Origin: Paenibacillus borealis
Lineage (GTDB): Bacteria; Bacillota; Bacilli; Paenibacillales; Paenibacillaceae
NCBI RefSeq assembly: GCF_000758665.1
Contig: NZ_CP009285.1
Coordinates: 1,178,001 to 1,242,000, forward strand
DNA length: 64,000 nucleotides
Reading direction: 5' to 3'
Shown here: positions 1-64,000 of the stretch, in pieces
Position numbering within the stretch: position 1 is the first letter of the stretch
Layout of the letters: every line of letters begins with the position of its first letter
Notes under the pieces: model-generated
Databases searched by the model: none
Told to the model about the DNA's origin: nothing
Seen by the model: the letters and a program-made list of their open reading frames with translations, nothing else
Made by a program: the position numbers and the translations under genes

Positions 1-381
1 CTGTACACCGATACCATCACCAAAAAAGGCGCGCTCTATGTCTATGACCGTGACGAGGATGAAGACGCATGGGAGCCGTTCGCGAACCTGATGAAGGAAC
101 GCAGCTATGTGGAGTATGCCGTCTACCGCCATTTCCGTGCGCTGGATGAGAAAAGCCGCAGTGTCCTGCTGCGCAAGGCGGCACGCCGGGCCGGAGAGAT
201 GACGGCTGCGGAAGATGTGACCCCGCTGCTGTATAAGCTGGAAGGGATGTATGTATCGTTCCTGGAGGCGCGCGACAGCCTGGAATATGAGCGGGTAGAG
301 CATGCGAACGGCGATGAAATGTACGGCTTCTACAAGAGCCTGACCGGCAAGCTCGGCAGCATCCGCAGAAAGCTGAAGTAA
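1..381 (+). CDS. C-terminal part of a large protein, possibly the tubulin-like member of the GTPase system (5' end outside window)
   Basis: The frame is open from base 1 through the stop at 379-381, so this is the 3' end of a longer gene; the internal ATG at 91 is not the start. The visible 126 residues are charged and mostly helical, with many Arg, Glu and Lys and no membrane segment or recognisable motif. It lies 4 bp before the next gene on the same strand, so the two are almost certainly co-transcribed. In related Bacillales gene clusters with a double-GTPase, GAP1 and vWA protein, a large bacterial tubulin-like protein is commonly encoded at this place. That identity is inferred from gene order only; the fragment does not prove it. 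Confidence 0.6.
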   Translation: MYTDTITKKGALYVYDRDEDEDAWEPFANLMKERSYVEYAVYRHFRALDEKSRSVLLRKAARRAGEMTAAEDVTPLLYKLEGMYVSFLEARDSLEYERVEHANGDEMYGFYKSLTGKLGSIRRKLK

Positions 382-385
382 GCCT

Positions 386-2809
386 ATGATCAGAGATCAG
401 GCCATACAATATGCAGAGCAGTACGCTGCGCAGGAGGAAGCACAGCATAGCAAGGGGGATGGGCGCAGCAGCATCCATTACCCCGCTCTGTTTCTGTTCC
501 TCGGCGACAAGGTGACCCCGGCCATCGGTCCGGTGCTGGAGCGCTGCGAGCGGAAGTGGGACAATGCAGGCGGTGTCATGGCGCTGCACGCGGGTTCTCC
601 CAGCGGCAGCGGCAGTACGCAGGAGAAGGATGGAATCAAGGGATGGATCGGCAGCGGTAACAGCAGCGTTCATGAACGCGTGTTGCACATGGCCCTGCCA
701 AACACGGCGGGCCGTGATCCCCGGACGGTCCGGCGGGAGCTGTACCGTGAATTTCATGAGGACAGCCAGTACCTGGCCGGGATGAACCGGACGCTGCGCC
801 AGTTAAGCAACACCATAGCGGATTATGGACGGCTCTATTCGTCTTTTGACGTCATCCATCTGTCCATCGTTACGCGGGTCGATGACCCGCTTAATGTGCT
901 GCTGCCGGAGGTTGCCCTGCTGGCCCGTGCCATCCTCAGCCAGTCGTTCAAGTCGGTGCAGACCGACCTGTATGCGTTGATCAACGAGCGGGAGCAAGGG
1001 GATAACTTTGGCTATTCCAGCTCGGTAGGGCTGGCTTTTCTGCGTGAGCTGGACGGGATGCAGGCGGCAGACTACGCCTTAAGCGCTCCGCTCCTGGTCA
1101 CGGAAGAGGGGCTGTCCATCCCCGTGGCCCACGGTCCTTCCGCGCTGTTCGATCTGGTCTATCTGCTCTCCGACAAGAACGAGCGCGGACTCATGTCCGT
1201 CCATGGAATGGACGACAATTATGAGATTATTGCCCACATCAGCCTGCTGAAGAACCGTGTCCGGCCTGCGGCTGACCATGCTTCCGGGCACGGCGGCTAC
1301 AATAATATGACCTTCAAAAGCGGCATCCGGGGCAGCACGGGCAGACAAGGCTACGCTTCAGCCGGTTTCTCGGCGGTACGCAGGCCGAACCGGCAGATTG
1401 CGCTGGCGGTGCTCTATCATGCCCTGCATTATCTGGCCGCCAGAATGCGTGCAGGCAATACCCGGAGCCTTAAGGAGCGGCAGGCGCTGTTTGGCCTCGG
1501 AGCCGACTCCCTGCGTGCCCGCGCGGCAGAACTCCTGCCGGATGAAACCGGCCTCGCGGAGATGACCGGGCTGATGAGCCATGGACGCCCGTCCTACTCG
1601 GAGCTCAGGGCGCTGTCGCTGCGCGAAGCCGAGGAGCTGCTCTTCGGTGAAGGCGGGCAGGCCTATTTCCGCAGCAATTTTGCAGATGTGTCCGCAAGAA
1701 GGACTGCGGCGATCGACCCTGCGCGCGAATGGGCCGGCGTTCTGGCCGCCGAGGAGCAGGCGGCTCCGCCGGTGACCTTCTACCAGCTCGCAGAATGGAC
1801 CGCTGAACTGGCAGAGGGCGGAGGCAGCGTGCTTCACGCCCTGCGCCAGCATATGGGCGGGCTGCGTTCGGCGCTGCTCTCTGCGCAGGAGGAGCTGGAG
1901 CGCCTCTATGCGGAGAGCGTGGAGCGCCAGCCGTTCCAGCGGGTGCCGCTGCTGGATAAACGGACTGTGCGTAATTTCATTCATTATTTATTCGATACCG
2001 TATATGGTAAGAAATATGAGATTCTGCGGCTCGAAAGCGAGCTTGCCCTCTGCCTCCGCTATGATGCGGCGCTTGAGCAGCTGCACGCGGACAGCAGAGC
2101 CAAGGTCGTAGCGATGGAAGCGCTGGAGGAAGAGCTGCAGAGCCTGGCAGTAGCCAGCATAGGCCGCAGTAAGGAAACTGTGGATCAGAACATCATGGAA
2201 TATTACCGCAGCGTGACAGAAGAGGTTATGAGGGATATTGAGACGCGGCGCGGCGGCGATATCTTCTTCAGTGAGCGGTTTATGGGCAGCCTCTCGGAGC
2301 TGCTGCGCCGTGGCGGCGATGCTGTCGCGGAGCGGCTGATCGAAGTCTGCCGCCGGGAGCTGCTGACGGCAGGGCCGTTCACGCTTCCGTTCGAGGAAGA
2401 GCTGCTGCGGCGTGCCAATGTCGCGGCTGCCTACGAGAACCGGGGCATTGTCTCCAAGGAGGAGCTGTTCAAGCAGCTCTACCGCAGTCTCGAAGAAGAG
2501 GCGGCGATGAATGTCCGCCTGTTTGAATATACGCAGGAGCACCGGCATGAGGAGAAATACTTCTTCGGCGACAGTGCTTCCGAATTCCTGCGCTACGCCT
2601 TCAGTGCTGACGAGACCACCCGCATCTACCGCTTGGGCTTCGTGCATGAGCAGCGCAGGAGCGGAGTGGAGAAGCTGAATCTGATGGGCGGCTTCCATCT
2701 GGAGGACCTGCTCTATTACCGCAACGGCAAGGTATATTATGAGACTTATGCGGGTAACGGCTATGCGCTGCACGGACTTGCTGAGGAGCAGTTGCCGGAG
2801 ATGAGATGA
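386..2809 (+). CDS. Uncharacterised 807-aa protein of the GTPase/GAP1/vWA cluster
   Basis: Start ATG at 386, 4 bp after the previous stop; no strong Shine-Dalgarno, which fits translational coupling. The protein is soluble, with no signal peptide or membrane helix. Residues about 140-330 look like an alpha/beta domain and contain a segment FDLVYLLSDKNERG that resembles a stretch found in bacterial tubulin-like (Tubulin_2) proteins; this is a weak resemblance by eye. The C-terminal half (about 480-760) is strongly helical and Glu/Arg/Leu-rich, possibly coiled coil. I do not recognise an enzymatic motif. Its place between the partial upstream gene and the vWA protein suggests it is a structural or scaffolding subunit of the same complex. 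Confidence 0.85.
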   Translation: MIRDQAIQYAEQYAAQEEAQHSKGDGRSSIHYPALFLFLGDKVTPAIGPVLERCERKWDNAGGVMALHAGSPSGSGSTQEKDGIKGWIGSGNSSVHERVLHMALPNTAGRDPRTVRRELYREFHEDSQYLAGMNRTLRQLSNTIADYGRLYSSFDVIHLSIVTRVDDPLNVLLPEVALLARAILSQSFKSVQTDLYALINEREQGDNFGYSSSVGLAFLRELDGMQAADYALSAPLLVTEEGLSIPVAHGPSALFDLVYLLSDKNERGLMSVHGMDDNYEIIAHISLLKNRVRPAADHASGHGGYNNMTFKSGIRGSTGRQGYASAGFSAVRRPNRQIALAVLYHALHYLAARMRAGNTRSLKERQALFGLGADSLRARAAELLPDETGLAEMTGLMSHGRPSYSELRALSLREAEELLFGEGGQAYFRSNFADVSARRTAAIDPAREWAGVLAAEEQAAPPVTFYQLAEWTAELAEGGGSVLHALRQHMGGLRSALLSAQEELERLYAESVERQPFQRVPLLDKRTVRNFIHYLFDTVYGKKYEILRLESELALCLRYDAALEQLHADSRAKVVAMEALEEELQSLAVASIGRSKETVDQNIMEYYRSVTEEVMRDIETRRGGDIFFSERFMGSLSELLRRGGDAVAERLIEVCRRELLTAGPFTLPFEEELLRRANVAAAYENRGIVSKEELFKQLYRSLEEEAAMNVRLFEYTQEHRHEEKYFFGDSASEFLRYAFSADETTRIYRLGFVHEQRRSGVEKLNLMGGFHLEDLLYYRNGKVYYETYAGNGYALHGLAEEQLPEMR

Positions 2810-2869
2810 GAATTGTACAGAGGAAGCGGCGGGACAGGGCAAGCATCGGCTTCGCTGCAGCTAATCTAC

Positions 2870-3047
2870 TGCAAACAGTACAATAGATGGGTCCTGATTT
2901 GTCCGGAAAATGGGTTCTATTGTATTTAGTGCAACAGAATCGGGCTAACTCAGAGAATTAGGACAATGTTCTCTCATTCTGCTGCAGAAAGTGCAATAGA
3001 ATGGAATTTTAGCCTCCTTTTCCGGCAATCTGTTGTACAGAATGCAT
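2870..3047. repeat. Four-palindrome intergenic array A (TTGTAYNNNRTACAA family)
   Basis: Four imperfect palindromes lie at 2870-2883, 2920-2934, 2983-2996 and 3033-3047, with start-to-start steps of 50, 63 and 50 bp. Examples are TTGTATTTAGTGCAA and TGCAGAAAGTGCAA. Several are flanked by TTCT/AGAA so that the dyad extends to about 23 bp. The array fills the 343-bp gap between the 807-aa gene and the vWA gene. The same layout occurs at five other places in this window. Each palindrome could form a short hairpin or bind a dimeric protein; which of these applies is unknown. Confidence 0.85.
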
Positions 3048-3152
3048 CAGAATAGAATTAGCAGCCTATTCACCCTGCAGTTGAAACTCCAGCACCACAG
3101 CGCCGGTTTCAAGCGCATTATTATTAAGTTTTTCCGGAAAGGATGAATATTA

Positions 3153-4424
3153 ATGCAGCGTAAAATCAATCTCCTCCTGCTCCTCTTCAGTCTGCTGGGC
3201 GGCGGAGTGGCTTTCGTGCTTGGCGAGCTGCTGCTGGACCGCAGGCCCTATGACCTGCCGTCCATTGTACTGGTTGGGATCTATTTTGCCATTGTCGCGC
3301 TGGGTGTCCTGGCGGGCAGCGTGGTTGCAGAGACGATCTCGCCCAAGCTGAACGGGCAATCCTGGAAGCTCCGTTATCTCGGAACCTCCTGGAAGATGCT
3401 TCCGCTGGCTGTAGTATTGCTGTTCGGCATGGGTACGCTGACCGAGTTCGTATATGAGCTGAACTTTGGCGGCATCAAGCCGGTCAAGAATGTCATCATG
3501 GTCATCGATGATTCCGGCAGCATGCTGGAGAGCGACCCTAATAACAGCCGCTACGAAGCAGCCAGAGCTCTGGTGCAGCAGCTGGATGAGGACAACAAGG
3601 TGGCCGTGGTCACCTTCAGCCATGAGGCTTCCGTAGTCCAGCCGCTGATCTCGCTCTCCAAGGCGGAGAACCGCCAGAAGGTGTCGGACGTAATCAGCAG
3701 CCTGGAGACTACCGAGGGCGGAACGGATATCAGCGGTGCGCTTACAGAAGCGATGAATGTGATCAATGAAGACGGGGCGGACCGTGGGGCGATGGTCATT
3801 CTTTTATCCGACGGCTTCAGCCAGTTTGATACTTCTACGGAACTGACAGCATTTGTGGACCGCAGTATTGCGGTTAATACCATCGGGCTTGCCCTGAGTG
3901 ATCCATCAGGCTCTTATCTGCTGCAGGATATCGCCAGAGTGACAGGCGGCCAGTATTATGACGTTACGGATGCGAACCGTCTTGGGGAGGTATTCCAGCA
4001 AATCTATGACCGTCTGGGAGACCGGACCCTGCTCACGGAGCGCAGCGATAGGGCAGCGGACAGTCCTTATTATGCTGTAGTGCGGGTTCTGGCATTGATC
4101 CTGATTGGCACCGCACTGGGCCTCGGGCTTGGCATTGTATTCGATAACCGCCACCTCGCCCGCAGCTTCAGCTTCGGAGGCGCATTATCCGGGCTCGCTG
4201 CCGGATTAATTCTCGAATTCGGTCTTAACGGGGATACGGTTACAGACCCGATGATCCGCCTGCTGGCATTGCTGGTGCTCGTTGCTATTCTTACATTGTT
4301 TACTTATGTAGTACCTGTAGGGGAAGGACGCCTGTCCCGCAGGGGAAGAGCTGCCGGAGCTGCGGCCACGCCTGCGGATGGCTTCCATTCACCGCGCCGC
4401 AACCGCGGCAGTAAGGGATTCTGA
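3153..4424 (+). CDS. Membrane-anchored von Willebrand factor A (vWA) domain protein
   Basis: ATG at 3153 follows a GGAAAGGATG ribosome site. Three hydrophobic segments near residues 5-24, 35-56 and 78-92 precede a vWA domain (about 110-290), and three more follow near 310-390. The MIDAS motif DDSGSM is intact at about residue 119, and the matching Thr-containing loop TEGGTDI lies near 190, so metal-dependent ligand binding is expected. vWA proteins of this type commonly work with NTPases as substrate or partner adaptors. Here it sits in a cluster with a double-GTPase and GAP1-like protein, which suggests a membrane-bound scaffold for that complex. The last ~30 residues are basic and Gly/Arg-rich. 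The ligand is unknown. Confidence 0.9.
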   Translation: MQRKINLLLLLFSLLGGGVAFVLGELLLDRRPYDLPSIVLVGIYFAIVALGVLAGSVVAETISPKLNGQSWKLRYLGTSWKMLPLAVVLLFGMGTLTEFVYELNFGGIKPVKNVIMVIDDSGSMLESDPNNSRYEAARALVQQLDEDNKVAVVTFSHEASVVQPLISLSKAENRQKVSDVISSLETTEGGTDISGALTEAMNVINEDGADRGAMVILLSDGFSQFDTSTELTAFVDRSIAVNTIGLALSDPSGSYLLQDIARVTGGQYYDVTDANRLGEVFQQIYDRLGDRTLLTERSDRAADSPYYAVVRVLALILIGTALGLGLGIVFDNRHLARSFSFGGALSGLAAGLILEFGLNGDTVTDPMIRLLALLVLVAILTLFTYVVPVGEGRLSRRGRAAGAAATPADGFHSPRRNRGSKGF

Positions 4425-4459
4425 GTCTGATGGTTACCTAATGAAAGGAGCATGTTGCC

Positions 4460-5095
4460 ATGAAGTACGCCGAGGTTGATTCTGGTGCGCCGGTTATAGC
4501 CGAAGTGGTATCCAGAGTGGAGGACCGGTTCTGCACGCTGCGGTGGCGCTGGCCGGATGGCGTGCAGGCGGTATGTATTCATAAAGCCTCTGCGGAGGCA
4601 CCGGAGGACGGGGAGCAACCGCCTTCCGGCATGAAGCTCTACACACGTGAAGAATACAAAGCGAACAACGGATTCCGCGACCGGCTGGATGAGATCGGGC
4701 TGGTGGCGTATACCATTTATGCCCGGCTGGCCGGGAACGGGGAGACGCTGCTGGTGCGCCAGCGTGACGGTGCCAACAAGACAGTGGTCAGCGCGGGCAA
4801 AGCGAGAATCTATTATTCCGTCCAGCACAAAAAAAGCCTGTTCAGCAAGCTGAAGACCGTGCACATGACGATCACCGCTGAGGTACCGGTGCCGAAGGAA
4901 GTACTCTGCTACGTTAAGAAGCGGGATGGCCATCCGGCCTCCAAAGAGGATGGGGCGCTCTTCCCCTTCGTGCAGGATTTCGCCCCGGGACGAAATCAGC
5001 TTCCGCCGATTGAGGTCGGCAAAGACGACTTCATCCGGATCTTTTTCACGGACGGCCGGAAGTACGGTTTATATTATGAGCTGGTGCCGGAATGA
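4460..5095 (+). CDS. Fibronectin type III-like beta-sandwich protein, putative adaptor
   Basis: ATG at 4460 is preceded by AAAGGAG and begins 36 bp after the vWA stop, so it belongs to that operon. The 211-aa protein has no signal peptide. Residues about 8-110 show an FN3-like pattern: a LRWRWPDGV strand-turn, a following VCIHK strand, and a late YTIYARL strand typical of the E-F region. Residues 115-210 look like a second beta-rich module with a charged surface. FN3-like domains are usual protein-binding adaptors, and small ones occur beside vWA/GTPase conflict-type clusters. The function is inferred from fold pattern and neighbours; no catalytic motif is visible. Confidence 0.8.
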   Translation: MKYAEVDSGAPVIAEVVSRVEDRFCTLRWRWPDGVQAVCIHKASAEAPEDGEQPPSGMKLYTREEYKANNGFRDRLDEIGLVAYTIYARLAGNGETLLVRQRDGANKTVVSAGKARIYYSVQHKKSLFSKLKTVHMTITAEVPVPKEVLCYVKKRDGHPASKEDGALFPFVQDFAPGRNQLPPIEVGKDDFIRIFFTDGRKYGLYYELVPE

Positions 5096-5158
5096 ACGGG
5101 CCGGCAAGGTGTAAGGAATAACAGTTGGAGCGCGGAGCTCAGCCGGATGCTGAATAAC

Positions 5159-5336
5159 TGTATTTCATACAATTAAAGTAGATGATTTCTGCCGCACCGG
5201 GTGTTTAATTGTATTTTGTACATCTATATCCCGGGAAAAGCCTCCAATCATACTGTTTGCTCCGGTATAGTTGCACGAAATGCAGCTATTCGGACGCAAG
5301 CGGGCGGGATCGGTAATATAGCTGTACAAAGTGCAG
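5159..5336. repeat. Four-palindrome intergenic array B (TTGTAYNNNRTACAA family)
   Basis: Palindromes start at 5159 (TGTATTTCATACAA), 5209 (TTGTATTTTGTACAT), 5271 (TTGCACGAAATGCAG) and 5323 (TGTACAAAGTGCAG), with steps of 50, 62 and 52 bp. The last two extend outward as ATAG...CTAT/TTAT dyads. The spacing is close to that of arrays A and C although the spacer sequences differ. It lies in the 489-bp gap before the double-GTPase gene. Confidence 0.85.
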
Positions 5337-5399
5337 TTATATTGGGCAGCAAGATTCGTGTACAGACGGAATGCTAGTGAATTGCAGAGTGAAAGACGA

Positions 5400-5428
5400 A
5401 GCGGGCTGGACGGTTGGGCCAGCCCGCT
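5400..5428. other. Perfect 10-bp hairpin in the FN3-GTPase intergenic region
   Basis: AGCGGGCTGG at 5400-5409 pairs perfectly with CCAGCCCGCT at 5419-5428 around a 9-nt loop. No T-run follows on either strand, so it is not a standard intrinsic terminator. It may be a processing or stability element between the two halves of the GTPase cluster. Confidence 0.6.
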
Positions 5429-5458
5429 CACAAATATAGAAGCAATTGCGTGCGATAC

Positions 5459-5577
5459 CAGTTTTGTCAGCAACTCATTCGTTGAGCTGCTGCGACCAAA
5501 CTTTGAGATTAAGCTTTCGTAGTCAGTTTTGTCAGCCGCTCCTATTCATGAGCTGCTGCAGCAAAACTTTGAGGAGG
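5459..5577 (+). repeat. Two tandem ~65-bp hairpin units ahead of the double-GTPase gene
   Basis: Two copies begin with CAGTTTTGTCAGC at 5459 and 5524, a period of 65 bp. Each copy is itself a long imperfect inverted repeat: GTTTTGTCAGC pairs with a downstream GCTG...AAAC arm, with a TTCG or TATTCAT loop. The second copy runs directly into the GAGGAGG ribosome site of the gene at 5585. This may be a duplicated leader element controlling translation or mRNA processing. Not a known riboswitch to me. Confidence 0.7.
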
Positions 5578-5584
5578 ATGAGAA

Positions 5585-6847
5585 ATGTCTTTTTTTAGCC
5601 GTTTCATGAAGAAGAATCAGCCCCCGGCAAGACCGCTGTATTATGATATCGTCTGCCCGTACTGCTTCTCCCGCTTTGAGCCGGAGGAAGTGGTATTCCG
5701 GGCCATGCACAGCCGTGAGGATGATGAGAATTATGCGCTGGGCGAAGATGACCTGCTGAATAAGTACCGTGAGCGCTTCGGCCTGGATACGGTAGACGAT
5801 ATGGAAGCGATTCTGAATCCGGCGGATATTCCGGAGGAGTATCATCATTATACGGACCATGTGCTGACCGGAATCACCGACCGCTATGGCGTGCTGACCC
5901 GAAGACGGCTATGTCCGTCCTGTCATAACGAGCTGCCCGTAACGGCCGGCAAGGTGCCGAGCAATATTATCTCGATTATCGGTGCTTCCCAGGTAGGGAA
6001 GTCTGTGTATATGACCTCGCTGATCCATACGCTGCAGCATACGACAGCGGGGCATTTTGACGCGGCCTGTATGCCGCTGAATGCCGAGATCAGCCGCAAA
6101 TTCCGCACACTGTACGAAGAGCCGCTGTTCGAGCGGGGAGATCTGCTCGCGTCTACCCAGAAGGAGAAGATGCAGGAGCCGTTCATTTTCCAGTTCGTGT
6201 TCAAGGATGAATCCAAGCCCCCGCTGACGCTGGTGTTCTTCGATGTTGCCGGTGAAGGGATGGTCGATCAGGATTATCTGGGCCTGCACGGCCAGCATAT
6301 CAAGAACTCTGCGGGCATTCTGTTTATGGTCGATCCGCTGCAGATCCGCTCCATCCGCGAGAAGATCCGCATCAACTTCGGCGACCGTCCGGGCGAGTGG
6401 GTGTCGCAGTATGATGAGCCGCGTGATGTGGTGCTGACGATGTTCGGCGACTTCATCGCTTATCAGGAGAAGAGCAAAACCAATATTCCAACGGCCATTG
6501 TTCTGGCCAAAAGCGACATGCTGCACTCACTCAAGGATGAAGACGGCGATTACATCAAATCTAACAGCAATGTGTTCAACAATTATGTGCACCGCAACAC
6601 GCTGAATATGGACGAGTTCCACAACATCGACGGAGAGATCCGCCGGTTCATCAGCAAGGTTGACCGTCCGTTCAAGGACACGATGGATGTGTATTTTGCC
6701 AACACCGGTTATTTCGCGGTATCCGCGCTGGGCAGCAATCCGGTCAATCAGAAGGTGGAAGGTGTAGTCAGTCCGATCCGTGTGGACGAGCCGTTTATCT
6801 GGCTGCTGCACAAGCTGAACTATATTGAGGGGAGCGACGGGCCGTGA
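5585..6847 (+). CDS. Double-GTPase-type (DO-GTPase2-like) TRAFAC-clade GTPase with zinc ribbon
   Basis: ATG at 5585 follows GAGGAGG. The 420-aa protein starts with a zinc-ribbon whose Cys pairs, CPYC near residue 25 and CPSC near 110, are separated by a helical insert. The GTPase domain has a Walker A/G1 motif GASQVGKS at about 133-140, a G3 motif DVAG near 219 and a G4-like AKSD near 307-310. The G1 ends in GKS followed by V-Y-M, as in the GTPases found with GAP1 proteins in predicted NTP-dependent conflict systems. The stop overlaps the start of the GAP1-like gene, so the two proteins are translationally coupled and probably act together. The trigger and effector are unknown. Confidence 0.88.
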   Translation: MSFFSRFMKKNQPPARPLYYDIVCPYCFSRFEPEEVVFRAMHSREDDENYALGEDDLLNKYRERFGLDTVDDMEAILNPADIPEEYHHYTDHVLTGITDRYGVLTRRRLCPSCHNELPVTAGKVPSNIISIIGASQVGKSVYMTSLIHTLQHTTAGHFDAACMPLNAEISRKFRTLYEEPLFERGDLLASTQKEKMQEPFIFQFVFKDESKPPLTLVFFDVAGEGMVDQDYLGLHGQHIKNSAGILFMVDPLQIRSIREKIRINFGDRPGEWVSQYDEPRDVVLTMFGDFIAYQEKSKTNIPTAIVLAKSDMLHSLKDEDGDYIKSNSNVFNNYVHRNTLNMDEFHNIDGEIRRFISKVDRPFKDTMDVYFANTGYFAVSALGSNPVNQKVEGVVSPIRVDEPFIWLLHKLNYIEGSDGP

Positions 6848-9800
6848 ACAGATTTTCAGGGTCCATGATCACCCAGCAGATGTATACGCGCGAGCGCCGC
6901 GGCGTTTACCGGGCGACAGAGGGATTCGATACGGTAGCGAAATCGGAGAGTCTCGACAATAATTTTGTCAAAAAAATTCTGCACCCCTTCTGCCTCTACG
7001 ATGCTCCAGCCGAGCTCGCGGCACAAGGTGAGAAGGATGAGGAGCTATATCCTGCCGCGCTGCATCTGTTCCATACGGAGAGCAACGAGACAGTAATTGG
7101 GCTGAACCGTTATCTGGCGGCGGATTTCACGGGGCAGCGGAGCGCTTTTTTTGCCCATAATTTCGTGGTGCCGCCTATCCGCTCAGAGGAGATTGTGGAG
7201 GGGTACGGGGAATGGCTGCATGCCGGCTTCGCCCGGAGTTATGAGGGAGAGCCGGGAGGGACATTGCCTGAACTGGCAGATATCCCGGTGGAGCCGCGTG
7301 AAGGGGCAGCTGACCCGCTGACTGTGCTAGGCAGTCTCGGTTTCACAGAACAGCTGTTCAAAGCCCTGCTGCAGGCGGTTATGCTGTCCGTAGCCGGGAA
7401 GAAGAAGATTTATGTGGCGCTGGATGTGCCGGTAAGTGAGTTGTCGCGGCGTGCGGTGGAGCTGACGGAGGTCATCTATGCTTCTTTGCCGCATGACTTC
7501 CGCCGCAGGCTGGGAGTGATCACTTATGCCAAAGAGCCGCAGAGCCGCAAATATATTCACCTGACCTTTGTGGAGAAGGGCTCGCTGCGCCCGGGTGACC
7601 GGAGTATTGAGAAGGATTATATTTTTGATCTGGCAGGCGCGCGGATTCTGAATGCCGATTTCGGGGAGTCCCGGCAGACATATGCAGACCTGGCCTGGAA
7701 GCTACTTGGGCAAAAGGGCGGGACTCTCAGTGATTTCGCCAGATTCGCCGACTCTCTGCTGCTTGGGGAGAGTGTGGACCGCAAGCTGTCGCTGGCACTC
7801 TACAATGAGCTGGCTGTCTTTTATGAGATTGAGCAAGGCAATGAAGAATTATATACAGAGAACAAGAATGCTGTGCTCGGCGGGCTGCTGCACTATCTGA
7901 AGCCTGAAGGGGCGCTGGAATCCCGGGTGCGGCTGAATGATATGTTCCTGGAGCGGTTCGACCGTGAGTATGATCTGATCCGCAAAAAAGGGATTCCGTC
8001 GCCGGAGATTCTGGAATGGTTCAAGGAGTATTTTGCGCTGCCGGGCCATAATTACCGGGTCAAAATTGTGGATTACTTCATCAACGGGATGCTGAACTGC
8101 CAGTCGGCAGGACGTGAGGATGCGCTTGCTGCCGCTTACGGTATTATTGAGGGCAACGATGAGCTTAGTGCGGCATTCTTCAAAAGAGTGCTGGCCCAGC
8201 CTATCTTCCGCAAAGCGTTGCTGGAGCCTTATATGGAAACCCGGCTGGCTGCCGCGCCGAAATCGGCGGATATTCTGCGGTTCGTCGCGCATTGGGGCCG
8301 TTTCCTTCCGGAGGCGCTTCAGCAGGCTTTCGTGCGCGATACCGTCAAGGAATATCTGCTGGAGAAGCTGCAGCGGGACAATGATCCGGTGGCGGCGGTA
8401 GCAGCGGTTCATGAGTCGGTGCAGAAAGCAGAGAAGGAACGCCGTAAAGGCAGCGGAGTACATCCAGAAGCATTGTCCCTGCTGCAGGAGCTGGGAACGG
8501 CTGCGGACCGGTTCCTGCTGAACCGGATCTCGCTGGATGAGCTGACACAGGAGCAGCTGCTGGAGATTGCGTTCCTGCGCTACCGGGATACGGCGGACTG
8601 GCAGCCGCCGCTGGATGCAATTGCTAAGCGTAAAGCGAATGCCCTGCGCGCTGCGTACCGCTGGTTCGGTGAGGAGAAGCCGGACGAGGAGATTTTCGCC
8701 GGGCTGTCTCCACGGGAGCTGGATGACGTACAGCTGCTCGGGGGGCGCTGGCTGAAGGAGTCGCGGAGCATCGAGCCGTTCGAACGGCTGCCGCTGGCCT
8801 TCTACCACAGCAGTGAACGTGAGGGCGGTCCGCTTGATTACGATGCGCTGCTGGATCTGGTGGCGCGCAAGGCCGGCGGTGATAAGGATACGGTCTACCG
8901 TTTCCTGGCCTGGTCGCAGCATAACCGGCTGTTCACCATCTCCAGCAAGAAGCTGTGGCCGAATTACCGGCGGGCGGTGCTGAAGTATTTCCTGAAGAAC
9001 GACCGTGAGGCGTTCAAGAACCGCGATTTCCGCAAAAGCTATAGTTCGGCCGCGACGCCTGCTATGCAGAATGTCTACAATGAAGCCCGCTCCCAGCTGG
9101 CTTCACCGCTGGCGCGGTGGGTCAGCCGCAGCCGATTTCAAATCCTGATCTCCGGCACGGTGCTCGGGGTCGTGCTGATTGTTGCGATCATCGCTATTAG
9201 CTTGCTGCGGCCGGATGCGGATACCGCAGCGCCGCAGCCGACTGTGAGCCCGATTCGTGGCGATATCCACAATGCGGACGGACAAGAACAAGCCCCAGTC
9301 TCTGTGCGGCTGGCGGGCGGGGTGGCAGGTGCCGGGACGGGCAGCGGGACTGAAGGCGGTGAAACAGATGGCGCCGGGAATGCTGGCGGAACGGAAGGCA
9401 CCGGGAATGCTGGCGGGGGTGAAAGCGGCGGGACGGAAGGCAACGGAAATGCTGGCGGGGCTGAAGGCGAAGGGGATGCAAGCAGCGCGGAAGCAGGCGT
9501 CAAGCTGGTGTTCAGCTTTGCCGCTGCGGCGGAATGCTCCGACTTCAAGCCGGCGGAGATCATCGTGATGTCCGGTAATAACGTTGCAGACACTTACAAG
9601 GTTGCGGCAACTGTGAGCAGTTGCCAGGCCGCCGGGGTTGATGGCGGCACTGGTGAGGCAGGAGCCGGGAATGATGGCGGCGCGAGTGGGGATGCAGCCG
9701 AAGCCTCCCCGGCAGCGGGTGCATCGGGCGCAGGGACACCTGCGCGCGTATATGAAGTGACAGTGGAGCTGGAGCCGGGCGCGAAGCTGGCCGTAGGTGA

Positions 9801-9954
9801 TGTGATCACCGCCGGAAGCTATACACTGAAGCTCCAGGGTAGTCTGGGGGACACTCTGGGGAGTCCCCCAAGCAGTACTCCAGAGACTACACCCGGCACC
9901 GAGCCTGCTCCTTCCGCCAGCCCGGACACGGATGCAGACAAGGCTGCTGAATGA
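6844..9954 (+). CDS. GTPase-associated protein 1 (GAP1)-like membrane protein with Gly-rich tail
   Basis: The GTG start at 6844 overlaps the GTPase stop. The N-terminus (Q.MYTRERRGVYRATEG, then a conserved LHPFC) matches the GAP1-N2 type of module that accompanies double-GTPases. A long helical middle region follows (about 250-700). A single membrane helix lies at about 765-789, then a Gly/Glu/Ala-rich segment with repeated GTEG.GNAGG units (about 820-880), a beta-rich tail and a Pro/Ser/Thr end. So the N-terminal ~760 residues face one side of the membrane and the low-complexity tail the other. This tail is unusual and may be an extracytoplasmic spacer. The function is inferred from family context. 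Confidence 0.87.
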   Translation: MNRFSGSMITQQMYTRERRGVYRATEGFDTVAKSESLDNNFVKKILHPFCLYDAPAELAAQGEKDEELYPAALHLFHTESNETVIGLNRYLAADFTGQRSAFFAHNFVVPPIRSEEIVEGYGEWLHAGFARSYEGEPGGTLPELADIPVEPREGAADPLTVLGSLGFTEQLFKALLQAVMLSVAGKKKIYVALDVPVSELSRRAVELTEVIYASLPHDFRRRLGVITYAKEPQSRKYIHLTFVEKGSLRPGDRSIEKDYIFDLAGARILNADFGESRQTYADLAWKLLGQKGGTLSDFARFADSLLLGESVDRKLSLALYNELAVFYEIEQGNEELYTENKNAVLGGLLHYLKPEGALESRVRLNDMFLERFDREYDLIRKKGIPSPEILEWFKEYFALPGHNYRVKIVDYFINGMLNCQSAGREDALAAAYGIIEGNDELSAAFFKRVLAQPIFRKALLEPYMETRLAAAPKSADILRFVAHWGRFLPEALQQAFVRDTVKEYLLEKLQRDNDPVAAVAAVHESVQKAEKERRKGSGVHPEALSLLQELGTAADRFLLNRISLDELTQEQLLEIAFLRYRDTADWQPPLDAIAKRKANALRAAYRWFGEEKPDEEIFAGLSPRELDDVQLLGGRWLKESRSIEPFERLPLAFYHSSEREGGPLDYDALLDLVARKAGGDKDTVYRFLAWSQHNRLFTISSKKLWPNYRRAVLKYFLKNDREAFKNRDFRKSYSSAATPAMQNVYNEARSQLASPLARWVSRSRFQILISGTVLGVVLIVAIIAISLLRPDADTAAPQPTVSPIRGDIHNADGQEQAPVSVRLAGGVAGAGTGSGTEGGETDGAGNAGGTEGTGNAGGGESGGTEGNGNAGGAEGEGDASSAEAGVKLVFSFAAAAECSDFKPAEIIVMSGNNVADTYKVAATVSSCQAAGVDGGTGEAGAGNDGGASGDAAEASPAAGASGAGTPARVYEVTVELEPGAKLAVGDVITAGSYTLKLQGSLGDTLGSPPSSTPETTPGTEPAPSASPDTDADKAAE

Positions 9955-10098
9955 AGGCGGCGGATTAGGATCTGGCCTGAAATAACGATGCCCTGAATTA
10001 AGGACGGTAACGAGGAGGTCCTGAATCCGGGAAAGCCGGATGCGAAGATAGCTCTGGCATTCTTCAATTGTGCGGTGGCTAAGGCGGCAGAGAGGTCA

Positions 10099-10277
10099 TT
10101 GTACTTTGTACACTCAAATCAGGAATAGAGGGCCCTATTTCGCATTCTATTGTATTTGGTACATTAGATTTCCGGATTTCAGAGCCTATAAGGGTCCCTT
10201 CGGAAATCAATTGTATTAAATACAGCAGAATGGATTATCACCCCCCTTTTATTCCCATTCTGTTGTACATAGTACAA
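10099..10277. repeat. Four-palindrome intergenic array C (TTGTAYNNNRTACAA family)
   Basis: Palindromes TTGTACTTTGTACAC (10099), TTGTATTTGGTACAT (10150), TTGTATTAAATACAG (10211) and TTGTACATAGTACAA (10263) are spaced 51, 61 and 52 bp. The last is a perfect dyad apart from its centre. The middle spacer itself carries GATTTCCG...CGGAAATC, and the last spacer GAATGG...CCATTC, so further pairing is possible. The array follows the GAP1-like gene and precedes its terminator. Confidence 0.88.
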
Positions 10278-10326
10278 TCAACCGGCTGCTGACGCTCGCC
10301 GGAAGCAGAAGAAGCATTATATGAGG

Positions 10327-10382
10327 TCCTGAACAGCACGATATGCCGGGAGAATGCGGCGGGTGTTGCTCAGGATTTTTTT
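10327..10382 (+). terminator. Rho-independent terminator after the GTPase cluster
   Basis: TCCTGAACAGCAC at 10327 pairs, with one mismatch and one G-U, with GTGTTGCTCAGGA ending at 10375, followed by seven T. It would close the transcript of the GTPase/GAP1 genes downstream of array C. Confidence 0.75.
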
Positions 10383-10428
10383 GCATGCTGAAGGGGCAGG
10401 GCTGCATACAATTGAAACAGCTTGTCTA

Positions 10429-10457
10429 TAGACATACAGGGGAATAGTAGATATGAT
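10429..10457 (+). promoter_or_regulatory. Sigma-A-like promoter of the cobalamin locus
   Basis: TAGACA at 10429-10434 and TATGAT at 10452-10457 are separated by 17 bp, and each matches consensus at five of six positions. It lies about 40 bp before the riboswitch. Confidence 0.6.
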
Positions 10458-10493
10458 TGTTTGTGAATATTAAAATTTAATAAGCTTTGGAAA

Positions 10494-10702
10494 AAGGTGC
10501 GGATTTCCGTAGAAACAGGCACTGTCTTGCAATAGACGGGCACGCTGGTTCTTCGTCTGTAATCTGCTTAAAAGGGAAGGCCGGTGTAAGTCCGGCGCGG
10601 TCCCGCCACTGTAAATGCGGAGCGACTCCCGGGAAGCCACTGTCTGTTGATTGGACGGGAAGGCGGGGGAAGTGATGAAGCGTAAGCCAGGAGACCTGCC
10701 TT
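10494..10702 (+). promoter_or_regulatory. Cobalamin (adenosylcobalamin-class) riboswitch
   Basis: The leader contains the conserved core of cobalamin riboswitches: AAGGGAAG, then GGTGTAAGTCCGGCGCGG, CCCGCCACTGTAA (the B12-box region) and GCCAGGAGACCTGCC at the 3' end of the aptamer. Outer stem strands begin near 10494; the 5' limit is approximate. The element lies upstream of the transcobalamin-like gene at 10918 and predicts repression when cobalamin is plentiful. Confidence 0.93.
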
Positions 10703-10818
10703 TTTCGTTGTTGTTTCTATTCTTCGGGGGTGAGAATGCGGAAGCAGGTGCAAATAAAAGCAGATGGCTGTGCAGAGGAAAGCCTCGCATCAGCCGCATG
10801 TATTGTAACCTTCCCCGG

Positions 10819-10843
10819 CCGCCCTTTACAGGGCGGTCTTTAT
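10819..10843 (+). terminator. Candidate leader terminator of the cobalamin riboswitch
   Basis: CCGCCCT at 10819 and AGGGCGG ending at 10836 form a 7-bp stem with a 4-nt loop, followed by TCTTTATG. The U-run is weak but the position between aptamer and coding start fits an expression platform. Confidence 0.6.
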
Positions 10844-10917
10844 GTTGCCGCCGCATCCGCGGAGGACGCAGGACTCATCTAATCTATTCCATTCTATTCA
10901 AAGAAAGAGGTCAAGCA

Positions 10918-13068
10918 ATGAAGAACAATCTATCATCCAAGTTTATCCGGCTGGGTCTGATCGTAATCATGATGTTCGCGGTGCTGGGAGCGGCTGTAGC
11001 TCCGGCGGGACAGGCTTTTGCCCAGAGTGATACGGCAGCTGCCCAGTTGAGCACGAATGCCGCAGCTGTTAGTGTAGCTGATGCAGTCTATGCTACTGCG
11101 GAGTTTGTGCTGAAGAACGGGGTACAGTCCGACTGGCAGGCTATCGGCCTTGCCCAGGCGGGCTACAAGGTTCCGGATAGTTATTTAAAGGCGCTTGAGA
11201 GTAAAGTAGCCGAAGCCAAGGGGGGGTTCGCCAGAGCTACGGACTATGCGCGGATTACGCTTGCGGTTAGGGCGCTTGGCGGGAATCCGGCTGATGTTGC
11301 CGGCTACAACCTGATTGAGAAGCTCTATAATAACGATAAAATCACCGGCCAGACGCTGAACAATGCTGCCTACGTACTACTGGCGCTCGATTCCGGAACT
11401 TATACTATGCCTGACAATGCCAAATGGACACCGGCTAAACTGCTGGCTGAGATTCTGGCCAAGCAGAACACGGACGGCGGCTTCACCCTGACTACGGGTG
11501 CAAGTGATCCGGACATGACGGCGATGGTGCTTACAGTGCTGGCAGGACATAAGTATGATCCGGCAGCCAATACCGCCGGACAGCGTGCAGCAGCCTGGCT
11601 GGCGACCGCACAGGATAAGAACGGCGGCTATGGCGACAGCAGTGAAAGTGTCGCTCAAGCTATTATTGGTCTGTCTTCCTTTGGCATTGACCCGGCGGGA
11701 GCAGAGTATACTGTAGGCAATGTGAACCTTGTCAGCAAACTTCTGAGCTTCAGTGCAGCGGGTGGCGGGTTCGCTCATACGGCAGGCGGAAGCTACAATC
11801 AGCTCTCCACAGAGCAGGCGCTGGAAGCACTGGCAGCTTACAATCTGTTCAGCGCAGGCGGCAGGCTCTATGATCTCAGCAGTGTGCCTGTGAAGAATCC
11901 TCAGGTGAATGTGTCCGTTGCCATTGAAGGCCCTAACGGAACCCTGGCAGAAGGCACTGTGTATGCTGGCAATGTACTTCATGCGCTGGAGAAGACAGCA
12001 GCGGCGAAGAAGGTGGCCCTGGTCAATGAAGCGGGCAATTACGTGACGGGAATCGGCGGCGTGACTGCGGGTGCTTTTGGCGGCTATGACGGATGGATGT
12101 ATGTTGTAGCGCGCGGTGGAGCGTGGATTTATCCAAGTGTGGGCATGGGCGATTTCCTTCTTGCAGAGAATGACCGTGTACTCGTCTATTATGGCGGGGA
12201 TAACACACAGGTGGTAGAGTCTGTGACGGTCTCCCCTGCACAGCCGCAGCCTGGACAAGATATTACTGTAAAAGTGACGCAAAAGCAGTGGGTGTGGAAT
12301 GAAGCGACCTTTACTTCCGACCCGGTATCCTCACCGGCTTCAGGGGTGCAAGTAGCTATCGGCGGTAAAACTGCTGTTACGGATGCTGCGGGTTCGGCTG
12401 TTATTGCCGGAGGCCTGACAGCGAATAAATATACGATTACAATTACCGGATATCTTAAAGACAGCACACCTGCAGTAGTCCGCTATTCGCAGCCGCTGAC
12501 CGTGGCTTCTGCTGCGGCTGACCGTGCTGCTTTTACCGATGCGAAGTTAATTTCACCTTGGGCGCTGGAATCCGTATATACGGCCTATGACCGCAAGCTG
12601 ATGAGCGGCGTCAGTGAGAGCAGCCTCGTGTTTGCACCGAAGCAGAATATTACCCGTGCTGAATTTGCGGCGCTGCTGCTGAGATTGACCGGCAACGAGC
12701 CGTCTGCGGCATCGTCAGCCCAGAGTTTCAGTGATGTTAAGGCTAATGCGTGGTATTATGGAGCAGTGAATAAAGCGAAGGAACTGGGTATTGTCAGCGG
12801 AGTAACAGGCACAGCCTTCAAACCGGACGGCCTGGTTACCCGCCAGGATATGGCTGTAATGATCTTGAGAGCCCTGAAGCTGGATGAAGCTTCGGCAGCG
12901 GCCGGCACCGGGAAATTCACCGACGAAGACCAGATCAGCAGCTACGCATTAACAGCGGTGCGCACAGTAACCGGACTTGGGATTATGAGCGGTACCGGCA
13001 GCGAATTCGCTCCTTCCGCAGCTGTAACCAGAGAAATGGCCGCTGCGGTGGCTGTTAGGCTGCCTTAG
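10918..13068 (+). CDS. Transcobalamin-like surface protein: alpha/alpha toroid, DUF4430 and three SLH domains
   Basis: The ATG at 10918 follows AAAGAGG and begins a clear signal peptide (about 1-35, ending AQAFA); the frame is open further upstream but that part overlaps the riboswitch and is not coding. Residues about 47-320 contain prenyltransferase/squalene-cyclase-like helical repeats (NGGYGD, DGGF, GGGFAH turns). Residues 326-430 form a DUF4430-type beta domain with the GYDGWMYVV motif. An Ig-like segment follows, then three SLH repeats (539-716) for cell-wall anchoring. Toroid plus DUF4430 is the two-domain layout of eukaryotic intrinsic factor and transcobalamin, and the cobalamin riboswitch supports a role in capturing corrinoids. 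Binding itself is inferred. Confidence 0.9.
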   Translation: MKNNLSSKFIRLGLIVIMMFAVLGAAVAPAGQAFAQSDTAAAQLSTNAAAVSVADAVYATAEFVLKNGVQSDWQAIGLAQAGYKVPDSYLKALESKVAEAKGGFARATDYARITLAVRALGGNPADVAGYNLIEKLYNNDKITGQTLNNAAYVLLALDSGTYTMPDNAKWTPAKLLAEILAKQNTDGGFTLTTGASDPDMTAMVLTVLAGHKYDPAANTAGQRAAAWLATAQDKNGGYGDSSESVAQAIIGLSSFGIDPAGAEYTVGNVNLVSKLLSFSAAGGGFAHTAGGSYNQLSTEQALEALAAYNLFSAGGRLYDLSSVPVKNPQVNVSVAIEGPNGTLAEGTVYAGNVLHALEKTAAAKKVALVNEAGNYVTGIGGVTAGAFGGYDGWMYVVARGGAWIYPSVGMGDFLLAENDRVLVYYGGDNTQVVESVTVSPAQPQPGQDITVKVTQKQWVWNEATFTSDPVSSPASGVQVAIGGKTAVTDAAGSAVIAGGLTANKYTITITGYLKDSTPAVVRYSQPLTVASAAADRAAFTDAKLISPWALESVYTAYDRKLMSGVSESSLVFAPKQNITRAEFAALLLRLTGNEPSAASSAQSFSDVKANAWYYGAVNKAKELGIVSGVTGTAFKPDGLVTRQDMAVMILRALKLDEASAAAGTGKFTDEDQISSYALTAVRTVTGLGIMSGTGSEFAPSAAVTREMAAAVAVRLP

Positions 13069-13108
13069 GCAAAGAGGATGGGCGAAGCGGATTGCTTTTT
13101 ATAAATCC

Positions 13109-13277
13109 TGCACATAGTACAACATTTTCACCAGGATATCGGCTATATTTGAAAATTGTTGTACAAAAGGCAGCATTCCTCCTCCAACAAGCGGTGTAGC
13201 GGGATAATTCTTGTATTTCATACAACAATCTATCCGAATACCTAAGTATCTAGGAAGCTAAGTTGTATTCTCTGCAA
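13109..13277. repeat. Four-palindrome intergenic array D (TTGTAYNNNRTACAA family)
   Basis: Motifs lie at 13109 (TGCACATAGTACAA), 13159 (TTGTACAAAAGGCAG), 13211 (TTGTATTTCATACAA) and 13263 (TTGTATTCTCTGCAA), with steps of 50, 52 and 52 bp. The better half-site (TACAACA) alternates in direction: forward, reverse, forward, reverse. It follows the transcobalamin-like gene. Confidence 0.82.
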
Positions 13278-13330
13278 GATTTTGCATCGAGCAGCCTAAG
13301 CGAACGTGCGGGAGGCGGCGGGCGGGATAT

Positions 13331-13517
13331 ATAAGTGGAAAAATGCCACCTAATTCCCGGTAAATCTCTCGGTATGGCGACGTAGTTGGAAAAACAACAC
13401 TTAATCTCGCTTGAATTAACGAATGACCCGGGTATGGGCAGAATTAAGTGTCATTAATCCAACTAAGATCGGCAGTGAAGTCTGTATAGGCTAAATAAGT
13501 GTTAAAAATCCAATTGC
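13331..13517. repeat. Second four-motif array, unrelated 25-bp motif (TAGTTGGAAAAAYRACACTTAA family)
   Basis: Two forward copies at 13331-13355 (ATAAGTGGAAAAATGCCACC...) and 13382-13406 (GTAGTTGGAAAAACAACACT...) are followed by two reverse-complement copies at 13441-13467 (read on the minus strand as TTAGTTGGATTAATGACACT) and 13493-13517. The starts are about 51, 60 and 51 bp apart, nearly the same spacing as the TTGTA arrays though the motif is different. The forward-forward-reverse-reverse order makes the whole unit a large inverted repeat, able in principle to fold as nested stems. It lies directly after array D. Confidence 0.75.
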
Positions 13518-13592
13518 TGTTCCGGTGGAGGGATATTTTGCGGAGTTTCGCCCGGGAAGGCATGCTTTCCCGGATTGAGGCGATGATTTAAA

Positions 13593-13894
13593 ATGCTTAT
13601 TAAAGCGAATAAGGCAAATGAAGCTATTGTTAGTGGAGCTAGAGCTAATGAAGCTGATGAAGCTATTGCTAGTGGAGTTAGGGCTAATGATGCAAATGAG
13701 CTAGTGCTAATGGGGCCAGAGCTAATGCTATTAATAAAGCTAGTGTTAATGAAACTGATAGTGATGCCAGCCAGTGCTTACGCTGCTGGCTGCTGATGGA
13801 GAAGCTCCTGCGGGTTGCGGAATTGGATGCTCGGCAGCCAAGAGGGGCTGGGGGCTGTGTTTGGCTCAGGATTAGTTTGTATATGTCATACTAA
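13593..13894 (+). pseudogene. Frameshifted Ala/Asn-rich repeat ORF or minisatellite
   Basis: From ATG 13593 the frame reads KANEAIVSGARANEAD then EAIASGVRANDAN, two copies of a 13-residue (39-bp) unit. After about 13694 the recognisable pattern (SANGARANAINKASVNE) continues only in another frame, which stays open to the stop at 13892-13894. One frameshift would therefore join both halves into one repeat protein of about 100 residues. There is no convincing ribosome site. It could be a decayed gene, a non-coding minisatellite or a sequencing indel. Confidence 0.35.
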
Positions 13895-13916
13895 GAGATC
13901 ATAAGGTGTATGGATG

Positions 13917-13957
13917 GAACGGGGAACAGGCTGACTGCCCCCGTTCTTTTCCCTTTT
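13917..13957 (+). terminator. Intrinsic terminator or attenuator ahead of the DUF4430 lipoprotein gene
   Basis: GAACGGGG at 13917-13924 pairs with CCCCGTTC at 13939-13946, followed by TTTTCCCTTTT. It sits only 20 bp before the lipoprotein start at 13976 and overlaps its ribosome-site region, so it may act as an attenuator in the leader rather than just end upstream transcription. Confidence 0.65.
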
Positions 13958-13975
13958 GTGGAGGTGCTTAAGGTA

Positions 13976-14809
13976 ATGTTCAGTCTATTGAAACCAGTAA
14001 GGGCAAGGCTGTATCCGCTGCTCCTGCTTCTGAGTGTACTGCTGCTGGCCGGCTGCTCCCAGGCGCAGCCGGATTCCGCAGGCGGCGGGCTTGTGCCGCC
14101 CGCCGGTTCCCAGGCCGCGCAGACGCCGCGGCCTGAGGGCACTGCCATACCCTCCGCCACGGCGGACGGCATGGCAGCTTCAGCGCCGGCTGCAACCGCG
14201 CCGGCGCCCGGCCACACCGGCGCCGCCGAGCAAGCTCCGGCGGCTACGGGCAGCGCCGCCGAGCAAGCCCCGGCGGCCACGGGCAGCGCCGCCGAGCAAG
14301 CCTCGGCGGCTACGGGCAGTCCCGCCGTGAAAGCCCCGGCGGCTACCGGCAAGCCCGCCGAGCAAACCCCGGCGGCCACCGGCAAGCCCGCCGCCGCCAC
14401 GAAGCAGCCGGCTGCAGCAGCATCATCCGCCGCTCCGCGTCCGGCGGCCACCGCGGCACCGGTGAATACGGTGACTCTCTCCATCACAGGAGATAAGGAG
14501 CATGGTGTTATTCTGTCAACGGCCGCCTATGAAATAGAGAAGAATGAGACTGCGCTGGAGCTGCTGAAGCGGATTACCCGCAAGCACAAGATTCAGATGG
14601 AGTATCAGGGCAGCAAAACCTTTGCCTATGTGGAAGGTATAGATAATCTGTACGAATATGATCATGGGGCGGAGAGCGGCTGGATGTACAAGGTGAACGG
14701 TGAATTTCCGTCCAAGGCTTCCGGCAGCTGGATTGTGAATCCCGGCGATACGATTGAGTGGCTGTATACGCTTGATCTTGGTAAGGATATCGGAGCTGCG
14801 GCACCATGA
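13976..14809 (+). CDS. DUF4430 (transcobalamin beta-domain-like) lipoprotein
   Basis: I choose ATG 13976 (GGAGGTG 9 bp upstream) over the in-frame ATG at 13910, because it starts a normal lipoprotein signal: a hydrophobic stretch ending in the lipobox LLAGC. A long Ala/Pro/Thr-rich spacer follows, built largely from 11-residue units such as AAEQAPAATGS. The C-terminal ~110 residues form a DUF4430 domain with the characteristic ESGWMYKVNG and a later NPGDTIEWLY strand. A lipid-anchored DUF4430 domain on a long spacer could pass cobalamin from the S-layer protein to the ECF transporter encoded just downstream (the next gene overlaps by 4 bp). That role is inferred from context. Confidence 0.88.
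   Translation: MFSLLKPVRARLYPLLLLLSVLLLAGCSQAQPDSAGGGLVPPAGSQAAQTPRPEGTAIPSATADGMAASAPAATAPAPGHTGAAEQAPAATGSAAEQAPAATGSAAEQASAATGSPAVKAPAATGKPAEQTPAATGKPAAATKQPAAAASSAAPRPAATAAPVNTVTLSITGDKEHGVILSTAAYEIEKNETALELLKRITRKHKIQMEYQGSKTFAYVEGIDNLYEYDHGAESGWMYKVNGEFPSKASGSWIVNPGDTIEWLYTLDLGKDIGAAAP
14217..14400 (+). repeat. 33-bp coding repeats in the lipoprotein spacer
   Basis: Consecutive 33-bp units encode AAEQAPAATGS, AAEQAPAATGS, AAEQASAATGS, PAVKAPAATGK and PAEQTPAATGK, ending in a degenerate unit. The region is very GC-rich. Copy number is likely to vary between strains. Confidence 0.85.
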
Positions 14810-15750
14810 ACAGCGGCTTCCGGTCCATGCATCCTGCGGTAGCCCTGCTGTATTATGCCGGACTGCTGCTGTTCGCCCTGCTGGGGCTTCATCCGTTGTT
14901 CCTGGTTACGGAGATAGCAGGCCTGCTGGCGTTGCTGCTGCTGCAAGGCCAGGGGAGGCTGCTGCTGCGCGGTCTGCCTTTTATGCTGCTGATGGCGGGC
15001 TCTGTCGCGGTGCTGAATCCGCTGTTCTCGCACAGGGGGGCACATATTCTCTTCTATTGGCTGGACCAGCCGATTACACTGGAGGCTGTGCTGTACGGGC
15101 TTATAATGATGACTGTACTGCTGACAATCTTCATCTGGTTCATTTCATACAATTACACGGTAACGACGGATAAATTCATGTATCTGTTCGCTGCGGCTGC
15201 ACCCAGAACGGCACTGCTGACGCTGATGGCTATTAGGTTCGTTCCTTTGTTTCAGCGCCGGCTGCGCCAGATTACCCTGATTCAGCGCCTGCGCGGGGTG
15301 GATGTCCGCACGGGAAGCCTGCGCAAGCGGATGAAAGACGGCATGACCCTGCTGAAGGTGCTGCTCACCTGGTCGCTGGAGGAAGCGCTGCAGACCGGAG
15401 ATTCGATGACGGCCCGCGGCTACGGCGTAGCCAAACGCAGCACATACAGCATATACAAGCCGGATCGGCTGGATAAGCTGATTCTGCTGGTACTTACGGC
15501 CAGCGGTATGATTGCCCTGCTGTACTGGCTGCAGGGATACGGCACACTGGAGATTTATCCCCGCATGAAGAGAATGGATTTCGGCTGGCCGGATGCTGTG
15601 ATGTACGGCAGCTTCAGCCTGTTCGTACTGATCCCTGCGGGTCTGGAAGGAAAGGAGAAATGGTTATGGAGATCCTCCAAGCGGAACAAGTATCCTTCCG
15701 CTATCCTGAAGAAGATAGAGACTCGCTCCATGAGCTCTCGTTCACAATAG
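14806..15750 (+). CDS. ecfT: ECF transporter transmembrane T component
   Basis: ATG 14806 overlaps the lipoprotein stop (ATGA). The 314-aa protein has an N-terminal group of membrane helices (about residues 8-120), a long cytoplasmic helical region with two Ala-Arg-Gly-type coupling motifs (RLRGVD near 163 and ARGYG near 203), and C-terminal helices near 225-285. These are the features of EcfT/CbiQ proteins, in which the coupling helices dock to the two ATPase domains. The gene overlaps the ATPase gene by about 85 bp, indicating a tight operon. Because an S component follows immediately, this looks like a dedicated rather than shared ECF module. Confidence 0.9.
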   Translation: MNSGFRSMHPAVALLYYAGLLLFALLGLHPLFLVTEIAGLLALLLLQGQGRLLLRGLPFMLLMAGSVAVLNPLFSHRGAHILFYWLDQPITLEAVLYGLIMMTVLLTIFIWFISYNYTVTTDKFMYLFAAAAPRTALLTLMAIRFVPLFQRRLRQITLIQRLRGVDVRTGSLRKRMKDGMTLLKVLLTWSLEEALQTGDSMTARGYGVAKRSTYSIYKPDRLDKLILLVLTASGMIALLYWLQGYGTLEIYPRMKRMDFGWPDAVMYGSFSLFVLIPAGLEGKEKWLWRSSKRNKYPSAILKKIETRSMSSRSQ

Positions 15751-17510
15751 AAGAAGGCGAATTCGTAGTGCTCTGCGGCCCGTCAGGCGGCGGCAAAACC
15801 ACACTGCTGCGCCATCTGAAACGGGAGCTTGCTCCGGTAGGTACGTTCAGCGGACACCTGACATATAAAGGGGAGCTGCTGTCAGAGCTTCCCGCAGCCG
15901 TTGCGGCCGGCGAGATCGGAATGGTCTTCCAGAATCCGGACGCGCAAATCGTGATGGATACCGTCTGGCATGAGCTTGCGTTCTCCATGGAGAATCTGGG
16001 AATACCGCCTGCAGTGATGCGGACCCGGCTGGCTGAGATCTGCGCATTATTCGGACTGGAGCCGCTGCTCTACAAATCCGTGCATGAGCTCTCCGGCGGA
16101 CAAAAGCAGATGCTCAATCTGGCCTCGGTGCTGCTGCTTCAGCCCAAAGTGCTGCTGCTGGATGAACCGACCTCACAGCTTGATCCTGTAGCTGCCCGTG
16201 AATTCATTATGGCACTGCAACGGCTGAACGAGGAAATGTCGGTGACGGTGATCATCAGCGAGCACCGGCTGGAGGAGGTGCTGCCGCTGGCTGACCGTGT
16301 GCTGATGCTGGAAGGTGGCAGACTGCTGGCAGACGCAAGCCCGCGTGCTTTCGTTCAGCAAGCCGGCAGCGCATCACTCGCTTCGCGTCAGGCTTATCTT
16401 CCGGCAGCTTCGCGGTTATATCTGGCGCTGTCAACGGAAGCGCGAACAGCCGCGCCGGAGAATATTCCGCTGACCGTACGCGAGGGCAAACGCTGGCTGC
16501 TGCATTCCAAGGCAGCGGGAGCTTCTGTTGTGACAGAGGCTGGAGTATGCGCTACTGTCATTCGAAATAATCCGGCCGCTAATCCCGGCGCAGGATTACC
16601 TGCTACTGTCTCCCGTGAAGAATCTGCTGCAGCTTCGGGTACAGCCGCTCCCGGCAAAGCAGTCGCTGAGCCCGCTGCTTACCCGCCTAATCCCTTCAGC
16701 CAGGCGAGGAAAGATGAATCGCCCGTGAAACTGCCTGCGTCTTCCGCAGAGACACTGCTCAGCTGCCGGGAGGTTACCTTCCGCTATGACAAGGAAGGCC
16801 AGGAGGTGCTGAGGAAGCTCACGCTTGCGCTGAAGCGGGGAGAGCTTCTGGCGGTTATGGGCGGGAACGGTGCCGGGAAGTCGACACTGCTGCATGTACT
16901 GGGCGGCCTGATGAAGCCGCAGCGCGGCAGGGCCGAATTGTCCAAAGGGATTACAACCGGGCTTCTGGCCCAGAATCCGCTGCTCTATTTCAGCTATGAT
17001 ACTGTTATAGAGGAATTGCAGCATATGGCGCAGTATGCCGGGTTATCCACGGAAGAAGCCGGGCGGGAAATAGATGCTCTGCTGGAAGTCTTCCAGCTCC
17101 GCGGGGTGCTGAAGAGTCATCCGCATGATCTCAGCGGCGGGCAGCAGCAGCAGACAGCACTTGCCATGATGATGCTGCTGAAGCCGGAGGTTCTGCTGCT
17201 GGATGAGCCAACCAAGGGACTCGACCCGGCAGCCAAGGACAGGCTGGCTGCCCTGCTCCAGCAATTGCGCGGGCAAGGGGCAAGTATACTGATCGTAACG
17301 CATGATGTGGAGTTTGCCGCTAAGCATGCTTCCCGCTGTGCGCTGCTGTTTGACGGCAGCATAACAGCGGAAGGGACGCCGGCAGAGTTCTTCAGCAGTA
17401 ATTATTTCTATACTACGGCAGTCAACCGTATGGTCCGTGACATACTGCCGCAGGCACTGACAATGGAGGATGTGATTCGAACATGGTCTGGTTCCGCGCA
17501 CCGCTCCTGA
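15666..17510 (+). CDS. ECF transporter ATPase, two fused ABC domains (A-A')
   Basis: The ATG at 15666 is 8 bp from AAAGGAG; an ATG at 15660 is too close to it. Domain 1 has Walker A GPSGGGKT (about 38), signature LSGGQKQ (about 142) and Walker B LLLLDEPT (about 162). Domain 2 has Walker A GGNGAGKS (about 399), LSGGQQQQ (about 489) and LLLLDEPT (about 508). An Ala/Pro-rich linker of roughly 90 residues joins them. Fused ATPases of this type replace the usual EcfA/EcfA' pair and drive group-I-like ECF importers. Lying between the T and S genes, it powers the predicted cobalamin uptake system. Confidence 0.93.
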   Translation: MEILQAEQVSFRYPEEDRDSLHELSFTIEEGEFVVLCGPSGGGKTTLLRHLKRELAPVGTFSGHLTYKGELLSELPAAVAAGEIGMVFQNPDAQIVMDTVWHELAFSMENLGIPPAVMRTRLAEICALFGLEPLLYKSVHELSGGQKQMLNLASVLLLQPKVLLLDEPTSQLDPVAAREFIMALQRLNEEMSVTVIISEHRLEEVLPLADRVLMLEGGRLLADASPRAFVQQAGSASLASRQAYLPAASRLYLALSTEARTAAPENIPLTVREGKRWLLHSKAAGASVVTEAGVCATVIRNNPAANPGAGLPATVSREESAAASGTAAPGKAVAEPAAYPPNPFSQARKDESPVKLPASSAETLLSCREVTFRYDKEGQEVLRKLTLALKRGELLAVMGGNGAGKSTLLHVLGGLMKPQRGRAELSKGITTGLLAQNPLLYFSYDTVIEELQHMAQYAGLSTEEAGREIDALLEVFQLRGVLKSHPHDLSGGQQQQTALAMMMLLKPEVLLLDEPTKGLDPAAKDRLAALLQQLRGQGASILIVTHDVEFAAKHASRCALLFDGSITAEGTPAEFFSSNYFYTTAVNRMVRDILPQALTMEDVIRTWSGSAHRS

Positions 17511-18169
17511 TTGCACTGGGATTATTTGTGGCCGGCATCGCGCTCACCGCGGCGCTGAAAGACCGTCATTATGTACTGCTCAGCCTGGTGCTGCTGCTGG
17601 CTGCGCTGCTCCCGCTGTTTCTCCGTCTGGAGCGCCGCCAGCTGGAGTCCCGTGAGCTGGTGCTGCTGGCCGTATTATCGGCCATTGCTGCGGTCAGCCG
17701 TATACCTTTTGCCGCATTACCGGGTGTTAAGCCCGTGTCTGCCGTTGTCATTCTGTCAGCTTATGTCTTTGGGGCAGAAGCGGGGTTCGTCATCGGGGCG
17801 GTAGCTGCGCTGGTCTCTAATATCTACTTCGGGCAGGGTCCCTGGACGCCATGGCAGATGTTCGCCTGGGGGATGACCGGACTTACGGCAGGCTGGCTGC
17901 GGAATACCCGCTGGATGAGGAGCCGGACGGGACTCTTAATTTTCGGCTTTATCTGGGGGTTCCTTTTCGGATGGATTATGAATGTCTGGGTCATTATCAG
18001 TCTTCCGGACGCATTCAGCTGGGGGCTTGTGGCAGCCACATACGGGGCCGGTTTTTATTTCGACCTGGCCCATGCCTTGTCCAATGTCTTCTTTCTGGCT
18101 ATTCTGGCCGGGGGATGGACTAAAGTGCTGGAGAGATTTCGTAAGAAATATGGGTTGCTTCAAGAGTGA
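17483..18169 (+). CDS. ECF transporter substrate-binding S component, predicted cobalamin or corrinoid specific
   Basis: ATG 17483 overlaps the ATPase gene by 28 bp. The 228-aa protein has six or seven membrane helices and short cytoplasmic ends. It carries the small-residue helix AVILSAYVFGAEAGFVIGAV and a GPWTPWQMFAWG loop found in S components that occur with DUF4430 proteins. The substrate is inferred, not read directly: the riboswitch, the transcobalamin-like protein and the DUF4430 lipoprotein upstream all point to cobalamin or a precursor. It resembles CbrT-type rather than ThiT- or BioY-type S components only in context; I would not assign cbrT from sequence alone. Confidence 0.85.
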   Translation: MVWFRAPLLIALGLFVAGIALTAALKDRHYVLLSLVLLLAALLPLFLRLERRQLESRELVLLAVLSAIAAVSRIPFAALPGVKPVSAVVILSAYVFGAEAGFVIGAVAALVSNIYFGQGPWTPWQMFAWGMTGLTAGWLRNTRWMRSRTGLLIFGFIWGFLFGWIMNVWVIISLPDAFSWGLVAATYGAGFYFDLAHALSNVFFLAILAGGWTKVLERFRKKYGLLQE

Positions 18170-18217
18170 AAAACTGGATATAGGTCTTTGTTCACAATAA
18201 ATCGATTTTATTTTTCA

Positions 18218-18226
18218 TTTTTCGAC
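18218..18226 (-). promoter_or_regulatory. Possible Spo0A box ahead of the chemoreceptor gene
   Basis: TGTCGAAAA read on the minus strand matches the 0A-box core TGTCGAA, about 90 bp before the gene. A 7-mer of this kind is expected several times by chance in 64 kb, so this is weak. Confidence 0.25.
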
Positions 18227-18313
18227 ATAAATTTCAATGTATTATCAACATTTTGGCCTAATTCTCCGATAAATATGGTTACAGCAAGATATCGAGAAGG
18301 CGGGATATAGGAA

Positions 18314-20023
18314 ATGAGACATCTAAAGATCAAGCATAAAATGGCTTTGCTGATTGTAGTGATTGTGATTCTGCTGATAGGCATTGGCACAACAGGCATT
18401 ATGACTACCAGCAGAATGGCTGACAGGTCCCAGGAAACATACAATCAGAATTTACTGCCGATATATCTCATTACGGAGATCCGCGGGAATAACCGGGCGA
18501 TCGAGTCTTTTCTGCTCGAGGATCTCATTACCAGGGATGATGCCAAGAGTGAGGAGCTTAAGGCGGCTATTGAAACGAATATCAATACGAACAATGAACT
18601 TCTAGCACAGCTCAAGACTGTTGAGTTCAGCAATGACAAAATCGCGGCTAATATCAACGAGTATCTGCTGCTTCTGCCGGACTACCGCTCCCAGCGTGAT
18701 AATATCATCCATCTTGCCGACAATAATCTGAATGATGAAGGGTATCAGGTGTTCTCGGGCGGGGCGTTCAGTGAATCACGCCGGACTATGGTTAACCTGC
18801 TTGAGGATACTGCGGCCCTGCTTGTACAGGATGCATCCGCGCATAATAAAGAGACTGTAGCAAGCGCCAAGAACTCCATCACCTTAAGCGGCATTCTGAT
18901 TACCGTTGCCTGGGTTCTGAGTATTGTGATCAGCCTCCTGATTACCCGGTTAATTACGAAACCGCTCAGAGAATTGCAGCGGCTGATGAAGCGGGCAGAG
19001 GATGGTGATCTGACCGCCGCCGCCTCCTACCAGTCGAAGGATGAGATCGGCCAGATTAATACTTCGTTTAATACGATGCTGGAAGGCCTCCAGAATATGA
19101 TGCGCGGAGTTTCCGAGAGTGCCGAGATTCTGTCGGCTTCCTCAGAGGAGATGAGCGCCAGTGCGGAACAGACGGCGCATGCTTCCCAGATGATCGCCGA
19201 GACCTCAAGCGACATCGCTGCCGGATTCGATGTACAGGCTGAGAGCATTGCCCGGACCGCCCGGTCTGTCCGGACGATGACTAATGATATTTCTGAAGCC
19301 CGGCACAGCGGTAATGAAATGAATGGCCTGATGGCACAGGCCGCCTCTTCAACAGACAGGGGCGTAGATGCGGTTGAACGGATTCTTGCCCAAATGCGGG
19401 AGATTGATACCAGTGTATCGGCGAGCCGGAGTATTGTCAGCAGTCTGGGCAGCCTGTCCGAAGAGATCAACACAATCATCACAACCATCAATGAGATTGC
19501 AGAACAGACCAATCTTCTGTCGCTGAACGCCTCGATTGAAGCGGCCAGGGCGGGAGAACATGGACGGGGCTTCGCTGTAGTTGCGGGTGAAATCCGCAAG
19601 CTGGCGGAAGCTACCGGAAGAAGCTCACTGCAGATTACGGAGATTATTACCCATATCCGCCAGCAAACTGAAAGCGCAGTGGAATCGATGGAACTGGGCT
19701 CCGGTATTGTCTCCCATGGAGTAGCGCAGAGCGAAGTGGTATCAGCTGCATTCGCTGAGATTCAGACTTCTATTCAAGCAGCCAGCGAGCAGATGGAATT
19801 GATTACGGAGGTTATCGGACATGTCGCGCAGGAATCGGAGGGCGTAGCCCAGGCGATGGCTCAGGTGGATGAAATCTCGCGTAAAGGCGCCGGTGATGTT
19901 CAGGATACAAGCGCAGCGAGTGAGCAGCAGCTTACCGCAATGGGGGAGATGTCCTCATCTGCCCAGTACCTGGCCACCTTGGCCGAGGATCTGCAGAAGC
20001 ATCTGGCCCGGTTCAAGCTATAG
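18314..20023 (+). CDS. Methyl-accepting chemotaxis protein
   Basis: The 569-aa protein has a first membrane helix at about 10-33, an extracytoplasmic four-helix-bundle-type sensor domain (about 35-185), a second helix near 190-212, a HAMP domain (about 213-265), and a long helical signalling domain. The hairpin tip [22 protein letters not shown] region near 394-420 is the conserved contact for CheA and CheW. The signal is unknown. It stands alone between the ECF S gene and a lipoprotein gene, with its own terminator downstream, and no che genes are nearby. Confidence 0.95.
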
Positions 20024-20033
20024 GAAGTAACAC

Positions 20034-20098
20034 AGCCTGGTTTGGCTAAAGATAGCAGGGGAGTTCCCGGTTATCCGCAGCTGAACCAGGCTTTTTTT
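20034..20098 (+). terminator. Intrinsic terminator after the chemoreceptor gene
   Basis: AGCCTGGTT at 20034 pairs with AACCAGGCT ending at 20092, followed by a T-run. The loop is long (about 40 nt). Confidence 0.75.
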
Positions 20099-20287
20099 GC
20101 AATATTTAAGTCCTCCGGCCTTGCAGCAGCAGGCAGAATCGTGCAACATACGGCTTCCTGGCCACGTCTTTAATGTTGCCGGGGAACAGTTTACGGGTAT
20201 TAGTAAGGAAGGATACCTATAACGCGATTCCATAAATTGTTGTTCATTTCCGGTTATGAACCTGAAATCAAGGAGGAGATCCATAGG

Positions 20288-21430
20288 ATGAGAACCCCGA
20301 CATACAAACTGGCAATAGTTCCGGTATTAATGATGACACTTATTGCCTGCAGTGCAGAGCAGGACGGAAATGCAATTGCTCAAGAGCCCGGTAATAGTAC
20401 AGCGGGCGTTGTTACACCAACCGAACCTGTCCAGACGGCTGAACCAGCCAAATCTGCTGAACCAACCCGGGAAGCAGCCGGGCCATCGGTAACGGCGGGG
20501 GAGATCGGGCATTATGAGGATATAGTTATCTCCGACTGGATGGACGAAGATACGGTTGTGGTGTCCAAAGAAAACGACAAGCTGGGTAAAATGAGTCTGG
20601 AGGAGCTGGCGGATTCCTATCCCAAAAGCCTGTATTTCTACCACCTGGATACCAAAGAATTTGAATTGATCAAGGAACAGGAAAATGTGTTCCTGGGCGA
20701 TGCTGTTTTGTCATCCGATAACAGATTTCTGCTGTATAGCGAATTCTCATTAGGCGATCCGGTCTACTATGTGATGGATTTAGGGTCGAAGAAGACCTTC
20801 AGCATCACGGGCGATGATATTGCAGGCGCTATGAGCGCCCGGTGGGCGGATGACGACACCGTTATAGGGCCTGCATACAGCGGCGGTGCTTTTACAGCAA
20901 GTACTTCCGGTAAGATTGGGGCTGTGGAGGGATTAAGCGGCGAAGGCCTGGTTGTTGTCCGGCAAATCAAAGATAAGATTTATTACACCTCCAATTCCGG
21001 CGAATCGCTGCAAACCTTCGATCTGAATACCAAGGAAAAGGCCGCCTTGAAAATTGATCATGTTGGCAGCGTAATTCCTTCACCGGACGGAGACCGGCTG
21101 CTGGTCCTGCAATATAAGGATTCCGCACAAGCGCTGCTCCTCACTGATACAGACGGGGGCAATCAGAAGATTATCGTGGAAGGCACGGAGCTTGGCGGTG
21201 TTTCCTGGTCTCCAGACCAGCGGATGATTGCCTACAGCACGTCAGCTGACGGGAACGGTACAGCATCTGCTGCTCTTTATGTCTACGATCTGGAATCAGG
21301 TAAGTCTATCAAGGTTGCAGACGCTACAGGGAATCTGACGTCCTCCTGGAGCCCTTCGGGCAAACAGCTGGCGTATACCGAATGGAGTGGAGATCAGAGC
21401 AGCAGTAGTGTGGTGCAGTTGAAGGATTAG
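20288..21430 (+). CDS. Lipoprotein with beta-propeller (TolB/WD40-like) repeats
   Basis: ATG 20288 (AGGAGG 11 bp upstream) is preferred to the in-frame start at 20237. A signal sequence ends in the lipobox LIACS, so the protein is lipid-anchored outside the membrane. A Pro/Thr/Glu-rich linker (about 25-75) leads to a domain of about 290 residues with repeated propeller blades: YYVMDLGSK, IPSPDGDRLLVLQ, VSWSPDQRMIAYS, SSWSPSGKQLAYTEW. These S-P-D/S-G and W-S-P-D motifs are typical of TolB-like propellers, which usually bind peptides or proteins. Monocistronic between two terminators. The specific function is unknown. Confidence 0.85.
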   Translation: MRTPTYKLAIVPVLMMTLIACSAEQDGNAIAQEPGNSTAGVVTPTEPVQTAEPAKSAEPTREAAGPSVTAGEIGHYEDIVISDWMDEDTVVVSKENDKLGKMSLEELADSYPKSLYFYHLDTKEFELIKEQENVFLGDAVLSSDNRFLLYSEFSLGDPVYYVMDLGSKKTFSITGDDIAGAMSARWADDDTVIGPAYSGGAFTASTSGKIGAVEGLSGEGLVVVRQIKDKIYYTSNSGESLQTFDLNTKEKAALKIDHVGSVIPSPDGDRLLVLQYKDSAQALLLTDTDGGNQKIIVEGTELGGVSWSPDQRMIAYSTSADGNGTASAALYVYDLESGKSIKVADATGNLTSSWSPSGKQLAYTEWSGDQSSSSVVQLKD

Positions 21431-21543
21431 ATTTTATTTAGCTTTCGAACTTGAATAGACAATACAAGATGGAAGTGACGGAGGGGAAGTTCAAACATTC
21501 ACCGCAGTTACGACCACATCAATATTAATTCATGATTTGCACC

Positions 21544-21590
21544 AAAAAAGCGGCCCGTCCCGGAACATACCGGAAACGGACCGCTTTTAT
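21544..21590. terminator. Bidirectional terminator between the propeller lipoprotein and the qox operon
   Basis: AAAAGCGG(C)CCGT...ACGG(A)CCGCTTTT forms a stem with A-run and T-run on opposite sides, so it can end the + strand lipoprotein transcript and the - strand qox transcript. Confidence 0.85.
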
Positions 21591-21629
21591 TATGCTGCGT
21601 AGAAGGGGCATTCCTGCCCCTCATAAAGG

Positions 21630-21923
21630 TTAAGAGTACCAGCCCCACACGAAGATGAACAGGGTGCCGAAGATGGTAACCAGACCCACGAACAGTGCGT
21701 AGGCGATGTTGATGTACAGCTCTTTCTTGGAGTCGGCCGATTCCCCGATGTGCATGAATACAAACAGCTGCAGAGAAGCCTGGATAAGCGCTGTAATCAG
21801 CAGCACAGCCATATTGGCCCCGGAGGAGAGATCTCCGTAGATGACAATCAGCGCAGCGGCAGAAAGGACCAGAGAGGCCAGATAACCCATCACATGGCGA
21901 ATTGGGAACAGTTGCTTCATCAT
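21630..21923 (-). CDS. qoxD: Cytochrome aa3-type quinol oxidase subunit IV
   Basis: Last gene of the four-gene oxidase operon. The 97-aa protein has three membrane helices and a short loop, with HIGESADSKKELY between helices 2 and 3, as expected for QoxD/CyoD/CtaF-type subunit IV. This subunit helps assembly and stability and has no cofactor. The start lies 1 bp after the subunit III stop, so translation is coupled. Confidence 0.92.
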   Translation of the reverse strand: MMKQLFPIRHVMGYLASLVLSAAALIVIYGDLSSGANMAVLLITALIQASLQLFVFMHIGESADSKKELYINIAYALFVGLVTIFGTLFIFVWGWYS

Positions 21924-21924
21924 G

Positions 21925-22521
21925 TCACATCAGTCCTTTCAGGTAGACGAAGCTGAAGATAAAGATCCAGACAACGTCCAGGAAATGCCAGAACAGGGAG
22001 AAGATAAAAGCCTTGTTGGCGGTGGCTGGTGTAATGCCATGGCGCCACAGCTGAATCATAATTCCCGCTCCCCACAGGAAGCCGAAGCTGACGTGGGCAC
22101 CATGCGTTCCGAGCAGTACGAACAGACTGGAGAGGAAACCGCTGGTTTGCAGGGTAGCGCCCTCGTGCACGTAAGTGAAGAACTCGTCGATTTCAATACC
22201 GATAAAGCCGAGACCCATAAGCAGCGTGATGGCCATGAAGACCATCATCGCTTTCTTGTAGCCATGCCGCATGGCATGGATGGCAAGGCCGATCGTGAAG
22301 GAGCTCGACAGCAGCAGGAAGGTCTCGATCAGCACAGGGCCAATTTTGAACAGCTCGCTGGCACTCGGGCCGCTGGCAAAGCGGTTAACCATTACGAAAT
22401 ATACTGTAAACAATGTAGCGAAGAGAGGGATTTCAGCTCCGAGAAAGACCCAGAAGCCGAAGATCTTGTTACTGTTCTCTTCCGTTGAATATTCGAGCGG
22501 CTTGGACGCATCTATTTTCAT
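21925..22521 (-). CDS. qoxC: Cytochrome aa3-type quinol oxidase subunit III
   Basis: The 198-aa protein has five membrane helices, the number typical of quinol-oxidase subunit III (cytochrome c oxidase versions usually have seven). Motifs FWVFLGAEIPLFATLF, GTHGAHVSFGFLWG and FWHFLDVVWIFIFSFVYL are characteristic of the CoxC/CyoC/QoxC family. It overlaps the subunit I gene by 4 bp. Role: stabilises the catalytic subunit and the proton path. Confidence 0.94.
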   Translation of the reverse strand: MKIDASKPLEYSTEENSNKIFGFWVFLGAEIPLFATLFTVYFVMVNRFASGPSASELFKIGPVLIETFLLLSSSFTIGLAIHAMRHGYKKAMMVFMAITLLMGLGFIGIEIDEFFTYVHEGATLQTSGFLSSLFVLLGTHGAHVSFGFLWGAGIMIQLWRHGITPATANKAFIFSLFWHFLDVVWIFIFSFVYLKGLM

Positions 22522-24467
22522 ACAGTCTCACCCCGCTTCAATTTCTTTTCTGTAGCGATAACCTCTTCAGCCGAAATATAGTAGCCGTGATCCCGGTCGA
22601 AGGACATGAAGGCCAGCATTACAATGACACCGATACCTGAGAGGATGGCCGGAATCCATAAGCTGAATACCAGGGAGAATCCCAGGATGAAGAAGATCAC
22701 GCCCAGTATGAACGGCTTGCCGGTATTGCTTGGCATATGGATCTTGGTAATTTTTTTGTCGTCATAGAGCGGGATATTGTCCTGCTTCGCGGACCACAAG
22801 GCATCACGGGTCTGCACAGTAGGGACAATTGCGAAGTTGTAGACCGGCATCGGGCTATGCGTAGCCCATTCGAGTGTCCGTCCATCCCATGGATCACTTG
22901 TTGTGTCTCTAGGCATATAACGTGTGCTCCAGTAAATATTGTAGACCAGCAGCAGGAACCCGATAGCCAGCCCGACTGCCCCTACGAAGGACAGCATGTT
23001 CAGCGGGCCAAAGCCTGATTCCTCGGAATAGGTATACGTCCGGCGTGTCATTCCCATCAGACCCAGGAAGAACAGCGGGAAGAAGGTTACGTTGAAGGAT
23101 ATCACGATCCACCAGAAGGAATGCTTACCGAGCCGTTCATTCAGGCGGAAGCCGAACACTTTAGGGAACCAGTAATGGAACCCGGCGATGACGGCGAACA
23201 CGGCACCCGGAATGAGCACATAGTGGAAATGCGCCACCAGGAACATCGTGTTGTGATACTGGTAATCGGCACTGGCCATTGCGAGCATGACACCCGTTAC
23301 CCCGCCGATGGTGAAAATCGGAATAAAGGCGAGCGTATACAGCATTGGCGTTGTGAAGGTAATCCTGCCTTTTCGCAGGGTGAACAGCCAGTTAAATATC
23401 TTAACTCCTGTAGGAACGGCAATGGCCATCGTGGTAATCGAGAAGAAGCTGTTGACCATGGCGCCTTGACCCATCGTATAGAAATGGTGAGCCCATACGA
23501 GGAAGGACAGGAGCGAGATAATCAGCATACTGAATACCATTGAGGTATATCCGTACAGGTTCTTTTTGGAGAAGGTGGCGATAATTTCGCTATAAATACC
23601 GAAGGCCGGCAGAATAACGATATAGACCTCAGGATGACCCCATACCCAGAACAGATTGGCCCAGAGCATATCCATCCCGCCGTTGGCCATCGTGAAGAAC
23701 TGGGAGCCGAACAGGCGGTCGAACATCATCAGCGCAAGCGCAACAGTAAGTACCGGGAAGGCGAAGACGATAATGACATTGGTGATCAGTACGGACCAGG
23801 TGAACATCGGCATCTTCATCAGCTTCATGCCCGGTGCGCGCATCTTGAGAATCGTAACGATAAAGTTGACCCCTGTAATCAGAGTACCGATACCGGAAAT
23901 CTGCAGGGCCAGAGAGTAGTAGTTGTTACCGACCGTCGGGCTGAATTCAAGACTCGCCAGCGGGAAGTAGGCTGACCATCCGGCATCCGGCGATCCGCCG
24001 ATAACGAAGGAAATGTTCAGCAGCATGGCCCCCATGAAGAAGAGCCAGAAGCTGACGGCGTTAAGCCGCGGGAACGCGACATCACGCGCGCCGATCTGCA
24101 GCGGAATGATCACATTCATCAGACCGATGATGAACGGCATGGCCATGAACAGGATCATGATTAGGCCATGCGTGGTAAATACCTCATTGTAATGCTGGGC
24201 ATCGAGGAATTTCATTTCCGGCGCTGCCGTCTGCAGACGCATCATCATCGCGTCCACACCGCCGCGGAACAGCATGAGCAGCGCCGCGAGGATATACATG
24301 ACACCGATTTTTTTGTGATCTACAGTAGTAAGCCATTCACGCCAGAGGTATCCCCATTTCTTGAAATAGGTAAGCCCGACGAGAATCCCGATGGTGGCAA
24401 GTGCGATGCTGACCATGGCTCCGTATATCAAGGGTTCGCCGTGAACCTTAAATTTGTCTAAATCCAT
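22518..24467 (-). CDS. qoxB: Cytochrome aa3-type quinol oxidase subunit I
   Basis: The 649-aa protein is the catalytic heme-copper subunit with about 14-15 membrane helices. Visible heme and CuB ligands include the His of TTHGLIMILF for low-spin heme, the WVWGHPEVYIVILPAFG motif (CuB His and the cross-linked Tyr region), the HH pair of LVWAHHFYTMGQG, and VAHFHYVLIPG near the C-terminal end for both hemes. The PEVY motif marks a type A oxidase. A good ribosome site (AAAGGAGCC) precedes ATG 24467. It transfers electrons from quinol via subunit I hemes to oxygen and pumps protons. Confidence 0.96.
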   Translation of the reverse strand: MDLDKFKVHGEPLIYGAMVSIALATIGILVGLTYFKKWGYLWREWLTTVDHKKIGVMYILAALLMLFRGGVDAMMMRLQTAAPEMKFLDAQHYNEVFTTHGLIMILFMAMPFIIGLMNVIIPLQIGARDVAFPRLNAVSFWLFFMGAMLLNISFVIGGSPDAGWSAYFPLASLEFSPTVGNNYYSLALQISGIGTLITGVNFIVTILKMRAPGMKLMKMPMFTWSVLITNVIIVFAFPVLTVALALMMFDRLFGSQFFTMANGGMDMLWANLFWVWGHPEVYIVILPAFGIYSEIIATFSKKNLYGYTSMVFSMLIISLLSFLVWAHHFYTMGQGAMVNSFFSITTMAIAVPTGVKIFNWLFTLRKGRITFTTPMLYTLAFIPIFTIGGVTGVMLAMASADYQYHNTMFLVAHFHYVLIPGAVFAVIAGFHYWFPKVFGFRLNERLGKHSFWWIVISFNVTFFPLFFLGLMGMTRRTYTYSEESGFGPLNMLSFVGAVGLAIGFLLLVYNIYWSTRYMPRDTTSDPWDGRTLEWATHSPMPVYNFAIVPTVQTRDALWSAKQDNIPLYDDKKITKIHMPSNTGKPFILGVIFFILGFSLVFSLWIPAILSGIGVIVMLAFMSFDRDHGYYISAEEVIATEKKLKRGETV

Positions 24468-24510
24468 TAGGGTGGCTCCTTTCAGTGTGTTACATTAAGC
24501 TCTTGCAGAG

Positions 24511-25527
24511 CTAGTTGCCATCATGAGTCTCGGCATCTACGGGTGAGCTTGGCAGCGGCTGTTCGACTTCCGGATCAGGTTCGCTGTCAAATTCGGTTCC
24601 ACTGGACGGCTCAGGAGAAGGGTGGATCTCTTTGTTATCCTGATGCTCTTCACTGCCGTTGTCCATATCCATCTCACTTCCGTCACCACTCATGTGTTCA
24701 CTGTGGTCTCCAGGGGGAGGACTGAACTCCAAATGGGTCGAGGAATAGGTTTTGCGTCCGAGGAAGTCCGTGGCAAGCAGGCTTTTGAATTCATCCTCTG
24801 TAAGCTCTGGCGCGGTTTCCTTAACGTCATTCACCCATTCGTCATAATCCTTGTTGCTCATAACAAGGGCTTCAAATTCCATGTGGGCAAAGCCTTTACC
24901 GCTGAAGTTGGCATTCTTTCCGATATAAGAGCCTTCGGTATCAGCAGAAAGGTGAAGCGTGGTGAGCATGTCGCTCATGGCGTACTTTTGTCCGGCAAGC
25001 TGTGGAATCCATAAGCTGGTAATGGTGCCGAATGAGTACATTCTGAATTCAACTGCACGATGCACAGGCATATTCACGTAGTTAACCGTTTCAATGCCTT
25101 CCTCCGGATAGCTGAAATGCCACTTCCAGTTGGAGGATGATGCGTAAATGACCAGCGGTGTCTGATCTTTGTAATCCGCGGCCACGTTCTCAACCTCGGT
25201 AGTTGTCTTGACGGTTACAACTGACAAGAAGGCGACGATAATGATCGGGATAATAATCCAGATCGCTTCAAGTACCTTGTTGCCCTCCTCGTGTTCAGGA
25301 ATGTAACCCTCGTTACTCTTCTTCGCCCGGTATTTCACCAGTACAAAGATATATAAGATGTAGACAACTGCCAGAACACCAAGCATCACAACAATGGAGA
25401 GAATGATGGTGTCCGATAACGTCCTTGCAGACGGCCCCTTAGGATTCAGAACAGTGAGTGAACTGCATCCCGGCAGGAGAAGGATCAGGCTTAGAAACAA
25501 AGCGTATAACGGTCCCTTTTTTTTCAT
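24511..25527 (-). CDS. qoxA: Quinol oxidase subunit II, lacking the CuA site, with a His/Asp/Met-rich tail
   Basis: First gene of the operon. The signal sequence ends in a lipobox (LLPGC), then two membrane helices (about 38-60 and 83-105) and a cupredoxin-like domain. In cytochrome c oxidases the CuA loop has two Cys, a His and a Met; here the equivalent loop reads NANFSGKGFAHMEF with no Cys, so CuA is absent and the enzyme should take electrons from quinol. The last ~70 residues are unusual: an acidic, Pro-rich tail with HSEHM, MDMD, EEHQDN and a final ETHDGN, possibly metal-binding. Confidence 0.93.
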   Translation of the reverse strand: MKKKGPLYALFLSLILLLPGCSSLTVLNPKGPSARTLSDTIILSIVVMLGVLAVVYILYIFVLVKYRAKKSNEGYIPEHEEGNKVLEAIWIIIPIIIVAFLSVVTVKTTTEVENVAADYKDQTPLVIYASSSNWKWHFSYPEEGIETVNYVNMPVHRAVEFRMYSFGTITSLWIPQLAGQKYAMSDMLTTLHLSADTEGSYIGKNANFSGKGFAHMEFEALVMSNKDYDEWVNDVKETAPELTEDEFKSLLATDFLGRKTYSSTHLEFSPPPGDHSEHMSGDGSEMDMDNGSEEHQDNKEIHPSPEPSSGTEFDSEPDPEVEQPLPSSPVDAETHDGN

Positions 25528-25598
25528 ATAGAACTCCTTCCTTCAATACTACTTTTCATTCGCCGTTCATTAACGGGCTTACTACTTAACCTGTATCT

Positions 25599-25627
25599 AT
25601 AGTAAGAACTACTTACCCATAATGCAA
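25599..25627 (-). promoter_or_regulatory. Candidate qoxABCD promoter
   Basis: Read on the minus strand, TTGCAT (25627-25622) and TACTAT (25604-25599) are 17 bp apart, 72 bp before the qoxA start. Three copies of ACTACTTA (+ strand, at 25581, 25608 and 25707) flank it and may be regulator sites. Confidence 0.5.
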
Positions 25628-26030
25628 AATACATATTTTGTATATTAAGCTAAAAAAGACCTTAAAAATGGCGAACAAGTTAAATATGTGTGATCAAATT
25701 GTTACAACTACTTAAAGGTATGATAAAGATCACTGTAGTGGCGCAGTTTAAGCTAATTTTAAGGTTGTTCAAACTTTGTTCAAGATTGCACAATTGTTAT
25801 TAATTTTGTCACATTTATTTTGCGTCAAAAACATGTGATTTAACCGCTTATTGCTTGCTGTGACAGCATTCGACGCAAATTGTCGTATTTCAGAAAAAAA
25901 GCTGAATATTCATTTTCTCATTGCAAAAAGAGTAACAATATTTTAGCTTGCGGTTACAATCTCTCAAATTACGTTATATCTATGTGTGATAAAGTTATAG
26001 ACAAATATACATAGATTGGAGATTACTGCT
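25628..26030. other. AT-rich divergent control region between qoxA and the deacetylase gene
   Basis: About 400 bp of AT-rich DNA with no open frame worth calling. It holds the -35 side of the qox promoter, the third ACTACTTA copy, many short A/T runs, and presumably the deacetylase promoter. I see no clear known operator. Confidence 0.5.
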
Positions 26031-27170
26031 GTGCCCATCAAAAAAATAATGCTCTTATTCTTCTCTTTGTTCCTGATTACGGGTCTTGTGCAGATCCCGG
26101 CTAACGCTGAAGGTAAAACTAATGTACTGAAGCTCGGGGTCAACGATAAATTGAGCAGTATAGAAGCTGTGTCTGTAAAAGGCACTTACTATGTCCCTCT
26201 GCGCGCTCTGGCCGATGAATTGAAATGGACGCTTACCGGCCTGACGGACGGAATTCTGGTGTCGGGCGGCTCCGGGTCGCTGACCTTGCAGGGCGATGCC
26301 GGTGCTGTGCTCAAAGATGGCACAGTGGTGCCTGTGAGCACTTTTTTGCAGGACGGTAAACTTATGGTTCCGCTGAAAGTGAGCGGGTATCTTGGGTATA
26401 TCATATCCTTTGCGGGGGATAAATATTTACTTCGGGTGAAGGACGGTTCGGCGGGGCTTACGGATGACGCCTTTGTAACCAAGTATGCAGCTGAACTGAA
26501 GCCTGCGGATACAGCCCCGGTGGAGCCTGAGCCATCCGTTGAACCCGGCAAGCCCGGACAAACCGTGTATCTTACTTTTGATGACGGCCCGTCGGCGACG
26601 ACAGCGCAGCTGCTGGATATCTTAAGCAAGTATGAGGTGCAGGCAACCTTCTTCATGCTGGGAAATAACATGAACAAATATCCTTCGCAGGTGAAGCGGA
26701 TTGTGGAGGAAAACTATGGCCTGGGGCTTCATGGCATGACACACCGCAAGGAGAAATTCTATGCTTCCCCGGCTGCGGCGCTGGCGGAGATGTCAGGCGA
26801 TAATGCTGTCCTCAAGAAGCTGACAGGTGCAAGCACGACGCTGATTCGGCCGCCTTACGGAAGCAAACCGTATTTCACCAAGTCTTTCCGGGACAAGGTG
26901 CTGGGTCAGGGCTATCATCTCTGGGACTGGAATGTGGATTCAAATGACTGGAAGTACAAAGAGGACAGTGACAAGATCTATACGACAGTTATGGATCAGG
27001 TCCATAAGCTGAAGCAGTCCAAGACCAATCCGGTCATTCTGATGCATGACCAGAAGGCCACCCTCAAGGTGCTGCCGCGTCTGCTGGAGGCGCTTAAGAA
27101 GGAAGGCTATACCTTCCAGGTGATTACGAAGGATCTGGAGCCGGTGAACTTCTGGAAGGATAAACGCTGA
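26031..27170 (+). CDS. Secreted polysaccharide deacetylase with copper-amine-oxidase-like stalk domain
   Basis: I choose the GTG at 26031, 9 bp after GGAG; an in-frame TTG at 26016 precedes the ribosome site. A signal peptide ends ANAEG. Residues about 30-140 form a copper amine oxidase N-terminal-like (stalk) domain with YYVPLRALADEL. A NodB deacetylase domain follows from about 180: TFDDGPS with the catalytic Asp and metal Asp, HGMTHRKE with the metal His pair, RPPYGS, and MHDQ near the end. It removes acetyl or N-acetyl groups from a cell-wall glycan such as peptidoglycan or chitin. Monocistronic, with a terminator just after it. Confidence 0.93.
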   Translation: MPIKKIMLLFFSLFLITGLVQIPANAEGKTNVLKLGVNDKLSSIEAVSVKGTYYVPLRALADELKWTLTGLTDGILVSGGSGSLTLQGDAGAVLKDGTVVPVSTFLQDGKLMVPLKVSGYLGYIISFAGDKYLLRVKDGSAGLTDDAFVTKYAAELKPADTAPVEPEPSVEPGKPGQTVYLTFDDGPSATTAQLLDILSKYEVQATFFMLGNNMNKYPSQVKRIVEENYGLGLHGMTHRKEKFYASPAAALAEMSGDNAVLKKLTGASTTLIRPPYGSKPYFTKSFRDKVLGQGYHLWDWNVDSNDWKYKEDSDKIYTTVMDQVHKLKQSKTNPVILMHDQKATLKVLPRLLEALKKEGYTFQVITKDLEPVNFWKDKR

Positions 27171-27189
27171 TAAGAAGGTTTTGTATGCA

Positions 27190-27236
27190 AAAGAGCAAGC
27201 TGCGGGGGAGTCCACGCCGGCTTGCTCTTTTTTTGC
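27190..27236 (+). terminator. Strong intrinsic terminator after the deacetylase gene
   Basis: AAGAGCAAGC (27191-27200) pairs with GCTTGCTCTT (27220-27229), followed by T7. Confidence 0.9.
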
Positions 27237-27341
27237 AGCTTGTAGTACAGGGGGATGTGGAACAAGCCTTCATAAAAAGTAAGACGGTGAATGGAGGCAG
27301 GCTGCCAGCGAGCCAAACTGCAAACGCAACAGCGAAAATCC

Positions 27342-27510
27342 TGCACAAAATACAACAATCAGTCCCGCTGAAGCGTCGATCTGGTGGGAATCTTGCACAA
27401 AATACAACAATCGGTGCCGCTGAAGTTTCGATCTGGTGGAAATCCTGCAGAAAGTACAACAATTCTGGTTATAGCCCGCCGAATCGCCGGAAATCCTGCA
27501 TAATGTACAA
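27342..27510. repeat. Four-motif intergenic array E, direct tandem 52-bp form
   Basis: Motifs TGCACAAAATACAA at 27342 and 27394, TGCAGAAAGTACAA at 27446 and TGCATAATGTACAA at 27497 are 52, 52 and 51 bp apart and all point the same way (TGCA...TACAACAAT). The first two 52-bp units are nearly identical through their spacers as well (CCGCTGAAG..TCGATCTGGTGG), and the third and fourth are diverged. This is the only locus of the family that is an obvious tandem repeat. Confidence 0.88.
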
Positions 27511-27772
27511 CAATGCAGGTTCGCGCCGGCTGAATCAGCGGCCAAGGATGTGTTAGCACGAGAGTAACGATGCTACTTGTACAGATATTGGACAAGCATA
27601 TTGACCAGCTCAGACTTCAGCCGGTCCACAGCGCTCCACTGCGGGGAGAAGGAGATGAAATCGACGATGGCGTAGCAATTTGCCCCGGCCCCGCATAAAT
27701 TGGAACAGGACGAGATGCCGGGCAGCGTTCTCTGCGGTCCCCCATCCTGTTCAAGTGCCGGGAGGGATGCTT
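27511..27772. other. Leader region of the agmatine deiminase gene with a hairpin
   Basis: GAACAGGA at 27703-27710 pairs with TCCTGTTC at 27745-27752, nine bases before the GGAGGG ribosome site at 27761. No T-run follows, so it may influence translation. I recognise no known riboswitch. Bases 27511-27700 hold no supported feature. Confidence 0.4.
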
Positions 27773-28873
27773 ATGCCACGCAGAATTACCAGTACACCAA
27801 GACAAGACGGCTACCGTATGCCTGGGGAATTCGAGCCGCATCAGGGGACATGGATGCTCTGGCCGACCCGGCCGGACACATGGCGGCTGGGGGCGAAGCC
27901 GGCGCAGGCTGCTTTTGCCAGAGTGGCGGCAGCGGTTGCGGAATTTGAACCTGTAACGATTGGCACGATCAGTGCCCAATATGAGCATGTCCGGGCACTT
28001 GTGCCACCGCAGGTACGAGTGGTGGAGATCTCCTCGAACGATGCGTGGATGCGGGACATCGGCCCGACCTTTGTAGTGAACGGCAGCGGCGGGGTACGGG
28101 GGATTGATTGGGGGTTCAACGCCTGGGGCGGACTCGATGGAGGGTTGTATTTCCCCTGGGACCAGGATCTGCTGGTGAAGCGGAAGGTGCTGGAGATAGA
28201 AAAGCTGGACTATTATGACCTGCGGCATTTCATCCTTGAGGGCGGAGCTGTTCATGTGGATGGAGAAGGTACGCTGATAACGACTGAGCAGTGTCTGCTG
28301 CATAAGAACCGCAACCCTCATCTGTCCAAAAGGCAGATCGGGGGTTATTTGCGCGACACGCTGAACGTAGACAAGATTATCTGGCTGCCCAGAGGAATGA
28401 GTGATGATGAGACGGACGGCCATATTGATGAGGTGGCGGCTTTTGTGAAGCCGGGTGTAGTGGTGATGAGCTGGACCGATGACCGGGAAGACCCGCAATA
28501 TGAGGTGCTGCACGAAGCTTATTCACGGCTCATCCGGCAGAGGGACGCGCGCGGGCGCAAGCTGGAGGTTCACCGGCTGCATATTCCGGAACGGCTGACA
28601 ATTACAGATGAAGAGGCGGGATGGATCGATCCGGCCAGCGGCAGCTACAGCCGTGCCCCCGGCACAACGTTTGCAGCAACTTATGTGAATTTCTATATCT
28701 GCAACGGCGGAGTGGTGATGCCGGCATTCGGTGACAGGCAGGATGCGGAGGCGCTGGAGACAGTGCAGCGGTTATTCACAGACCGCAGGGTGGTGCAGGT
28801 CAATACCCGCGAGATCGCCTTGGGCGGAGGGAATATTCACTGTATTACCCAGCAGCAGCCCCGGAGCGGGTAG
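27773..28873 (+). CDS. aguA: Agmatine deiminase (peptidyl-arginine-deiminase family)
   Basis: ATG 27773 is 6 bp after GGAGGG; the longer frame to 27680 overlaps the leader hairpin and lacks a ribosome site. The 366-aa length is normal. Family motifs are clear: YRMPGEFEPH at the start, SNDAWMRDIGPTF, FNAWGG..GLYFPWD, FILEGGAVHVDG, DETDGHIDE, and the catalytic Cys in GGGNIHCITQQQP at the end. It hydrolyses agmatine to N-carbamoylputrescine and ammonia in the cytoplasm, the first committed step of one putrescine route. No N-carbamoylputrescine amidase gene is adjacent; it is monocistronic. Confidence 0.93.
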   Translation: MPRRITSTPRQDGYRMPGEFEPHQGTWMLWPTRPDTWRLGAKPAQAAFARVAAAVAEFEPVTIGTISAQYEHVRALVPPQVRVVEISSNDAWMRDIGPTFVVNGSGGVRGIDWGFNAWGGLDGGLYFPWDQDLLVKRKVLEIEKLDYYDLRHFILEGGAVHVDGEGTLITTEQCLLHKNRNPHLSKRQIGGYLRDTLNVDKIIWLPRGMSDDETDGHIDEVAAFVKPGVVVMSWTDDREDPQYEVLHEAYSRLIRQRDARGRKLEVHRLHIPERLTITDEEAGWIDPASGSYSRAPGTTFAATYVNFYICNGGVVMPAFGDRQDAEALETVQRLFTDRRVVQVNTREIALGGGNIHCITQQQPRSG

Positions 28874-28913
28874 CGTAGTTTGACACCCGGCTCGCCGGAG
28901 CCGGTATGTACAG

Positions 28914-28947
28914 AAACCCGGGCTGTTCTACAGCCCGGGTTCCTTTT
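28914..28947 (+). terminator. Intrinsic terminator after aguA
   Basis: AACCCGGGCTG and CAGCCCGGGTT form an 11-bp perfect stem with a 5-nt loop, followed by CCTTTTG. Confidence 0.88.
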
Positions 28948-29029
28948 GTATGCGGCTGTAACCGCGTTTATCCGTGGGCTTCATGAGGTGGCGCTGCCCG
29001 GGAGTTCGCAAATATGATTATGTTAATGA

Positions 29030-29058
29030 TTGACATACACTTCTGACTGTATTAATAA
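29030..29058 (+). promoter_or_regulatory. Promoter of the GntR-ABC operon
   Basis: TTGACA at 29030-29035 and TAATAA at 29053-29058 with 17-bp spacing. Confidence 0.75.
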
Positions 29059-29061
29059 TAG

Positions 29062-29077
29062 TAGTACAGTTAGTACA
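29062..29077. promoter_or_regulatory. Candidate operator of the YtrA-like repressor
   Basis: TAGTACAGTTAGTACA carries two GTAC boxes five bases apart just downstream of the -10. It overlaps the likely transcription start, a normal place for autorepression by the GntR protein encoded next. Confidence 0.45.
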
Positions 29078-29120
29078 CCTAGACGACCTTTGTGAAGCAT
29101 CCTATGAAAGGAGGACTGTC

Positions 29121-29510
29121 ATGTTCGAACTCGATGTACGCAGCCGCAAGCCGATCTATGAACAACTGACCGATAAGGTCAAAGAGATGATTATGCATGG
29201 TATTCTGCAGGCGGATGAACAACTGCCTTCGGTGAGGACTTTATCCTCGCAGCTTACGGTGAACCCCAATACGATCCAGAAAGCCTACAGGGAGCTGGAG
29301 CGGGAAGGTTACATCTATTCACAGCAGGGCAAGGGCAATTTCGTAGCCCCGCTGCAGCACGGACAGAATGAGAGCAAACGGGCAGAGCTGAAGGAAGAGC
29401 TGCTGCGGCTGATGGCAGAGGCAGTCTATCTCGGATTCACGGAGAGTGAGATGAGTGCGCTGTACCGCCAGGCACTGGATAAGAGAAGAGAGGAGAACAG
29501 CCATGATTGA
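29121..29510 (+). CDS. GntR-family transcriptional regulator, YtrA subfamily
   Basis: ATG 29121 follows AAAGGAGG. The 129-aa protein has a winged helix-turn-helix with the YtrA-type consensus (PIYEQLTDKVKEMI, LPSVRTLSSQLTVNPNTIQKAYRELEREGYI) and a short ~50-residue C-terminal dimerisation tail in place of a ligand domain. YtrA-type regulators commonly repress the ABC-transporter operon they lead, often responding to cell-envelope antibiotics. Its stop overlaps the ATPase start by 8 bp, so the three genes form one operon. Confidence 0.93.
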   Translation: MFELDVRSRKPIYEQLTDKVKEMIMHGILQADEQLPSVRTLSSQLTVNPNTIQKAYRELEREGYIYSQQGKGNFVAPLQHGQNESKRAELKEELLRLMAEAVYLGFTESEMSALYRQALDKRREENSHD

Positions 29511-30405
29511 GATACGCGGAGTGAGCAAGATTTTCCAGGAGGAAAAGGCTGTTGACGACATTTCGCTGACTGTAAATAAAGGCGCCATTTACGGCTTGCT
29601 GGGCTCCAACGGGGCAGGCAAAACAACGCTGCTGAAGACGCTCGCCGGCATCTACCGTCCCGAAGCGGGGACCGTCAAGATAGACGGCCAGCCGGTGTTT
29701 GAAGCTCCTGAGGTGAAGCGCAGGCTGATCTTCATGCCGGACAGTCCTTATTTCTTCCCGCAGGCAACTATTAGAAGTATGGCGGCATTCTACCGCTCCG
29801 TATATCCGGAATGGAGCCAGAAAAGATACGAGGAGCTCGGGACAGTGTTCCGGCTGGATACCCGGCGCAAGCTCAGCCGCTTCTCCAAAGGAATGCAGCG
29901 CCAAGCCGCCTTCTGGCTGGCCCTCAGCTGCAAGCCGGATGTGCTGATTATGGACGAGCCGATTGACGGGCTTGACCCTGTCATGCGCCGGCAGATCAAG
30001 AATCTGCTGTTCCAGGAAGTAGCCGAGCGGGAGCTGACCGTACTGATCTCCTCGCATAACCTGCGGGAAATCGAAGATCTGTGCGACCATGTCGGCATTA
30101 TGCATGAAGGCCGGATGCTGGTTGAGAAGGATCTGGATGATTTGAAGGCAGACACGCATAAGATCCAGGTGGCCTTTCGCGATGAACGCCATGCGGCGGC
30201 GCTGGAGGCCAAGCTGCAGATTCTCCATCAGGAGCAGCGGGGAAGTGTCAGCCTGTATATTGTAAAAGGTGACCGGGAGCGGATCGCCCAGGCTTTTCAT
30301 GTCTACGAGCCTTATGTGTTTGATCTGCTGCCGCTGACGCTGGAGGAAATCTTTATTTATGAAATGGGGGATGCCGGTTATGACGCGCAGCCGATTATTC
30401 TATAA
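29503..30405 (+). CDS. ABC transporter ATP-binding protein (YtrB-like)
   Basis: ATG 29503 lies after GAGGAGAA and overlaps the end of the regulator gene; the longer frame from 29455 lies inside the regulator and is not used. Walker A GSNGAGKT near residue 38, a variant signature FSKGMQRQ near 131, Walker B LIMDEPIDGLDP near 150 and the H-loop SSHNLREIE near 184 are present. The C-terminal third is typical of drug- or peptide-efflux ATPases. It drives the permease encoded by the overlapping next gene. Confidence 0.93.
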   Translation: MIEIRGVSKIFQEEKAVDDISLTVNKGAIYGLLGSNGAGKTTLLKTLAGIYRPEAGTVKIDGQPVFEAPEVKRRLIFMPDSPYFFPQATIRSMAAFYRSVYPEWSQKRYEELGTVFRLDTRRKLSRFSKGMQRQAAFWLALSCKPDVLIMDEPIDGLDPVMRRQIKNLLFQEVAERELTVLISSHNLREIEDLCDHVGIMHEGRMLVEKDLDDLKADTHKIQVAFRDERHAAALEAKLQILHQEQRGSVSLYIVKGDRERIAQAFHVYEPYVFDLLPLTLEEIFIYEMGDAGYDAQPIIL

Positions 30406-32383
30406 CAGCAGTATTATCCGCCAGAACCTGCGCCAGCACGGCTGGATCGGAATTTTATATACACTGGCACTGTTGTTCATATTCCCGTTGCAGATACTCA
30501 TGAACGGCTACCGGTTTACGGAACCTATGGAGATCCCGCAGCTTTTTAACATTGGTATCGAAATTGCACCTTTCCTCATTGCTTTTCCTATTGGAGCCGG
30601 TTTATTCCTGTTCCGTTATCTGCAGTCCAAAATGCCTTCCGATCTGTGGCACAGCCTGCCGCTGCGGCGCTCGCATCTGCTCGCTTCCCATACGCTGAGC
30701 GGTTTGCTCCTGCTGCTTCCGCCAGTCTGGATTACAGCTGCGGTTGCGGCGATCATCCGCCCGCTGGACGGCATCATGTATATCTACAACGCAGCCGATG
30801 TCTGGGAATGGTGTCTGACCGTCAGCCTGCTGACGCTGTTTCTATTTGTGTTCACTGTATTTGTAGGCATTTGCACGGGACAGACCATTCTCCAGGGAAT
30901 ACTGATCTTCATCCTGCTGATTCTTCCCGCTGCACTTCTGCAATTCATCGATATGCATCTGAACAGATATCTCTACGGGTATCCGGAATGGTCCGGCTTG
31001 CAGAATATCCTGAATAACTGGGCACCGCTTCTGCGTATTATGGACCTGTCCATTGAGCCTTTAACTAGTGCAGAAGCGTGGATTTATGCCGTTTTATCTG
31101 TTGTGTTCATCGCGCTGTCCTTCTTGCTGTACCGTAAACGCCACAGTGAAAAATCCGGGCAGGCTATGGCTTTCACCTACTTCAATCCGCTGTTCAAAGG
31201 CGGTGTAATGCTCTGCAGCATGCTGCTGGCCAGCCTGTACTTCGGCACCGGGCGGAATCAGCTTGGCTGGATCATCGGCAGTACCCTTGTGGGTGGACTT
31301 ATCGGGTTCATTGCAGTCGAAATGATTCTCCGCAAAACCTGGCATATTATGACCCGCAAGCTACCGCTTGAATTCGCGGTTTACGGCGTACTTCTGGGTC
31401 TGCTGCTCTATGTTCCCGTGTCCGGATTAACCGGGTATGAGGACAGGGTACCACAGGCTGATAAAGTGACTGCGGTATATGCCGGGGGCAATTACCGTGA
31501 ATTAACGCAGAATCCGCAAGGTCATAATACCTGGATGGAACCGGAGGAGAATATTTACTCAACGGACCGGGAGTACATCAAAGCTGTTACCGCGATGCAT
31601 CATGCAGTTGTTGCTTCTAGGCCGGATCCCCGGAATACCCCGCAGTACGATTATACCGGGAACCGGCAGTTTACTCTGGCTTACAAGCTGGAGAGCGGGC
31701 GGAAGCTCGTACGGACCTATATTGTTCCGGCAAAGGGCTTTGAGCCGGAGCTAAAGTCGGTCATGGAGAAAGAGGATTTCAAGCGTGAGAAGTATTATCT
31801 GGCCCAGCTGGATCAGGAGATGGAGAGCTTCAGGCTGAGCTATCTGGATAAAGTGTACAGCATCTCGGAACCGCAGGATGTAAAGGAATTCAATGAAATT
31901 CTGAAGCGTGAGCTGCTGAACAGGTCTTATGAAGATCAGGTTAGCGACCTGCGTGCGCTGGCTTCAATCCAATACGTTGTTAAGCAGAATTCAAACAGTA
32001 ATCAGATCTTTTATTCGTATGAATGGTATCCATCCTACCGTGAGATGACGGCCTGGCTGAAACAGAAGGGCTATGCCGATAAAATCAAGTACACAGCGCA
32101 GGAGGTACTGTCCGCTGAAATGTTCAAGGATGAACACCAGAGCGAAATTCCTGCTTCCCAGATCTATGATCCCGAGAAGCGGCTGCAATTAGCCCGCAGT
32201 GAGAAGCGGTCCGCTGTGATTACAGATCAGACGCAGATCAACAGTATATTGGAGCACCAGCGCGCCTTCACCCGGCTGGGGGAAAAATATATAGTGAAGA
32301 TAGAGTACAAAGGCGGGACGATTAATTATGTATCGCTGGATGAACGGGATATGTCACCAGCGCTTAGGGCTCTTCTTCCGTAG
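30380..32383 (+). CDS. ABC transporter permease with a DUF6449-like C-terminal domain
   Basis: I choose ATG 30380 (GGGGAT upstream), overlapping the ATPase gene by 26 bp; ATGs at 30359 and 30371 are possible. The 667-aa protein starts with RQHGWIG, then six or more membrane helices in the first ~250 residues and two or three more near 270-350. The last ~300 residues are soluble and outside the membrane plane. This matches the large permeases found with YtrA/YtrB-type operons in Paenibacillus. The substrate is unknown; cell-wall antibiotic efflux or sensing is a reasonable guess. Confidence 0.85.
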   Translation: MTRSRLFYNSSIIRQNLRQHGWIGILYTLALLFIFPLQILMNGYRFTEPMEIPQLFNIGIEIAPFLIAFPIGAGLFLFRYLQSKMPSDLWHSLPLRRSHLLASHTLSGLLLLLPPVWITAAVAAIIRPLDGIMYIYNAADVWEWCLTVSLLTLFLFVFTVFVGICTGQTILQGILIFILLILPAALLQFIDMHLNRYLYGYPEWSGLQNILNNWAPLLRIMDLSIEPLTSAEAWIYAVLSVVFIALSFLLYRKRHSEKSGQAMAFTYFNPLFKGGVMLCSMLLASLYFGTGRNQLGWIIGSTLVGGLIGFIAVEMILRKTWHIMTRKLPLEFAVYGVLLGLLLYVPVSGLTGYEDRVPQADKVTAVYAGGNYRELTQNPQGHNTWMEPEENIYSTDREYIKAVTAMHHAVVASRPDPRNTPQYDYTGNRQFTLAYKLESGRKLVRTYIVPAKGFEPELKSVMEKEDFKREKYYLAQLDQEMESFRLSYLDKVYSISEPQDVKEFNEILKRELLNRSYEDQVSDLRALASIQYVVKQNSNSNQIFYSYEWYPSYREMTAWLKQKGYADKIKYTAQEVLSAEMFKDEHQSEIPASQIYDPEKRLQLARSEKRSAVITDQTQINSILEHQRAFTRLGEKYIVKIEYKGGTINYVSLDERDMSPALRALLP

Positions 32384-32416
32384 GATCATTATAGTAATTA
32401 GTCTGCAGTTATAGTG

Positions 32417-32465
32417 ATGCCCCCGCTCCCGGTGTATCTGCCCTCCGGTCCGGGGGCATTTCGTG
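32417..32465 (+). terminator. Intrinsic terminator after the ABC operon
   Basis: ATGCCCCCG pairs with CGGGGGCAT, followed by TTCGTGTCTT; the T-run is weak and the loop about 25 nt. Confidence 0.65.
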
Positions 32466-32560
32466 TCTTAAGCCTCTGCTTGGGTTATGCTTATATAAAG
32501 CTAATATAGAGCAGGGCTTAAGCGCTCGCATGGAATCAACAGGGTAAGGAGGGAAGTTTA

Positions 32561-33082
32561 ATGGAAGAGGTACCGGATCATCTGGATCACGGACTGCAGA
32601 TTGTGTTCATAGGCTTTAACCCCAGCATCCGTTCAGGAGAGCTGGGCCACCACTATGCTAATCCGCGCAATAATTTCTGGCGGATTCTGCATAATTCCGG
32701 CCTGACCCCGCGGCTGTATGATGCCTCGGAGGATGGGGAGCTGCTGAAGCTGGGCTACGGGTTCACGAATATAGTCGCCCGCCCCACGGTAGGCGCCGAG
32801 GATATTACCCGTGAAGAGTACACGCAGGGCCGGGAGCTGCTACGCGCCAAGCTGGAGCAGTACCGCCCGGATATCGCCTGCTTTGTCGGCAAAGGCGTAT
32901 ACACGGAATTCAGCCGCAGAACCAAAGCGGACTGGGGATTTCAGGAGGGTGTGACTCCGGTGGTCGATGGAGTGCGGGAGTTTGTCGCGCCTTCGTCCAG
33001 CGGACTTGTCCGGATGCCGATGCCGGAGATCGTGGATATTTACCGGCGGCTGCATGATTTTACGGAAGAGAAGGAGACTTGA
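32561..33082 (+). CDS. mug: G/U mismatch-specific uracil-DNA glycosylase (Mug/TDG family)
   Basis: ATG 32561 follows AAGGAGGG. The 173-aa protein has the family's first motif, GFNPSIRSG, followed by GHHYANPRNNFW, and the second motif near the C-terminus, SSSGLVRMP. The Asn in GFNPS positions the water in Mug enzymes. It removes uracil, thymine or ethenocytosine from mismatches in base excision repair. Monocistronic. Confidence 0.9.
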   Translation: MEEVPDHLDHGLQIVFIGFNPSIRSGELGHHYANPRNNFWRILHNSGLTPRLYDASEDGELLKLGYGFTNIVARPTVGAEDITREEYTQGRELLRAKLEQYRPDIACFVGKGVYTEFSRRTKADWGFQEGVTPVVDGVREFVAPSSSGLVRMPMPEIVDIYRRLHDFTEEKET

Positions 33083-33336
33083 GGCGCAGGTCGCCCGCCG
33101 CCACAAGTAATGTAGCTGTTTGCGGATGCTGCAATTGATGTGAATGCTGCGAACGCTGCTAATGTGGTGCGCTATAAGGCAGGATTCTAGTTCCAATGTT
33201 ACTGGCAGTTCCAGCCTGACCGGCAGTTGCTCGCTGCTTGCGGACTCAGTGGACCTTATGTTTGGGAAAACCCGCTGAAAAAGGCTATACGCAAGGCTGA
33301 TAAATCTGGAGCTTGCATTGAACTGCGCTTAAAACA
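33083..33336. other. Intergenic region between mug and the TagO-like gene
   Basis: About 250 bp without a supported gene. It contains a run of GCTGC/GAATGCTGCGAACGCTGCTAATG-like short repeats and no clear promoter. Confidence 0.4.
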
Positions 33337-33371
33337 AAAGCCCCCTTGGCCCAAAGGCTCAAGGGGGCTTA
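33337..33371. terminator. Bidirectional terminator between mug and the TagO-like gene
   Basis: AAGCCCCCTTG pairs with CAAGGGGGCTT around an 11-nt loop, with A-rich sequence on the left side, serving the - strand gene best. Confidence 0.8.
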
Positions 33372-33377
33372 ACTTAG

Positions 33378-34346
33378 CTAGATCTGAATCAACAGCAGAA
33401 TGATCGATGATAACGAGAGGCAGACACTGACCAGATACAGCACAGCGACCACCTGTTTCTGATTCAGGCCGGCCTTGAGCAGGCGGTAATGGACCTGGGT
33501 GGCGTCGGCCTGATAGATGGCCTGCCCTTTGAGGAATCTTTTGACAACAACAAAAATATTATCGAAGATCGGTACGCCGAGCGCAAGAATCGGAATGCAC
33601 AGCGACAGCACCGTTGCCTGCTTGAAGGCACCGTCAAGCGCAATCACGGCCAGAATGAAGCCGAGGAAGGTGGCACCGGCGTCGCCCATGAAGATTTTGG
33701 CGGGAGCTTTGTTGTAGCGCAGATACGCGACTGTGACTCCGATAAGCGACATCGCCATGATGGCTGATGAGGATTGTCCCATGGTAATGGCGACTACGAA
33801 CAGGGTTACTGCCGAGATCGCTGTAAGTCCTCCGGCCAGACCATCCATGCCGTCAGAGAAATTAATCACCGTGGTGACGCCGAAGATCCAGATAATCGTC
33901 AGCAGGAACTGCAGAATGAACGGCAGTGAGATATAATCTCCTGAGAAGGGATTGATGAATCCCGTGAAGGCATTGCCTGAGAAAAAGACGAGAATCGCTG
34001 CGGCAATCTGAACAATGAATTTCGGAAGCGCCGGGAAGTCCTTGCCTTTGGTTTTGTACCAGTCGTCAATGGTTCCTATAGTCAGCAGCAGTACACCGCC
34101 GATGAAGAGGGCCAGTGTCTCCAGTGAGAAATCCCGGGCGAACAGCAGATATGTAATAAAGAAGCCTACGAATATGGCATAGCTGGCCGTGAGCGGAATC
34201 GGCTCCCTATGTATTTTGCGTTCTACATCTTCTCTGGGCCTGTCCACAAAATCCAGCCGGAAAGCGAGCTTGCCAAGAGGAGGAATCAGCAGATAAACGA
34301 TAAAAAATGACACGAGAAACGCTAAAACGTATAAAATGACAATCAC
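33378..34346 (-). CDS. tagO: Undecaprenyl-phosphate N-acetylglucosamine-1-phosphate transferase (TagO/WecA family)
   Basis: The 322-aa protein has about 11 membrane helices and the family motifs: TIDDWYKTKG (Mg and catalytic Asp pair), NFSDGMDGLAGG, and FMGDAGATFLGF, plus a cytoplasmic loop with VHYRLLKAG. It moves GlcNAc-1-phosphate onto undecaprenyl phosphate, the first step of wall teichoic acid or other secondary wall polymer synthesis. MraY would show a different C-terminal loop; WecA/TagO fits better. The annotated start is GTG with a poor ribosome site, so the exact start is uncertain. No tag genes are adjacent. Confidence 0.88.
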   Translation of the reverse strand: MIVILYVLAFLVSFFIVYLLIPPLGKLAFRLDFVDRPREDVERKIHREPIPLTASYAIFVGFFITYLLFARDFSLETLALFIGGVLLLTIGTIDDWYKTKGKDFPALPKFIVQIAAAILVFFSGNAFTGFINPFSGDYISLPFILQFLLTIIWIFGVTTVINFSDGMDGLAGGLTAISAVTLFVVAITMGQSSSAIMAMSLIGVTVAYLRYNKAPAKIFMGDAGATFLGFILAVIALDGAFKQATVLSLCIPILALGVPIFDNIFVVVKRFLKGQAIYQADATQVHYRLLKAGLNQKQVVAVLYLVSVCLSLSSIILLLIQI

Positions 34347-34440
34347 CCCGTTGATTTATTTAGGCTGGTCTGTGTAAATTATATCGCAGAAGGTTATACG
34401 TTGTCGAACCGGCAAACGAGATGGAGGGAAATATTGAAAG

Positions 34441-35124
34441 ATGAAGTACAAAGTGATTTTATTTGATGCCGATGATACGCTGTTTGATTACGGGATGGCG
34501 GAGAGCCATGCCTTGTACCACGCCTTTGCCCATTTCGGACTGCCGACAGGGGCGGAGGATTACGCGTCCAGCTACAAAGAAATTAACCATTCACTGTGGA
34601 AGGACTTCGAACAGGGACGGATTACCTCTGCTGCGCTGCGTGTGGAACGGTTCAACCGGCTGTTTGCCGCGCATAGTCTTGAGCTTAAGCCGGATGAATT
34701 CAGCGAAGCTTATCTGCGGTTCCTCGGGGAGGGCACGTTCCTGATTCAAGGGGCGGTAGAGCTATGCGGAGAGCTTGCCGGCTGCAGGCTGGCTATTATA
34801 ACAAACGGAATTAAGGATGTGCAGCAATCGAGAATCAAGGGTTCCCCGCTGAGCGAAGTATTCGAAGCAATTATTATCTCTGAGGAGACAGGGTACCAGA
34901 AGCCGGAGACGGGGATTTTTGATTATGCTTTTGAACGGCTTGGTATTTCTGATAAAAGTAAGGTGCTGATTGTCGGTGACTCGCTGACCTCGGATATTCA
35001 GGGCGGGATCAATTATGGCATCGATACCTGCTGGTTCAATCCGCTGGAGAAACCGGGAGATCCGGATGTGCTGCCTACATATGAAATCCGCAGTTTAGAG
35101 GAGCTTCTGAAGATTGTACGCTAG
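34441..35124 (+). CDS. HAD-family nucleotidase, YjjG-like
   Basis: ATG 34441 with GGAGGG about 12 bp upstream. HAD motif I FDADDTLFDYG at residues 8-18, motif II AIITNG near 120, the motif III Lys in the GYQKPETGIFD region and motif IV VGDSLTSDIQGG near 180 are complete. The helical cap and length (227 aa) match YjjG-type 5'-nucleotidases that remove the phosphate from non-canonical pyrimidine nucleotides and so protect DNA. Monocistronic. Confidence 0.9.
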   Translation: MKYKVILFDADDTLFDYGMAESHALYHAFAHFGLPTGAEDYASSYKEINHSLWKDFEQGRITSAALRVERFNRLFAAHSLELKPDEFSEAYLRFLGEGTFLIQGAVELCGELAGCRLAIITNGIKDVQQSRIKGSPLSEVFEAIIISEETGYQKPETGIFDYAFERLGISDKSKVLIVGDSLTSDIQGGINYGIDTCWFNPLEKPGDPDVLPTYEIRSLEELLKIVR

Positions 35125-35271
35125 GGCAATGTTTGTGGCAGGCGGGTGACGTTGAGTGCCAATCCCTCTTGAACTTGGCTTCCGGCAGGTTGAAAGATTC
35201 TCCCCTGTGTTAAATATATAAGGACGCTATATATATCCAATATTGATAACAACACACGGGAGAGGATTACT

Positions 35272-35943
35272 ATGAATAAAAAATGGCTGATTGCCGCCGT
35301 GGTTACCGGACTTACAGTAACCGGTTCGGCAGGTGTCTATGCAGGCGCCAAGCTGCAGCAAATCAAGGCCTATCTGAACCACAGCCTCGGGATTGTGGTG
35401 GATGGTACTCCGTATTGGCTGAAAGACGGCAACGGTAAAACGCTAACACCAATCACCTACGAAGGCACCACCTACCTGCCGATCCGGTCGATCGCAGATG
35501 CGCTGGATGTGCCGATAACTTATGATGCTGCGAATTATAAAGTGAGAATCGGTACCGGCAGCGAGGTTGCCCCTTCACCGGGAGCCTCCGCCGGCGGCGG
35601 GACTACAGCTCCGGTGGAGGGTACTGCCCGGCCGGTTAACCTGCCGAAGGATTTCCCGATTCCGGCAGATGCCCTGATTGCGACCACCCTTGATACGGAT
35701 GCAAACGGTGTGAAAAAGGTGGCCTTCAGCTATTCCACGCAGGAAACGCTGGACATGATGGGATTCGTGTACAGTGAATATGTGCGCATCAAGCGGCTTG
35801 ATAATGCTTCAGAGACCGTAACAGCCAGCACGGTCAAAATCACAGGCAGACTCGGCGGCACGAGTCCGGTATCGATCACGGGCAAAGCTTCCACTGCCCG
35901 TCCAGGCTACAATATCTTCACGGTTACCTGGTCAGAGAGCTGA
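35272..35943 (+). CDS. Secreted protein with copper-amine-oxidase-like stalk domain
   Basis: ATG 35272 follows GGGAGAGG. A signal peptide or membrane anchor (1-26) precedes a stalk-type domain at about 30-100 with GTTYLPIRSIADAL. A Gly/Ala linker (101-122) and a C-terminal domain of about 100 residues follow, with no recognised motif. Stalk domains are common in Paenibacillus envelope proteins; this is one of three in the window (also 26031 and, less certainly, 39267). Function unknown. Confidence 0.8.
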   Translation: MNKKWLIAAVVTGLTVTGSAGVYAGAKLQQIKAYLNHSLGIVVDGTPYWLKDGNGKTLTPITYEGTTYLPIRSIADALDVPITYDAANYKVRIGTGSEVAPSPGASAGGGTTAPVEGTARPVNLPKDFPIPADALIATTLDTDANGVKKVAFSYSTQETLDMMGFVYSEYVRIKRLDNASETVTASTVKITGRLGGTSPVSITGKASTARPGYNIFTVTWSES

Positions 35944-35981
35944 TAGGCATAAGTATGCAGTTATGCTCTCATGAATAGAAC

Positions 35982-36016
35982 AAATACTCCGGGCCGCGAA
36001 GCGGTCCGGAGTATTT
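35982..36016. terminator. Hairpin terminator between the stalk protein and dioxygenase genes
   Basis: AAATACTCCGG.CCGC and GCGG.CCGGAGTATTT make a 15-bp stem with a GAA loop, flanked by A on one side and T on the other, so it can act in both directions. Confidence 0.85.
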
Positions 36017-36060
36017 AGTGCGGAAAGGATTAGATGGTTTGTTCCGGCACCTTCTTAAGC

Positions 36061-37044
36061 TTAAGCCTGCTGCCGGGTATCGAGCGGCTTCAAATGCGCT
36101 TCAATCTGCGCGCGCTTTGATTCCAGGAACGGCGGAAGGGCCAGGGCCTCGCCCAAATGCTCTACCTCTTCATCGGTGGCAAATCCCGGTCCATCCGTAG
36201 CCAGCTCGAACAAAATGCCATTCGGCTCGCGGAAATAGAGCGAGCGGAAGTAGAAGCGGTCGACGAATCCGGAATTGGGCAGCTGCACGGTGCGGATACG
36301 TTCGATCCACAGCTTGAGCTCTTCTTCGTTATCTACGCGGAAGGCGACGTGATGTACACCGCCGCGTCCGAGGCGCTCCTGCGGCAGATCCTTGCGTTCC
36401 TCCAGATGGATCTCTGTGCCGGAGCCGCCTTCTCCGGTCTCGAATACGATGACATCCGGCTGTCCGTTTACCAGCGAAGGGTAAGTGTCCTTGCGGCGGA
36501 AGCCGAGCAGATCCTCCAGGATCAGCGCCGTATGTTCGGCTGTCTCTACGGTGAGGTGTGCCGGGCCAAGTCCAACAATGGCATATTCCGCCGGTACGGG
36601 GCTCTTGTCCCAGGGCTTGCCGCCAGCCATACCCTGATTATGCTCATCCGAGACGAGGATAAGGCGCTGTCCCTCGTGATCGGTGAAGGCCAGTGTCTTG
36701 CGGCCGCCGCGTTCGGCAATCTCATCGTGCTCCACGCCAAACACTGTGAACCGCTGGGTCCAGTAGAGCAGCGCATCATCACTTGGTACACGGAGTGAAA
36801 GCGCAGAGATGCTGTTGTTGCCGTCACGGTTGCGGCCGGCGTTCGGCAGCTCGAAGAAGGTAAGCTCGGTGCCCGGGTTCCCGGTCTCATCACCATAGAA
36901 CAGATGATAGACAGAAACGTCATCCTGGTTTACAGTTTTTTTGATCAGGCGTAGTCCGAGCACTTCCGTGTAGAATTTGTAGTTCTCCGGTGCTTTGGCT
37001 GTAATGGCGGATACATGATGCAGCCCTTTTAATGTTAAACTCAT
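36061..37044 (-). CDS. Ring-cleaving (glyoxalase-superfamily) dioxygenase, MhqO/MhqA-like
   Basis: ATG 37044 (minus strand) follows AGGAGG. The 327-aa protein has two glyoxalase/extradiol dioxygenase modules: residues about 3-140 starting GLHHVSAITA, and about 150-300 with AHLTVET, GGVHHVAFRV and LYFREPNGILFELAT, which supply His and Glu metal ligands. Proteins of this family cleave hydroquinone- or catechol-like rings and are usually induced by quinones. A regulator of the MhqR type is not adjacent. It is divergent from the AAC(3)-like gene. Confidence 0.9.
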   Translation of the reverse strand: MSLTLKGLHHVSAITAKAPENYKFYTEVLGLRLIKKTVNQDDVSVYHLFYGDETGNPGTELTFFELPNAGRNRDGNNSISALSLRVPSDDALLYWTQRFTVFGVEHDEIAERGGRKTLAFTDHEGQRLILVSDEHNQGMAGGKPWDKSPVPAEYAIVGLGPAHLTVETAEHTALILEDLLGFRRKDTYPSLVNGQPDVIVFETGEGGSGTEIHLEERKDLPQERLGRGGVHHVAFRVDNEEELKLWIERIRTVQLPNSGFVDRFYFRSLYFREPNGILFELATDGPGFATDEEVEHLGEALALPPFLESKRAQIEAHLKPLDTRQQA

Positions 37045-37247
37045 GTGAAGGCCTCCTATATAGTTTTGTCGCTTCGAGATCAGAAACTCAAGCTTTGTGA
37101 GTCTAAGCGTATATGTCTAACCGTGCCGGATACTTAATGAGTATTTTTAAGTTACTATAATTTTAATAGTAAATTAGGAGAAATGCAAGGTGTATTTTGT
37201 ATTCATATTTAGTGTCCGATTTAGTATCCAAGAAAGCGGGGTTAAAC

Positions 37248-38078
37248 ATGCACACCAAATCAAGTCTGATGAAGCAGCTGGAGAGCCTGGGGATAGATCC
37301 GCAAGGAACGCTGCTGGTTCATTCCTCCTATAAGAGCATCGGTGAAGTAGAGGGAGGGGCGGAGACCGTACTGGATGCGCTCTCCGAGTATATGAAGGAA
37401 GGGCTGCTTGTCCTGCCGGCGCATACCTGGTCGTATATTAACGCGCTGAATCCGCGGTTCTCCGTTCTGGAGTCACCAGTCTGCGTCGGCATTCTGCCGG
37501 AGCTGTTCCGTAAGCGGCCGGGCGTGATCCGTTCCTGGCATCCGACACACTCTGTAGCTGCGCTTGGTGCGGACGCGGCAGACTTTACTGCCGGAGACCA
37601 GCGCTGGGATACACCCTGCGCGCGCGGCTCGGTCTATGGCAGGCTGCTGGACCGCAAGGCGGAGATTATGCTGCTGGGTGTTGATTTGCGGAGAAACACG
37701 TTCATCCACGGAATTGAAGAATGGGTGGATATCCCCGGCAGAATGACGGACGGGCATGAACAGTTATACACCGTGACACCTGAGGGGGAGGAAATTGCTG
37801 TTCCCTCACGCAGGCACTCCGGACTGTCCTGGTCACAGCATTTCTGGAAGGTGGAGCCTGTGCTGGAGGAAGGCGGTGCCCTGCGCCGGGGCAGGTTCGG
37901 CGATGCTGCGGTCATGATCTGCGGCACTGTGGAGACAACGGATATCCTGAGCCGCATGCTTGGGGAGAATCCGGATTTGTTCTCGGACAATGAGCCGCTG
38001 CACGGGGAAGCTGTGCCCGAGTCGCTGCCCAAGACGAAGCCGGGAGTCCCGCAGCGGACCGTCAGGGAACGTACGTAA
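37248..38078 (+). CDS. Aminoglycoside N(3)-acetyltransferase family protein
   Basis: ATG 37248 after AGCGGGG is chosen; the frame extends to a TTG at 37197 without a ribosome site. The 276-aa protein shows the family pattern LLVHSSYKSIGEVEGGAETVLDAL at the start, LPAHTW, the SWHPTHSVAALG motif with conserved His residues, and LLLGVDLRRNTFIH. The enzyme family transfers acetyl from acetyl-CoA to an amine. Many chromosomal members (YokD-like) have unknown natural substrates, so resistance cannot be assumed. The C-terminus has a ~30-residue Pro/Lys/Arg-rich extension. Confidence 0.88.
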   Translation: MHTKSSLMKQLESLGIDPQGTLLVHSSYKSIGEVEGGAETVLDALSEYMKEGLLVLPAHTWSYINALNPRFSVLESPVCVGILPELFRKRPGVIRSWHPTHSVAALGADAADFTAGDQRWDTPCARGSVYGRLLDRKAEIMLLGVDLRRNTFIHGIEEWVDIPGRMTDGHEQLYTVTPEGEEIAVPSRRHSGLSWSQHFWKVEPVLEEGGALRRGRFGDAAVMICGTVETTDILSRMLGENPDLFSDNEPLHGEAVPESLPKTKPGVPQRTVRERT

Positions 38079-38173
38079 CTTTAAATTGAATCTAAGTTAC
38101 CTGCCCATTCTGGCAAGGCTCTATCAATGTATGGTATATTATTCTCACAAAAAACAAAGTAAGGAGATTGGAA

Positions 38174-39106
38174 ATGACAAAAACTTTGATCTTTGGACAC
38201 AAAAACCCGGATACAGATACAATCTGTTCAGCAATTGCGTATGCAGCACTTAAGAAGGAATTAGGCTGGGATGCCGAGCCGGTCCGTCTGGGAGAGGTCA
38301 GCGGCGAAACTCAATATGCACTTGATCACTTCGGGGTACCGGCACCGCGTCTGGTGGAGAATGTTGCAGCTGAAGCGAACCAGGTTATTCTCGTTGACCA
38401 TAATGAACGCCAGCAAAGTGCGAATGATATCGATCAGGTCCGTGTGGTTGAGGTTATCGACCATCACCGGATTGCGAACTTTGAAACCGCTCATCCGCTG
38501 TACTATCGTGCAGAGCCTGTAGGCTGTACTGCAACAATCCTGAACAAGCTGTACAAAGAGAATGGTGTAGCTATTCCGAAGAACATCGCCGGTCTGATGC
38601 TCTCCGCTATCATTTCCGACTCCCTGCTGTTCAAATCGCCAACCTGCACTGAAGAGGATGTTGCCGCTGCACGTGAACTGGCTGACATCGCTGGTGTAGA
38701 TGCTGAGAGCTATGGCCTTGCCTTGCTCAAGGCAGGTGCTGACCTCAGTGACAAGAGTATCGCCCAGCTGATCTCCCTGGATGCCAAGGAATTCAAAATG
38801 GGTGAATACAAAGTGGAGATCGCCCAGGTCAATGCTGTGGATGTGAATGATGTGCTGTCCAAGCAGGCTGAGCTGGAAACGGCCCTTACAGCTATTATCG
38901 ATGACAAGGGACTTGATCTGTTCCTGTTCGTAGTTACCGATATCCTGAATAACGATTCTGTAGGATTGGCTCTGGGCCGTGTAGCCGGCGCTGTGGAGCA
39001 GGCTTACAATGTGAAGCTGGACGACAACAAAGCTGTGCTGAAGGGTGTAGTTTCCCGCAAATCACAGATCGTACCGGTTCTGACTGAAACGATTGCCAAG
39101 CTGTAA
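38174..39106 (+). CDS. ppaC: Manganese-dependent inorganic pyrophosphatase
   Basis: ATG 38174 is 7 bp after AAGGAG. The 310-aa protein is a DHH-family class II pyrophosphatase: [17 protein letters not shown] near the start (metal His and Asp), ILVDHNE near 75, [10 protein letters not shown] near 97 (DHH), and a C-terminal DHHA2 domain with SRKSQIVP. No CBS or DRTGG insert, so it is the short constitutive type. It hydrolyses pyrophosphate to drive biosynthetic reactions. Monocistronic with a terminator after it. Confidence 0.96.
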
Positions 39107-39151
39107 AGACTCGCCCGGAATCGTTTTATATTTATAATTTTTACGCATAAT

Positions 39152-39198
39152 AACCGGTTGCAGCATTCTTAACAGGATGAGGCAACCGGTTTTATTTT
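39152..39198 (+). terminator. Intrinsic terminator after ppaC
   Basis: AACCGGTTGC and GCAACCGGTT form a perfect 10-bp stem with a 20-nt loop followed by TTATTTT. Confidence 0.85.
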
Positions 39199-39266
39199 AC
39201 AATTGAGAGCAACTCCTTCCGGTTTGACGGGTATAATCAGCATAGGGATATTTGAGGGGGACGGAA

Positions 39267-39842
39267 ATGATGGGGAAAATGCGTAAGCTGGTGGTGTCCA
39301 CACTCGGGCTGATGATTATCTCAGGAGGAACTCTGCTGTATGCTGCTGCGGGCAAAACGGATCTCTCAGTGTACATAAATAACGTGCTTCAAAAGCAGCC
39401 GGGGATATCATCGGAAGGCCAGGCCTATCTGCCGCTGGACCAGCTTCCTGACAATATGCATGCGATCCTGTCACTGGACGAGTCGGCGGGGACGATCCGT
39501 ATCTATAAGCCTAATGTGAACACGGTGCTGCTTGATGATAAGGGGACCATTTTTGGCAAAGTAAGAACCGCATCCAGCAGTACGTTCTACACCCTGGTGC
39601 AGGTGGATCAGCTGAAAACAGATGTCTCGGACCTGAAAATAACGATTACTGATCCGGCCGGCAAAACGGATACCGTGGATAATCAGCAGATTACGGAGAA
39701 GAAGGACAGCTTCTGGTTCAAGTCGGCGGCGTATAATTACACCTTCACGGAGAAGGGCAGCTATACGATCCAAGTCTATTTGAAAGATACTGCATCCAAG
39801 AAATGGTTCATCGTTTCCGAACTGCAGATATCGACCACTTAA
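39267..39842 (+). CDS. Secreted protein of unknown function, possible stalk-domain relative
   Basis: ATG 39267 lies 6 bp after GAGGGGG. The signal peptide ends near LLYAAAG. Residues 30-80 (VYINNVLQKQPG, GQAYLPLDQLPD) resemble half of a copper-amine-oxidase-like stalk repeat. The C-terminal ~110 residues are beta-rich and Ig-like (KITITDPAGK, KGSYTIQVYLKD). No catalytic motif. It stands 31 bp before the Rrf2 regulator and may be co-transcribed with it. Confidence 0.78.
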   Translation: MMGKMRKLVVSTLGLMIISGGTLLYAAAGKTDLSVYINNVLQKQPGISSEGQAYLPLDQLPDNMHAILSLDESAGTIRIYKPNVNTVLLDDKGTIFGKVRTASSSTFYTLVQVDQLKTDVSDLKITITDPAGKTDTVDNQQITEKKDSFWFKSAAYNYTFTEKGSYTIQVYLKDTASKKWFIVSELQISTT

Positions 39843-39872
39843 TCACTTAATCATGAAGGAGGAGCGGGAACT

Positions 39873-40310
39873 ATGGCGAAAACACGAAACAGCGGAGCTC
39901 CCCAATATAAGTCGTTTGGTCTCGTGCTGCAGGCGTTAGTGATCCTCGCGAAAAAAGGAAATACCTGTTCGAGCTGCGAGATCGCCGAATTGCTGTCGTC
40001 CGAAGCCACGCTGTTGAGGCGCCTTATGGCTAATCTGACCCGTGAGCGGATTCTGGTGACCCGCGAGGGGCGTGACGGAGGATATCTGCTTAACCGGGCG
40101 CCGGAGGAGTTGACGCTTGCTGAGATTTATCGGGCTATGGAGGCAGGAGAAGGACGCGATAATGGTCACAGTGATACAATGTGTGTAAATGCACTGGGGA
40201 CACAAATGAAGGCAGCCTATGGTGAACTGCTGGACGAGCTGGACCGGAGTGCGCTAAGTGTTCTGGAACGCTACACGCTGGCCGATATGGTGCGCAAAAC
40301 GGAAGGTTGA
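39873..40310 (+). CDS. Rrf2-family transcriptional regulator
   Basis: ATG 39873 follows AAGGAGGAG. The 145-aa protein has an Rrf2 winged helix (ALVILAKKGNTCSSCEIAELL, RRLMANLTRERILVTREGRDGGYLL) and a helical dimer arm. It has three cysteines (two as CSSC in the first helical region, one in TMCVN) but not the three-Cys iron-sulfur cluster loop of IscR/NsrR. It may be a YwnA-like thiol or redox switch. The likely target is the nitroreductase gene 133 bp downstream. Confidence 0.88.
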   Translation: MAKTRNSGAPQYKSFGLVLQALVILAKKGNTCSSCEIAELLSSEATLLRRLMANLTRERILVTREGRDGGYLLNRAPEELTLAEIYRAMEAGEGRDNGHSDTMCVNALGTQMKAAYGELLDELDRSALSVLERYTLADMVRKTEG

Positions 40311-40442
40311 CAGTGTGCTTTTTTTTGAATTATACTGTGCGTAATATTATACAGTTAAACGCCAGCGCTGGGATGCGGTGGTTGATGAAGTGTTTTTGTG
40401 GATCAGGAAAAGGAAGAGGAAGAGGAAGAGGAGGATGAGCGT

Positions 40443-41090
40443 ATGTCAGCAGAACTGAAGGCAGAACAGGAATTCAGCAAGGTGATTCGCGATAGGCATT
40501 CTGTGCGGAAATACGATCCGTCCTGGACGATATCCGATGCGGAGATTAAGGAGATCCTCGAAGAGGCGATTCTGGCCCCGTCTTCTTCCAACCTGCAGCC
40601 GTGGCGGTTCATTGTCATTACCGATCCGGATGTGAAGGCACAGCTGCTGCCGATTGCCCATAACCAGGCACAGATTACCGATTCCTCAGCGACGATAGCC
40701 GTGCTTGGCGATCTTGAGGCGTACCGCAATGCGGAGACCATCTATCAGTACGCAGAGGCAGCCGGATATGTCACAGCAGAAATAGGCGCGGCTATGGCCA
40801 AAAGAAGCTATGACGGTTATTCCGGCATGCCTGCTGAGAGGCTGAAGGATATTGCGCTGATAGACGGCGGGCTGATCTCCATGCAGCTTATGCTGGCAGC
40901 CAAAGCGAGAGGTTATGATACCGTGCCTATGGGCGGATTCGTTCACGACAGCTTCAAGGAGCTGTTCGGGATTACGGAGCGTTATGTGCCGGTGATGCTC
41001 ATTGCGCTGGGCAAGGCAGCAGTAGAAGGACGGCCGACAGCCAGACTTCCGCTGGAAGCAGTTACGCACTGGAACGCTTTTCAGGCCTAA
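40443..41090 (+). CDS. Nitroreductase-family FMN oxidoreductase
   Basis: ATG 40443 is chosen because GAGGAGGATG lies just upstream; the in-frame GTG at 40398 would add a Glu-rich leader that is really a purine-rich ribosome-site tract. The 215-aa protein has RHSVRKYD (FMN phosphate contact), LAPSSSNLQPWRF and a C-terminal GGFVHDSFKELF...RYVPVMLIALGKA. It reduces nitro or quinone compounds with NAD(P)H. Paired with the upstream Rrf2 regulator, a stress-responsive role is likely. Confidence 0.9.
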   Translation: MSAELKAEQEFSKVIRDRHSVRKYDPSWTISDAEIKEILEEAILAPSSSNLQPWRFIVITDPDVKAQLLPIAHNQAQITDSSATIAVLGDLEAYRNAETIYQYAEAAGYVTAEIGAAMAKRSYDGYSGMPAERLKDIALIDGGLISMQLMLAAKARGYDTVPMGGFVHDSFKELFGITERYVPVMLIALGKAAVEGRPTARLPLEAVTHWNAFQA

Positions 41091-41139
41091 TTCTGAAGGA
41101 TTGAGCTTTACGCTATATTACTGTACCTGTTATCTACTG

Positions 41140-41185
41140 AAGAAACGGATGCCGCCCCTGAGGACGGTGCCCGTTTCTTCTTGTT
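41140..41185 (+). terminator. Intrinsic terminator after the nitroreductase gene
   Basis: GAAACGG...CCGTTTC with an inner GCCG/CGGT stem, followed by TTCTTGTTT. Confidence 0.75.
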
Positions 41186-41270
41186 TGCGGAGCTTTCTGC
41201 TACACTGAAGATATTGAACGCATGAACTTAAGTTAAGACAGACAATAACAGCCTTTAGGAGGAGATCACA

Positions 41271-41978
41271 TTGATTAAAGTATATCCTGCAGAGTCTGCA
41301 CACCGGTTCGATCACGGCTGGCTGAAGGGCAGTCATGTCTTCTCGTTTGGCGATTTCTATGATCCTGACAATACAGCTTTCGGCCCGATGCGGGTCTGTA
41401 ACGACGATACCATCTCTCCGGGAAGAGGCTTCGGTGCCCATCCGCACAGTGACATGGAGATTGTCTCCATTGTGCTGTCCGGCGTGCTGCGCCATGAGGA
41501 TAACCTGGGCAATGTGGCGGAGACTTCCTTTGGCGGTATTCAGCGGATGTCAGCCGGAACAGGTGCCATTCATACGGAACATAACCCTTCAGACAGCGAG
41601 CCGGTGCGGCTGCTGCAGCTGTGGTTCATGCCGCGTACACGGGGCACGGCTCCTTCCTACGCGACAGGGCGTTTCGACCCGGCGAAGCTTGAAGGAAGAC
41701 TCCTTCCGGTAGTGGCGGCTGAAGCCTCAGCGGAGGTTGTCGGTATCGCCCAGGATATGACCATCTATCTGGGCAGAACGCTGGCAGGCGGACGGCTGGA
41801 TTTCCGGCAGGAGCTGGGACGGCGGATCTTCATCTATTTGATCGAGGGACAAATTACACTGAACGGGGACGCTGTGCTCAGGCCGGGAGATTCTGCCCGG
41901 ATTGAGGCGGTCAGCCAGCTCGCGCTGCAGGCAGACAAGGATACGGATACGCTTGTCATGCTGATTGATCTGCCTTGA
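41271..41978 (+). CDS. Pirin-family bicupin protein (YhhW-like)
   Basis: The start is TTG 41271, 8 bp after AGGAGG. The 235-aa protein has an N-terminal cupin with metal ligands in GAHPHSDMEIVS and GAIHTEHN, and the family signature FGGIQRMSAGTGA. The C-terminal half is a degenerate cupin (FIYLIEGQITLNG). Some members are quercetin 2,3-dioxygenases; others have no known activity. It lies 37 bp before a small gene and may be in one operon with it. Confidence 0.92.
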   Translation: MIKVYPAESAHRFDHGWLKGSHVFSFGDFYDPDNTAFGPMRVCNDDTISPGRGFGAHPHSDMEIVSIVLSGVLRHEDNLGNVAETSFGGIQRMSAGTGAIHTEHNPSDSEPVRLLQLWFMPRTRGTAPSYATGRFDPAKLEGRLLPVVAAEASAEVVGIAQDMTIYLGRTLAGGRLDFRQELGRRIFIYLIEGQITLNGDAVLRPGDSARIEAVSQLALQADKDTDTLVMLIDLP

Positions 41979-42015
41979 ATAAGGCTTGAACCCATATTTG
42001 GAGGAGGAATCCCTA

Positions 42016-42345
42016 ATGGCAGAACAGGAAAGAGTGCTGGTGAAGCATTCCGTAACGGGGCGCATGCTGATCAGCAGTACAGACGGCATAGGCTATACCT
42101 TCGATAAGCAGGGCGGACTGACCCTGATTACCCTGACCGGAGTTACAGCTGCACAAGGCGCGGCGGTTACCGGACTGAAGGCTGAATTGAATGTATTCCG
42201 TTTCGAGGAACCCGCTGACGGGCCGGTGATCAAGCACTGGTATTATGTAGGTGATAATCCTGTAGTGTATGATGCCGCCTCCGGCCGCCTGACGATAGCT
42301 GTACAATCAGAGATCAAATACCGGCCTGATCAATACTGGGAATAA
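42016..42345 (+). CDS. Uncharacterised 109-aa protein
   Basis: ATG 42016 after GGAGGAGGAAT. The protein is small, soluble and beta-rich with no Cys, signal peptide or recognised motif. Proximity to the pirin gene suggests co-expression. A 13-bp inverted repeat follows. Confidence 0.75.
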   Translation: MAEQERVLVKHSVTGRMLISSTDGIGYTFDKQGGLTLITLTGVTAAQGAAVTGLKAELNVFRFEEPADGPVIKHWYYVGDNPVVYDAASGRLTIAVQSEIKYRPDQYWE

Positions 42346-42353
42346 AGCGGCAT

Positions 42354-42399
42354 AGACATCAACCTTGACTCTCTAACGTTTCACGTAAGGTTGATGTCT
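42354..42399. other. 13-bp perfect inverted repeat with 20-nt loop
   Basis: AGACATCAACCTT (42354-42366) pairs exactly with AAGGTTGATGTCT (42387-42399). No clear T-run follows on the + strand, so it is an unusual terminator or a regulatory palindrome. Confidence 0.7.
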
Positions 42400-42448
42400 G
42401 CTGCTTGCCTGAATTTGCTGAAAAAAGCTGAAAATGGGACAAAATATA

Positions 42449-42478
42449 TTGACAACATGTCCTGAAAGGACTAGCTTT
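42449..42478 (+). promoter_or_regulatory. Candidate promoter region of the leucine dehydrogenase gene
   Basis: TTGACA at 42449-42454 is clear; the -10 (TAGCTT at 42472) is poor. The spacer contains the palindrome GTCCTGAAAGGAC (42459-42471), a possible operator. Confidence 0.45.
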
Positions 42479-42519
42479 GTTATGAAACGTAACATGTACA
42501 TAAAGTGGAGACAGGAGAA

Positions 42520-43623
42520 ATGAATCTAATGGAATTGTTTGCGGCAATGGAGCGGGACGACTACGAGGAAGTGCTGTTTTGTCAGGATAAGGCATCAGGC
42601 TTAAAGGCGATCATTGCCATTCATGACACAACACTGGGTCCCGCACTGGGTGGAACGAGAATGTGGACATATGCTACAGAGGAAGAGGCGGTTGTGGACG
42701 CGCTTCGGCTGGCCAAGGGCATGACTTATAAGAATGCGGTTGCCGGGCTGAATCTGGGCGGCGGCAAGACGGTGATTATAGGTGATCCCCAAAAAGATAA
42801 AAATGAGGCGATGTTCCGCGCCTTCGGCAGATACATACAGGGCTTGAACGGCCGTTATATTACAGCCGAGGATGTAGGCACAACGGAAGAAGATATGGAC
42901 ATCATCCATCAGGAGACGGATTTCGTCACCGGGATCTCGGCTACCTATGGTTCCTCCGGCAACCCTTCACCGGCTACAGCCTTCGGGGTATATCAGGGAA
43001 TGAAGGCAGCGGCGAAGGCAGCATTCGGCAGTGATTCACTGACAGGCAGAACCGTTGCTGTGCAGGGTGTCGGCAATGTATCCTTCACGCTGTGCAAATA
43101 TCTTCATGAAGAGGGCGCACGCCTGATCGTCACAGATATTAATAAAGAAGCTGTCAGCCGGGCAGTAGAGGCTTACGGTGCTACAGCGGTGGACCCGGGC
43201 GAGATTATCGGGGCGGATTGCGATATCTATGCGCCGTGCGCACTCGGTGCCACCATCAATGATGAATCCCTGCCGCTGCTGAGAGCCAAGGTTGTGGCAG
43301 GAGCCGCTAACAATCAGCTCAAAGAGCCGCGCCACGGGGATGCCCTGCATGAGATGGGGATTGTCTACGCCCCGGATTATGTCATTAATGCCGGCGGTGT
43401 AATCAATATCGCAGACGAGCTGAACGGCTATAACAAGGAACGGGCGTTCAAGCAAATCGCCAAAATCTACGACAGCATTACCCGCGTGCTGGAAATCTCC
43501 CAGCTGAGCGGGATTCCAGCTTACGCTGCAGCGGACCAGCTCGCAGAGGAGCGGATCTCGCTGCTGCGGAACAGCCGCAGTACCTTCCTGCGCAACGGGC
43601 AGCATGCCCTCAGCAGAAGATAA
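42520..43623 (+). CDS. Leucine dehydrogenase
   Basis: ATG 42520 (GGAG 9 bp upstream) is chosen; ATG 42529 is an alternative. The 367-aa protein matches Bacillus leucine dehydrogenase along its length: [36 protein letters not shown] with the catalytic Lys, [29 protein letters not shown], and the NAD fold [10 protein letters not shown]. It oxidatively deaminates leucine and other branched-chain amino acids to 2-keto acids, feeding branched fatty acid synthesis. The usual bkd genes are not adjacent here; it is monocistronic with a strong terminator. Confidence 0.95.
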
Positions 43624-43692
43624 GTTAGGCGGCCGGAGCAGGAGCGGTGATCCCGCTGTATCATCCGGGCAGCTAATGAAATTGTACATCGT

Positions 43693-43740
43693 CCGGCCCT
43701 GTTCCGCGCTATTTGGCGCTGAACAGGGCCGGTTCTTTTT
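43693..43740 (+). terminator. Strong intrinsic terminator after leucine dehydrogenase
   Basis: CCGGCCCTGTTC and GAACAGGGCCGG form a perfect 12-bp stem followed by TTCTTTTT. Confidence 0.93.
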
Positions 43741-43869
43741 ATATAGCAGATCATTCGACAATTAGTTGGCTATTTCATACAGGATAGTGAGAAATGTAGC
43801 AGTAGCCGGCATGGATAATAAGGAAAATAGAACCAGGTAAGATCTTACAGGATTGAAAGGTGGAGACAC

Positions 43870-44208
43870 ATGGCAGTGAATATGAATGCGGCAATGAATT
43901 ACGGAAGCAGGGAGTCCTACTTTGACGGGACGCTTATCGAGTACATTGGCTGGTGCCTGGCAGGCTGGCTCGTTACGGTGTGTACCCTCGGGATTTGCTA
44001 TCCTTGGTCCGTGGTGATGATCTACCGCTGGAAGGTGGAGCATACCGTAGTAAACGGACAGCGTCTGCGGTTTGACGGCAGTGCAGTAAGCTTGTTCGGA
44101 CAATGGATCAAGTGGTTCGTACTGTCGGTAATAACCCTCGGCATCTACAGCTTCTGGGTAAGGATTAAGCTGGAGCAGTGGAGAACGAAGAACACCCATT
44201 TCCAATAA
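43870..44208 (+). CDS. DUF898-like small membrane protein
   Basis: ATG 43870 with AAAGGTGGAGA upstream. The 112-aa protein has two main membrane segments (about 24-48 and 78-98) and a duplicated signature: YFDGTLIEYIGW...TLGICYPW and LRFDGSAVSLFGQWIKW...TLGIYSFW. This FDG...TLGI(Y/C)..W pattern is typical of DUF898/YjgN-like proteins. Function unknown. Confidence 0.8.
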   Translation: MAVNMNAAMNYGSRESYFDGTLIEYIGWCLAGWLVTVCTLGICYPWSVVMIYRWKVEHTVVNGQRLRFDGSAVSLFGQWIKWFVLSVITLGIYSFWVRIKLEQWRTKNTHFQ

Positions 44209-44240
44209 TCCGCCGCATGATTTAAGAATACGGTTTATAA

Positions 44241-44283
44241 AGCAAGAGCCATCCTCCGTAACCGGAGGATGGCTCTTGCTTTG
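44241..44283. terminator. Long hairpin between the DUF898-like and cyclophilin genes
   Basis: AGCAAGAGCCATCCTCCG pairs with CGGAGGATGGCTCTTGCT, an 18-bp stem with a short loop, serving both converging genes. Confidence 0.88.
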
Positions 44284-44341
44284 CTGTACTTTGCGCTGCC
44301 GCTGCTGGAAGGGCGGCAGCGGATTACGCAGGTAATAGCGG

Positions 44342-45037
44342 TTATTGCACCTTTTGCGGCTCCGGGTAAGTTACGCCGAGGGTATCGACCGTAACCTTCT
44401 TCATCACCGGCGGCTGTTCGGGCCGGTCATCAGCATCACGCGGCAGATTGACGATATCCTGCACGGCTTCCAGTCCTTCGGTAACCTTGCCGAAAGCGGC
44501 ATAGCTGCCGTCAAGACTCGGATAAGCGGCGGCCATAATGAAGAACTGCGAGCCTCCGGAATTCATGTCCTGGCTTCTGGCCATGGATAGAACACCTTCT
44601 GTATGCAGCAGATTATTGGTGAATCCATTGGCGGAGAACTCTCCGGCGATACTGTAGTCCGGACCGCCCATACCTGTACCGTCAGGGTCGCCGCCCTGAA
44701 TCATGAAGCCGGGAATGACCCGGTGGAAGATGGTTCCGTCATAGAAGCCCTTCTGGATCAGCGAAATGAAGTTGTTGACCGTGTTAGGGGCAACCTCGGG
44801 ATACAGCTCAGCCTTGATGACCGCTCCGTTATCCATTTCAATTGTAACCACCGGATGGCTGGCCGTAGCTGAAGGCACGCCTTCCGTAGCTGCAGCAGCA
44901 TTATCCTGCGGCGCCGCAGTGGCCTCGCTGCCGGCAGCAGCATTATTGTTAGTTGGTTTGTTGCCGCAGCCCGCCAGAATTACGAGCATCAGGCACATCG
45001 CCGCAAGCAGGATGACGGGTTTTCTTGTAGTAAGCAT
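44342..45037 (-). CDS. Cyclophilin-type peptidyl-prolyl isomerase lipoprotein
   Basis: ATG 45037 (minus strand) has GGAGAG 10 bp upstream. The signal ends in the lipobox ILAGCG. A Thr/Ala/Asn-rich spacer (25-60) leads to a cyclophilin domain with FHRVIPGFMIQGGDPDGTG, LSMARSQDMNSGGSQFFI and the AFGKV strand. The catalytic Arg in FHRV is present. It should speed proline isomerisation in secreted proteins on the outer face of the membrane. Confidence 0.94.
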   Translation of the reverse strand: MLTTRKPVILLAAMCLMLVILAGCGNKPTNNNAAAGSEATAAPQDNAAAATEGVPSATASHPVVTIEMDNGAVIKAELYPEVAPNTVNNFISLIQKGFYDGTIFHRVIPGFMIQGGDPDGTGMGGPDYSIAGEFSANGFTNNLLHTEGVLSMARSQDMNSGGSQFFIMAAAYPSLDGSYAAFGKVTEGLEAVQDIVNLPRDADDRPEQPPVMKKVTVDTLGVTYPEPQKVQ

Positions 45038-45212
45038 TAGTCACAATCTCTCCTTTTATCTTTGAATAATGGGGTACAGCCACTCTTGTATCATACCTTC
45101 TTTGTCCCGCTTCATGCAAAGCCTGCCGCTCCGGCCGGGATTGGCACATTCTCCAAAGAGGGGTAGAATGGGGGAAGTGCTTCCACAAAAACACAGAAGG
45201 GATGTGTACAGC

Positions 45213-46436
45213 ATGAGTTTTTCATGGAAGCGGAACCTGATCGTGCTTTGGGTAGGGGTATTCTTTTGCAGTACGGCATATTCGATCTCGATTCCGTTCC
45301 TCTCCATTTTTCTCAGTGACCAGTTAGGTGTTACAAGCCATTTGGAGATCTGGTCGGGGGTCAGCTTCGGCATTACGTTTCTGGCCAGCGCGCTAATCTC
45401 GCCATATTGGGGTTCGCTTGCTGACAAATACGGCCGCAAGCCGATGCTGATCCGCTCGGGCTTCAGCCTGGCCGCGCTATATTTAATCAATTTCTTTGTG
45501 CATGATCCTTATGTATTCATAGTCGTGCGGATTCTGCAGGGACTGCTGGCGGGATTCGTTCCGGCGGCCATCGCCATGGTAGCAACCAACACGCCGGAAG
45601 AGAAGACGGGCTATGCGCTTAGCATCATGTCCACGGCCGGAGCTACCGGCAGCATCATCGGACCGCTGATCGGCGGCGTAGTCAGCTACTATTCCAGCAA
45701 CCGCAGTGCATTCCTGTTCTCGGCTGTGATCGTGCTCGTCTCTGCACTGATCGCTACCTTCTTCGCGAAGGAAGAGAATTTCGACCGCTCCGCAGCGCGG
45801 TCCCGGGTCAGGGATGATATCCGGGAAGCCGGCAAGAACCGGGCGTTCATCACCCTGCTGGTGCTTGCCGGCATCAGTACCTTCTCCGTCATGATCCTGG
45901 AGCCGCTGCTGCCGATCTATCTGCTGGACATGGGGATCGCGAAGAATACCGCCTCGCTCAGCTCGGGCATTGTTTTCTCTGCGGTCGGCATTGCTACCGT
46001 GATTATGGCACCGCAGTGGGGCAGGCTCGGCAGCCGCAAGGGCTATGGATTTATTCTCTTCATCGGGCTGATCGGCGGAGGCATTGGTAATATTCTGCAG
46101 TATTTTGTATCAGGTTATGTCGAGTTTGCCATTCTGCGGTTTGCCTACGGCCTGTTCTATGCCGGCGTGCTCCCGTCAGTCAATGCGATGATTGTCCAGG
46201 TCATCGAACCGGGCTTCCGCGGACGGGCCTTCGGCCTGAATCAGGCGGCCAGCCAGCTGGCAACGATGGCAGGCCCGATTATCGGCGGACTGCTCGGAGC
46301 CTTCCTGCCGATCCGCTGGGTATTTGTCATTAACGGCATCATGCTGCTTACGGCAGCTGTGCTGGTGAAGGCCAACAAGCTGGAATCGAAGGTAGACTCA
46401 GCCCGTTCAGGAGCCAAGGCGGCAGCTCAGGGTTAA
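45213..46436 (+). CDS. Major facilitator superfamily multidrug-type transporter
   Basis: I place the start at ATG 45213 (GAAGGGAT upstream); the frame is open to 45069 but that part overlaps the promoter of the divergent cyclophilin gene. The 407-aa protein has twelve membrane helices, motif A GSLADKYGRKPML between helices 2 and 3, and a second-half copy WGRLGSRKGYG. It resembles YfmO/TetA-type drug-proton antiporters (DHA1). Its end overlaps the end of the CLC gene by 4 bp, tail to tail. Confidence 0.9.
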   Translation: MSFSWKRNLIVLWVGVFFCSTAYSISIPFLSIFLSDQLGVTSHLEIWSGVSFGITFLASALISPYWGSLADKYGRKPMLIRSGFSLAALYLINFFVHDPYVFIVVRILQGLLAGFVPAAIAMVATNTPEEKTGYALSIMSTAGATGSIIGPLIGGVVSYYSSNRSAFLFSAVIVLVSALIATFFAKEENFDRSAARSRVRDDIREAGKNRAFITLLVLAGISTFSVMILEPLLPIYLLDMGIAKNTASLSSGIVFSAVGIATVIMAPQWGRLGSRKGYGFILFIGLIGGGIGNILQYFVSGYVEFAILRFAYGLFYAGVLPSVNAMIVQVIEPGFRGRAFGLNQAASQLATMAGPIIGGLLGAFLPIRWVFVINGIMLLTAAVLVKANKLESKVDSARSGAKAAAQG

Positions 46437-47767
46437 CTGCCGCCGGCAGTTTTGCCCCCCGGACCTTTGACGGTTTTGACGTTAGCCAGCGTCGTTCCTT
46501 CAGGAACCGGGAGCAGTGCGCTTTTGGAGATGCCGATGAGCTGGGAACTGTAGATGCCGCTGTGTCCGGAGAACAGATAGCTGATTACGCAGGCGATGAA
46601 CATGTATACCGCTCCGCCTGAGCCAAACAGCTCTATGCCCATAATGAAGCATGCGATAGGTGTATTAGTGGCTCCGCAGAAGACGGCGATGAAGCCGAGC
46701 GAAGCCAGAAAAGGCCCATATAGATGAAGCACGCCGGCCAGACTGTTCCCCAAGGTAGCTCCGATGGCAAAGAGCGGCGTCACTTCGCCCCCCTGAAATC
46801 CCGTCCCCAAGGTGAAGGCTGTGAAGATGAGCTTCCACAGAAAGGCGAAAGGATGTACATCCATCGTAAACGAATCACTGATTAGCGGAATTCCGAGGCC
46901 AAGATAGTCATGCGTACCGGCGATGTACACCAGGGCGATAATGATGAGGCCGCCGACGGCGCTTTTGAGCATAGGATTATGGATCATGGCTGTGAAGGTC
47001 CGCTTCAGATAATGGGTGAGCTCACTGAACAGCAGACTGATCAGACCGAACATGATGGAGGCGGCAATGACTTTGACCAGCACCAGCGCATCCATACCGG
47101 GGAATACATCCACCTGATAATGGATATGGTGCACGCCCCACAAGCGGGAAGCCACAAGATCACCGGTGAAGCTGGCGGCAAAACAGGGCAGCAGTGCCTT
47201 ATGGCTAATCAGGCCGATGGCGATGACCTCCAGACCGAATACCGTTCCGGCCAGAGGGGTCCCGAAGATGGAGCCGAAACCGCCGCTGATTCCGCACATC
47301 AGTAGTATTTTCCGGTCAAGCGGGTTGATTCTAATCCATCTTCCGAGTGCATCGGCCAGACTGCCACCCATTTGCACAGCTGTCCCCTCACGTCCGGCAG
47401 AACCTCCGAAGAGATGGGTGATGAGCGTCCCGATAAGGACCAGAGGCGCCATCCGCAGCGGAACCGCTTCATTTCCCTGCTGAATTTGCTCCAGAATCAG
47501 ATTGTTCCCCTTTGCGCTAGTCTTGCCGTAACGCATGTACATACCGCTAACCAGAGCCCCCCCCACAGGAAGCAGGAAGAGCAGCCAGGCATGCTCCAGC
47601 CGGACCTTGGTCACGGCATCCAGGCTTTTCAGGAAAATAGCCGAGGCACTCCCCGACAATAGCCCGACCAATCCCCCCAGCACCACCCACTTCACAAATG
47701 TACTCCAAAGAGCGAGCTGGCTCTGCCGCGCTGCAAGCTCCACCCACCGTGCATACTTCCTCTTCAT
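46433..47767 (-). CDS. CLC-F type fluoride/proton antiporter
   Basis: The 444-aa protein is a CLC channel/transporter-family member with about 16 membrane helices. It has SAKGNNLILEQI in place of the GSGIP motif of chloride CLCs, GREGTAVQMGG instead of GREGP, and GGEVTPLFAIG, all typical of the CLC-F branch (EriC-F). The fluoride riboswitch directly upstream supports fluoride as substrate. It exports fluoride in exchange for protons. It has no CBS domain. The gene ends 4 bp into the converging MFS gene. Confidence 0.93.
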   Translation of the reverse strand: MKRKYARWVELAARQSQLALWSTFVKWVVLGGLVGLLSGSASAIFLKSLDAVTKVRLEHAWLLFLLPVGGALVSGMYMRYGKTSAKGNNLILEQIQQGNEAVPLRMAPLVLIGTLITHLFGGSAGREGTAVQMGGSLADALGRWIRINPLDRKILLMCGISGGFGSIFGTPLAGTVFGLEVIAIGLISHKALLPCFAASFTGDLVASRLWGVHHIHYQVDVFPGMDALVLVKVIAASIMFGLISLLFSELTHYLKRTFTAMIHNPMLKSAVGGLIIIALVYIAGTHDYLGLGIPLISDSFTMDVHPFAFLWKLIFTAFTLGTGFQGGEVTPLFAIGATLGNSLAGVLHLYGPFLASLGFIAVFCGATNTPIACFIMGIELFGSGGAVYMFIACVISYLFSGHSGIYSSQLIGISKSALLPVPEGTTLANVKTVKGPGGKTAGGS

Positions 47768-47800
47768 CCCGCAATGCCCCCATATTACAGTATACTCCCT

Positions 47801-47883
47801 GAAAATAAACAGACTCCTACCAGCGAGTGACCACTGGTAGGAGTCATTAGCCCCGAAGGACGGTTATGGCGAACTCCATCGCC
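47801..47883 (-). promoter_or_regulatory. Fluoride riboswitch (crcB motif) with overlapping terminator
   Basis: Read on the minus strand from 47883: GGCGATGGAGTTCGCC, CATAACCG, CTTCGGGGCTAATGACTCC, the conserved fluoride aptamer pattern. The final GACTCCTACCAG then forms the 5' arm of a 12-bp terminator stem with CTGGTAGGAGTC (47823-47812), followed by TGTTTATTTT. Fluoride binding would stabilise the aptamer and prevent the terminator. It sits 34 bp before the CLC start. Confidence 0.93.
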
Positions 47884-47941
47884 GTATTGAATGAAATTAT
47901 AGTAAGTTTATTTCGGTCAAAAGTCAATACGGATCTGCCGC

Positions 47942-48547
47942 TTAGTCCTCTTCACCGCTGGAGCCGTTCAGCACATCGGTTCCGGGCATTGCGTCAGGGT
48001 CCGGGGAGACCGGGTCAATTGCGCTGCCGGGATCAAGCTCGTCGGCATCCGGGATATCCTCCAGCGGAAGCTCCTCATCCTCCTCCAGCAGCTCCTCATC
48101 CTCCGCATAATCAATAACATCGCCGGTCAGGCCTGCCGCGCCGGCGGCGTACAGTGCATCCGATTCCAGCAGCTCGTCCCGTTCCGGTGCAGGGGTCCCT
48201 GCCGAAGGGAGGCTCCGGTCCGCCCGCGGGCCAAGCCCGGAATCCGGCACATTCAGCCCGATGTCGGCAGCCAGAATATTATCGCCAACCAGTGCCGGAT
48301 CGGAACCGTCATCCACTACACCGTCGAAGTCTATAGGTGTGAAGTTAGCGGGATCATGACTGGCCAGAGCGGATTCCAGCGGCCGGTTCCCGGCAGTGTC
48401 CACTTCATCGCCCGGACTTTGTTCGGTAATCGTGCCAAGCGGACGTAATTCTTCCAGCGGAATATCCTGTTCCGGGGAAATGCCGCCCATTTTGGTATAA
48501 CGCTCATACACAAAGTCGGCTTCCGTTTTATTGAATTCATTGCCCAT
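47942..48547 (-). CDS. Highly acidic 201-aa hydrophilic protein
   Basis: ATG 48547 (minus strand) with GGGAG upstream. The protein starts MGNEFNKTEADFVYERY and is otherwise dominated by Asp, Glu, Pro and Gly with few hydrophobic residues, including runs such as EDEELLEEDEELPLED; it is probably disordered. No known domain. It follows a 59-aa acidic gene by 21 bp on the same strand, so the two form a small operon. This may be a sporulation or stress protein, but nothing in the sequence proves that. Confidence 0.75.
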   Translation of the reverse strand: MGNEFNKTEADFVYERYTKMGGISPEQDIPLEELRPLGTITEQSPGDEVDTAGNRPLESALASHDPANFTPIDFDGVVDDGSDPALVGDNILAADIGLNVPDSGLGPRADRSLPSAGTPAPERDELLESDALYAAGAAGLTGDVIDYAEDEELLEEDEELPLEDIPDADELDPGSAIDPVSPDPDAMPGTDVLNGSSGEED

Positions 48548-48568
48548 TGCTGTTCAGCTCCCTTTATT

Positions 48569-48748
48569 TTAAGTCTGCCCCTCTTTGGGGACAGCATGGT
48601 TAATAGCAGCTTTCTGATCCTTGTCCGGAAGTGCGCCGGGATAGGTACCTTCCTGGAACAGTCCGGACTCTTCATCAATATCCCGCTCGGTAATCAGATC
48701 CTCACGGTCCTGTTCTTCACCGTCAGCGGCTTTCTTATGAATGTCCAT
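48569..48748 (-). CDS. 59-aa acidic hydrophilic protein
   Basis: The ATG at 48748 (minus strand) has a strong AAAGGAGG 6 bp upstream and runs to TAA at 48571-48569. The product, MDIHKKAADGEEQDREDL onward, is rich in Glu, Asp and Lys, has no Cys or membrane segment, and matches its downstream neighbour in acidity. Function unknown. Confidence 0.75.
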   Translation of the reverse strand: MDIHKKAADGEEQDREDLITERDIDEESGLFQEGTYPGALPDKDQKAAINHAVPKEGQT

Positions 48749-49016
48749 CGCGAGCCTCCTTTACCTATAGTAATTGTATACCCTTTAAACCGGCGGCGAA
48801 TCTGTTCACCAGCCAGGCGGTCATTCTGTTAATATATTCATTCCTTCCGTGGAATAACCAAAATAACCGAGCAAATATAAGAATTTATATGTTTCACTCG
48901 ATAAGTTATCCTTCTATTTTTCGCTGAACCGGCAAAGCCGCCCTTGGAGGATGGATTTGTCGTTTCTACTTATAATTCGAGGTATTTTGCCAGATAAGGC
49001 AGGTATAGTGCGAACG

Positions 49017-49025
49017 TTGTCGAAA
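49017..49025 (+). promoter_or_regulatory. Possible Spo0A box before the first sensor kinase
   Basis: TTGTCGAAA matches the 0A-box core, 55 bp before the gene. A chance match is possible; it is of interest because the gene encodes a KinA-like histidine kinase. Confidence 0.35.
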
Positions 49026-49079
49026 ATAAGAATCATATGAACTACGAAAATATAACTATGGATTCACTGGGGTGCCACA

Positions 49080-50978
49080 ATGAAGTTGCCTTCAACAAAA
49101 ACAGCAGCCGCACTGATTATGCTGCTGCTCGTGATTGCTATAATCCCGGTTGGCATTGCCATGGAATGGGGCGGGCATAAAGAAGTTGCCCTGCCGGTAT
49201 GGCAGCTTAAATGGGAACACACAGCTATACATGATATTCAGGAGGCCATGACTGCTCCTTCCGGGGAGTGGAGAACGGTAGAGGCGCGGGAGGACAGGCC
49301 GCAACCGCCTTCAGGTGCAGATTCAGCCTGGCTGCGGTTTTCTCTGCCGCGTACAGAGGCGAACTCGGCACTCCTGATCGACAAAGTATACGGCGACAGC
49401 CTGCAGGCATATATAGACAACCGGCTTATCTATGATTCCAATGACCTTATCCACTACAGCGGCAACAAGGTGCTAATCCCGCTATCCCGGGAGGACAGTG
49501 CCAAGCAGCTATATCTGTGGAGTACTGGCGGCGGCAGAGAGTTCGGCATAGAGGGAGAAGTCAGGGTCGGCAGCTATGATAAGCTGCTGTCCTTCTATGT
49601 GAAGCAGGATCTCGTGGATCTTGTCATTGGAGCGGCGCTGATATTTATGGGCGGAGCGCTGATGATCTGCCTGCTGTTTCTCAAACCGGAGTTTTTCTCG
49701 GGCGGTTTTTCCCTGATTCTGGTCATTATATCCTTTGGCGTGCTGCTTATTACTTATTCCCCGTTTCTGCGGCTGATTGTAAACAGCCAGGAACGTTTGA
49801 CGGGAATCTGCTTCGATCTGGCGCTTTTCACACTTCTGCCGGCGTTTACGATCTATTTCGAACAGTTATTCGGACCCGGCAAGCGTGGACTTACCACCCG
49901 GCTGCGCAATTTTCAGCTGGCGTACTCCTTGTTCTGCCTGGGTGCGCTTGTGCTGAATGCAGTGCTCGCTTTCCGGCTCGACTACCTGTACTCCTTCCTG
50001 ACCGTTGATGTGACAGGTGTGCTGATTATGGCGCAGTTTGTTTATTTGCTGTATTTATCGCTGTCTTATGCCCGCAGGGGCAATAAAGATGCTGTGATTT
50101 TCTCCATGGGGTTCTCTATATTTGCCTTCCTGTCCTTAAGTGAGCTGCTGATCTATTATTTCTCTTCAGAGAGGTATCATCTGTATTGGTGGAAATGGGG
50201 AATGGTTCTGTTCGTCATTTCCCTGATCGTTATTCTGGGAAGGCGGTTTGCGGGGAATCATGAGCAGGCTGTGGAATACTCCAGGGAACTGGAGAAATTC
50301 AATAATGAACTGCAGCGTTCGGAGAAAATGGAGATTATCAGTGAACTCGCTGCCTCGGTTGCCCATGAGGTACGGAATCCTCTGCAGGTAACCCGCGGTT
50401 TCCTGCAGATTCTGGGGGAGCGCTCGGGCAAGAAGGAGAAGGAATATCTGCAGATGGCCATGGAAGAGCTGGACAGGGCCTCGGTTATCATTACCGATTT
50501 TTTAACTTTCGCCAAACCTGGTATGGACACGGTAGATGTATTTGAAGTCTCCGGAGAGCTGAAGCATGTGTCAGGCATTCTGGTGCCCCTCGCCAATCTG
50601 CAGGGTGGAGCCATTGAACTGCATCTGCAGGAGGATCTCCAAGTATCGGGCAGCCCGGCCAAATTCAAGCAGGCGTTCATTAACCTGATCAAGAACAGCA
50701 TTGAATCATTACAGGAGGACGGCCTGATCGTAGTGACCGCCTGGAAGACAGGCAGACATGTGGTCATCAGTGTGCAGGATAACGGCGAAGGCATGAAGGT
50801 CAGTGAGCTGGCCCGGCTGGGGGAGCCGTATTATTCCAATAAGACGAAGGGCACGGGGCTTGGACTCATGGTTACCTTCCGGATTATTGAAGCGATGAAC
50901 GGTTCTATAGAGTTTCAGAGCAGGAAGGGTGAGGGGACAGAGGTTATTGTTAAATTACCAGTCTCCGGTAATAATTAG
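49080..50978 (+). CDS. Orphan membrane histidine kinase with extracellular beta domain and seven-helix region (paralogue 1)
   Basis: ATG 49080 after GGGGTGCC. A signal/anchor helix (8-28) precedes an extracellular beta-sandwich-like domain (about 35-175; WLRFSLP, LQAYIDNRLIYDS), then seven membrane helices (about 180-400) as in 7TMR-DISM receptors. The kinase part has an H-box VAHEVRNPLQVTRGFLQ near residue 428 and a HATPase domain with N box NLIKNSIESL, G1 DNGEGM and GTGLGL. No response regulator is adjacent. The H-box is of the type seen in Spo0A-phosphorelay kinases. It is clearly paralogous to the next gene. Confidence 0.92.
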   Translation: MKLPSTKTAAALIMLLLVIAIIPVGIAMEWGGHKEVALPVWQLKWEHTAIHDIQEAMTAPSGEWRTVEAREDRPQPPSGADSAWLRFSLPRTEANSALLIDKVYGDSLQAYIDNRLIYDSNDLIHYSGNKVLIPLSREDSAKQLYLWSTGGGREFGIEGEVRVGSYDKLLSFYVKQDLVDLVIGAALIFMGGALMICLLFLKPEFFSGGFSLILVIISFGVLLITYSPFLRLIVNSQERLTGICFDLALFTLLPAFTIYFEQLFGPGKRGLTTRLRNFQLAYSLFCLGALVLNAVLAFRLDYLYSFLTVDVTGVLIMAQFVYLLYLSLSYARRGNKDAVIFSMGFSIFAFLSLSELLIYYFSSERYHLYWWKWGMVLFVISLIVILGRRFAGNHEQAVEYSRELEKFNNELQRSEKMEIISELAASVAHEVRNPLQVTRGFLQILGERSGKKEKEYLQMAMEELDRASVIITDFLTFAKPGMDTVDVFEVSGELKHVSGILVPLANLQGGAIELHLQEDLQVSGSPAKFKQAFINLIKNSIESLQEDGLIVVTAWKTGRHVVISVQDNGEGMKVSELARLGEPYYSNKTKGTGLGLMVTFRIIEAMNGSIEFQSRKGEGTEVIVKLPVSGNN

Positions 50979-51085
50979 GAATTATTTTTGTTTATTCCGT
51001 TTTTTTGAAGGGATGGGCGGAGGGCGGAGCGAAATACTAACACTAACAGAACTTTGTTTCTGAAACTTTCTTCTGAGGTGCTTGC

Positions 51086-53011
51086 ATGTCTTTGATGTTC
51101 AAAAGTTTACATATAACCTTGGTACTCTTTCTGCTCACAGTAATCTGCGGATCGTTTCTGGTATCAGCGCAAAGCTACTATCCTGCCAGCGAGATCAGCC
51201 ATTGGCAGATGAAGTGGCAGGAGGGTCCGGGAGACAGCGGGCGTAAGATTCCTCTGACGGAAACGGAAGGATGGATGGAGGTCGGAGCGAAGACTGAGAT
51301 GCCTCAGATGCCGCCGGGGGTATCCTCCGCCTGGACGAAGATAACACTGCCTTCATACAGCTACGCAGCCCCTTCCGTCTATATTGATGCGATCTATGCC
51401 CTGCATGTCAAAGTGTACGTGGATGAGCGGCTGATTTTCGAGAACGACCGCAGCTTTATTAAGGATAATTATTCGCTGCTTGTGCCTCTGGAAATGATGG
51501 ACAACGGCAAGACGATGTATATTTGGACAGAAACCATGAAGGACCGGATTGGAATCAAGGATAAGATCGTGGTCGGTGAGCATAGTGTGCTGATCAAGGA
51601 TTATATTAAAAACGGACTTATCGATGTGATCCTGGGCGGCGCCTTTGTGTTCGTGGCGGTAGTCCTGTTTGTCTGCGCATTTTATCTGAATAAAGAGTAC
51701 TTTCCGGTTGCCGCTTCTTTAGCTATAGTAATAGCCTCCACCGGAGTGCTGTCCATTACCTACTCTCCGTTTACGTATACCTTCTACAGTTATCTGGGGC
51801 CGGTCAGCGTAGTGTTCTTTGACGTGGCGCTATTGTCCCTTTTGCCTTCCCTGACCTTTCTGTTTGAGAAAATATTCGGCGGCGGCAAATTTGGCATCAT
51901 CCGCTCGTTCCGTAAATTTGAGTCCGTCTACTCCCTTTTTTGTATCCTCTGTCTGATTGTTAATACGCTCTCCGGCGACCGGATTTTGGAATTCTACTAT
52001 TTTGTCTCGACTAAGATTCTTGGGATCATCATGATCCTGCAATTCATTCTGCTAATCGCCTGCGTGATCATATTCTCCCTGAAGCGCAATAAGGATGCTA
52101 TCATTTTTGCCATAGGTTTTGGTACTGCCGCGTTAACTGGGGTCACGGAGCTAGTCTGGTATTATGTTAAGGGCGGAAACTATGACCTGTTCTACTGGAA
52201 ATGGGCGCTGGTGGTATTCATTCTGTCGCTGATTGTCATCCTGGGCCGGCGGCTGGCGCAGAATCATCAGCAGGTGGTGAAATATTCGCGTGAGCTGGAG
52301 CTGTTCAACAATGAACTGCAGCGTTCAGAGAAGATGGAAATTATCAGCGAGCTGGCAGCGTCTGTAGCCCATGAGGTGCGCAACCCGCTTCAGGTCACCC
52401 GGGGGTTCCTTCAGCTGCTCAGCGAGAAGTCGAACGGCGATGAGCGGAGATATCTGTTCATGGCACTCAGTGAACTGGACCGTGCAGCGAGTATCATCAC
52501 GGATTTCCTGACCTTTGCCAAACCGGAGTTTGAGCAGATTTCATTGCTTAACGTGGATGAGGAGTTCAAGCATATTCAGAGTATTCTGCTGCCTTTGTGT
52601 CACCTGAACGGGGGCAAAATGATTTTGGATGTAGAGGATGGCCTGTGGGTCAAAGGGAATTCTTCCAAGTTTAAGCAGGCGCTGATTAATATTATCAAGA
52701 ACAGCATCGAATCGCTGGGCGATGAAGGCACCATTCAGCTGCTGGCATATGGCAGAGGGGATAAAGTACATATTCATATTAAGGATAATGGGGTAGGCAT
52801 GGAGCCTGCGGTCCTCAGCCGGCTGGGGGAACCGTATTTCTCTTCCAACAAAACAAAAGGTACGGGGCTTGGACTGATGGTTACTTTCCGTATTATCGAG
52901 GCGATGGAGGGGGAAATCCGCTTCATGAGCAAAAAAGGAGCCGGAACCGAATCCATCACCATTCTGCCGCGTGCAGAGGGTCCGGATGATTCCAACTCCT
53001 TATTAGCTTGA
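51086..53011 (+). CDS. Orphan membrane histidine kinase, paralogue 2
   Basis: The ATG at 51086 starts 107 bp after the first kinase. Domain order is the same: anchor helix, extracellular beta domain (about 35-175), seven membrane helices, H-box VAHEVRNPLQVTRGFLQ at about 429 and HATPase with NIIKNSIESL, DNGVGM and GTGLGL. The kinase halves are close to identical in their motif blocks, while the extracellular domains differ more, which suggests a duplication followed by sensory divergence. It is convergent with the NHLP peptide gene, 14 bp away. Whether it senses that peptide is a hypothesis only. Confidence 0.92.
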   Translation: MSLMFKSLHITLVLFLLTVICGSFLVSAQSYYPASEISHWQMKWQEGPGDSGRKIPLTETEGWMEVGAKTEMPQMPPGVSSAWTKITLPSYSYAAPSVYIDAIYALHVKVYVDERLIFENDRSFIKDNYSLLVPLEMMDNGKTMYIWTETMKDRIGIKDKIVVGEHSVLIKDYIKNGLIDVILGGAFVFVAVVLFVCAFYLNKEYFPVAASLAIVIASTGVLSITYSPFTYTFYSYLGPVSVVFFDVALLSLLPSLTFLFEKIFGGGKFGIIRSFRKFESVYSLFCILCLIVNTLSGDRILEFYYFVSTKILGIIMILQFILLIACVIIFSLKRNKDAIIFAIGFGTAALTGVTELVWYYVKGGNYDLFYWKWALVVFILSLIVILGRRLAQNHQQVVKYSRELELFNNELQRSEKMEIISELAASVAHEVRNPLQVTRGFLQLLSEKSNGDERRYLFMALSELDRAASIITDFLTFAKPEFEQISLLNVDEEFKHIQSILLPLCHLNGGKMILDVEDGLWVKGNSSKFKQALINIIKNSIESLGDEGTIQLLAYGRGDKVHIHIKDNGVGMEPAVLSRLGEPYFSSNKTKGTGLGLMVTFRIIEAMEGEIRFMSKKGAGTESITILPRAEGPDDSNSLLA

Positions 53012-53025
53012 TTTGTTAGTGAAAG

Positions 53026-53265
53026 TTACCAGATGCCGAGCGCAGAGACGTTAGTCTTCATCATTCCGGAAGCCGGACTTGGAGGAATAACGAGATAGAA
53101 CTCATTGGAGCCTTCCTCTACTGTCTTCAATGTAATGTTATCAGGAAGGGTAATGCCGAGCACTTCTTTGAGGGCTTCTTTCGGATCTGTGAGTAGTCTC
53201 TGTTTGAAACTTGGATCTTCCCAGGCCTTCTGAATCACTTGATTCTTAAGAATTGCGTCTGACAA
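53026..53265 (-). CDS. NHLP-leader family RiPP-type precursor peptide ending in Trp
   Basis: The start is TTG at 53265 (minus strand) with AAAGGG 8 bp upstream; an in-frame ATG at 53313 has no ribosome site. The 79-aa product has the nitrile-hydratase-leader-peptide pattern: ILKNQVIQKAWEDPSFK, LLTDPKEALKEVLG, LPDNITLKTVEE, and FYLVIPPSP. A short C-terminal tail, ASGMMKTNVSALGIW, follows and would be the core. There is no Cys and only one Ser and one Thr after the leader, so it is not a lanthipeptide precursor of the usual kind. The C-terminal Trp is notable beside a prenyl-enzyme gene. Confidence 0.85.
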   Translation of the reverse strand: MSDAILKNQVIQKAWEDPSFKQRLLTDPKEALKEVLGITLPDNITLKTVEEGSNEFYLVIPPSPASGMMKTNVSALGIW

Positions 53266-53349
53266 TACAATCACCCTTTCGAATTGGTTATATTTTCCTG
53301 ATAAGCATAACATAGGCCAATCTATAATTCTATTGCTTTTTTATATATT

Positions 53350-54288
53350 TTATAAAATATTCATATTTTTGGTTAACCAATAATTGAGCCCTCCGCTTTG
53401 CAATAATTGCTTCTCCGCTTCGATTGCTGCGGCCATATGCTGCAGGTTCTTCACCAGTACCTGATGGAAGGATAACAAATGGGGAAGCTCCAGCGTGAAG
53501 GCTTCAAGTGTTCTGTGATTGGTCAGAGCTGTCCCTGCATACGAAGCTAGTCCGCCTGTTGTGAAAATAAAGTCCTTTACCGATGATTTACTGAGCGGTT
53601 CCCCATCATCACCCCCGTGGCAGCGTGCCAGAGACAGCAGGCAATTGTAATTCCCCTCCTCCAAATCCTGTTCCCAATCCTCATAGTCATCAAGCATTTG
53701 CAAAGTCAGCAGTACGTTATGTATCATCTCCTCTGCTTCGGTGATCAGGGAGGCTTGGTCTGACAGCAACAGTGCCGCAGTGCTGGTAAGCTTAAGCGGA
53801 CTGGCTTTATGGGAGATGCGGAGGCGGTCCCTAAGGAAGTAATCTCCGCTGGCTTCACCGCTTACACTGTCTGCCCACTCCGAGATGTAACGGCCAAAGT
53901 ATGACCAGAACGGGGAATCCGCCGGAAACAGCGGACGGTAAATATTCAGAAACTCGACATAGAGCAGATTGGCCAGCGGAAGTGCATGTGCAGCGGTGAG
54001 CTCATTACTGTCCATCAGATCATCCTGGAGGAAAAAGTAGAGCATAAAGAAGACGTTGCCGACCGACATATGACGGGTCAGGGGAATAGTCAGCCCGCAT
54101 TTGTCCTGCAGCCAGAAGGGGAGGAGATAACATATGTAATTTTTGTGGCTACCTGCCTTAAATACGTTAAACTGATCAAGATAGGACAGGCCTTGAGCAT
54201 TAAGCGGTTCGGGAAACGCTGAGATAATCGTACGGCTCTCCTGAAAAACCAGGCGGAGTTCGTCCTCGTAATCATGAAGCCAATCCAT
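53350..54288 (-). CDS. Class I isoprenoid synthase-like enzyme (ComQ-like or terpene-synthase-like)
   Basis: ATG 54288 (minus strand) is 7 bp after AGGAGA; the frame extends to a TTG at 54309. The 312-aa protein is all-helical, with a first Asp-rich motif FLQDDLMDSNE near residue 85 (DDxxD) and a second, LDDYEDWEQDLEEGNYN, near 215, the two metal-diphosphate-binding sites of class I isoprenoid enzymes. It lacks the chain-length motifs expected for housekeeping polyprenyl synthases. ComQ, which prenylates the Trp of ComX, has this fold and size. It lies 84 bp before the NHLP precursor in the same direction, so the precursor is the likely substrate. A terpene cyclase is the alternative. Confidence 0.8.
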   Translation of the reverse strand: MDWLHDYEDELRLVFQESRTIISAFPEPLNAQGLSYLDQFNVFKAGSHKNYICYLLPFWLQDKCGLTIPLTRHMSVGNVFFMLYFFLQDDLMDSNELTAAHALPLANLLYVEFLNIYRPLFPADSPFWSYFGRYISEWADSVSGEASGDYFLRDRLRISHKASPLKLTSTAALLLSDQASLITEAEEMIHNVLLTLQMLDDYEDWEQDLEEGNYNCLLSLARCHGGDDGEPLSKSSVKDFIFTTGGLASYAGTALTNHRTLEAFTLELPHLLSFHQVLVKNLQHMAAAIEAEKQLLQSGGLNYWLTKNMNIL

Positions 54289-54510
54289 AGGCTTGTCTCC
54301 TGTCAACAATGTATTGTTCTTCTACTATTAGGAAAAAAGTGGGTATTTGTCATGATTATAGTCCTAGATTCATCCTATTTCAATCCAATTTTGGAAATGA
54401 GGTCCTGGAGGGGCTAACGGACTATTTAACCGCAGAGATTACAGGCCGGGAGAAGGGCTGAACAACGGAATAACACTATGTGAGCAGTGCAGAAAGGAAG
54501 GATGTTATAC

Positions 54511-55587
54511 ATGAAGATTATCAGGTTCGGACTGGTGGGCGGAGGCTGGCGGGCAGAATTCTATCTGCGGATCGCCAGAGCATTTCCGGAGCGCTTTGCC
54601 GTAGCGGCATTGTACGTCCGCAATAAGGATAAAGCGGAAGAATTGAAGAGAAGCTGGGGCGTAGAAGTATATACTTCAATCGATACGTTTATTGAAGCAG
54701 GCGGCTTTTCCTTTGCCGTCATTTGCCTGAAGAGGGAGGCCAGTAAAGACTACATCATTAGACTGGCGGCTGAAGGAATTCCGCTCCTGGCTGAAACCCC
54801 TCCGGCGCCGGATCTGGAGCAGCTCACTCAGCTGTGGAATGCGTTGGACCGATCAGCCGTCATCCAGATCGCTGAGCAGTATATGTTCCAGCCGATGCAT
54901 GCAGCCAGAATCAGGCTGGCCCGCTCCGGACGCCTCGGGACGATCAGCCAGGCTCAGGTATCCACAGCCCATGGATATCACGGCATCAGCCTGATCCGGC
55001 AGCTGCTGGATCTCCGCTTCGAGAATGTGACTATCCGTGCCCAGCGTTTCGGTTCTTCTATTATTAACGGCCCGCAGCGCAGCGGTCCTCCAACTGCCGA
55101 GGAGCTGGTTCAGACCGAGCAAACGCTGGCGACCCTGGATTTCGGCGGCAAGCTGGGAGTCTATGATTTCACCCGTGACCAGTATTTCTCCTGGATTCGC
55201 GCTGGCCGGCTGCTCGTCCGGGGAGACCGCGGAGAGATGATAAACGATGAAGTATCCTGGCTGCAGAGCTATGACACTCCAGTCTACAGCAAGCTGCGCC
55301 GGATCGATGCCGGTCATGGCGGTAATCTGGAGGGCTTATATCTTAGAGGTATTATGGGGGACGGGGAGTGGCTGTACCGCAATCCCTTTATCCCTGCCCG
55401 GCTTACGGAAGAGGAGATCGCTATCGCCGAGAGTCTGGACAGAATGCAGCGGCATGTAGATGGAGGCCCTTCCTTCTACAGTCTGGCCGAGGGCAGCCAG
55501 GATCAATATCTGGCGCTGCTCATGGAGCAGGCTGCGTTAAGGGGTGAGACCGTCCGTTCTACTACTCAGCCTTGGGCGGCGGAGTGA
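54511..55587 (+). CDS. Gfo/Idh/MocA-family NAD(P)-dependent oxidoreductase
   Basis: ATG 54511 is chosen (AAAGGAAGG 9 bp upstream) over in-frame starts at 54487 and 54502. The 358-aa protein opens with the Rossmann motif GLVGGGWRAEFYLR (GxGGxxR-like), followed by AALYVRNKDKAE and PLLAETPPAPDLE where the family usually has EKP. The EKP Lys is replaced, so catalysis on sugars may be altered. The substrate is unknown. Monocistronic with a terminator. Confidence 0.88.
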   Translation: MKIIRFGLVGGGWRAEFYLRIARAFPERFAVAALYVRNKDKAEELKRSWGVEVYTSIDTFIEAGGFSFAVICLKREASKDYIIRLAAEGIPLLAETPPAPDLEQLTQLWNALDRSAVIQIAEQYMFQPMHAARIRLARSGRLGTISQAQVSTAHGYHGISLIRQLLDLRFENVTIRAQRFGSSIINGPQRSGPPTAEELVQTEQTLATLDFGGKLGVYDFTRDQYFSWIRAGRLLVRGDRGEMINDEVSWLQSYDTPVYSKLRRIDAGHGGNLEGLYLRGIMGDGEWLYRNPFIPARLTEEEIAIAESLDRMQRHVDGGPSFYSLAEGSQDQYLALLMEQAALRGETVRSTTQPWAAE

Positions 55588-55651
55588 CCAACTGGCGGGT
55601 GGCGGATGGAAGAGCGGAGCAGGTAGTATCAGGGAAGTGCCGGATATAGTA

Positions 55652-55696
55652 AAACGAGTCCCAATTCCACTATTGTGGATAGGGACTCGTTTGTTT
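55652..55696 (+). terminator. Intrinsic terminator after the oxidoreductase gene
   Basis: ACGAGTCCC and GGGACTCGT form a 9-bp stem with an inner CCAC/GTGG pair, followed by TTGTTT. Confidence 0.8.
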
Positions 55697-55749
55697 AGAG
55701 ATAATGAATGGCTGGTACCGCAATACAGTACAACTTCGATCAGAATTCC

Positions 55750-55918
55750 TGCACGAAATACAACATTCTTCGAGATATATAACCCGTAATCGGAAATTGT
55801 TGTAGGAAATGCAGCATTTCTTCTCCTCCAGGCAGCTTAGCAGGATAATTCCTGTATTTCATACAACATTCCTTGTAAAAGCCCACCTATCAGGAGGTTA
55901 AAGCTGTAATTCATACAA
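55750..55918. repeat. Four-palindrome intergenic array F (TTGTAYNNNRTACAA family)
   Basis: Motifs at 55750 (TGCACGAAATACAA), 55800 (TTGTAGGAAATGCAG), 55853 (TGTATTTCATACAA) and 55905 (TGTAATTCATACAA) are 50, 53 and 52 bp apart. A fifth, poorer copy at 55720-55734 lies only 30 bp ahead. The array fills the gap between two convergent genes. Confidence 0.85.
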
Positions 55919-55979
55919 CATTTTCTTGTGCTCACCTTTTCTGATCATACTAAGCGCTTCTATAGTCCTGGAACTAACT

Positions 55980-57914
55980 CTATCCTTGTACGTCAGCCTC
56001 GCCCAGCTTGGCTGCAAGCGCAACATACTCCCCGCGCAGGCGGACCAGCTTCGATACACTCTGCTCCAGGCCCCCGAGCCGGTTGCGCCGGGTCCATAGC
56101 TGCCGGTAATGATGAAGCAGGAGGTCCAGATCGTGAATCTGTGCCTGCACGAGCGCCGCATCAATCTGCGGAGTTGCCCCGGCCATTTGTTGCTTCAGCC
56201 GGGTAAGCTGCACGGCATGCTTCACGAAGTGAATTCCGTTGCTTAGTTCTTCTGCGACAAGACCGGCATCCCCGCATTCCAGGGCTAGCCCTTCAAGTCT
56301 TGCTTCTATGCCGGTGATATAATGCTCAAGCTGCTGAAGCTGCTCTCCGGCCAGCTTCTCTGCCAGATGCACATGATCCAGACTGCTGCGCAGCAGCATG
56401 GACATTTCTGTATCATTCGGGCGGAGGGTACCGGATTCGAATTGATAGTAATTTCCGAGGTCGAGCAGCAACTGTCCGATGGTTCCTGAGCGGTCATGGA
56501 AGATGGAGGTGTTCAGGTATCCCGCTACATCCGCATCCAGATTGCCCTCCACATTCCAGGCCAGTGCTGCCCCGTAGACGAATCCGGCATAGCTGACCGG
56601 CAGATGCTGCCAGTGGCCGAAATCGCCCCAGTCTGTAATCAGGTAGCCGATCGCGCCATTACGTTTGCCGTGCACTGCCGCACTGCGCAGATTAGCCAGC
56701 ATATTGTCGGTCCGTCCGGTAAGTGAATTCCAGGAGCTGGTTCCCGGACAGACATAGAACGGAATCTCCGCTTCACGGAATTTCAGGGTATCCGCTTCGA
56801 AGGGATGAGCGGCGCTGTAGCCCCATTCCATGGCGATAATATCCTTCGGCAGGCGGGGAATCAGCTCAGGATGCTGAATGATGATATCGCCCCAGAACTG
56901 CATGGTTTTACCGCGCTCTGTAACGAGTCCGTGAATTTTCTGCAGGAACGACAGATAGAGCTCGCCTTTGCCTGCGGAATCGGCCTTAGCTTTGCTTTTG
57001 CCAAGTCCAAGCTCATAGGTCTCATCACATCCGACATTGAATAACTGTGAACGGAAGTAAGGAAGAAGGTCATCATACATTGTGCCCAGAAGCTTCAGCA
57101 CTTCCGGATCTTCCGTATCGAAGGTTCCGGGGTGCATGAATAGCCCCTCGGGATACAGATCGCTGTCATACATATTATCGGGAAGCATGAAGCCCTCCGG
57201 AATTTCGGCCAGGCTGTTGAATTCGGGACGGGTCAGCCAACCCTCCATATGGCCGAAGCTGTTCTGGTTGGGTACCAGCTCGATATAACGCTCGCGGCAG
57301 TAGGCATCCAGCAGCAGAATTTCCTCACCTGTTATAGGGGTTTCCAGCTCCCAAACCTGCGGAAAAGACTCATAGGCAAATGGAACTCCTTCTATATATA
57401 GCTGTAACTGATTCAGCTTCAAATCGGACATCAGATCAATGATCGCGTACAGGGTTTCGAGCTTGGGGATTTTATTACGGCTGATATCGATCATTAGTCC
57501 TCTGGCGGCAAAGTCAGGCGTATCGCTGATTACCAGCAGGGGGATACTTCTGCCGTACTGCTCCATCAGCTGCTTCAGGGTTCCGGCCGCATAATAAGCG
57601 CCTTCCGGCGAGCCGTAGGCAACAGTGACACCGTGTTCATCAATGTCAATCTCGTAGGCTCCGGCTGTCAGCAGGGCATTATAGCTGAATGTAAAGGCGG
57701 AAACGGTGGAAGGGCGTATCCCTACAGAGATAGGCAGCGTGAGCTGAACCGCCTGTGAAGTTATCTGTTGAAGCTTACGGGCCGCCGGAAGTGCGGTTTG
57801 ATGGGTCTCACCGGCCAGAACAATACTCCCCTTGGCGGGAATGAGAAACTGGCCTTGGGATACGGTGACCTTCTGCGGGTAAGGAAGCAACTGTACATTA
57901 CGAATTTCGGGCAT
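55980..57914 (-). CDS. Beta-N-acetylhexosaminidase (glycoside hydrolase family 20)
   Basis: ATG 57914 (minus strand) with AGAGGTG upstream. The 644-aa protein has no signal peptide, so it acts in the cytoplasm. An N-terminal GH20b-like domain (about 5-130) precedes the catalytic barrel: RGLMIDISRNKIP, NQLQLYIEGVPFAY, PNQNSFGHMEGW, and the catalytic Asp-Glu pair in FNVGCDETYELG near 300. The last ~200 residues are helical. It removes terminal GlcNAc or GalNAc from imported oligosaccharides. The divergent AraC-type gene is the likely regulator. Confidence 0.93.
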   Translation of the reverse strand: MPEIRNVQLLPYPQKVTVSQGQFLIPAKGSIVLAGETHQTALPAARKLQQITSQAVQLTLPISVGIRPSTVSAFTFSYNALLTAGAYEIDIDEHGVTVAYGSPEGAYYAAGTLKQLMEQYGRSIPLLVISDTPDFAARGLMIDISRNKIPKLETLYAIIDLMSDLKLNQLQLYIEGVPFAYESFPQVWELETPITGEEILLLDAYCRERYIELVPNQNSFGHMEGWLTRPEFNSLAEIPEGFMLPDNMYDSDLYPEGLFMHPGTFDTEDPEVLKLLGTMYDDLLPYFRSQLFNVGCDETYELGLGKSKAKADSAGKGELYLSFLQKIHGLVTERGKTMQFWGDIIIQHPELIPRLPKDIIAMEWGYSAAHPFEADTLKFREAEIPFYVCPGTSSWNSLTGRTDNMLANLRSAAVHGKRNGAIGYLITDWGDFGHWQHLPVSYAGFVYGAALAWNVEGNLDADVAGYLNTSIFHDRSGTIGQLLLDLGNYYQFESGTLRPNDTEMSMLLRSSLDHVHLAEKLAGEQLQQLEHYITGIEARLEGLALECGDAGLVAEELSNGIHFVKHAVQLTRLKQQMAGATPQIDAALVQAQIHDLDLLLHHYRQLWTRRNRLGGLEQSVSKLVRLRGEYVALAAKLGEADVQG

Positions 57915-57998
57915 AGCGTGGACACCTCTTATTCATGTAGAATATGATCATCTTCATTACAACCATATCACTCCTAAACAGTTGGAGGAATGCAATCT

Positions 57999-58853
57999 AT
58001 GCCCAAGCTCATGGATTATATGATCAGTCCCTATCCAATCCGGATTATCGATCCCAAGGTGGAATCTTCCAGGCTCAGACTGAAGTCAATACGCATAGGA
58101 CAAGCGGGTCATCTTCCGGGAAGAACACTTTATCGTTCCGGTGTGGTGTTCGAGCACTGGGCACTCGTATACATAGTTTCGGGAGGCGGTTCTTATAGCG
58201 AGAACGGGGGCAAGGAGCAGCAGGTTCGTGAAGGGAGCCTGTTCTTTTTCCGTCCCGGCTGCAGCTACAGTTTCGGACCGCCTCCAGGAGGGTATTGGGA
58301 TGAATACTATATTAATTTTGGCGGAAGCCGTGTAACGGAATGGATAGAGACAGGGATGATAGCCGGGGGGACTGTCTGTCAGGCGAATACGGTGCAGGGA
58401 CTTACGTCCTTATTTGAAGAAGTTCTGGGACTCATGGATGGCGGAGCTCCCGGGGATGCGGACCGGGCAGCCCTGAAGCTCGAAGAGATGCTGCTGGAAT
58501 GTTCACTGAATATCCAGGGCAATAACCGTATCCTGCAGGGGGATAACATGCCTCATATCCGTGACGCGCTGCGGGCGTGCATCTATGAAGAGCCGGAACT
58601 GCCTGGAATCGCCGCGGATCTGCACATCTCCATGTCTACACTCCGGCGAACTGTACGCAGAAGCAGCGGTTATCCCCTGCATGAATATATTCACCGTCTC
58701 AAAATGGCGGAAGCCAAACATCTCCTGCTCAACACTCCCCTGCAGGTTCAGGAAATTGCGGGGATGCTTCATTATAGGGATCCGTTCTATTTCTCAAGGC
58801 TGTTTAAGAGATGTATGGGCATTTCTCCGCAGAAATGCCGTAACAACGTATAA
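57999..58853 (+). CDS. AraC-family transcriptional regulator
   Basis: ATG 57999 is 10 bp after GGAGG; the ATG at 57990 is too close. The 284-aa protein has an N-terminal cupin-like sensor domain (about 20-150; LYIVSGGGSYSENGG, GSLFFFRPGCSYSFGPP) and a C-terminal pair of helix-turn-helices (about 195-280), with MSTLRRTVRRSSGYPLHEYI and EIAGMLHYRDPFYFSRLFKR. Its start is 85 bp from that of the GH20 gene on the other strand, so it probably controls hexosaminidase expression in response to a sugar. Confidence 0.93.
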   Translation: MPKLMDYMISPYPIRIIDPKVESSRLRLKSIRIGQAGHLPGRTLYRSGVVFEHWALVYIVSGGGSYSENGGKEQQVREGSLFFFRPGCSYSFGPPPGGYWDEYYINFGGSRVTEWIETGMIAGGTVCQANTVQGLTSLFEEVLGLMDGGAPGDADRAALKLEEMLLECSLNIQGNNRILQGDNMPHIRDALRACIYEEPELPGIAADLHISMSTLRRTVRRSSGYPLHEYIHRLKMAEAKHLLLNTPLQVQEIAGMLHYRDPFYFSRLFKRCMGISPQKCRNNV

Positions 58854-58909
58854 AAACCGACATTATTCTACTTTATTTCTGGATTAATGTCGTAATTTGC
58901 AGATTATTG

Positions 58910-58939
58910 TTGACATGCAGAAAAAGACAGTGATATGAT
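58910..58939 (+). promoter_or_regulatory. Strong sigma-A promoter of the small Cys-rich ORF
   Basis: TTGACA at 58910-58915 and TATGAT at 58934-58939, 18 bp apart, about 58 bp before the ATG at 58997. Confidence 0.8.
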
Positions 58940-58996
58940 TTAGATAATATTAGCAGTTTTTGAATAGTTCTTCTAGACTATGCCGGAGATGAAGCC

Positions 58997-59167
58997 ATGA
59001 GAGAATATTACTGCATCAGTTGCCGCAGTCTCCATAAGGTGGACACAAGAAACCATACCTTACGTATTATGTCCACCGGGTATCATATCGTTGGCGAACA
59101 ACGTTATCAGATTTGCATATGTAATAGGCCCAAGCAGCAAATAGCTTTGCCGGCGGTGACTGAATAG
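58997..59167 (+). CDS. 56-aa small protein with Cys pairs, possible zinc ribbon
   Basis: The ATG at 58997 has GGAG 9 bp upstream and a clear promoter. The product reads MREYYCISCRSLHKVDTR and later YQICICNRPKQQ: a CxxC pair about 30 residues before a CxC pair, suitable for metal binding. The ORF is below common length cut-offs and is followed by its own terminator, so a separate transcript of about 300 nt is expected. Function unknown; a small regulatory RNA cannot be excluded. Confidence 0.6.
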   Translation: MREYYCISCRSLHKVDTRNHTLRIMSTGYHIVGEQRYQICICNRPKQQIALPAVTE

Positions 59168-59215
59168 ACTGCAGACGACAGAATTGATCATGACGGTAGT
59201 GAATATTATATAAGC

Positions 59216-59250
59216 AACAGCCTGTCCACGAGGGGGACAGGCTGTTTGTC
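59216..59250 (+). terminator. Intrinsic terminator after the small ORF
   Basis: AACAGCCTGTCC and GGACAGGCTGTT form a perfect 12-bp stem with a 7-nt loop, followed by TGTCTT. Confidence 0.88.
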
Positions 59251-59478
59251 TTGGGCAGAAAATTATAGTTCGTTCATGAATACGCTATTATTTGGAATTA
59301 TGGATATAACTGAGTGCGTATTTGTAAAAAAAGGTTAATGACATGCTTTTTATTTTAAAAGTAAACGCTGTCATTAAAAAGCGAAACTTGTTATTGTGAT
59401 TTTTCTCATGTATGATGCTTTTAAACATAGCTTAGAATAAGCTCGAATTTTCCACAAACTGGAGAATAGGGTGGTGGG
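59251..59478. other. Upstream region of the NarL-type kinase gene
   Basis: AT-rich, 230 bp, with AATGACA...TGTCATT arms around 59337-59376 that could be an operator. No supported gene. Confidence 0.4.
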
Positions 59479-61125
59479 ATGAAAATTAAAGCAACAGCCG
59501 AAGACAGAATGATCGCTATTTACAGAACCTTTTCTTTGTCCCTCACATCGTTTATGTTCCTCATGGTTCCTGCGGGGCCTTCCGTAATATACAAATCCCT
59601 ACTAATCATTGTGCTATTCTTATTTGCTCAAGCATTTACTTTCTATTACCGGAGGCTTCGTGCAAGACCGCGTGTTCTTATGACCGTAATCGGCATAGAG
59701 CTGGCGGGAATCATTGTATTGACGCTATGTACAGGCGGATACGACAGCCCGTTTAAGCTGTATGTGCTCAGTCCTGTCCTGATTGCTGCAGGATCGCTAT
59801 CATTCTATTTTGCGTGGAGCCTGCTTCTCGGGTATTTCAGTATTGTCGCCGCGTTGTGTTATTTGCTCCCCGGATCTACGGGGAAATCTATTTCCGAAAT
59901 CGTGCTTGCTAATGGCAACATGTTTCTAGCCCTGGCTCTTGCGGTTATAGTTATGCAAATGGTTAACGGGATAAAGCGGCAACGGGAGGAAGCAAACGCG
60001 CGGACCAACGATACCATGGAACATATCAAGTCGCTTTATCACATCGTGGAAACATCGAGCCAGCATGATTTCATGAATATCGGCCAAGTCATTACCGATT
60101 ACGTTGTAAAGCTTACCAAGCTGGAGAAAGCCTTGTTCTGGTTCGCGAAGAAGAGCGGGGAGCCTGCTCCGGAGAGCCGCCAGACGGGCTGGCAGCATGA
60201 GGAAGAACGGTTTCTGTTCATGGAACTTGAGAAGCATGAGCATGAATGGAGGCTGCAGCGGGAACCGGTATTCAAGAGTCTGCCGGGTCTTGGGGATTTT
60301 CTGCTGATGCCGGTAAGGATGAGCACACGTTTCGTCGGGATGATCGGGGTGAGGCTGGAATCCTCGGAAGGGCTGGAAGGCCGCAGATGGTACATCCAGC
60401 AGCTGATGTTCCTGTCGGAGCTTAGTGCGATTATTCTTGAGCGCCATGAGCTGGGCGTGATCGAGAACCGGCTGATCATCACGAATGAGCAGAACCGGAT
60501 AGCCGATGAAATGCATGACAGTGTATCGCAGAGTCTTTTTGGCATCGTCTATGCCACGCATTCTCTGAAGCAGTCCTGGCGCAAAATGTCCGAAGGTGAG
60601 CTCGAGGAGCAAATTGAGCTTATCCATGATTCAGCCACCAAGGTTGCCAAGGAACTCAGGATTACCATCTACAGCCTCAGCTCCAAGAAGAGCGGCGGCC
60701 CCAGCTGGCTTGGCATGGTCCGTTCACATCTTAAGAGCCTGTCGAGGCTCAACGATGTGGAAATTGAACTGAAAATAACGGGGGATGATTTCAGTCTCCC
60801 TTATCCTTACCACAAGGCGCTCTTCCGGATTATCTCCGAAGCGACAGGCAATGCCATACGTCATGGTGCGGCCAGCCGGGTGGATGTTGAATTGTCCCTG
60901 AAGCCCAAATGGATCAGACTATCGATTATCGACGATGGCGTCGGATTCGATACGGACTTGATCTGGACCGAGTCCGAGGATAACACCGGCGGACTGGGAA
61001 TGAAGAATATGCAATATTTGGCACAGTCCCTTGGCGGTGACTTCCAGTTGTCCAGCAGTGAGAATGCAGGTACCAGAATTTTGATCTCAATCCCTGTCGG
61101 TGTGGCTGAACTAAAAAATGCATAA
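59479..61125 (+). CDS. NarL-type membrane histidine kinase (HisKA_3)
   Basis: ATG 59479 after GGGTGG. About five or six membrane helices (18-160) are followed by a GAF-like region (about 190-325) and a HisKA_3 dimerisation domain with ADEMHDSVSQSLFG near residue 346 (phospho-acceptor His in MHDS). The HATPase domain has N box EATGNAIRHG, IDDGVGFD and GGLGMKNM. This is the DegS/ComP/LiaS class. It is co-transcribed with the response regulator that starts 23 bp downstream. The signal is unknown. Confidence 0.93.
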   Translation: MKIKATAEDRMIAIYRTFSLSLTSFMFLMVPAGPSVIYKSLLIIVLFLFAQAFTFYYRRLRARPRVLMTVIGIELAGIIVLTLCTGGYDSPFKLYVLSPVLIAAGSLSFYFAWSLLLGYFSIVAALCYLLPGSTGKSISEIVLANGNMFLALALAVIVMQMVNGIKRQREEANARTNDTMEHIKSLYHIVETSSQHDFMNIGQVITDYVVKLTKLEKALFWFAKKSGEPAPESRQTGWQHEEERFLFMELEKHEHEWRLQREPVFKSLPGLGDFLLMPVRMSTRFVGMIGVRLESSEGLEGRRWYIQQLMFLSELSAIILERHELGVIENRLIITNEQNRIADEMHDSVSQSLFGIVYATHSLKQSWRKMSEGELEEQIELIHDSATKVAKELRITIYSLSSKKSGGPSWLGMVRSHLKSLSRLNDVEIELKITGDDFSLPYPYHKALFRIISEATGNAIRHGAASRVDVELSLKPKWIRLSIIDDGVGFDTDLIWTESEDNTGGLGMKNMQYLAQSLGGDFQLSSSENAGTRILISIPVGVAELKNA

Positions 61126-61148
61126 ACTTTAGGCAGGAGGTCGTTCAA

Positions 61149-61784
61149 GTGAAAATCGTCATTGTTGATGATCACCCTTTGGTGAGAAGAGGATTGGCTG
61201 CTGTGATTTCAATGCAGTCCAATCTGGAGTTTGCCGGTGAGGCTACGAATGGCCAGGAAGCTCTTCTCGTTATAGAAGAGATACAGCCTGATCTTGTGCT
61301 GATTGACCTGAAGCTTGCCGATGAATCCGGTCTGGACATTATCAAAGCAGCGCGTATACGCGGAATTGTCAGCAAGTTCATTCTGCTTACGTCCTCCGCC
61401 AGCCGGGAAGATTTCCTGAAGGCGGAAGAAGTGCTGGTAGACGGTTACGTGCTGAAGGAAGCTTTGCCGGAGGAATTGCTGTTTGCGATTCAGCTGGTGC
61501 ACAAAGGCAGAAAGTATTACGATCCCGGCCTGATGGAAGACAAGATGCGGATGAGCGGCAACAGTCCAACGGATGAATTGACACCGAAAGAGAAGGAAGT
61601 GTTGATTGAGCTTGGACAGGGCGCCTGCAACCGGGAGATCGCTTCCCGCTTGTTCATCAGTGAATTCACAGTCAAGAAGCATGTCAGCCAGATTCTGGCG
61701 AAGCTTCAGGTAGCGGACCGGACGCAGGCGGCATTATATGCCAATGCGGTGGGGCTTACCAAATACGAGATGTCATACGACTAA
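61149..61784 (+). CDS. LuxR/NarL-family response regulator
   Basis: The GTG at 61149 lies 8 bp after AGGAGG. The receiver domain has the acidic pair VDDHPLV, the phospho-Asp in LVLIDLKLAD near 53, a Ser/Thr in LLTSS and the Lys in LKEA near 103. The C-terminal LuxR helix-turn-helix is at about 140-205 (LTPKEKEVLIELGQGACNREIASRLFISEFTVKKHV). It is the partner of the kinase just upstream. An exopolysaccharide locus begins about 360 bp downstream and is a plausible target. Confidence 0.95.
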   Translation: MKIVIVDDHPLVRRGLAAVISMQSNLEFAGEATNGQEALLVIEEIQPDLVLIDLKLADESGLDIIKAARIRGIVSKFILLTSSASREDFLKAEEVLVDGYVLKEALPEELLFAIQLVHKGRKYYDPGLMEDKMRMSGNSPTDELTPKEKEVLIELGQGACNREIASRLFISEFTVKKHVSQILAKLQVADRTQAALYANAVGLTKYEMSYD

Positions 61785-61810
61785 AGTTAGCGGATAACGG
61801 ATGATTAATG

Positions 61811-61838
61811 AACACGGACAATGATGTCCGTGTTTTTT
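61811..61838 (+). terminator. Intrinsic terminator after the two-component pair
   Basis: AACACGGACA and TGTCCGTGTT form a 10-bp stem with an ATGA tetraloop followed by T-run. Confidence 0.92.
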
Positions 61839-62147
61839 TGTGCCCTTTGTGGTCCCTACCTTACCATGAGCAACTGAACATTTTCTGAACGGTTTCTTTA
61901 TATTTCAAGCATGAAGTGACACGTGAAGTAGCCAAAGTGATCAGATTATGTTAGTTATTACCAGCTATATACTACTAAAGTATACCATCCGTACCCTCTT
62001 GAGGACCAAACGGACTCACACGAAAGTGAAGTGTAAAGTGATGCTATGAGGCATGTGACAAATGTTGCGCGTTGATAGAATAAAAGCAAGAGTTCTGAAA
62101 TTTTCATGATTGCTTTCAAAATGAACACAAGCGGAAGGAGGGTTACT
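61839..62147 (+). other. Leader and promoter region of the exopolysaccharide locus
   Basis: About 310 bp without a supported gene. Short direct repeats are visible: TGAAC twice near 61876-61890 and GTGAAGTGTAAAGTG near 62024. I cannot assign a promoter with confidence. Confidence 0.4.
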
Positions 62148-62888
62148 GTGGAAAAGACGATTCTGGATTACATTAACCTGATTAAAAAAAGATTATGGTT
62201 AATCACGGTGTTTGTGCTCATCTCCTGCGCCACCACCTTCTATGTCAGCAAAAACTTCGTCGTACCCGTCTACTCCGCCTCTGGACAGCTACTGGTCAAC
62301 AACGTCGTAAATGTCCCCGAGAGCAACAATCTCAACGCACTGAACTTCAGTCTTAACCTCATCGAGAGCTATAAGGAAATCATGAAGTCACCAACGATTA
62401 TGAAGAGTGTGATCGCGGAGCATCCCGAATTCGGTCTGACGGAAAGCCAGCTGGCTGCCAAGCTTCAGATCAAATCCTCGGAGAAAAGCCAAGTGATTAA
62501 TCTGAGTGTGCAGGATGAGGATTACGGCACCGCTGCTACGATCGTAAACGCGGTCTCACAGACATTCATCCGCAGCCTGCCGGCACTGATGAATCTGGAC
62601 AATGTAACGTTCCTGACCCCGGCGGACCCTGCAAATCAGCCTGGACCGGTCAACAGCGGTTCAACCATGAACATTATCATCAGCTTTGTAGTCTCGCTGA
62701 TGGCAGCAATCGGAATTATCCTGCTGATGGAAACGCTGAACGGTACGTTAAGATCTGAGAAGGAAGCAGAATTCGATCTCGGCCTTCCGGTCATTGCCAG
62801 CATTCCTGCTATCCGTAAACGTGATTTGGGCAAAGCGGCAAATGCCAAGGCAAGAGTAGGGGAGGGCGCTTATGTTACGGCTGAATAG
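62148..62888 (+). CDS. Wzz/CapA-type polysaccharide chain-length or kinase-activator protein
   Basis: GTG 62148 is 6 bp after AAGGAGGG; the frame from 62106 lacks a ribosome site. The 246-aa protein has a membrane helix at about 17-38 (Wzz-type N-terminus LDYINLIKKRLWLI), an extracytoplasmic domain (about 40-170), a second helix at about 180-200 with the preceding Pro-rich segment, and a cytoplasmic tail. In Gram-positive bacteria such proteins (CapA/YwqC/EpsA) activate the partner BY-kinase encoded by the overlapping next gene and set the polymer length. Confidence 0.92.
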   Translation: MEKTILDYINLIKKRLWLITVFVLISCATTFYVSKNFVVPVYSASGQLLVNNVVNVPESNNLNALNFSLNLIESYKEIMKSPTIMKSVIAEHPEFGLTESQLAAKLQIKSSEKSQVINLSVQDEDYGTAATIVNAVSQTFIRSLPALMNLDNVTFLTPADPANQPGPVNSGSTMNIIISFVVSLMAAIGIILLMETLNGTLRSEKEAEFDLGLPVIASIPAIRKRDLGKAANAKARVGEGAYVTAE

Positions 62889-63513
62889 AAGTTTGATTAC
62901 GGACATGAACCCGTCCTCGCATATCTCTGAATCCTTCCGTTCGCTGCGTACTTACATCCGCCAGCTCGGTCTGCTGAAGGGCGAGGGTGGACAGGTGCTT
63001 CTCTTCACTTCTGCGGAAGGCGGGGAGGGCAAGACAACGATTCTCTCCAATCTCGCTGTCTCCTTTGTCCAGGACGGCAAGAAGGTAGCCGTTGTAGACT
63101 GCAATCTCAGGAAGCCCGGACTGCACAGCGTGTTCGATGTAGAAGGAAGCCAAGGGCTGGCCGCTTATCTGGCCGGTTACGAGGAAGCCAAGGATATTGC
63201 CGTATATGGCAGCCTGGCTAATCTGGCGGTTATTCCTGCCGGAATTACCAGCGTCAGTCCGCCGGATCTGCTCGGCAGCGACAAGCTGGCAGCCCTGCTG
63301 GAAGAACTGAAGGCAAGCTTTGATCTGATTCTGCTGGATTCTCCGCAAGCGGTAGAGTACAGTGATGCCCGTATTCTGGCTCCTCTCTCAGACGGGGTAA
63401 TCATCGTGGCTAGACACGGACGGACGAAGCGTGAATCACTCCGCAAGCTGAAGGCTCTCATGGAGCAGACAGGTGTAAGAATTCTCGGAATTGCGATGAA
63501 CCAGACCAGATAA
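62872..63513 (+). CDS. CpsD/CapB-type tyrosine autokinase (BY-kinase)
   Basis: The ATG at 62872 overlaps the upstream gene by 17 bp. The 213-aa protein has Walker A SAEGGEGKTT near residue 46, Walker A' VAVVDCNLRKPG near 76 and Walker B DLILLDSP near 152, the BY-kinase arrangement. The C-terminus, ILGIAMNQTR, lacks the Tyr-rich cluster that is normally autophosphorylated, so regulation may differ or this may be a diverged member. It works with the Wzz-like protein in capsule or exopolysaccharide synthesis. Confidence 0.92.
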   Translation: MLRLNRSLITDMNPSSHISESFRSLRTYIRQLGLLKGEGGQVLLFTSAEGGEGKTTILSNLAVSFVQDGKKVAVVDCNLRKPGLHSVFDVEGSQGLAAYLAGYEEAKDIAVYGSLANLAVIPAGITSVSPPDLLGSDKLAALLEELKASFDLILLDSPQAVEYSDARILAPLSDGVIIVARHGRTKRESLRKLKALMEQTGVRILGIAMNQTR

Positions 63514-63558
63514 TGTACTGAAGCGGCAAGTGAATGAAACTTTTGGGAGGTATGTGTG

Positions 63559-64000
63559 ATGAAAAAGGTCAAAAAGGTAATAATCCCGGCAGCCGGGTTA
63601 GGCACACGTTTCCTTCCGGCAACCAAAGCGATGCCTAAGGAAATGCTGCCCATTATCAACAAGCCAACGATTCAATACATCGTGGAGGAAGCTATTGCTT
63701 CCGGGATCGAAGACATCATCATCGTTACCGGTAAAGGCAAGCGGGCGATTGAAGATCATTTCGATAATGCCTTTGAACTCGAATCCAGACTGCTGGAAGA
63801 CGGTAAGCTGGAGCTGCTCAAAGAAGTACAGCGTTCCTCAAAAGTGGAAATTCACTATATCCGGCAAAAGGAACCTAAGGGTCTGGGCCATGCCGTATGG
63901 TGTGCCAGACGGTTTATCGGTGATGAGCCCTTCGGCGTCATGCTCGGTGATGATATTGTAACCGGACAGGTCCCCTGCCTGAAGCAGCTGATTGACCAGT
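63559..64000 (+). CDS. galU: UTP-glucose-1-phosphate uridylyltransferase (3' end outside window)
   Basis: ATG 63559 after GGGAGG. The 147 visible residues begin with the nucleotidyltransferase motif [24 protein letters not shown], followed by [11 protein letters not shown] and [17 protein letters not shown], then LGHAVWCAR and VMLGDDIV, matching GalU. It makes UDP-glucose for exopolysaccharide and teichoic acid synthesis. The gene runs off the right edge. Confidence 0.96.

Follow-up and report, generated by a model that had tools for sequence, protein, structure and literature searches.

The palX-palQ pair of Paenibacillus borealis

The window, i.e. the 64,000-nucleotide stretch of the P. borealis genome (8.16 Mb, single contig) that was analysed, carries the genes of a small precursor peptide, PalX, and of an enzyme, PalQ, next to two histidine kinase genes, HK1 and HK2 (Table 1). 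palX and palQ are both located on the minus strand, palX 84 bp after palQ. The start codon of palQ is ATG at 54288, that of palX TTG at 53265, inside a minus-strand frame of 53026-53313 and preceded by an AAAGG-type ribosome site whose end lies 9 bases upstream. PalX was matched by TIGR03793 (NHLP leader RiPP precursor) with 67.3 bits, which is above the cut-off of 50.9 (E 7.8e-19), and by PF02979 with 44.5 bits; it occurs only once in its own genome, its C-terminal end reads ...PPSPASGMMKTNVSALGIW and a GG cleavage site was not seen in it. An earlier note on this DNA had described a 79-residue precursor with an NHLP leader and a C-terminal Trp, adjoining a same-strand enzyme with the motifs DDLMD and DDYEDWEQD (the latter being PalQ residues 200-208), and the present analysis confirmed this description.

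Table 1 Features of the pal locus, with positions in the window and the basis of each assignment
Feature	Position	Strand	Basis
HK1, tandem histidine kinase, 632 aa, first of pair	49080..50978	+	Pfam; kinase part similar to 3d36
HK2, palX-adjacent histidine kinase (PalP-type), 641 aa	51086..53011	+	Pfam kinase domains; model
palX, 79-aa NHLP-leader precursor, C-terminal Trp	53026..53265	-	TTG start; TIGR03793, PF02979
Predicted 8-residue core NVSALGIW	53029..53052	-	By comparison with P. alvei PalX, cut at T72|D73
palQ, 312-aa enzyme with trans-prenyl-synthase fold (modelled), putative Trp prenyltransferase	53350..54288	-	Model, Foldseek, invariant residues
First Asp-rich motif DDLMD, PalQ residues 89-93	54010..54024	-	Alignment; D89 and D93 named in PMC10853753
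Second Asp-rich motif DDYED, PalQ residues 200-204	53677..53691	-	Alignment; D200 and D204 named in PMC10853753
Sequence matching a Spo0A box, TGTCGAA	49018..49024	+	62 bp before the HK1 start; 0A-box core according to PMC3485338

A system of this kind has been published. Miyata, Ito and Fujinami (2023, PMC10853753) described in P. alvei a gene cluster that codes for PalQ, for PalX, an NHLP-type precursor whose last residue is Trp, and for PalP, a histidine kinase, and stated that the cluster is conserved across various Paenibacillus. According to the same paper, P. alvei PalQ accepts C5, C10 and C15 donors in vitro and transfers their prenyl groups to the C-terminal Trp, giving products shifted by +68, +136 and +204 Da; it is specific for a C-terminal Trp, failed when an Ala was added after the Trp, and its activity is improved by the NHLP domain (PMC10853753). 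A cut of PalX was reported at T72|D73, and D89, D93, Q197, D200 and D204 were named as functional residues of PalQ, of which Q197 contacts the indole in the published model (PMC10853753). The double mutant D200A/D204A was still active (PMC10853753) and, therefore, D200 and D204 need not be essential. In the accessible part of that paper PalP is named once, without a role, and PalX is not assigned a biological function.

The P. borealis locus resembles that of P. alvei in the NHLP precursor, the C-terminal Trp, the enzyme of the isoprenoid synthase superfamily and the neighbouring histidine kinase, and a comparison by the published residue numbers places D89, D93, Q197, D200 and D204 at identical numbers in both enzymes (PMC10853753). 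It differs in having two tandem kinases and in the core, which is DNVRRFFW in P. alvei and NVSALGIW, as predicted, in P. borealis (PMC10853753); the P. alvei core pattern was found in 0 of 394 genomes of the family. By its sequence, the P. borealis pair is thus a PalX/PalQ pair. The view of the earlier note that no system with this combination had been described is contradicted by the P. alvei genes (PMC10853753), and its chemical proposal, a prenylated Trp peptide made on an NHLP leader, is very likely right in the light of the in vitro prenylation reported for the P. alvei relatives (PMC10853753). Because of the orthology, as judged by leader class, C-terminal Trp, kinase neighbour and residue numbers, we predict that P. 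borealis PalQ almost certainly prenylates the C-terminal Trp of PalX.

PalQ of the P. borealis locus shares 94-97% identity with proteins of named Paenibacillus. The residues D89, D93, Q197, D200, D201 and D204 are invariant in PalQ of all 125 loci with a single palX and an adjacent kinase, the identity to the window enzyme going down to 26% in this set. The fold prediction that the earlier note had asked for gave an AlphaFold model with a pLDDT of 93.0 and a pTM of 0.89 (43-row alignment), and the modelled fold is that of trans-prenyl synthases: Foldseek returned 11 matches at E ≤0.001, with TM 0.61-0.68 over the query and 12-16% identity, all of them prenyl diphosphate synthases or complexes of these. 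At the sequence level PalQ had no match in NCBIfam up to E 1 and no clear match among PDB sequences, where one search found none and another a polyprenyl synthetase with a best E of 0.043; PF00348 was matched by 1 and DUF5685 by 4 of 32 PalQ relatives (E ≤0.01). One relative, P0021, is filed under the fungus Hortaea werneckii and probably stems from bacterial contamination of the assembly.

Distribution of the pair and variation of the precursor tail

PalQ was found in 326 of 394 genomes of the family (E ≤1e-10), nearly all of them with one match. A broader profile (E ≤1e-8) detected it in 272 of 392 genomes sampled within the order and in 37 of 398 sampled within the class, all 37 belonging to the order of the window. 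One in-frame TAA/TAG lies within the palQ match region of G054, G327, G335, G348, G366, G092, G297, G299 and G495; these copies are possibly broken, or the alignment runs past the stop, and G054 was without a stop in the broader-profile search.

From the PalQ matches, 140 loci of 139 genomes, including the window's own, were picked to cover genera and hence not at random. The earlier note had proposed to look for the same two genes elsewhere and had regarded enzymes without an NHLP gene nearby as evidence against its reading. A palX-like ORF was found within 9 kb of palQ in 137 of the 140 loci, always on the palQ strand and in 132 of the 137 directly after palQ (<400 bp), and only three loci (L159, L160 and L177) were without a detected palX; the pairing is, therefore, not due to chance. 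In L159 a kinase gene comes directly after palQ; neither palX nor a kinase is nearby in L160 and L177. Further, palX was searched for in 25 palQ-minus genomes, which are those named in the lists of the family and order searches and a subset of all genomes without a match. No full-length palX was present in them, two weak partial matches (G206 and G246) being all that was seen, and the same search detected palX in 5/5 palQ-plus control genomes. palX and palQ occur together and are absent together.

These data bear on the question of whether PalQ is a terpene synthase or a prenyl diphosphate synthase that acts on free substrates and has nothing to do with palX. The fold matches, being prenyl diphosphate synthases, would agree with such an activity, as would the database names of some relatives ("terpene synthase" or "class 1 isoprenoid biosynthesis enzyme"), but the P. 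alvei relative prenylates a peptide in vitro (PMC10853753), palX accompanies palQ in 137/140 loci and is found at full length without it in 0/25 genomes, and Q197, the indole contact in the published model (PMC10853753), is invariant in 125/125 enzymes. An enzyme of free substrates is, in our view, very improbable.

Loss of the Trp in related precursors had also been named in the earlier note as a finding that would speak against prenylation; a precursor without a Trp near its end was found in 0 of the 147 palX ORFs, and all 147 have it within the last seven residues. It is the last residue in 100 of them and is located one residue before the end in 24, two in 15, three in 2, four in 4 and six in 2. 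In a second protein set, which overlaps the first one partly and whose profile was built from Trp-bearing sequences, palX had 447 matches; the 120 listed all have a Trp among their final five residues and comprise 91 different last nonapeptides. Unlike what P. alvei PalQ requires in vitro (PMC10853753), the Trp is not the last residue in 47 of the 147 precursors. In genus g5 (L129-L132, L134, L139, L141 and L142) the tails read ...VNYDVNCGPWRT/S, with the Trp third from the end and, in addition, a Cys; judged from these tails, the specificity of PalQ in this genus may differ from that of P. alvei PalQ. Some loci have more than one precursor gene: L155 has a tandem array of five palX that differ in their tails, with one kinase adjoining it (relative positions 1022-2501 after the palQ start), and two palX in a row are present in L109, L113, L120 and L128.

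A T, A or S is found eight residues before the Trp in 48 of 54 tails of the window's group (L043-L096), as compared to 74 of 147 tails overall. Since the tails of this group are in keeping with the cut of P. alvei PalX at T72|D73, trimming of P. borealis PalX to the 8-mer NVSALGIW is predicted by analogy; outside the window's group the cut may be at a different position.

Histidine kinases next to palX

HK2 and palX are convergent, their stop codons being 14 bp apart. In the model of HK2 (mean pLDDT 71) a beta-sandwich (residues 35-165) is followed by seven long helices, HisKA and HATPase. HK1 and HK2 share 46% identity along most of their length. The Pfam family 7TMR-DISM_7TM matched HK1 weakly (E 4.6e-4, 20.6 bits, below the cut-off of 29) and was found in only 5 of 31 kinases (E ≤0.001). 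The other 35 matches of HK1 in the P. borealis genome start at residue 343 or later, except for a weak one (47 bits) that starts at residue 196 and, therefore, the HK1 sensor is without a close copy elsewhere in the genome.

A convergent kinase gene lies within 700 bp of palX in 132 of 137 loci, with a median gap of 43 bp, and 5 of the 137 have no kinase directly after palX. In the 86 loci outside the window's genus-type group, the kinase was found in 82, palX in 83 and palQ in 86, whereas the six other neighbours in the window were found in 0-16. The kinases are conserved about as well as the pair itself. Of the earlier note as a whole the chemistry is very likely right and the claim of novelty is not, and it had missed the two kinases, which point to the likeliest function. 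The arrangement varies: in L172 and L178 palX and kinase are doubled as successive units after one palQ, as if a single enzyme served two ligand-receptor pairs, and in L081-L085, L091 and L092 a kinase of the same family is located upstream of palQ, the gene order differing between groups. A 201-aa acidic ORF without a Pfam match (47942-48547, minus strand) has relatives in 40 of 54 genus-type loci and in 16 of 86 others, as counted in the stretches fetched.

The kinase part of HK1 has its closest relative among solved structures in Sporulation kinase B (3d36, 186 bits), i.e. KinB among the sporulation kinases KinA-KinE. HK1 did not match a named Kin equivalog, its score with NCBIfam KinD (157.8 bits) being far below the cut-off of 775. 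Among 194 kinases, the H-box LAASVAHEVRNPLQVTRGFLQL is nearly invariant and the phospho-His is present in 190. Conservation is highest around the H-box, where the commonest residue has a mean share of 0.91 (residues 401-440); this share is 0.54-0.79 elsewhere in the kinase and 0.30-0.60 in the sensor, which is variable. With a Spo0F fragment as query (E ≤1e-5), a receiver-domain ORF was detected within 1.5 kb of the kinase gene in only 2 of 136 loci, the proteins having 898 and 931 aa. A Spo0F that is 70% identical to that of B. subtilis is encoded in the P. borealis genome. Because of the KinB-like core, the conserved H-box, the orphan nature of the kinase genes and the presence of Spo0F, the output of the kinases is probably the Spo0F/Spo0A phosphorelay.

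Kinases of P. polymyxa were reportedly treated by Park et al. in 2012, as quoted in other papers. A B. subtilis kinA kinB mutant regained sporulation with Kin1377 of this species and, in part, with Kin1038, which perhaps acts on Spo0A directly (PMC6429003). KinA-KinE and these two kinases count among the known systems closest to the pal kinases.

Upstream of HK1 lies the heptamer TGTCGAA, which is the core of the 0A box (PMC3485338, PMC10134886). Among 101 dereplicated regions of 300 bp upstream of the first kinase gene, 62 contain it (83 of 136 without dereplication) and 39 lack it; no other 7-mer is as frequent in these regions. Of 300 permuted 7-mers, the best one reached 29 regions, with a mean of 3.0, and this best one overlaps the box. 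Before other ORFs of the same loci (>300 aa) the heptamer was present in 33 of 479 cases. Out of 66 sites, 58 have one orientation, and the distance to the ORF start is below 75 bp for 53. In tandem pairs (n = 47) the heptamer was found upstream of the first kinase gene 41 times and upstream of the second twice; in single-kinase loci it is present in 37 of 78 and missing in 41 of 78. The sequence before the first kinase gene is, therefore, a putative Spo0A site by which Spo0A~P could feed back on kinase expression. A Spo0A box upstream of palQ was also considered and dropped as too weak, the heptamer being only weakly enriched there (15 of 110). A sigma-H-like pattern was rare, with 0 of 140 palQ regions and 5 of 136 kinase regions, as compared to 1.2 in shuffles.

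Next to conservation, co-variation of peptide and receptor was analysed by partial Mantel tests, with the nine residues before the Trp taken as the tail and 108 of the 125 loci left after dereplication. With the kinase and PalQ distances removed, tail and kinase sensor were correlated with a partial r of 0.20 (p 0.001, 108 loci). When the leader was removed as well, r was 0.25 for the transmembrane part and -0.01, which is not significant, for the extracellular beta-sandwich. In 46 tandem loci the correlation of tail and sensor was 0.23 for the palX-adjacent kinase and 0.34 for the first kinase, and the sensor of the first kinase diverges faster (median 0.54 versus 0.34), the kinase parts diverging to a similar extent. 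The correlation between tail and sensor is modest. The kinase part itself showed a residual correlation with the tail (0.11, p 0.024; first tandem kinase 0.23, p 0.002) and, therefore, part of the co-variation is not ligand-specific; moreover, with related sequences the partial Mantel test is liberal, so that the co-variation is support and not proof.

If the kinases served PalX alone, they should be lost with it. This strict dependence was dropped, and the pheromone reading rated lower, since the kinase sensor is kept in 22 of 25 palQ-minus genomes (in two of them in part), as compared to 26 of 26 palQ-plus genomes; the kinase is, therefore, not strictly dependent on the pair and may have another signal. 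Neither palX nor palQ was present in four palQ-minus stretches that were fetched beyond the kinase, and the oxidoreductase that in the window comes after palQ directly follows the kinase in L213 and L215. Such kinases may respond to a second input, or they may belong to strains that have lost the signal and still listen. The retention of the kinase in 22/25 genomes, the clean lack of palX-palQ at the corresponding position of L213 and L215 and the modest size of the tail-sensor correlation are what one would expect of ordinary sporulation kinases with some other ligand, next to which palX-palQ merely happen to lie with an unrelated function. Against this stand the adjacency of palX and kinase in 132/137 loci while other neighbours turn over, their doubling as a unit in L172 and L178, and the fact that tail and sensor co-vary at all. 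We regard an unrelated ligand as rather unlikely and a link between the peptide, as a pheromone, and the kinases as reasonably probable.

Proposed function and export of the predicted prenyl peptide

The six genes flanking the locus code, by Pfam, for a ClC channel, an oxidoreductase, a GH20 protein, an AraC regulator, a HisKA_3 kinase and one protein without a match; neither an ABC transporter nor a protease is in this set, in line with the earlier note. P. borealis PalX has the leader class, TIGR03793, of NHLP RiPPs that are exported by NHLM/PCAT. This pathway involves a C39 peptidase and a GG cleavage site. P. borealis differs in both respects, the precursor being without a GG site and the genome without a C39 domain (0 matches to peptidase C39, with 8 of 14 control genomes positive). 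The lack of C39 makes the NHLM/PCAT route of export unlikely.

Antimicrobials are frequent products of RiPP clusters, and PalX could likewise give rise to an antimicrobial or surface-active lipopeptide, the kinases then sensing the peptide or membrane stress for the purpose of regulation or tolerance. We consider this unlikely: an ABC exporter is missing from the six neighbours scanned by Pfam, one PalQ match in nearly all of 326/394 genomes would be unusual for a bacteriocin, and the KinB-like core, the Spo0A-box sequence at the kinase gene and the lack of a cognate regulator alongside argue for a different role. In contrast, the recurrence of the gene set across the family and the Spo0A-motif sequence that usually precedes the first kinase gene suggest that the peptide likely serves as a signal between cells, which would feed into the decision to form spores.

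A signalling system of similar build is ComQXPA of Bacillus subtilis, with a prenyl-Trp peptide, a DDxxD enzyme of isoprenoid fold and an adjacent histidine kinase with a variable sensor. The P. borealis system differs in that the precursor is of the NHLP class with a C-terminal Trp, whereas ComQXPA has a ComX-type precursor with an internal Trp, and in that the pal kinases are HisKA-type and KinB-like, their genes are convergent and a ComA-type regulator does not adjoin. The details of ComQXPA used here are in part general background and otherwise come from PMC10853753 and PMC4008528. A census of 2014 records one Paenibacillus, P. curdlanolyticus YK9, with an unusual com-like locus (PMC4008528). 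By analogy, the pal system likely works like ComQXP with another class of precursor and another type of kinase, without belonging to ComQXPA.

In the model that we propose, PalQ would attach a prenyl group to the C-terminal Trp of PalX, as predicted, and the prenylated precursor would be trimmed to the 8-mer NVSALGIW and exported. The trimmed peptide would act outside the cell, where it could be bound by the putative 7TM sensor of HK1 or HK2; the kinases would then transfer phosphate to Spo0F and onward via Spo0B to Spo0A, and Spo0A~P might feed back on the expression of the kinases. On balance we lean towards this reading as a whole, i.e. a prenyl-Trp PalX pheromone that is sensed by the neighbouring, putatively 7TM-type kinases and feeds Spo0F-Spo0B-Spo0A. 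Among the listed titles and abstract beginnings, with subscription journals thinly covered, none connected PalX/PalQ with signalling through a kinase, with quorum sensing or with sporulation. What is new relative to the published chemistry are the conservation counts, the linkage to orphan kinases and the Spo0A-box sequence.

More tentatively, most Paenibacillaceae might possess an unrecognised prenyl-peptide quorum-sensing circuit that runs from PalQ-PalX, via an octapeptide-like pheromone perceived within the membrane, to 7TM sporulation kinases whose genes lie tail-to-tail with palX and from there to Spo0F/Spo0A, with feedback through the 0A box, and genomes that retain the kinase after losing palX-palQ would be listeners or cheaters. 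The predicted prenylated NVSALGIW and gene deletions make the pheromone reading directly testable. If it is true, prenyl-Trp signalling would exist with two different types of precursor and kinase, and spore formation would have a defined cell-density signal in a genus that comprises plant-growth promoters, dairy spoilers and bee pathogens.
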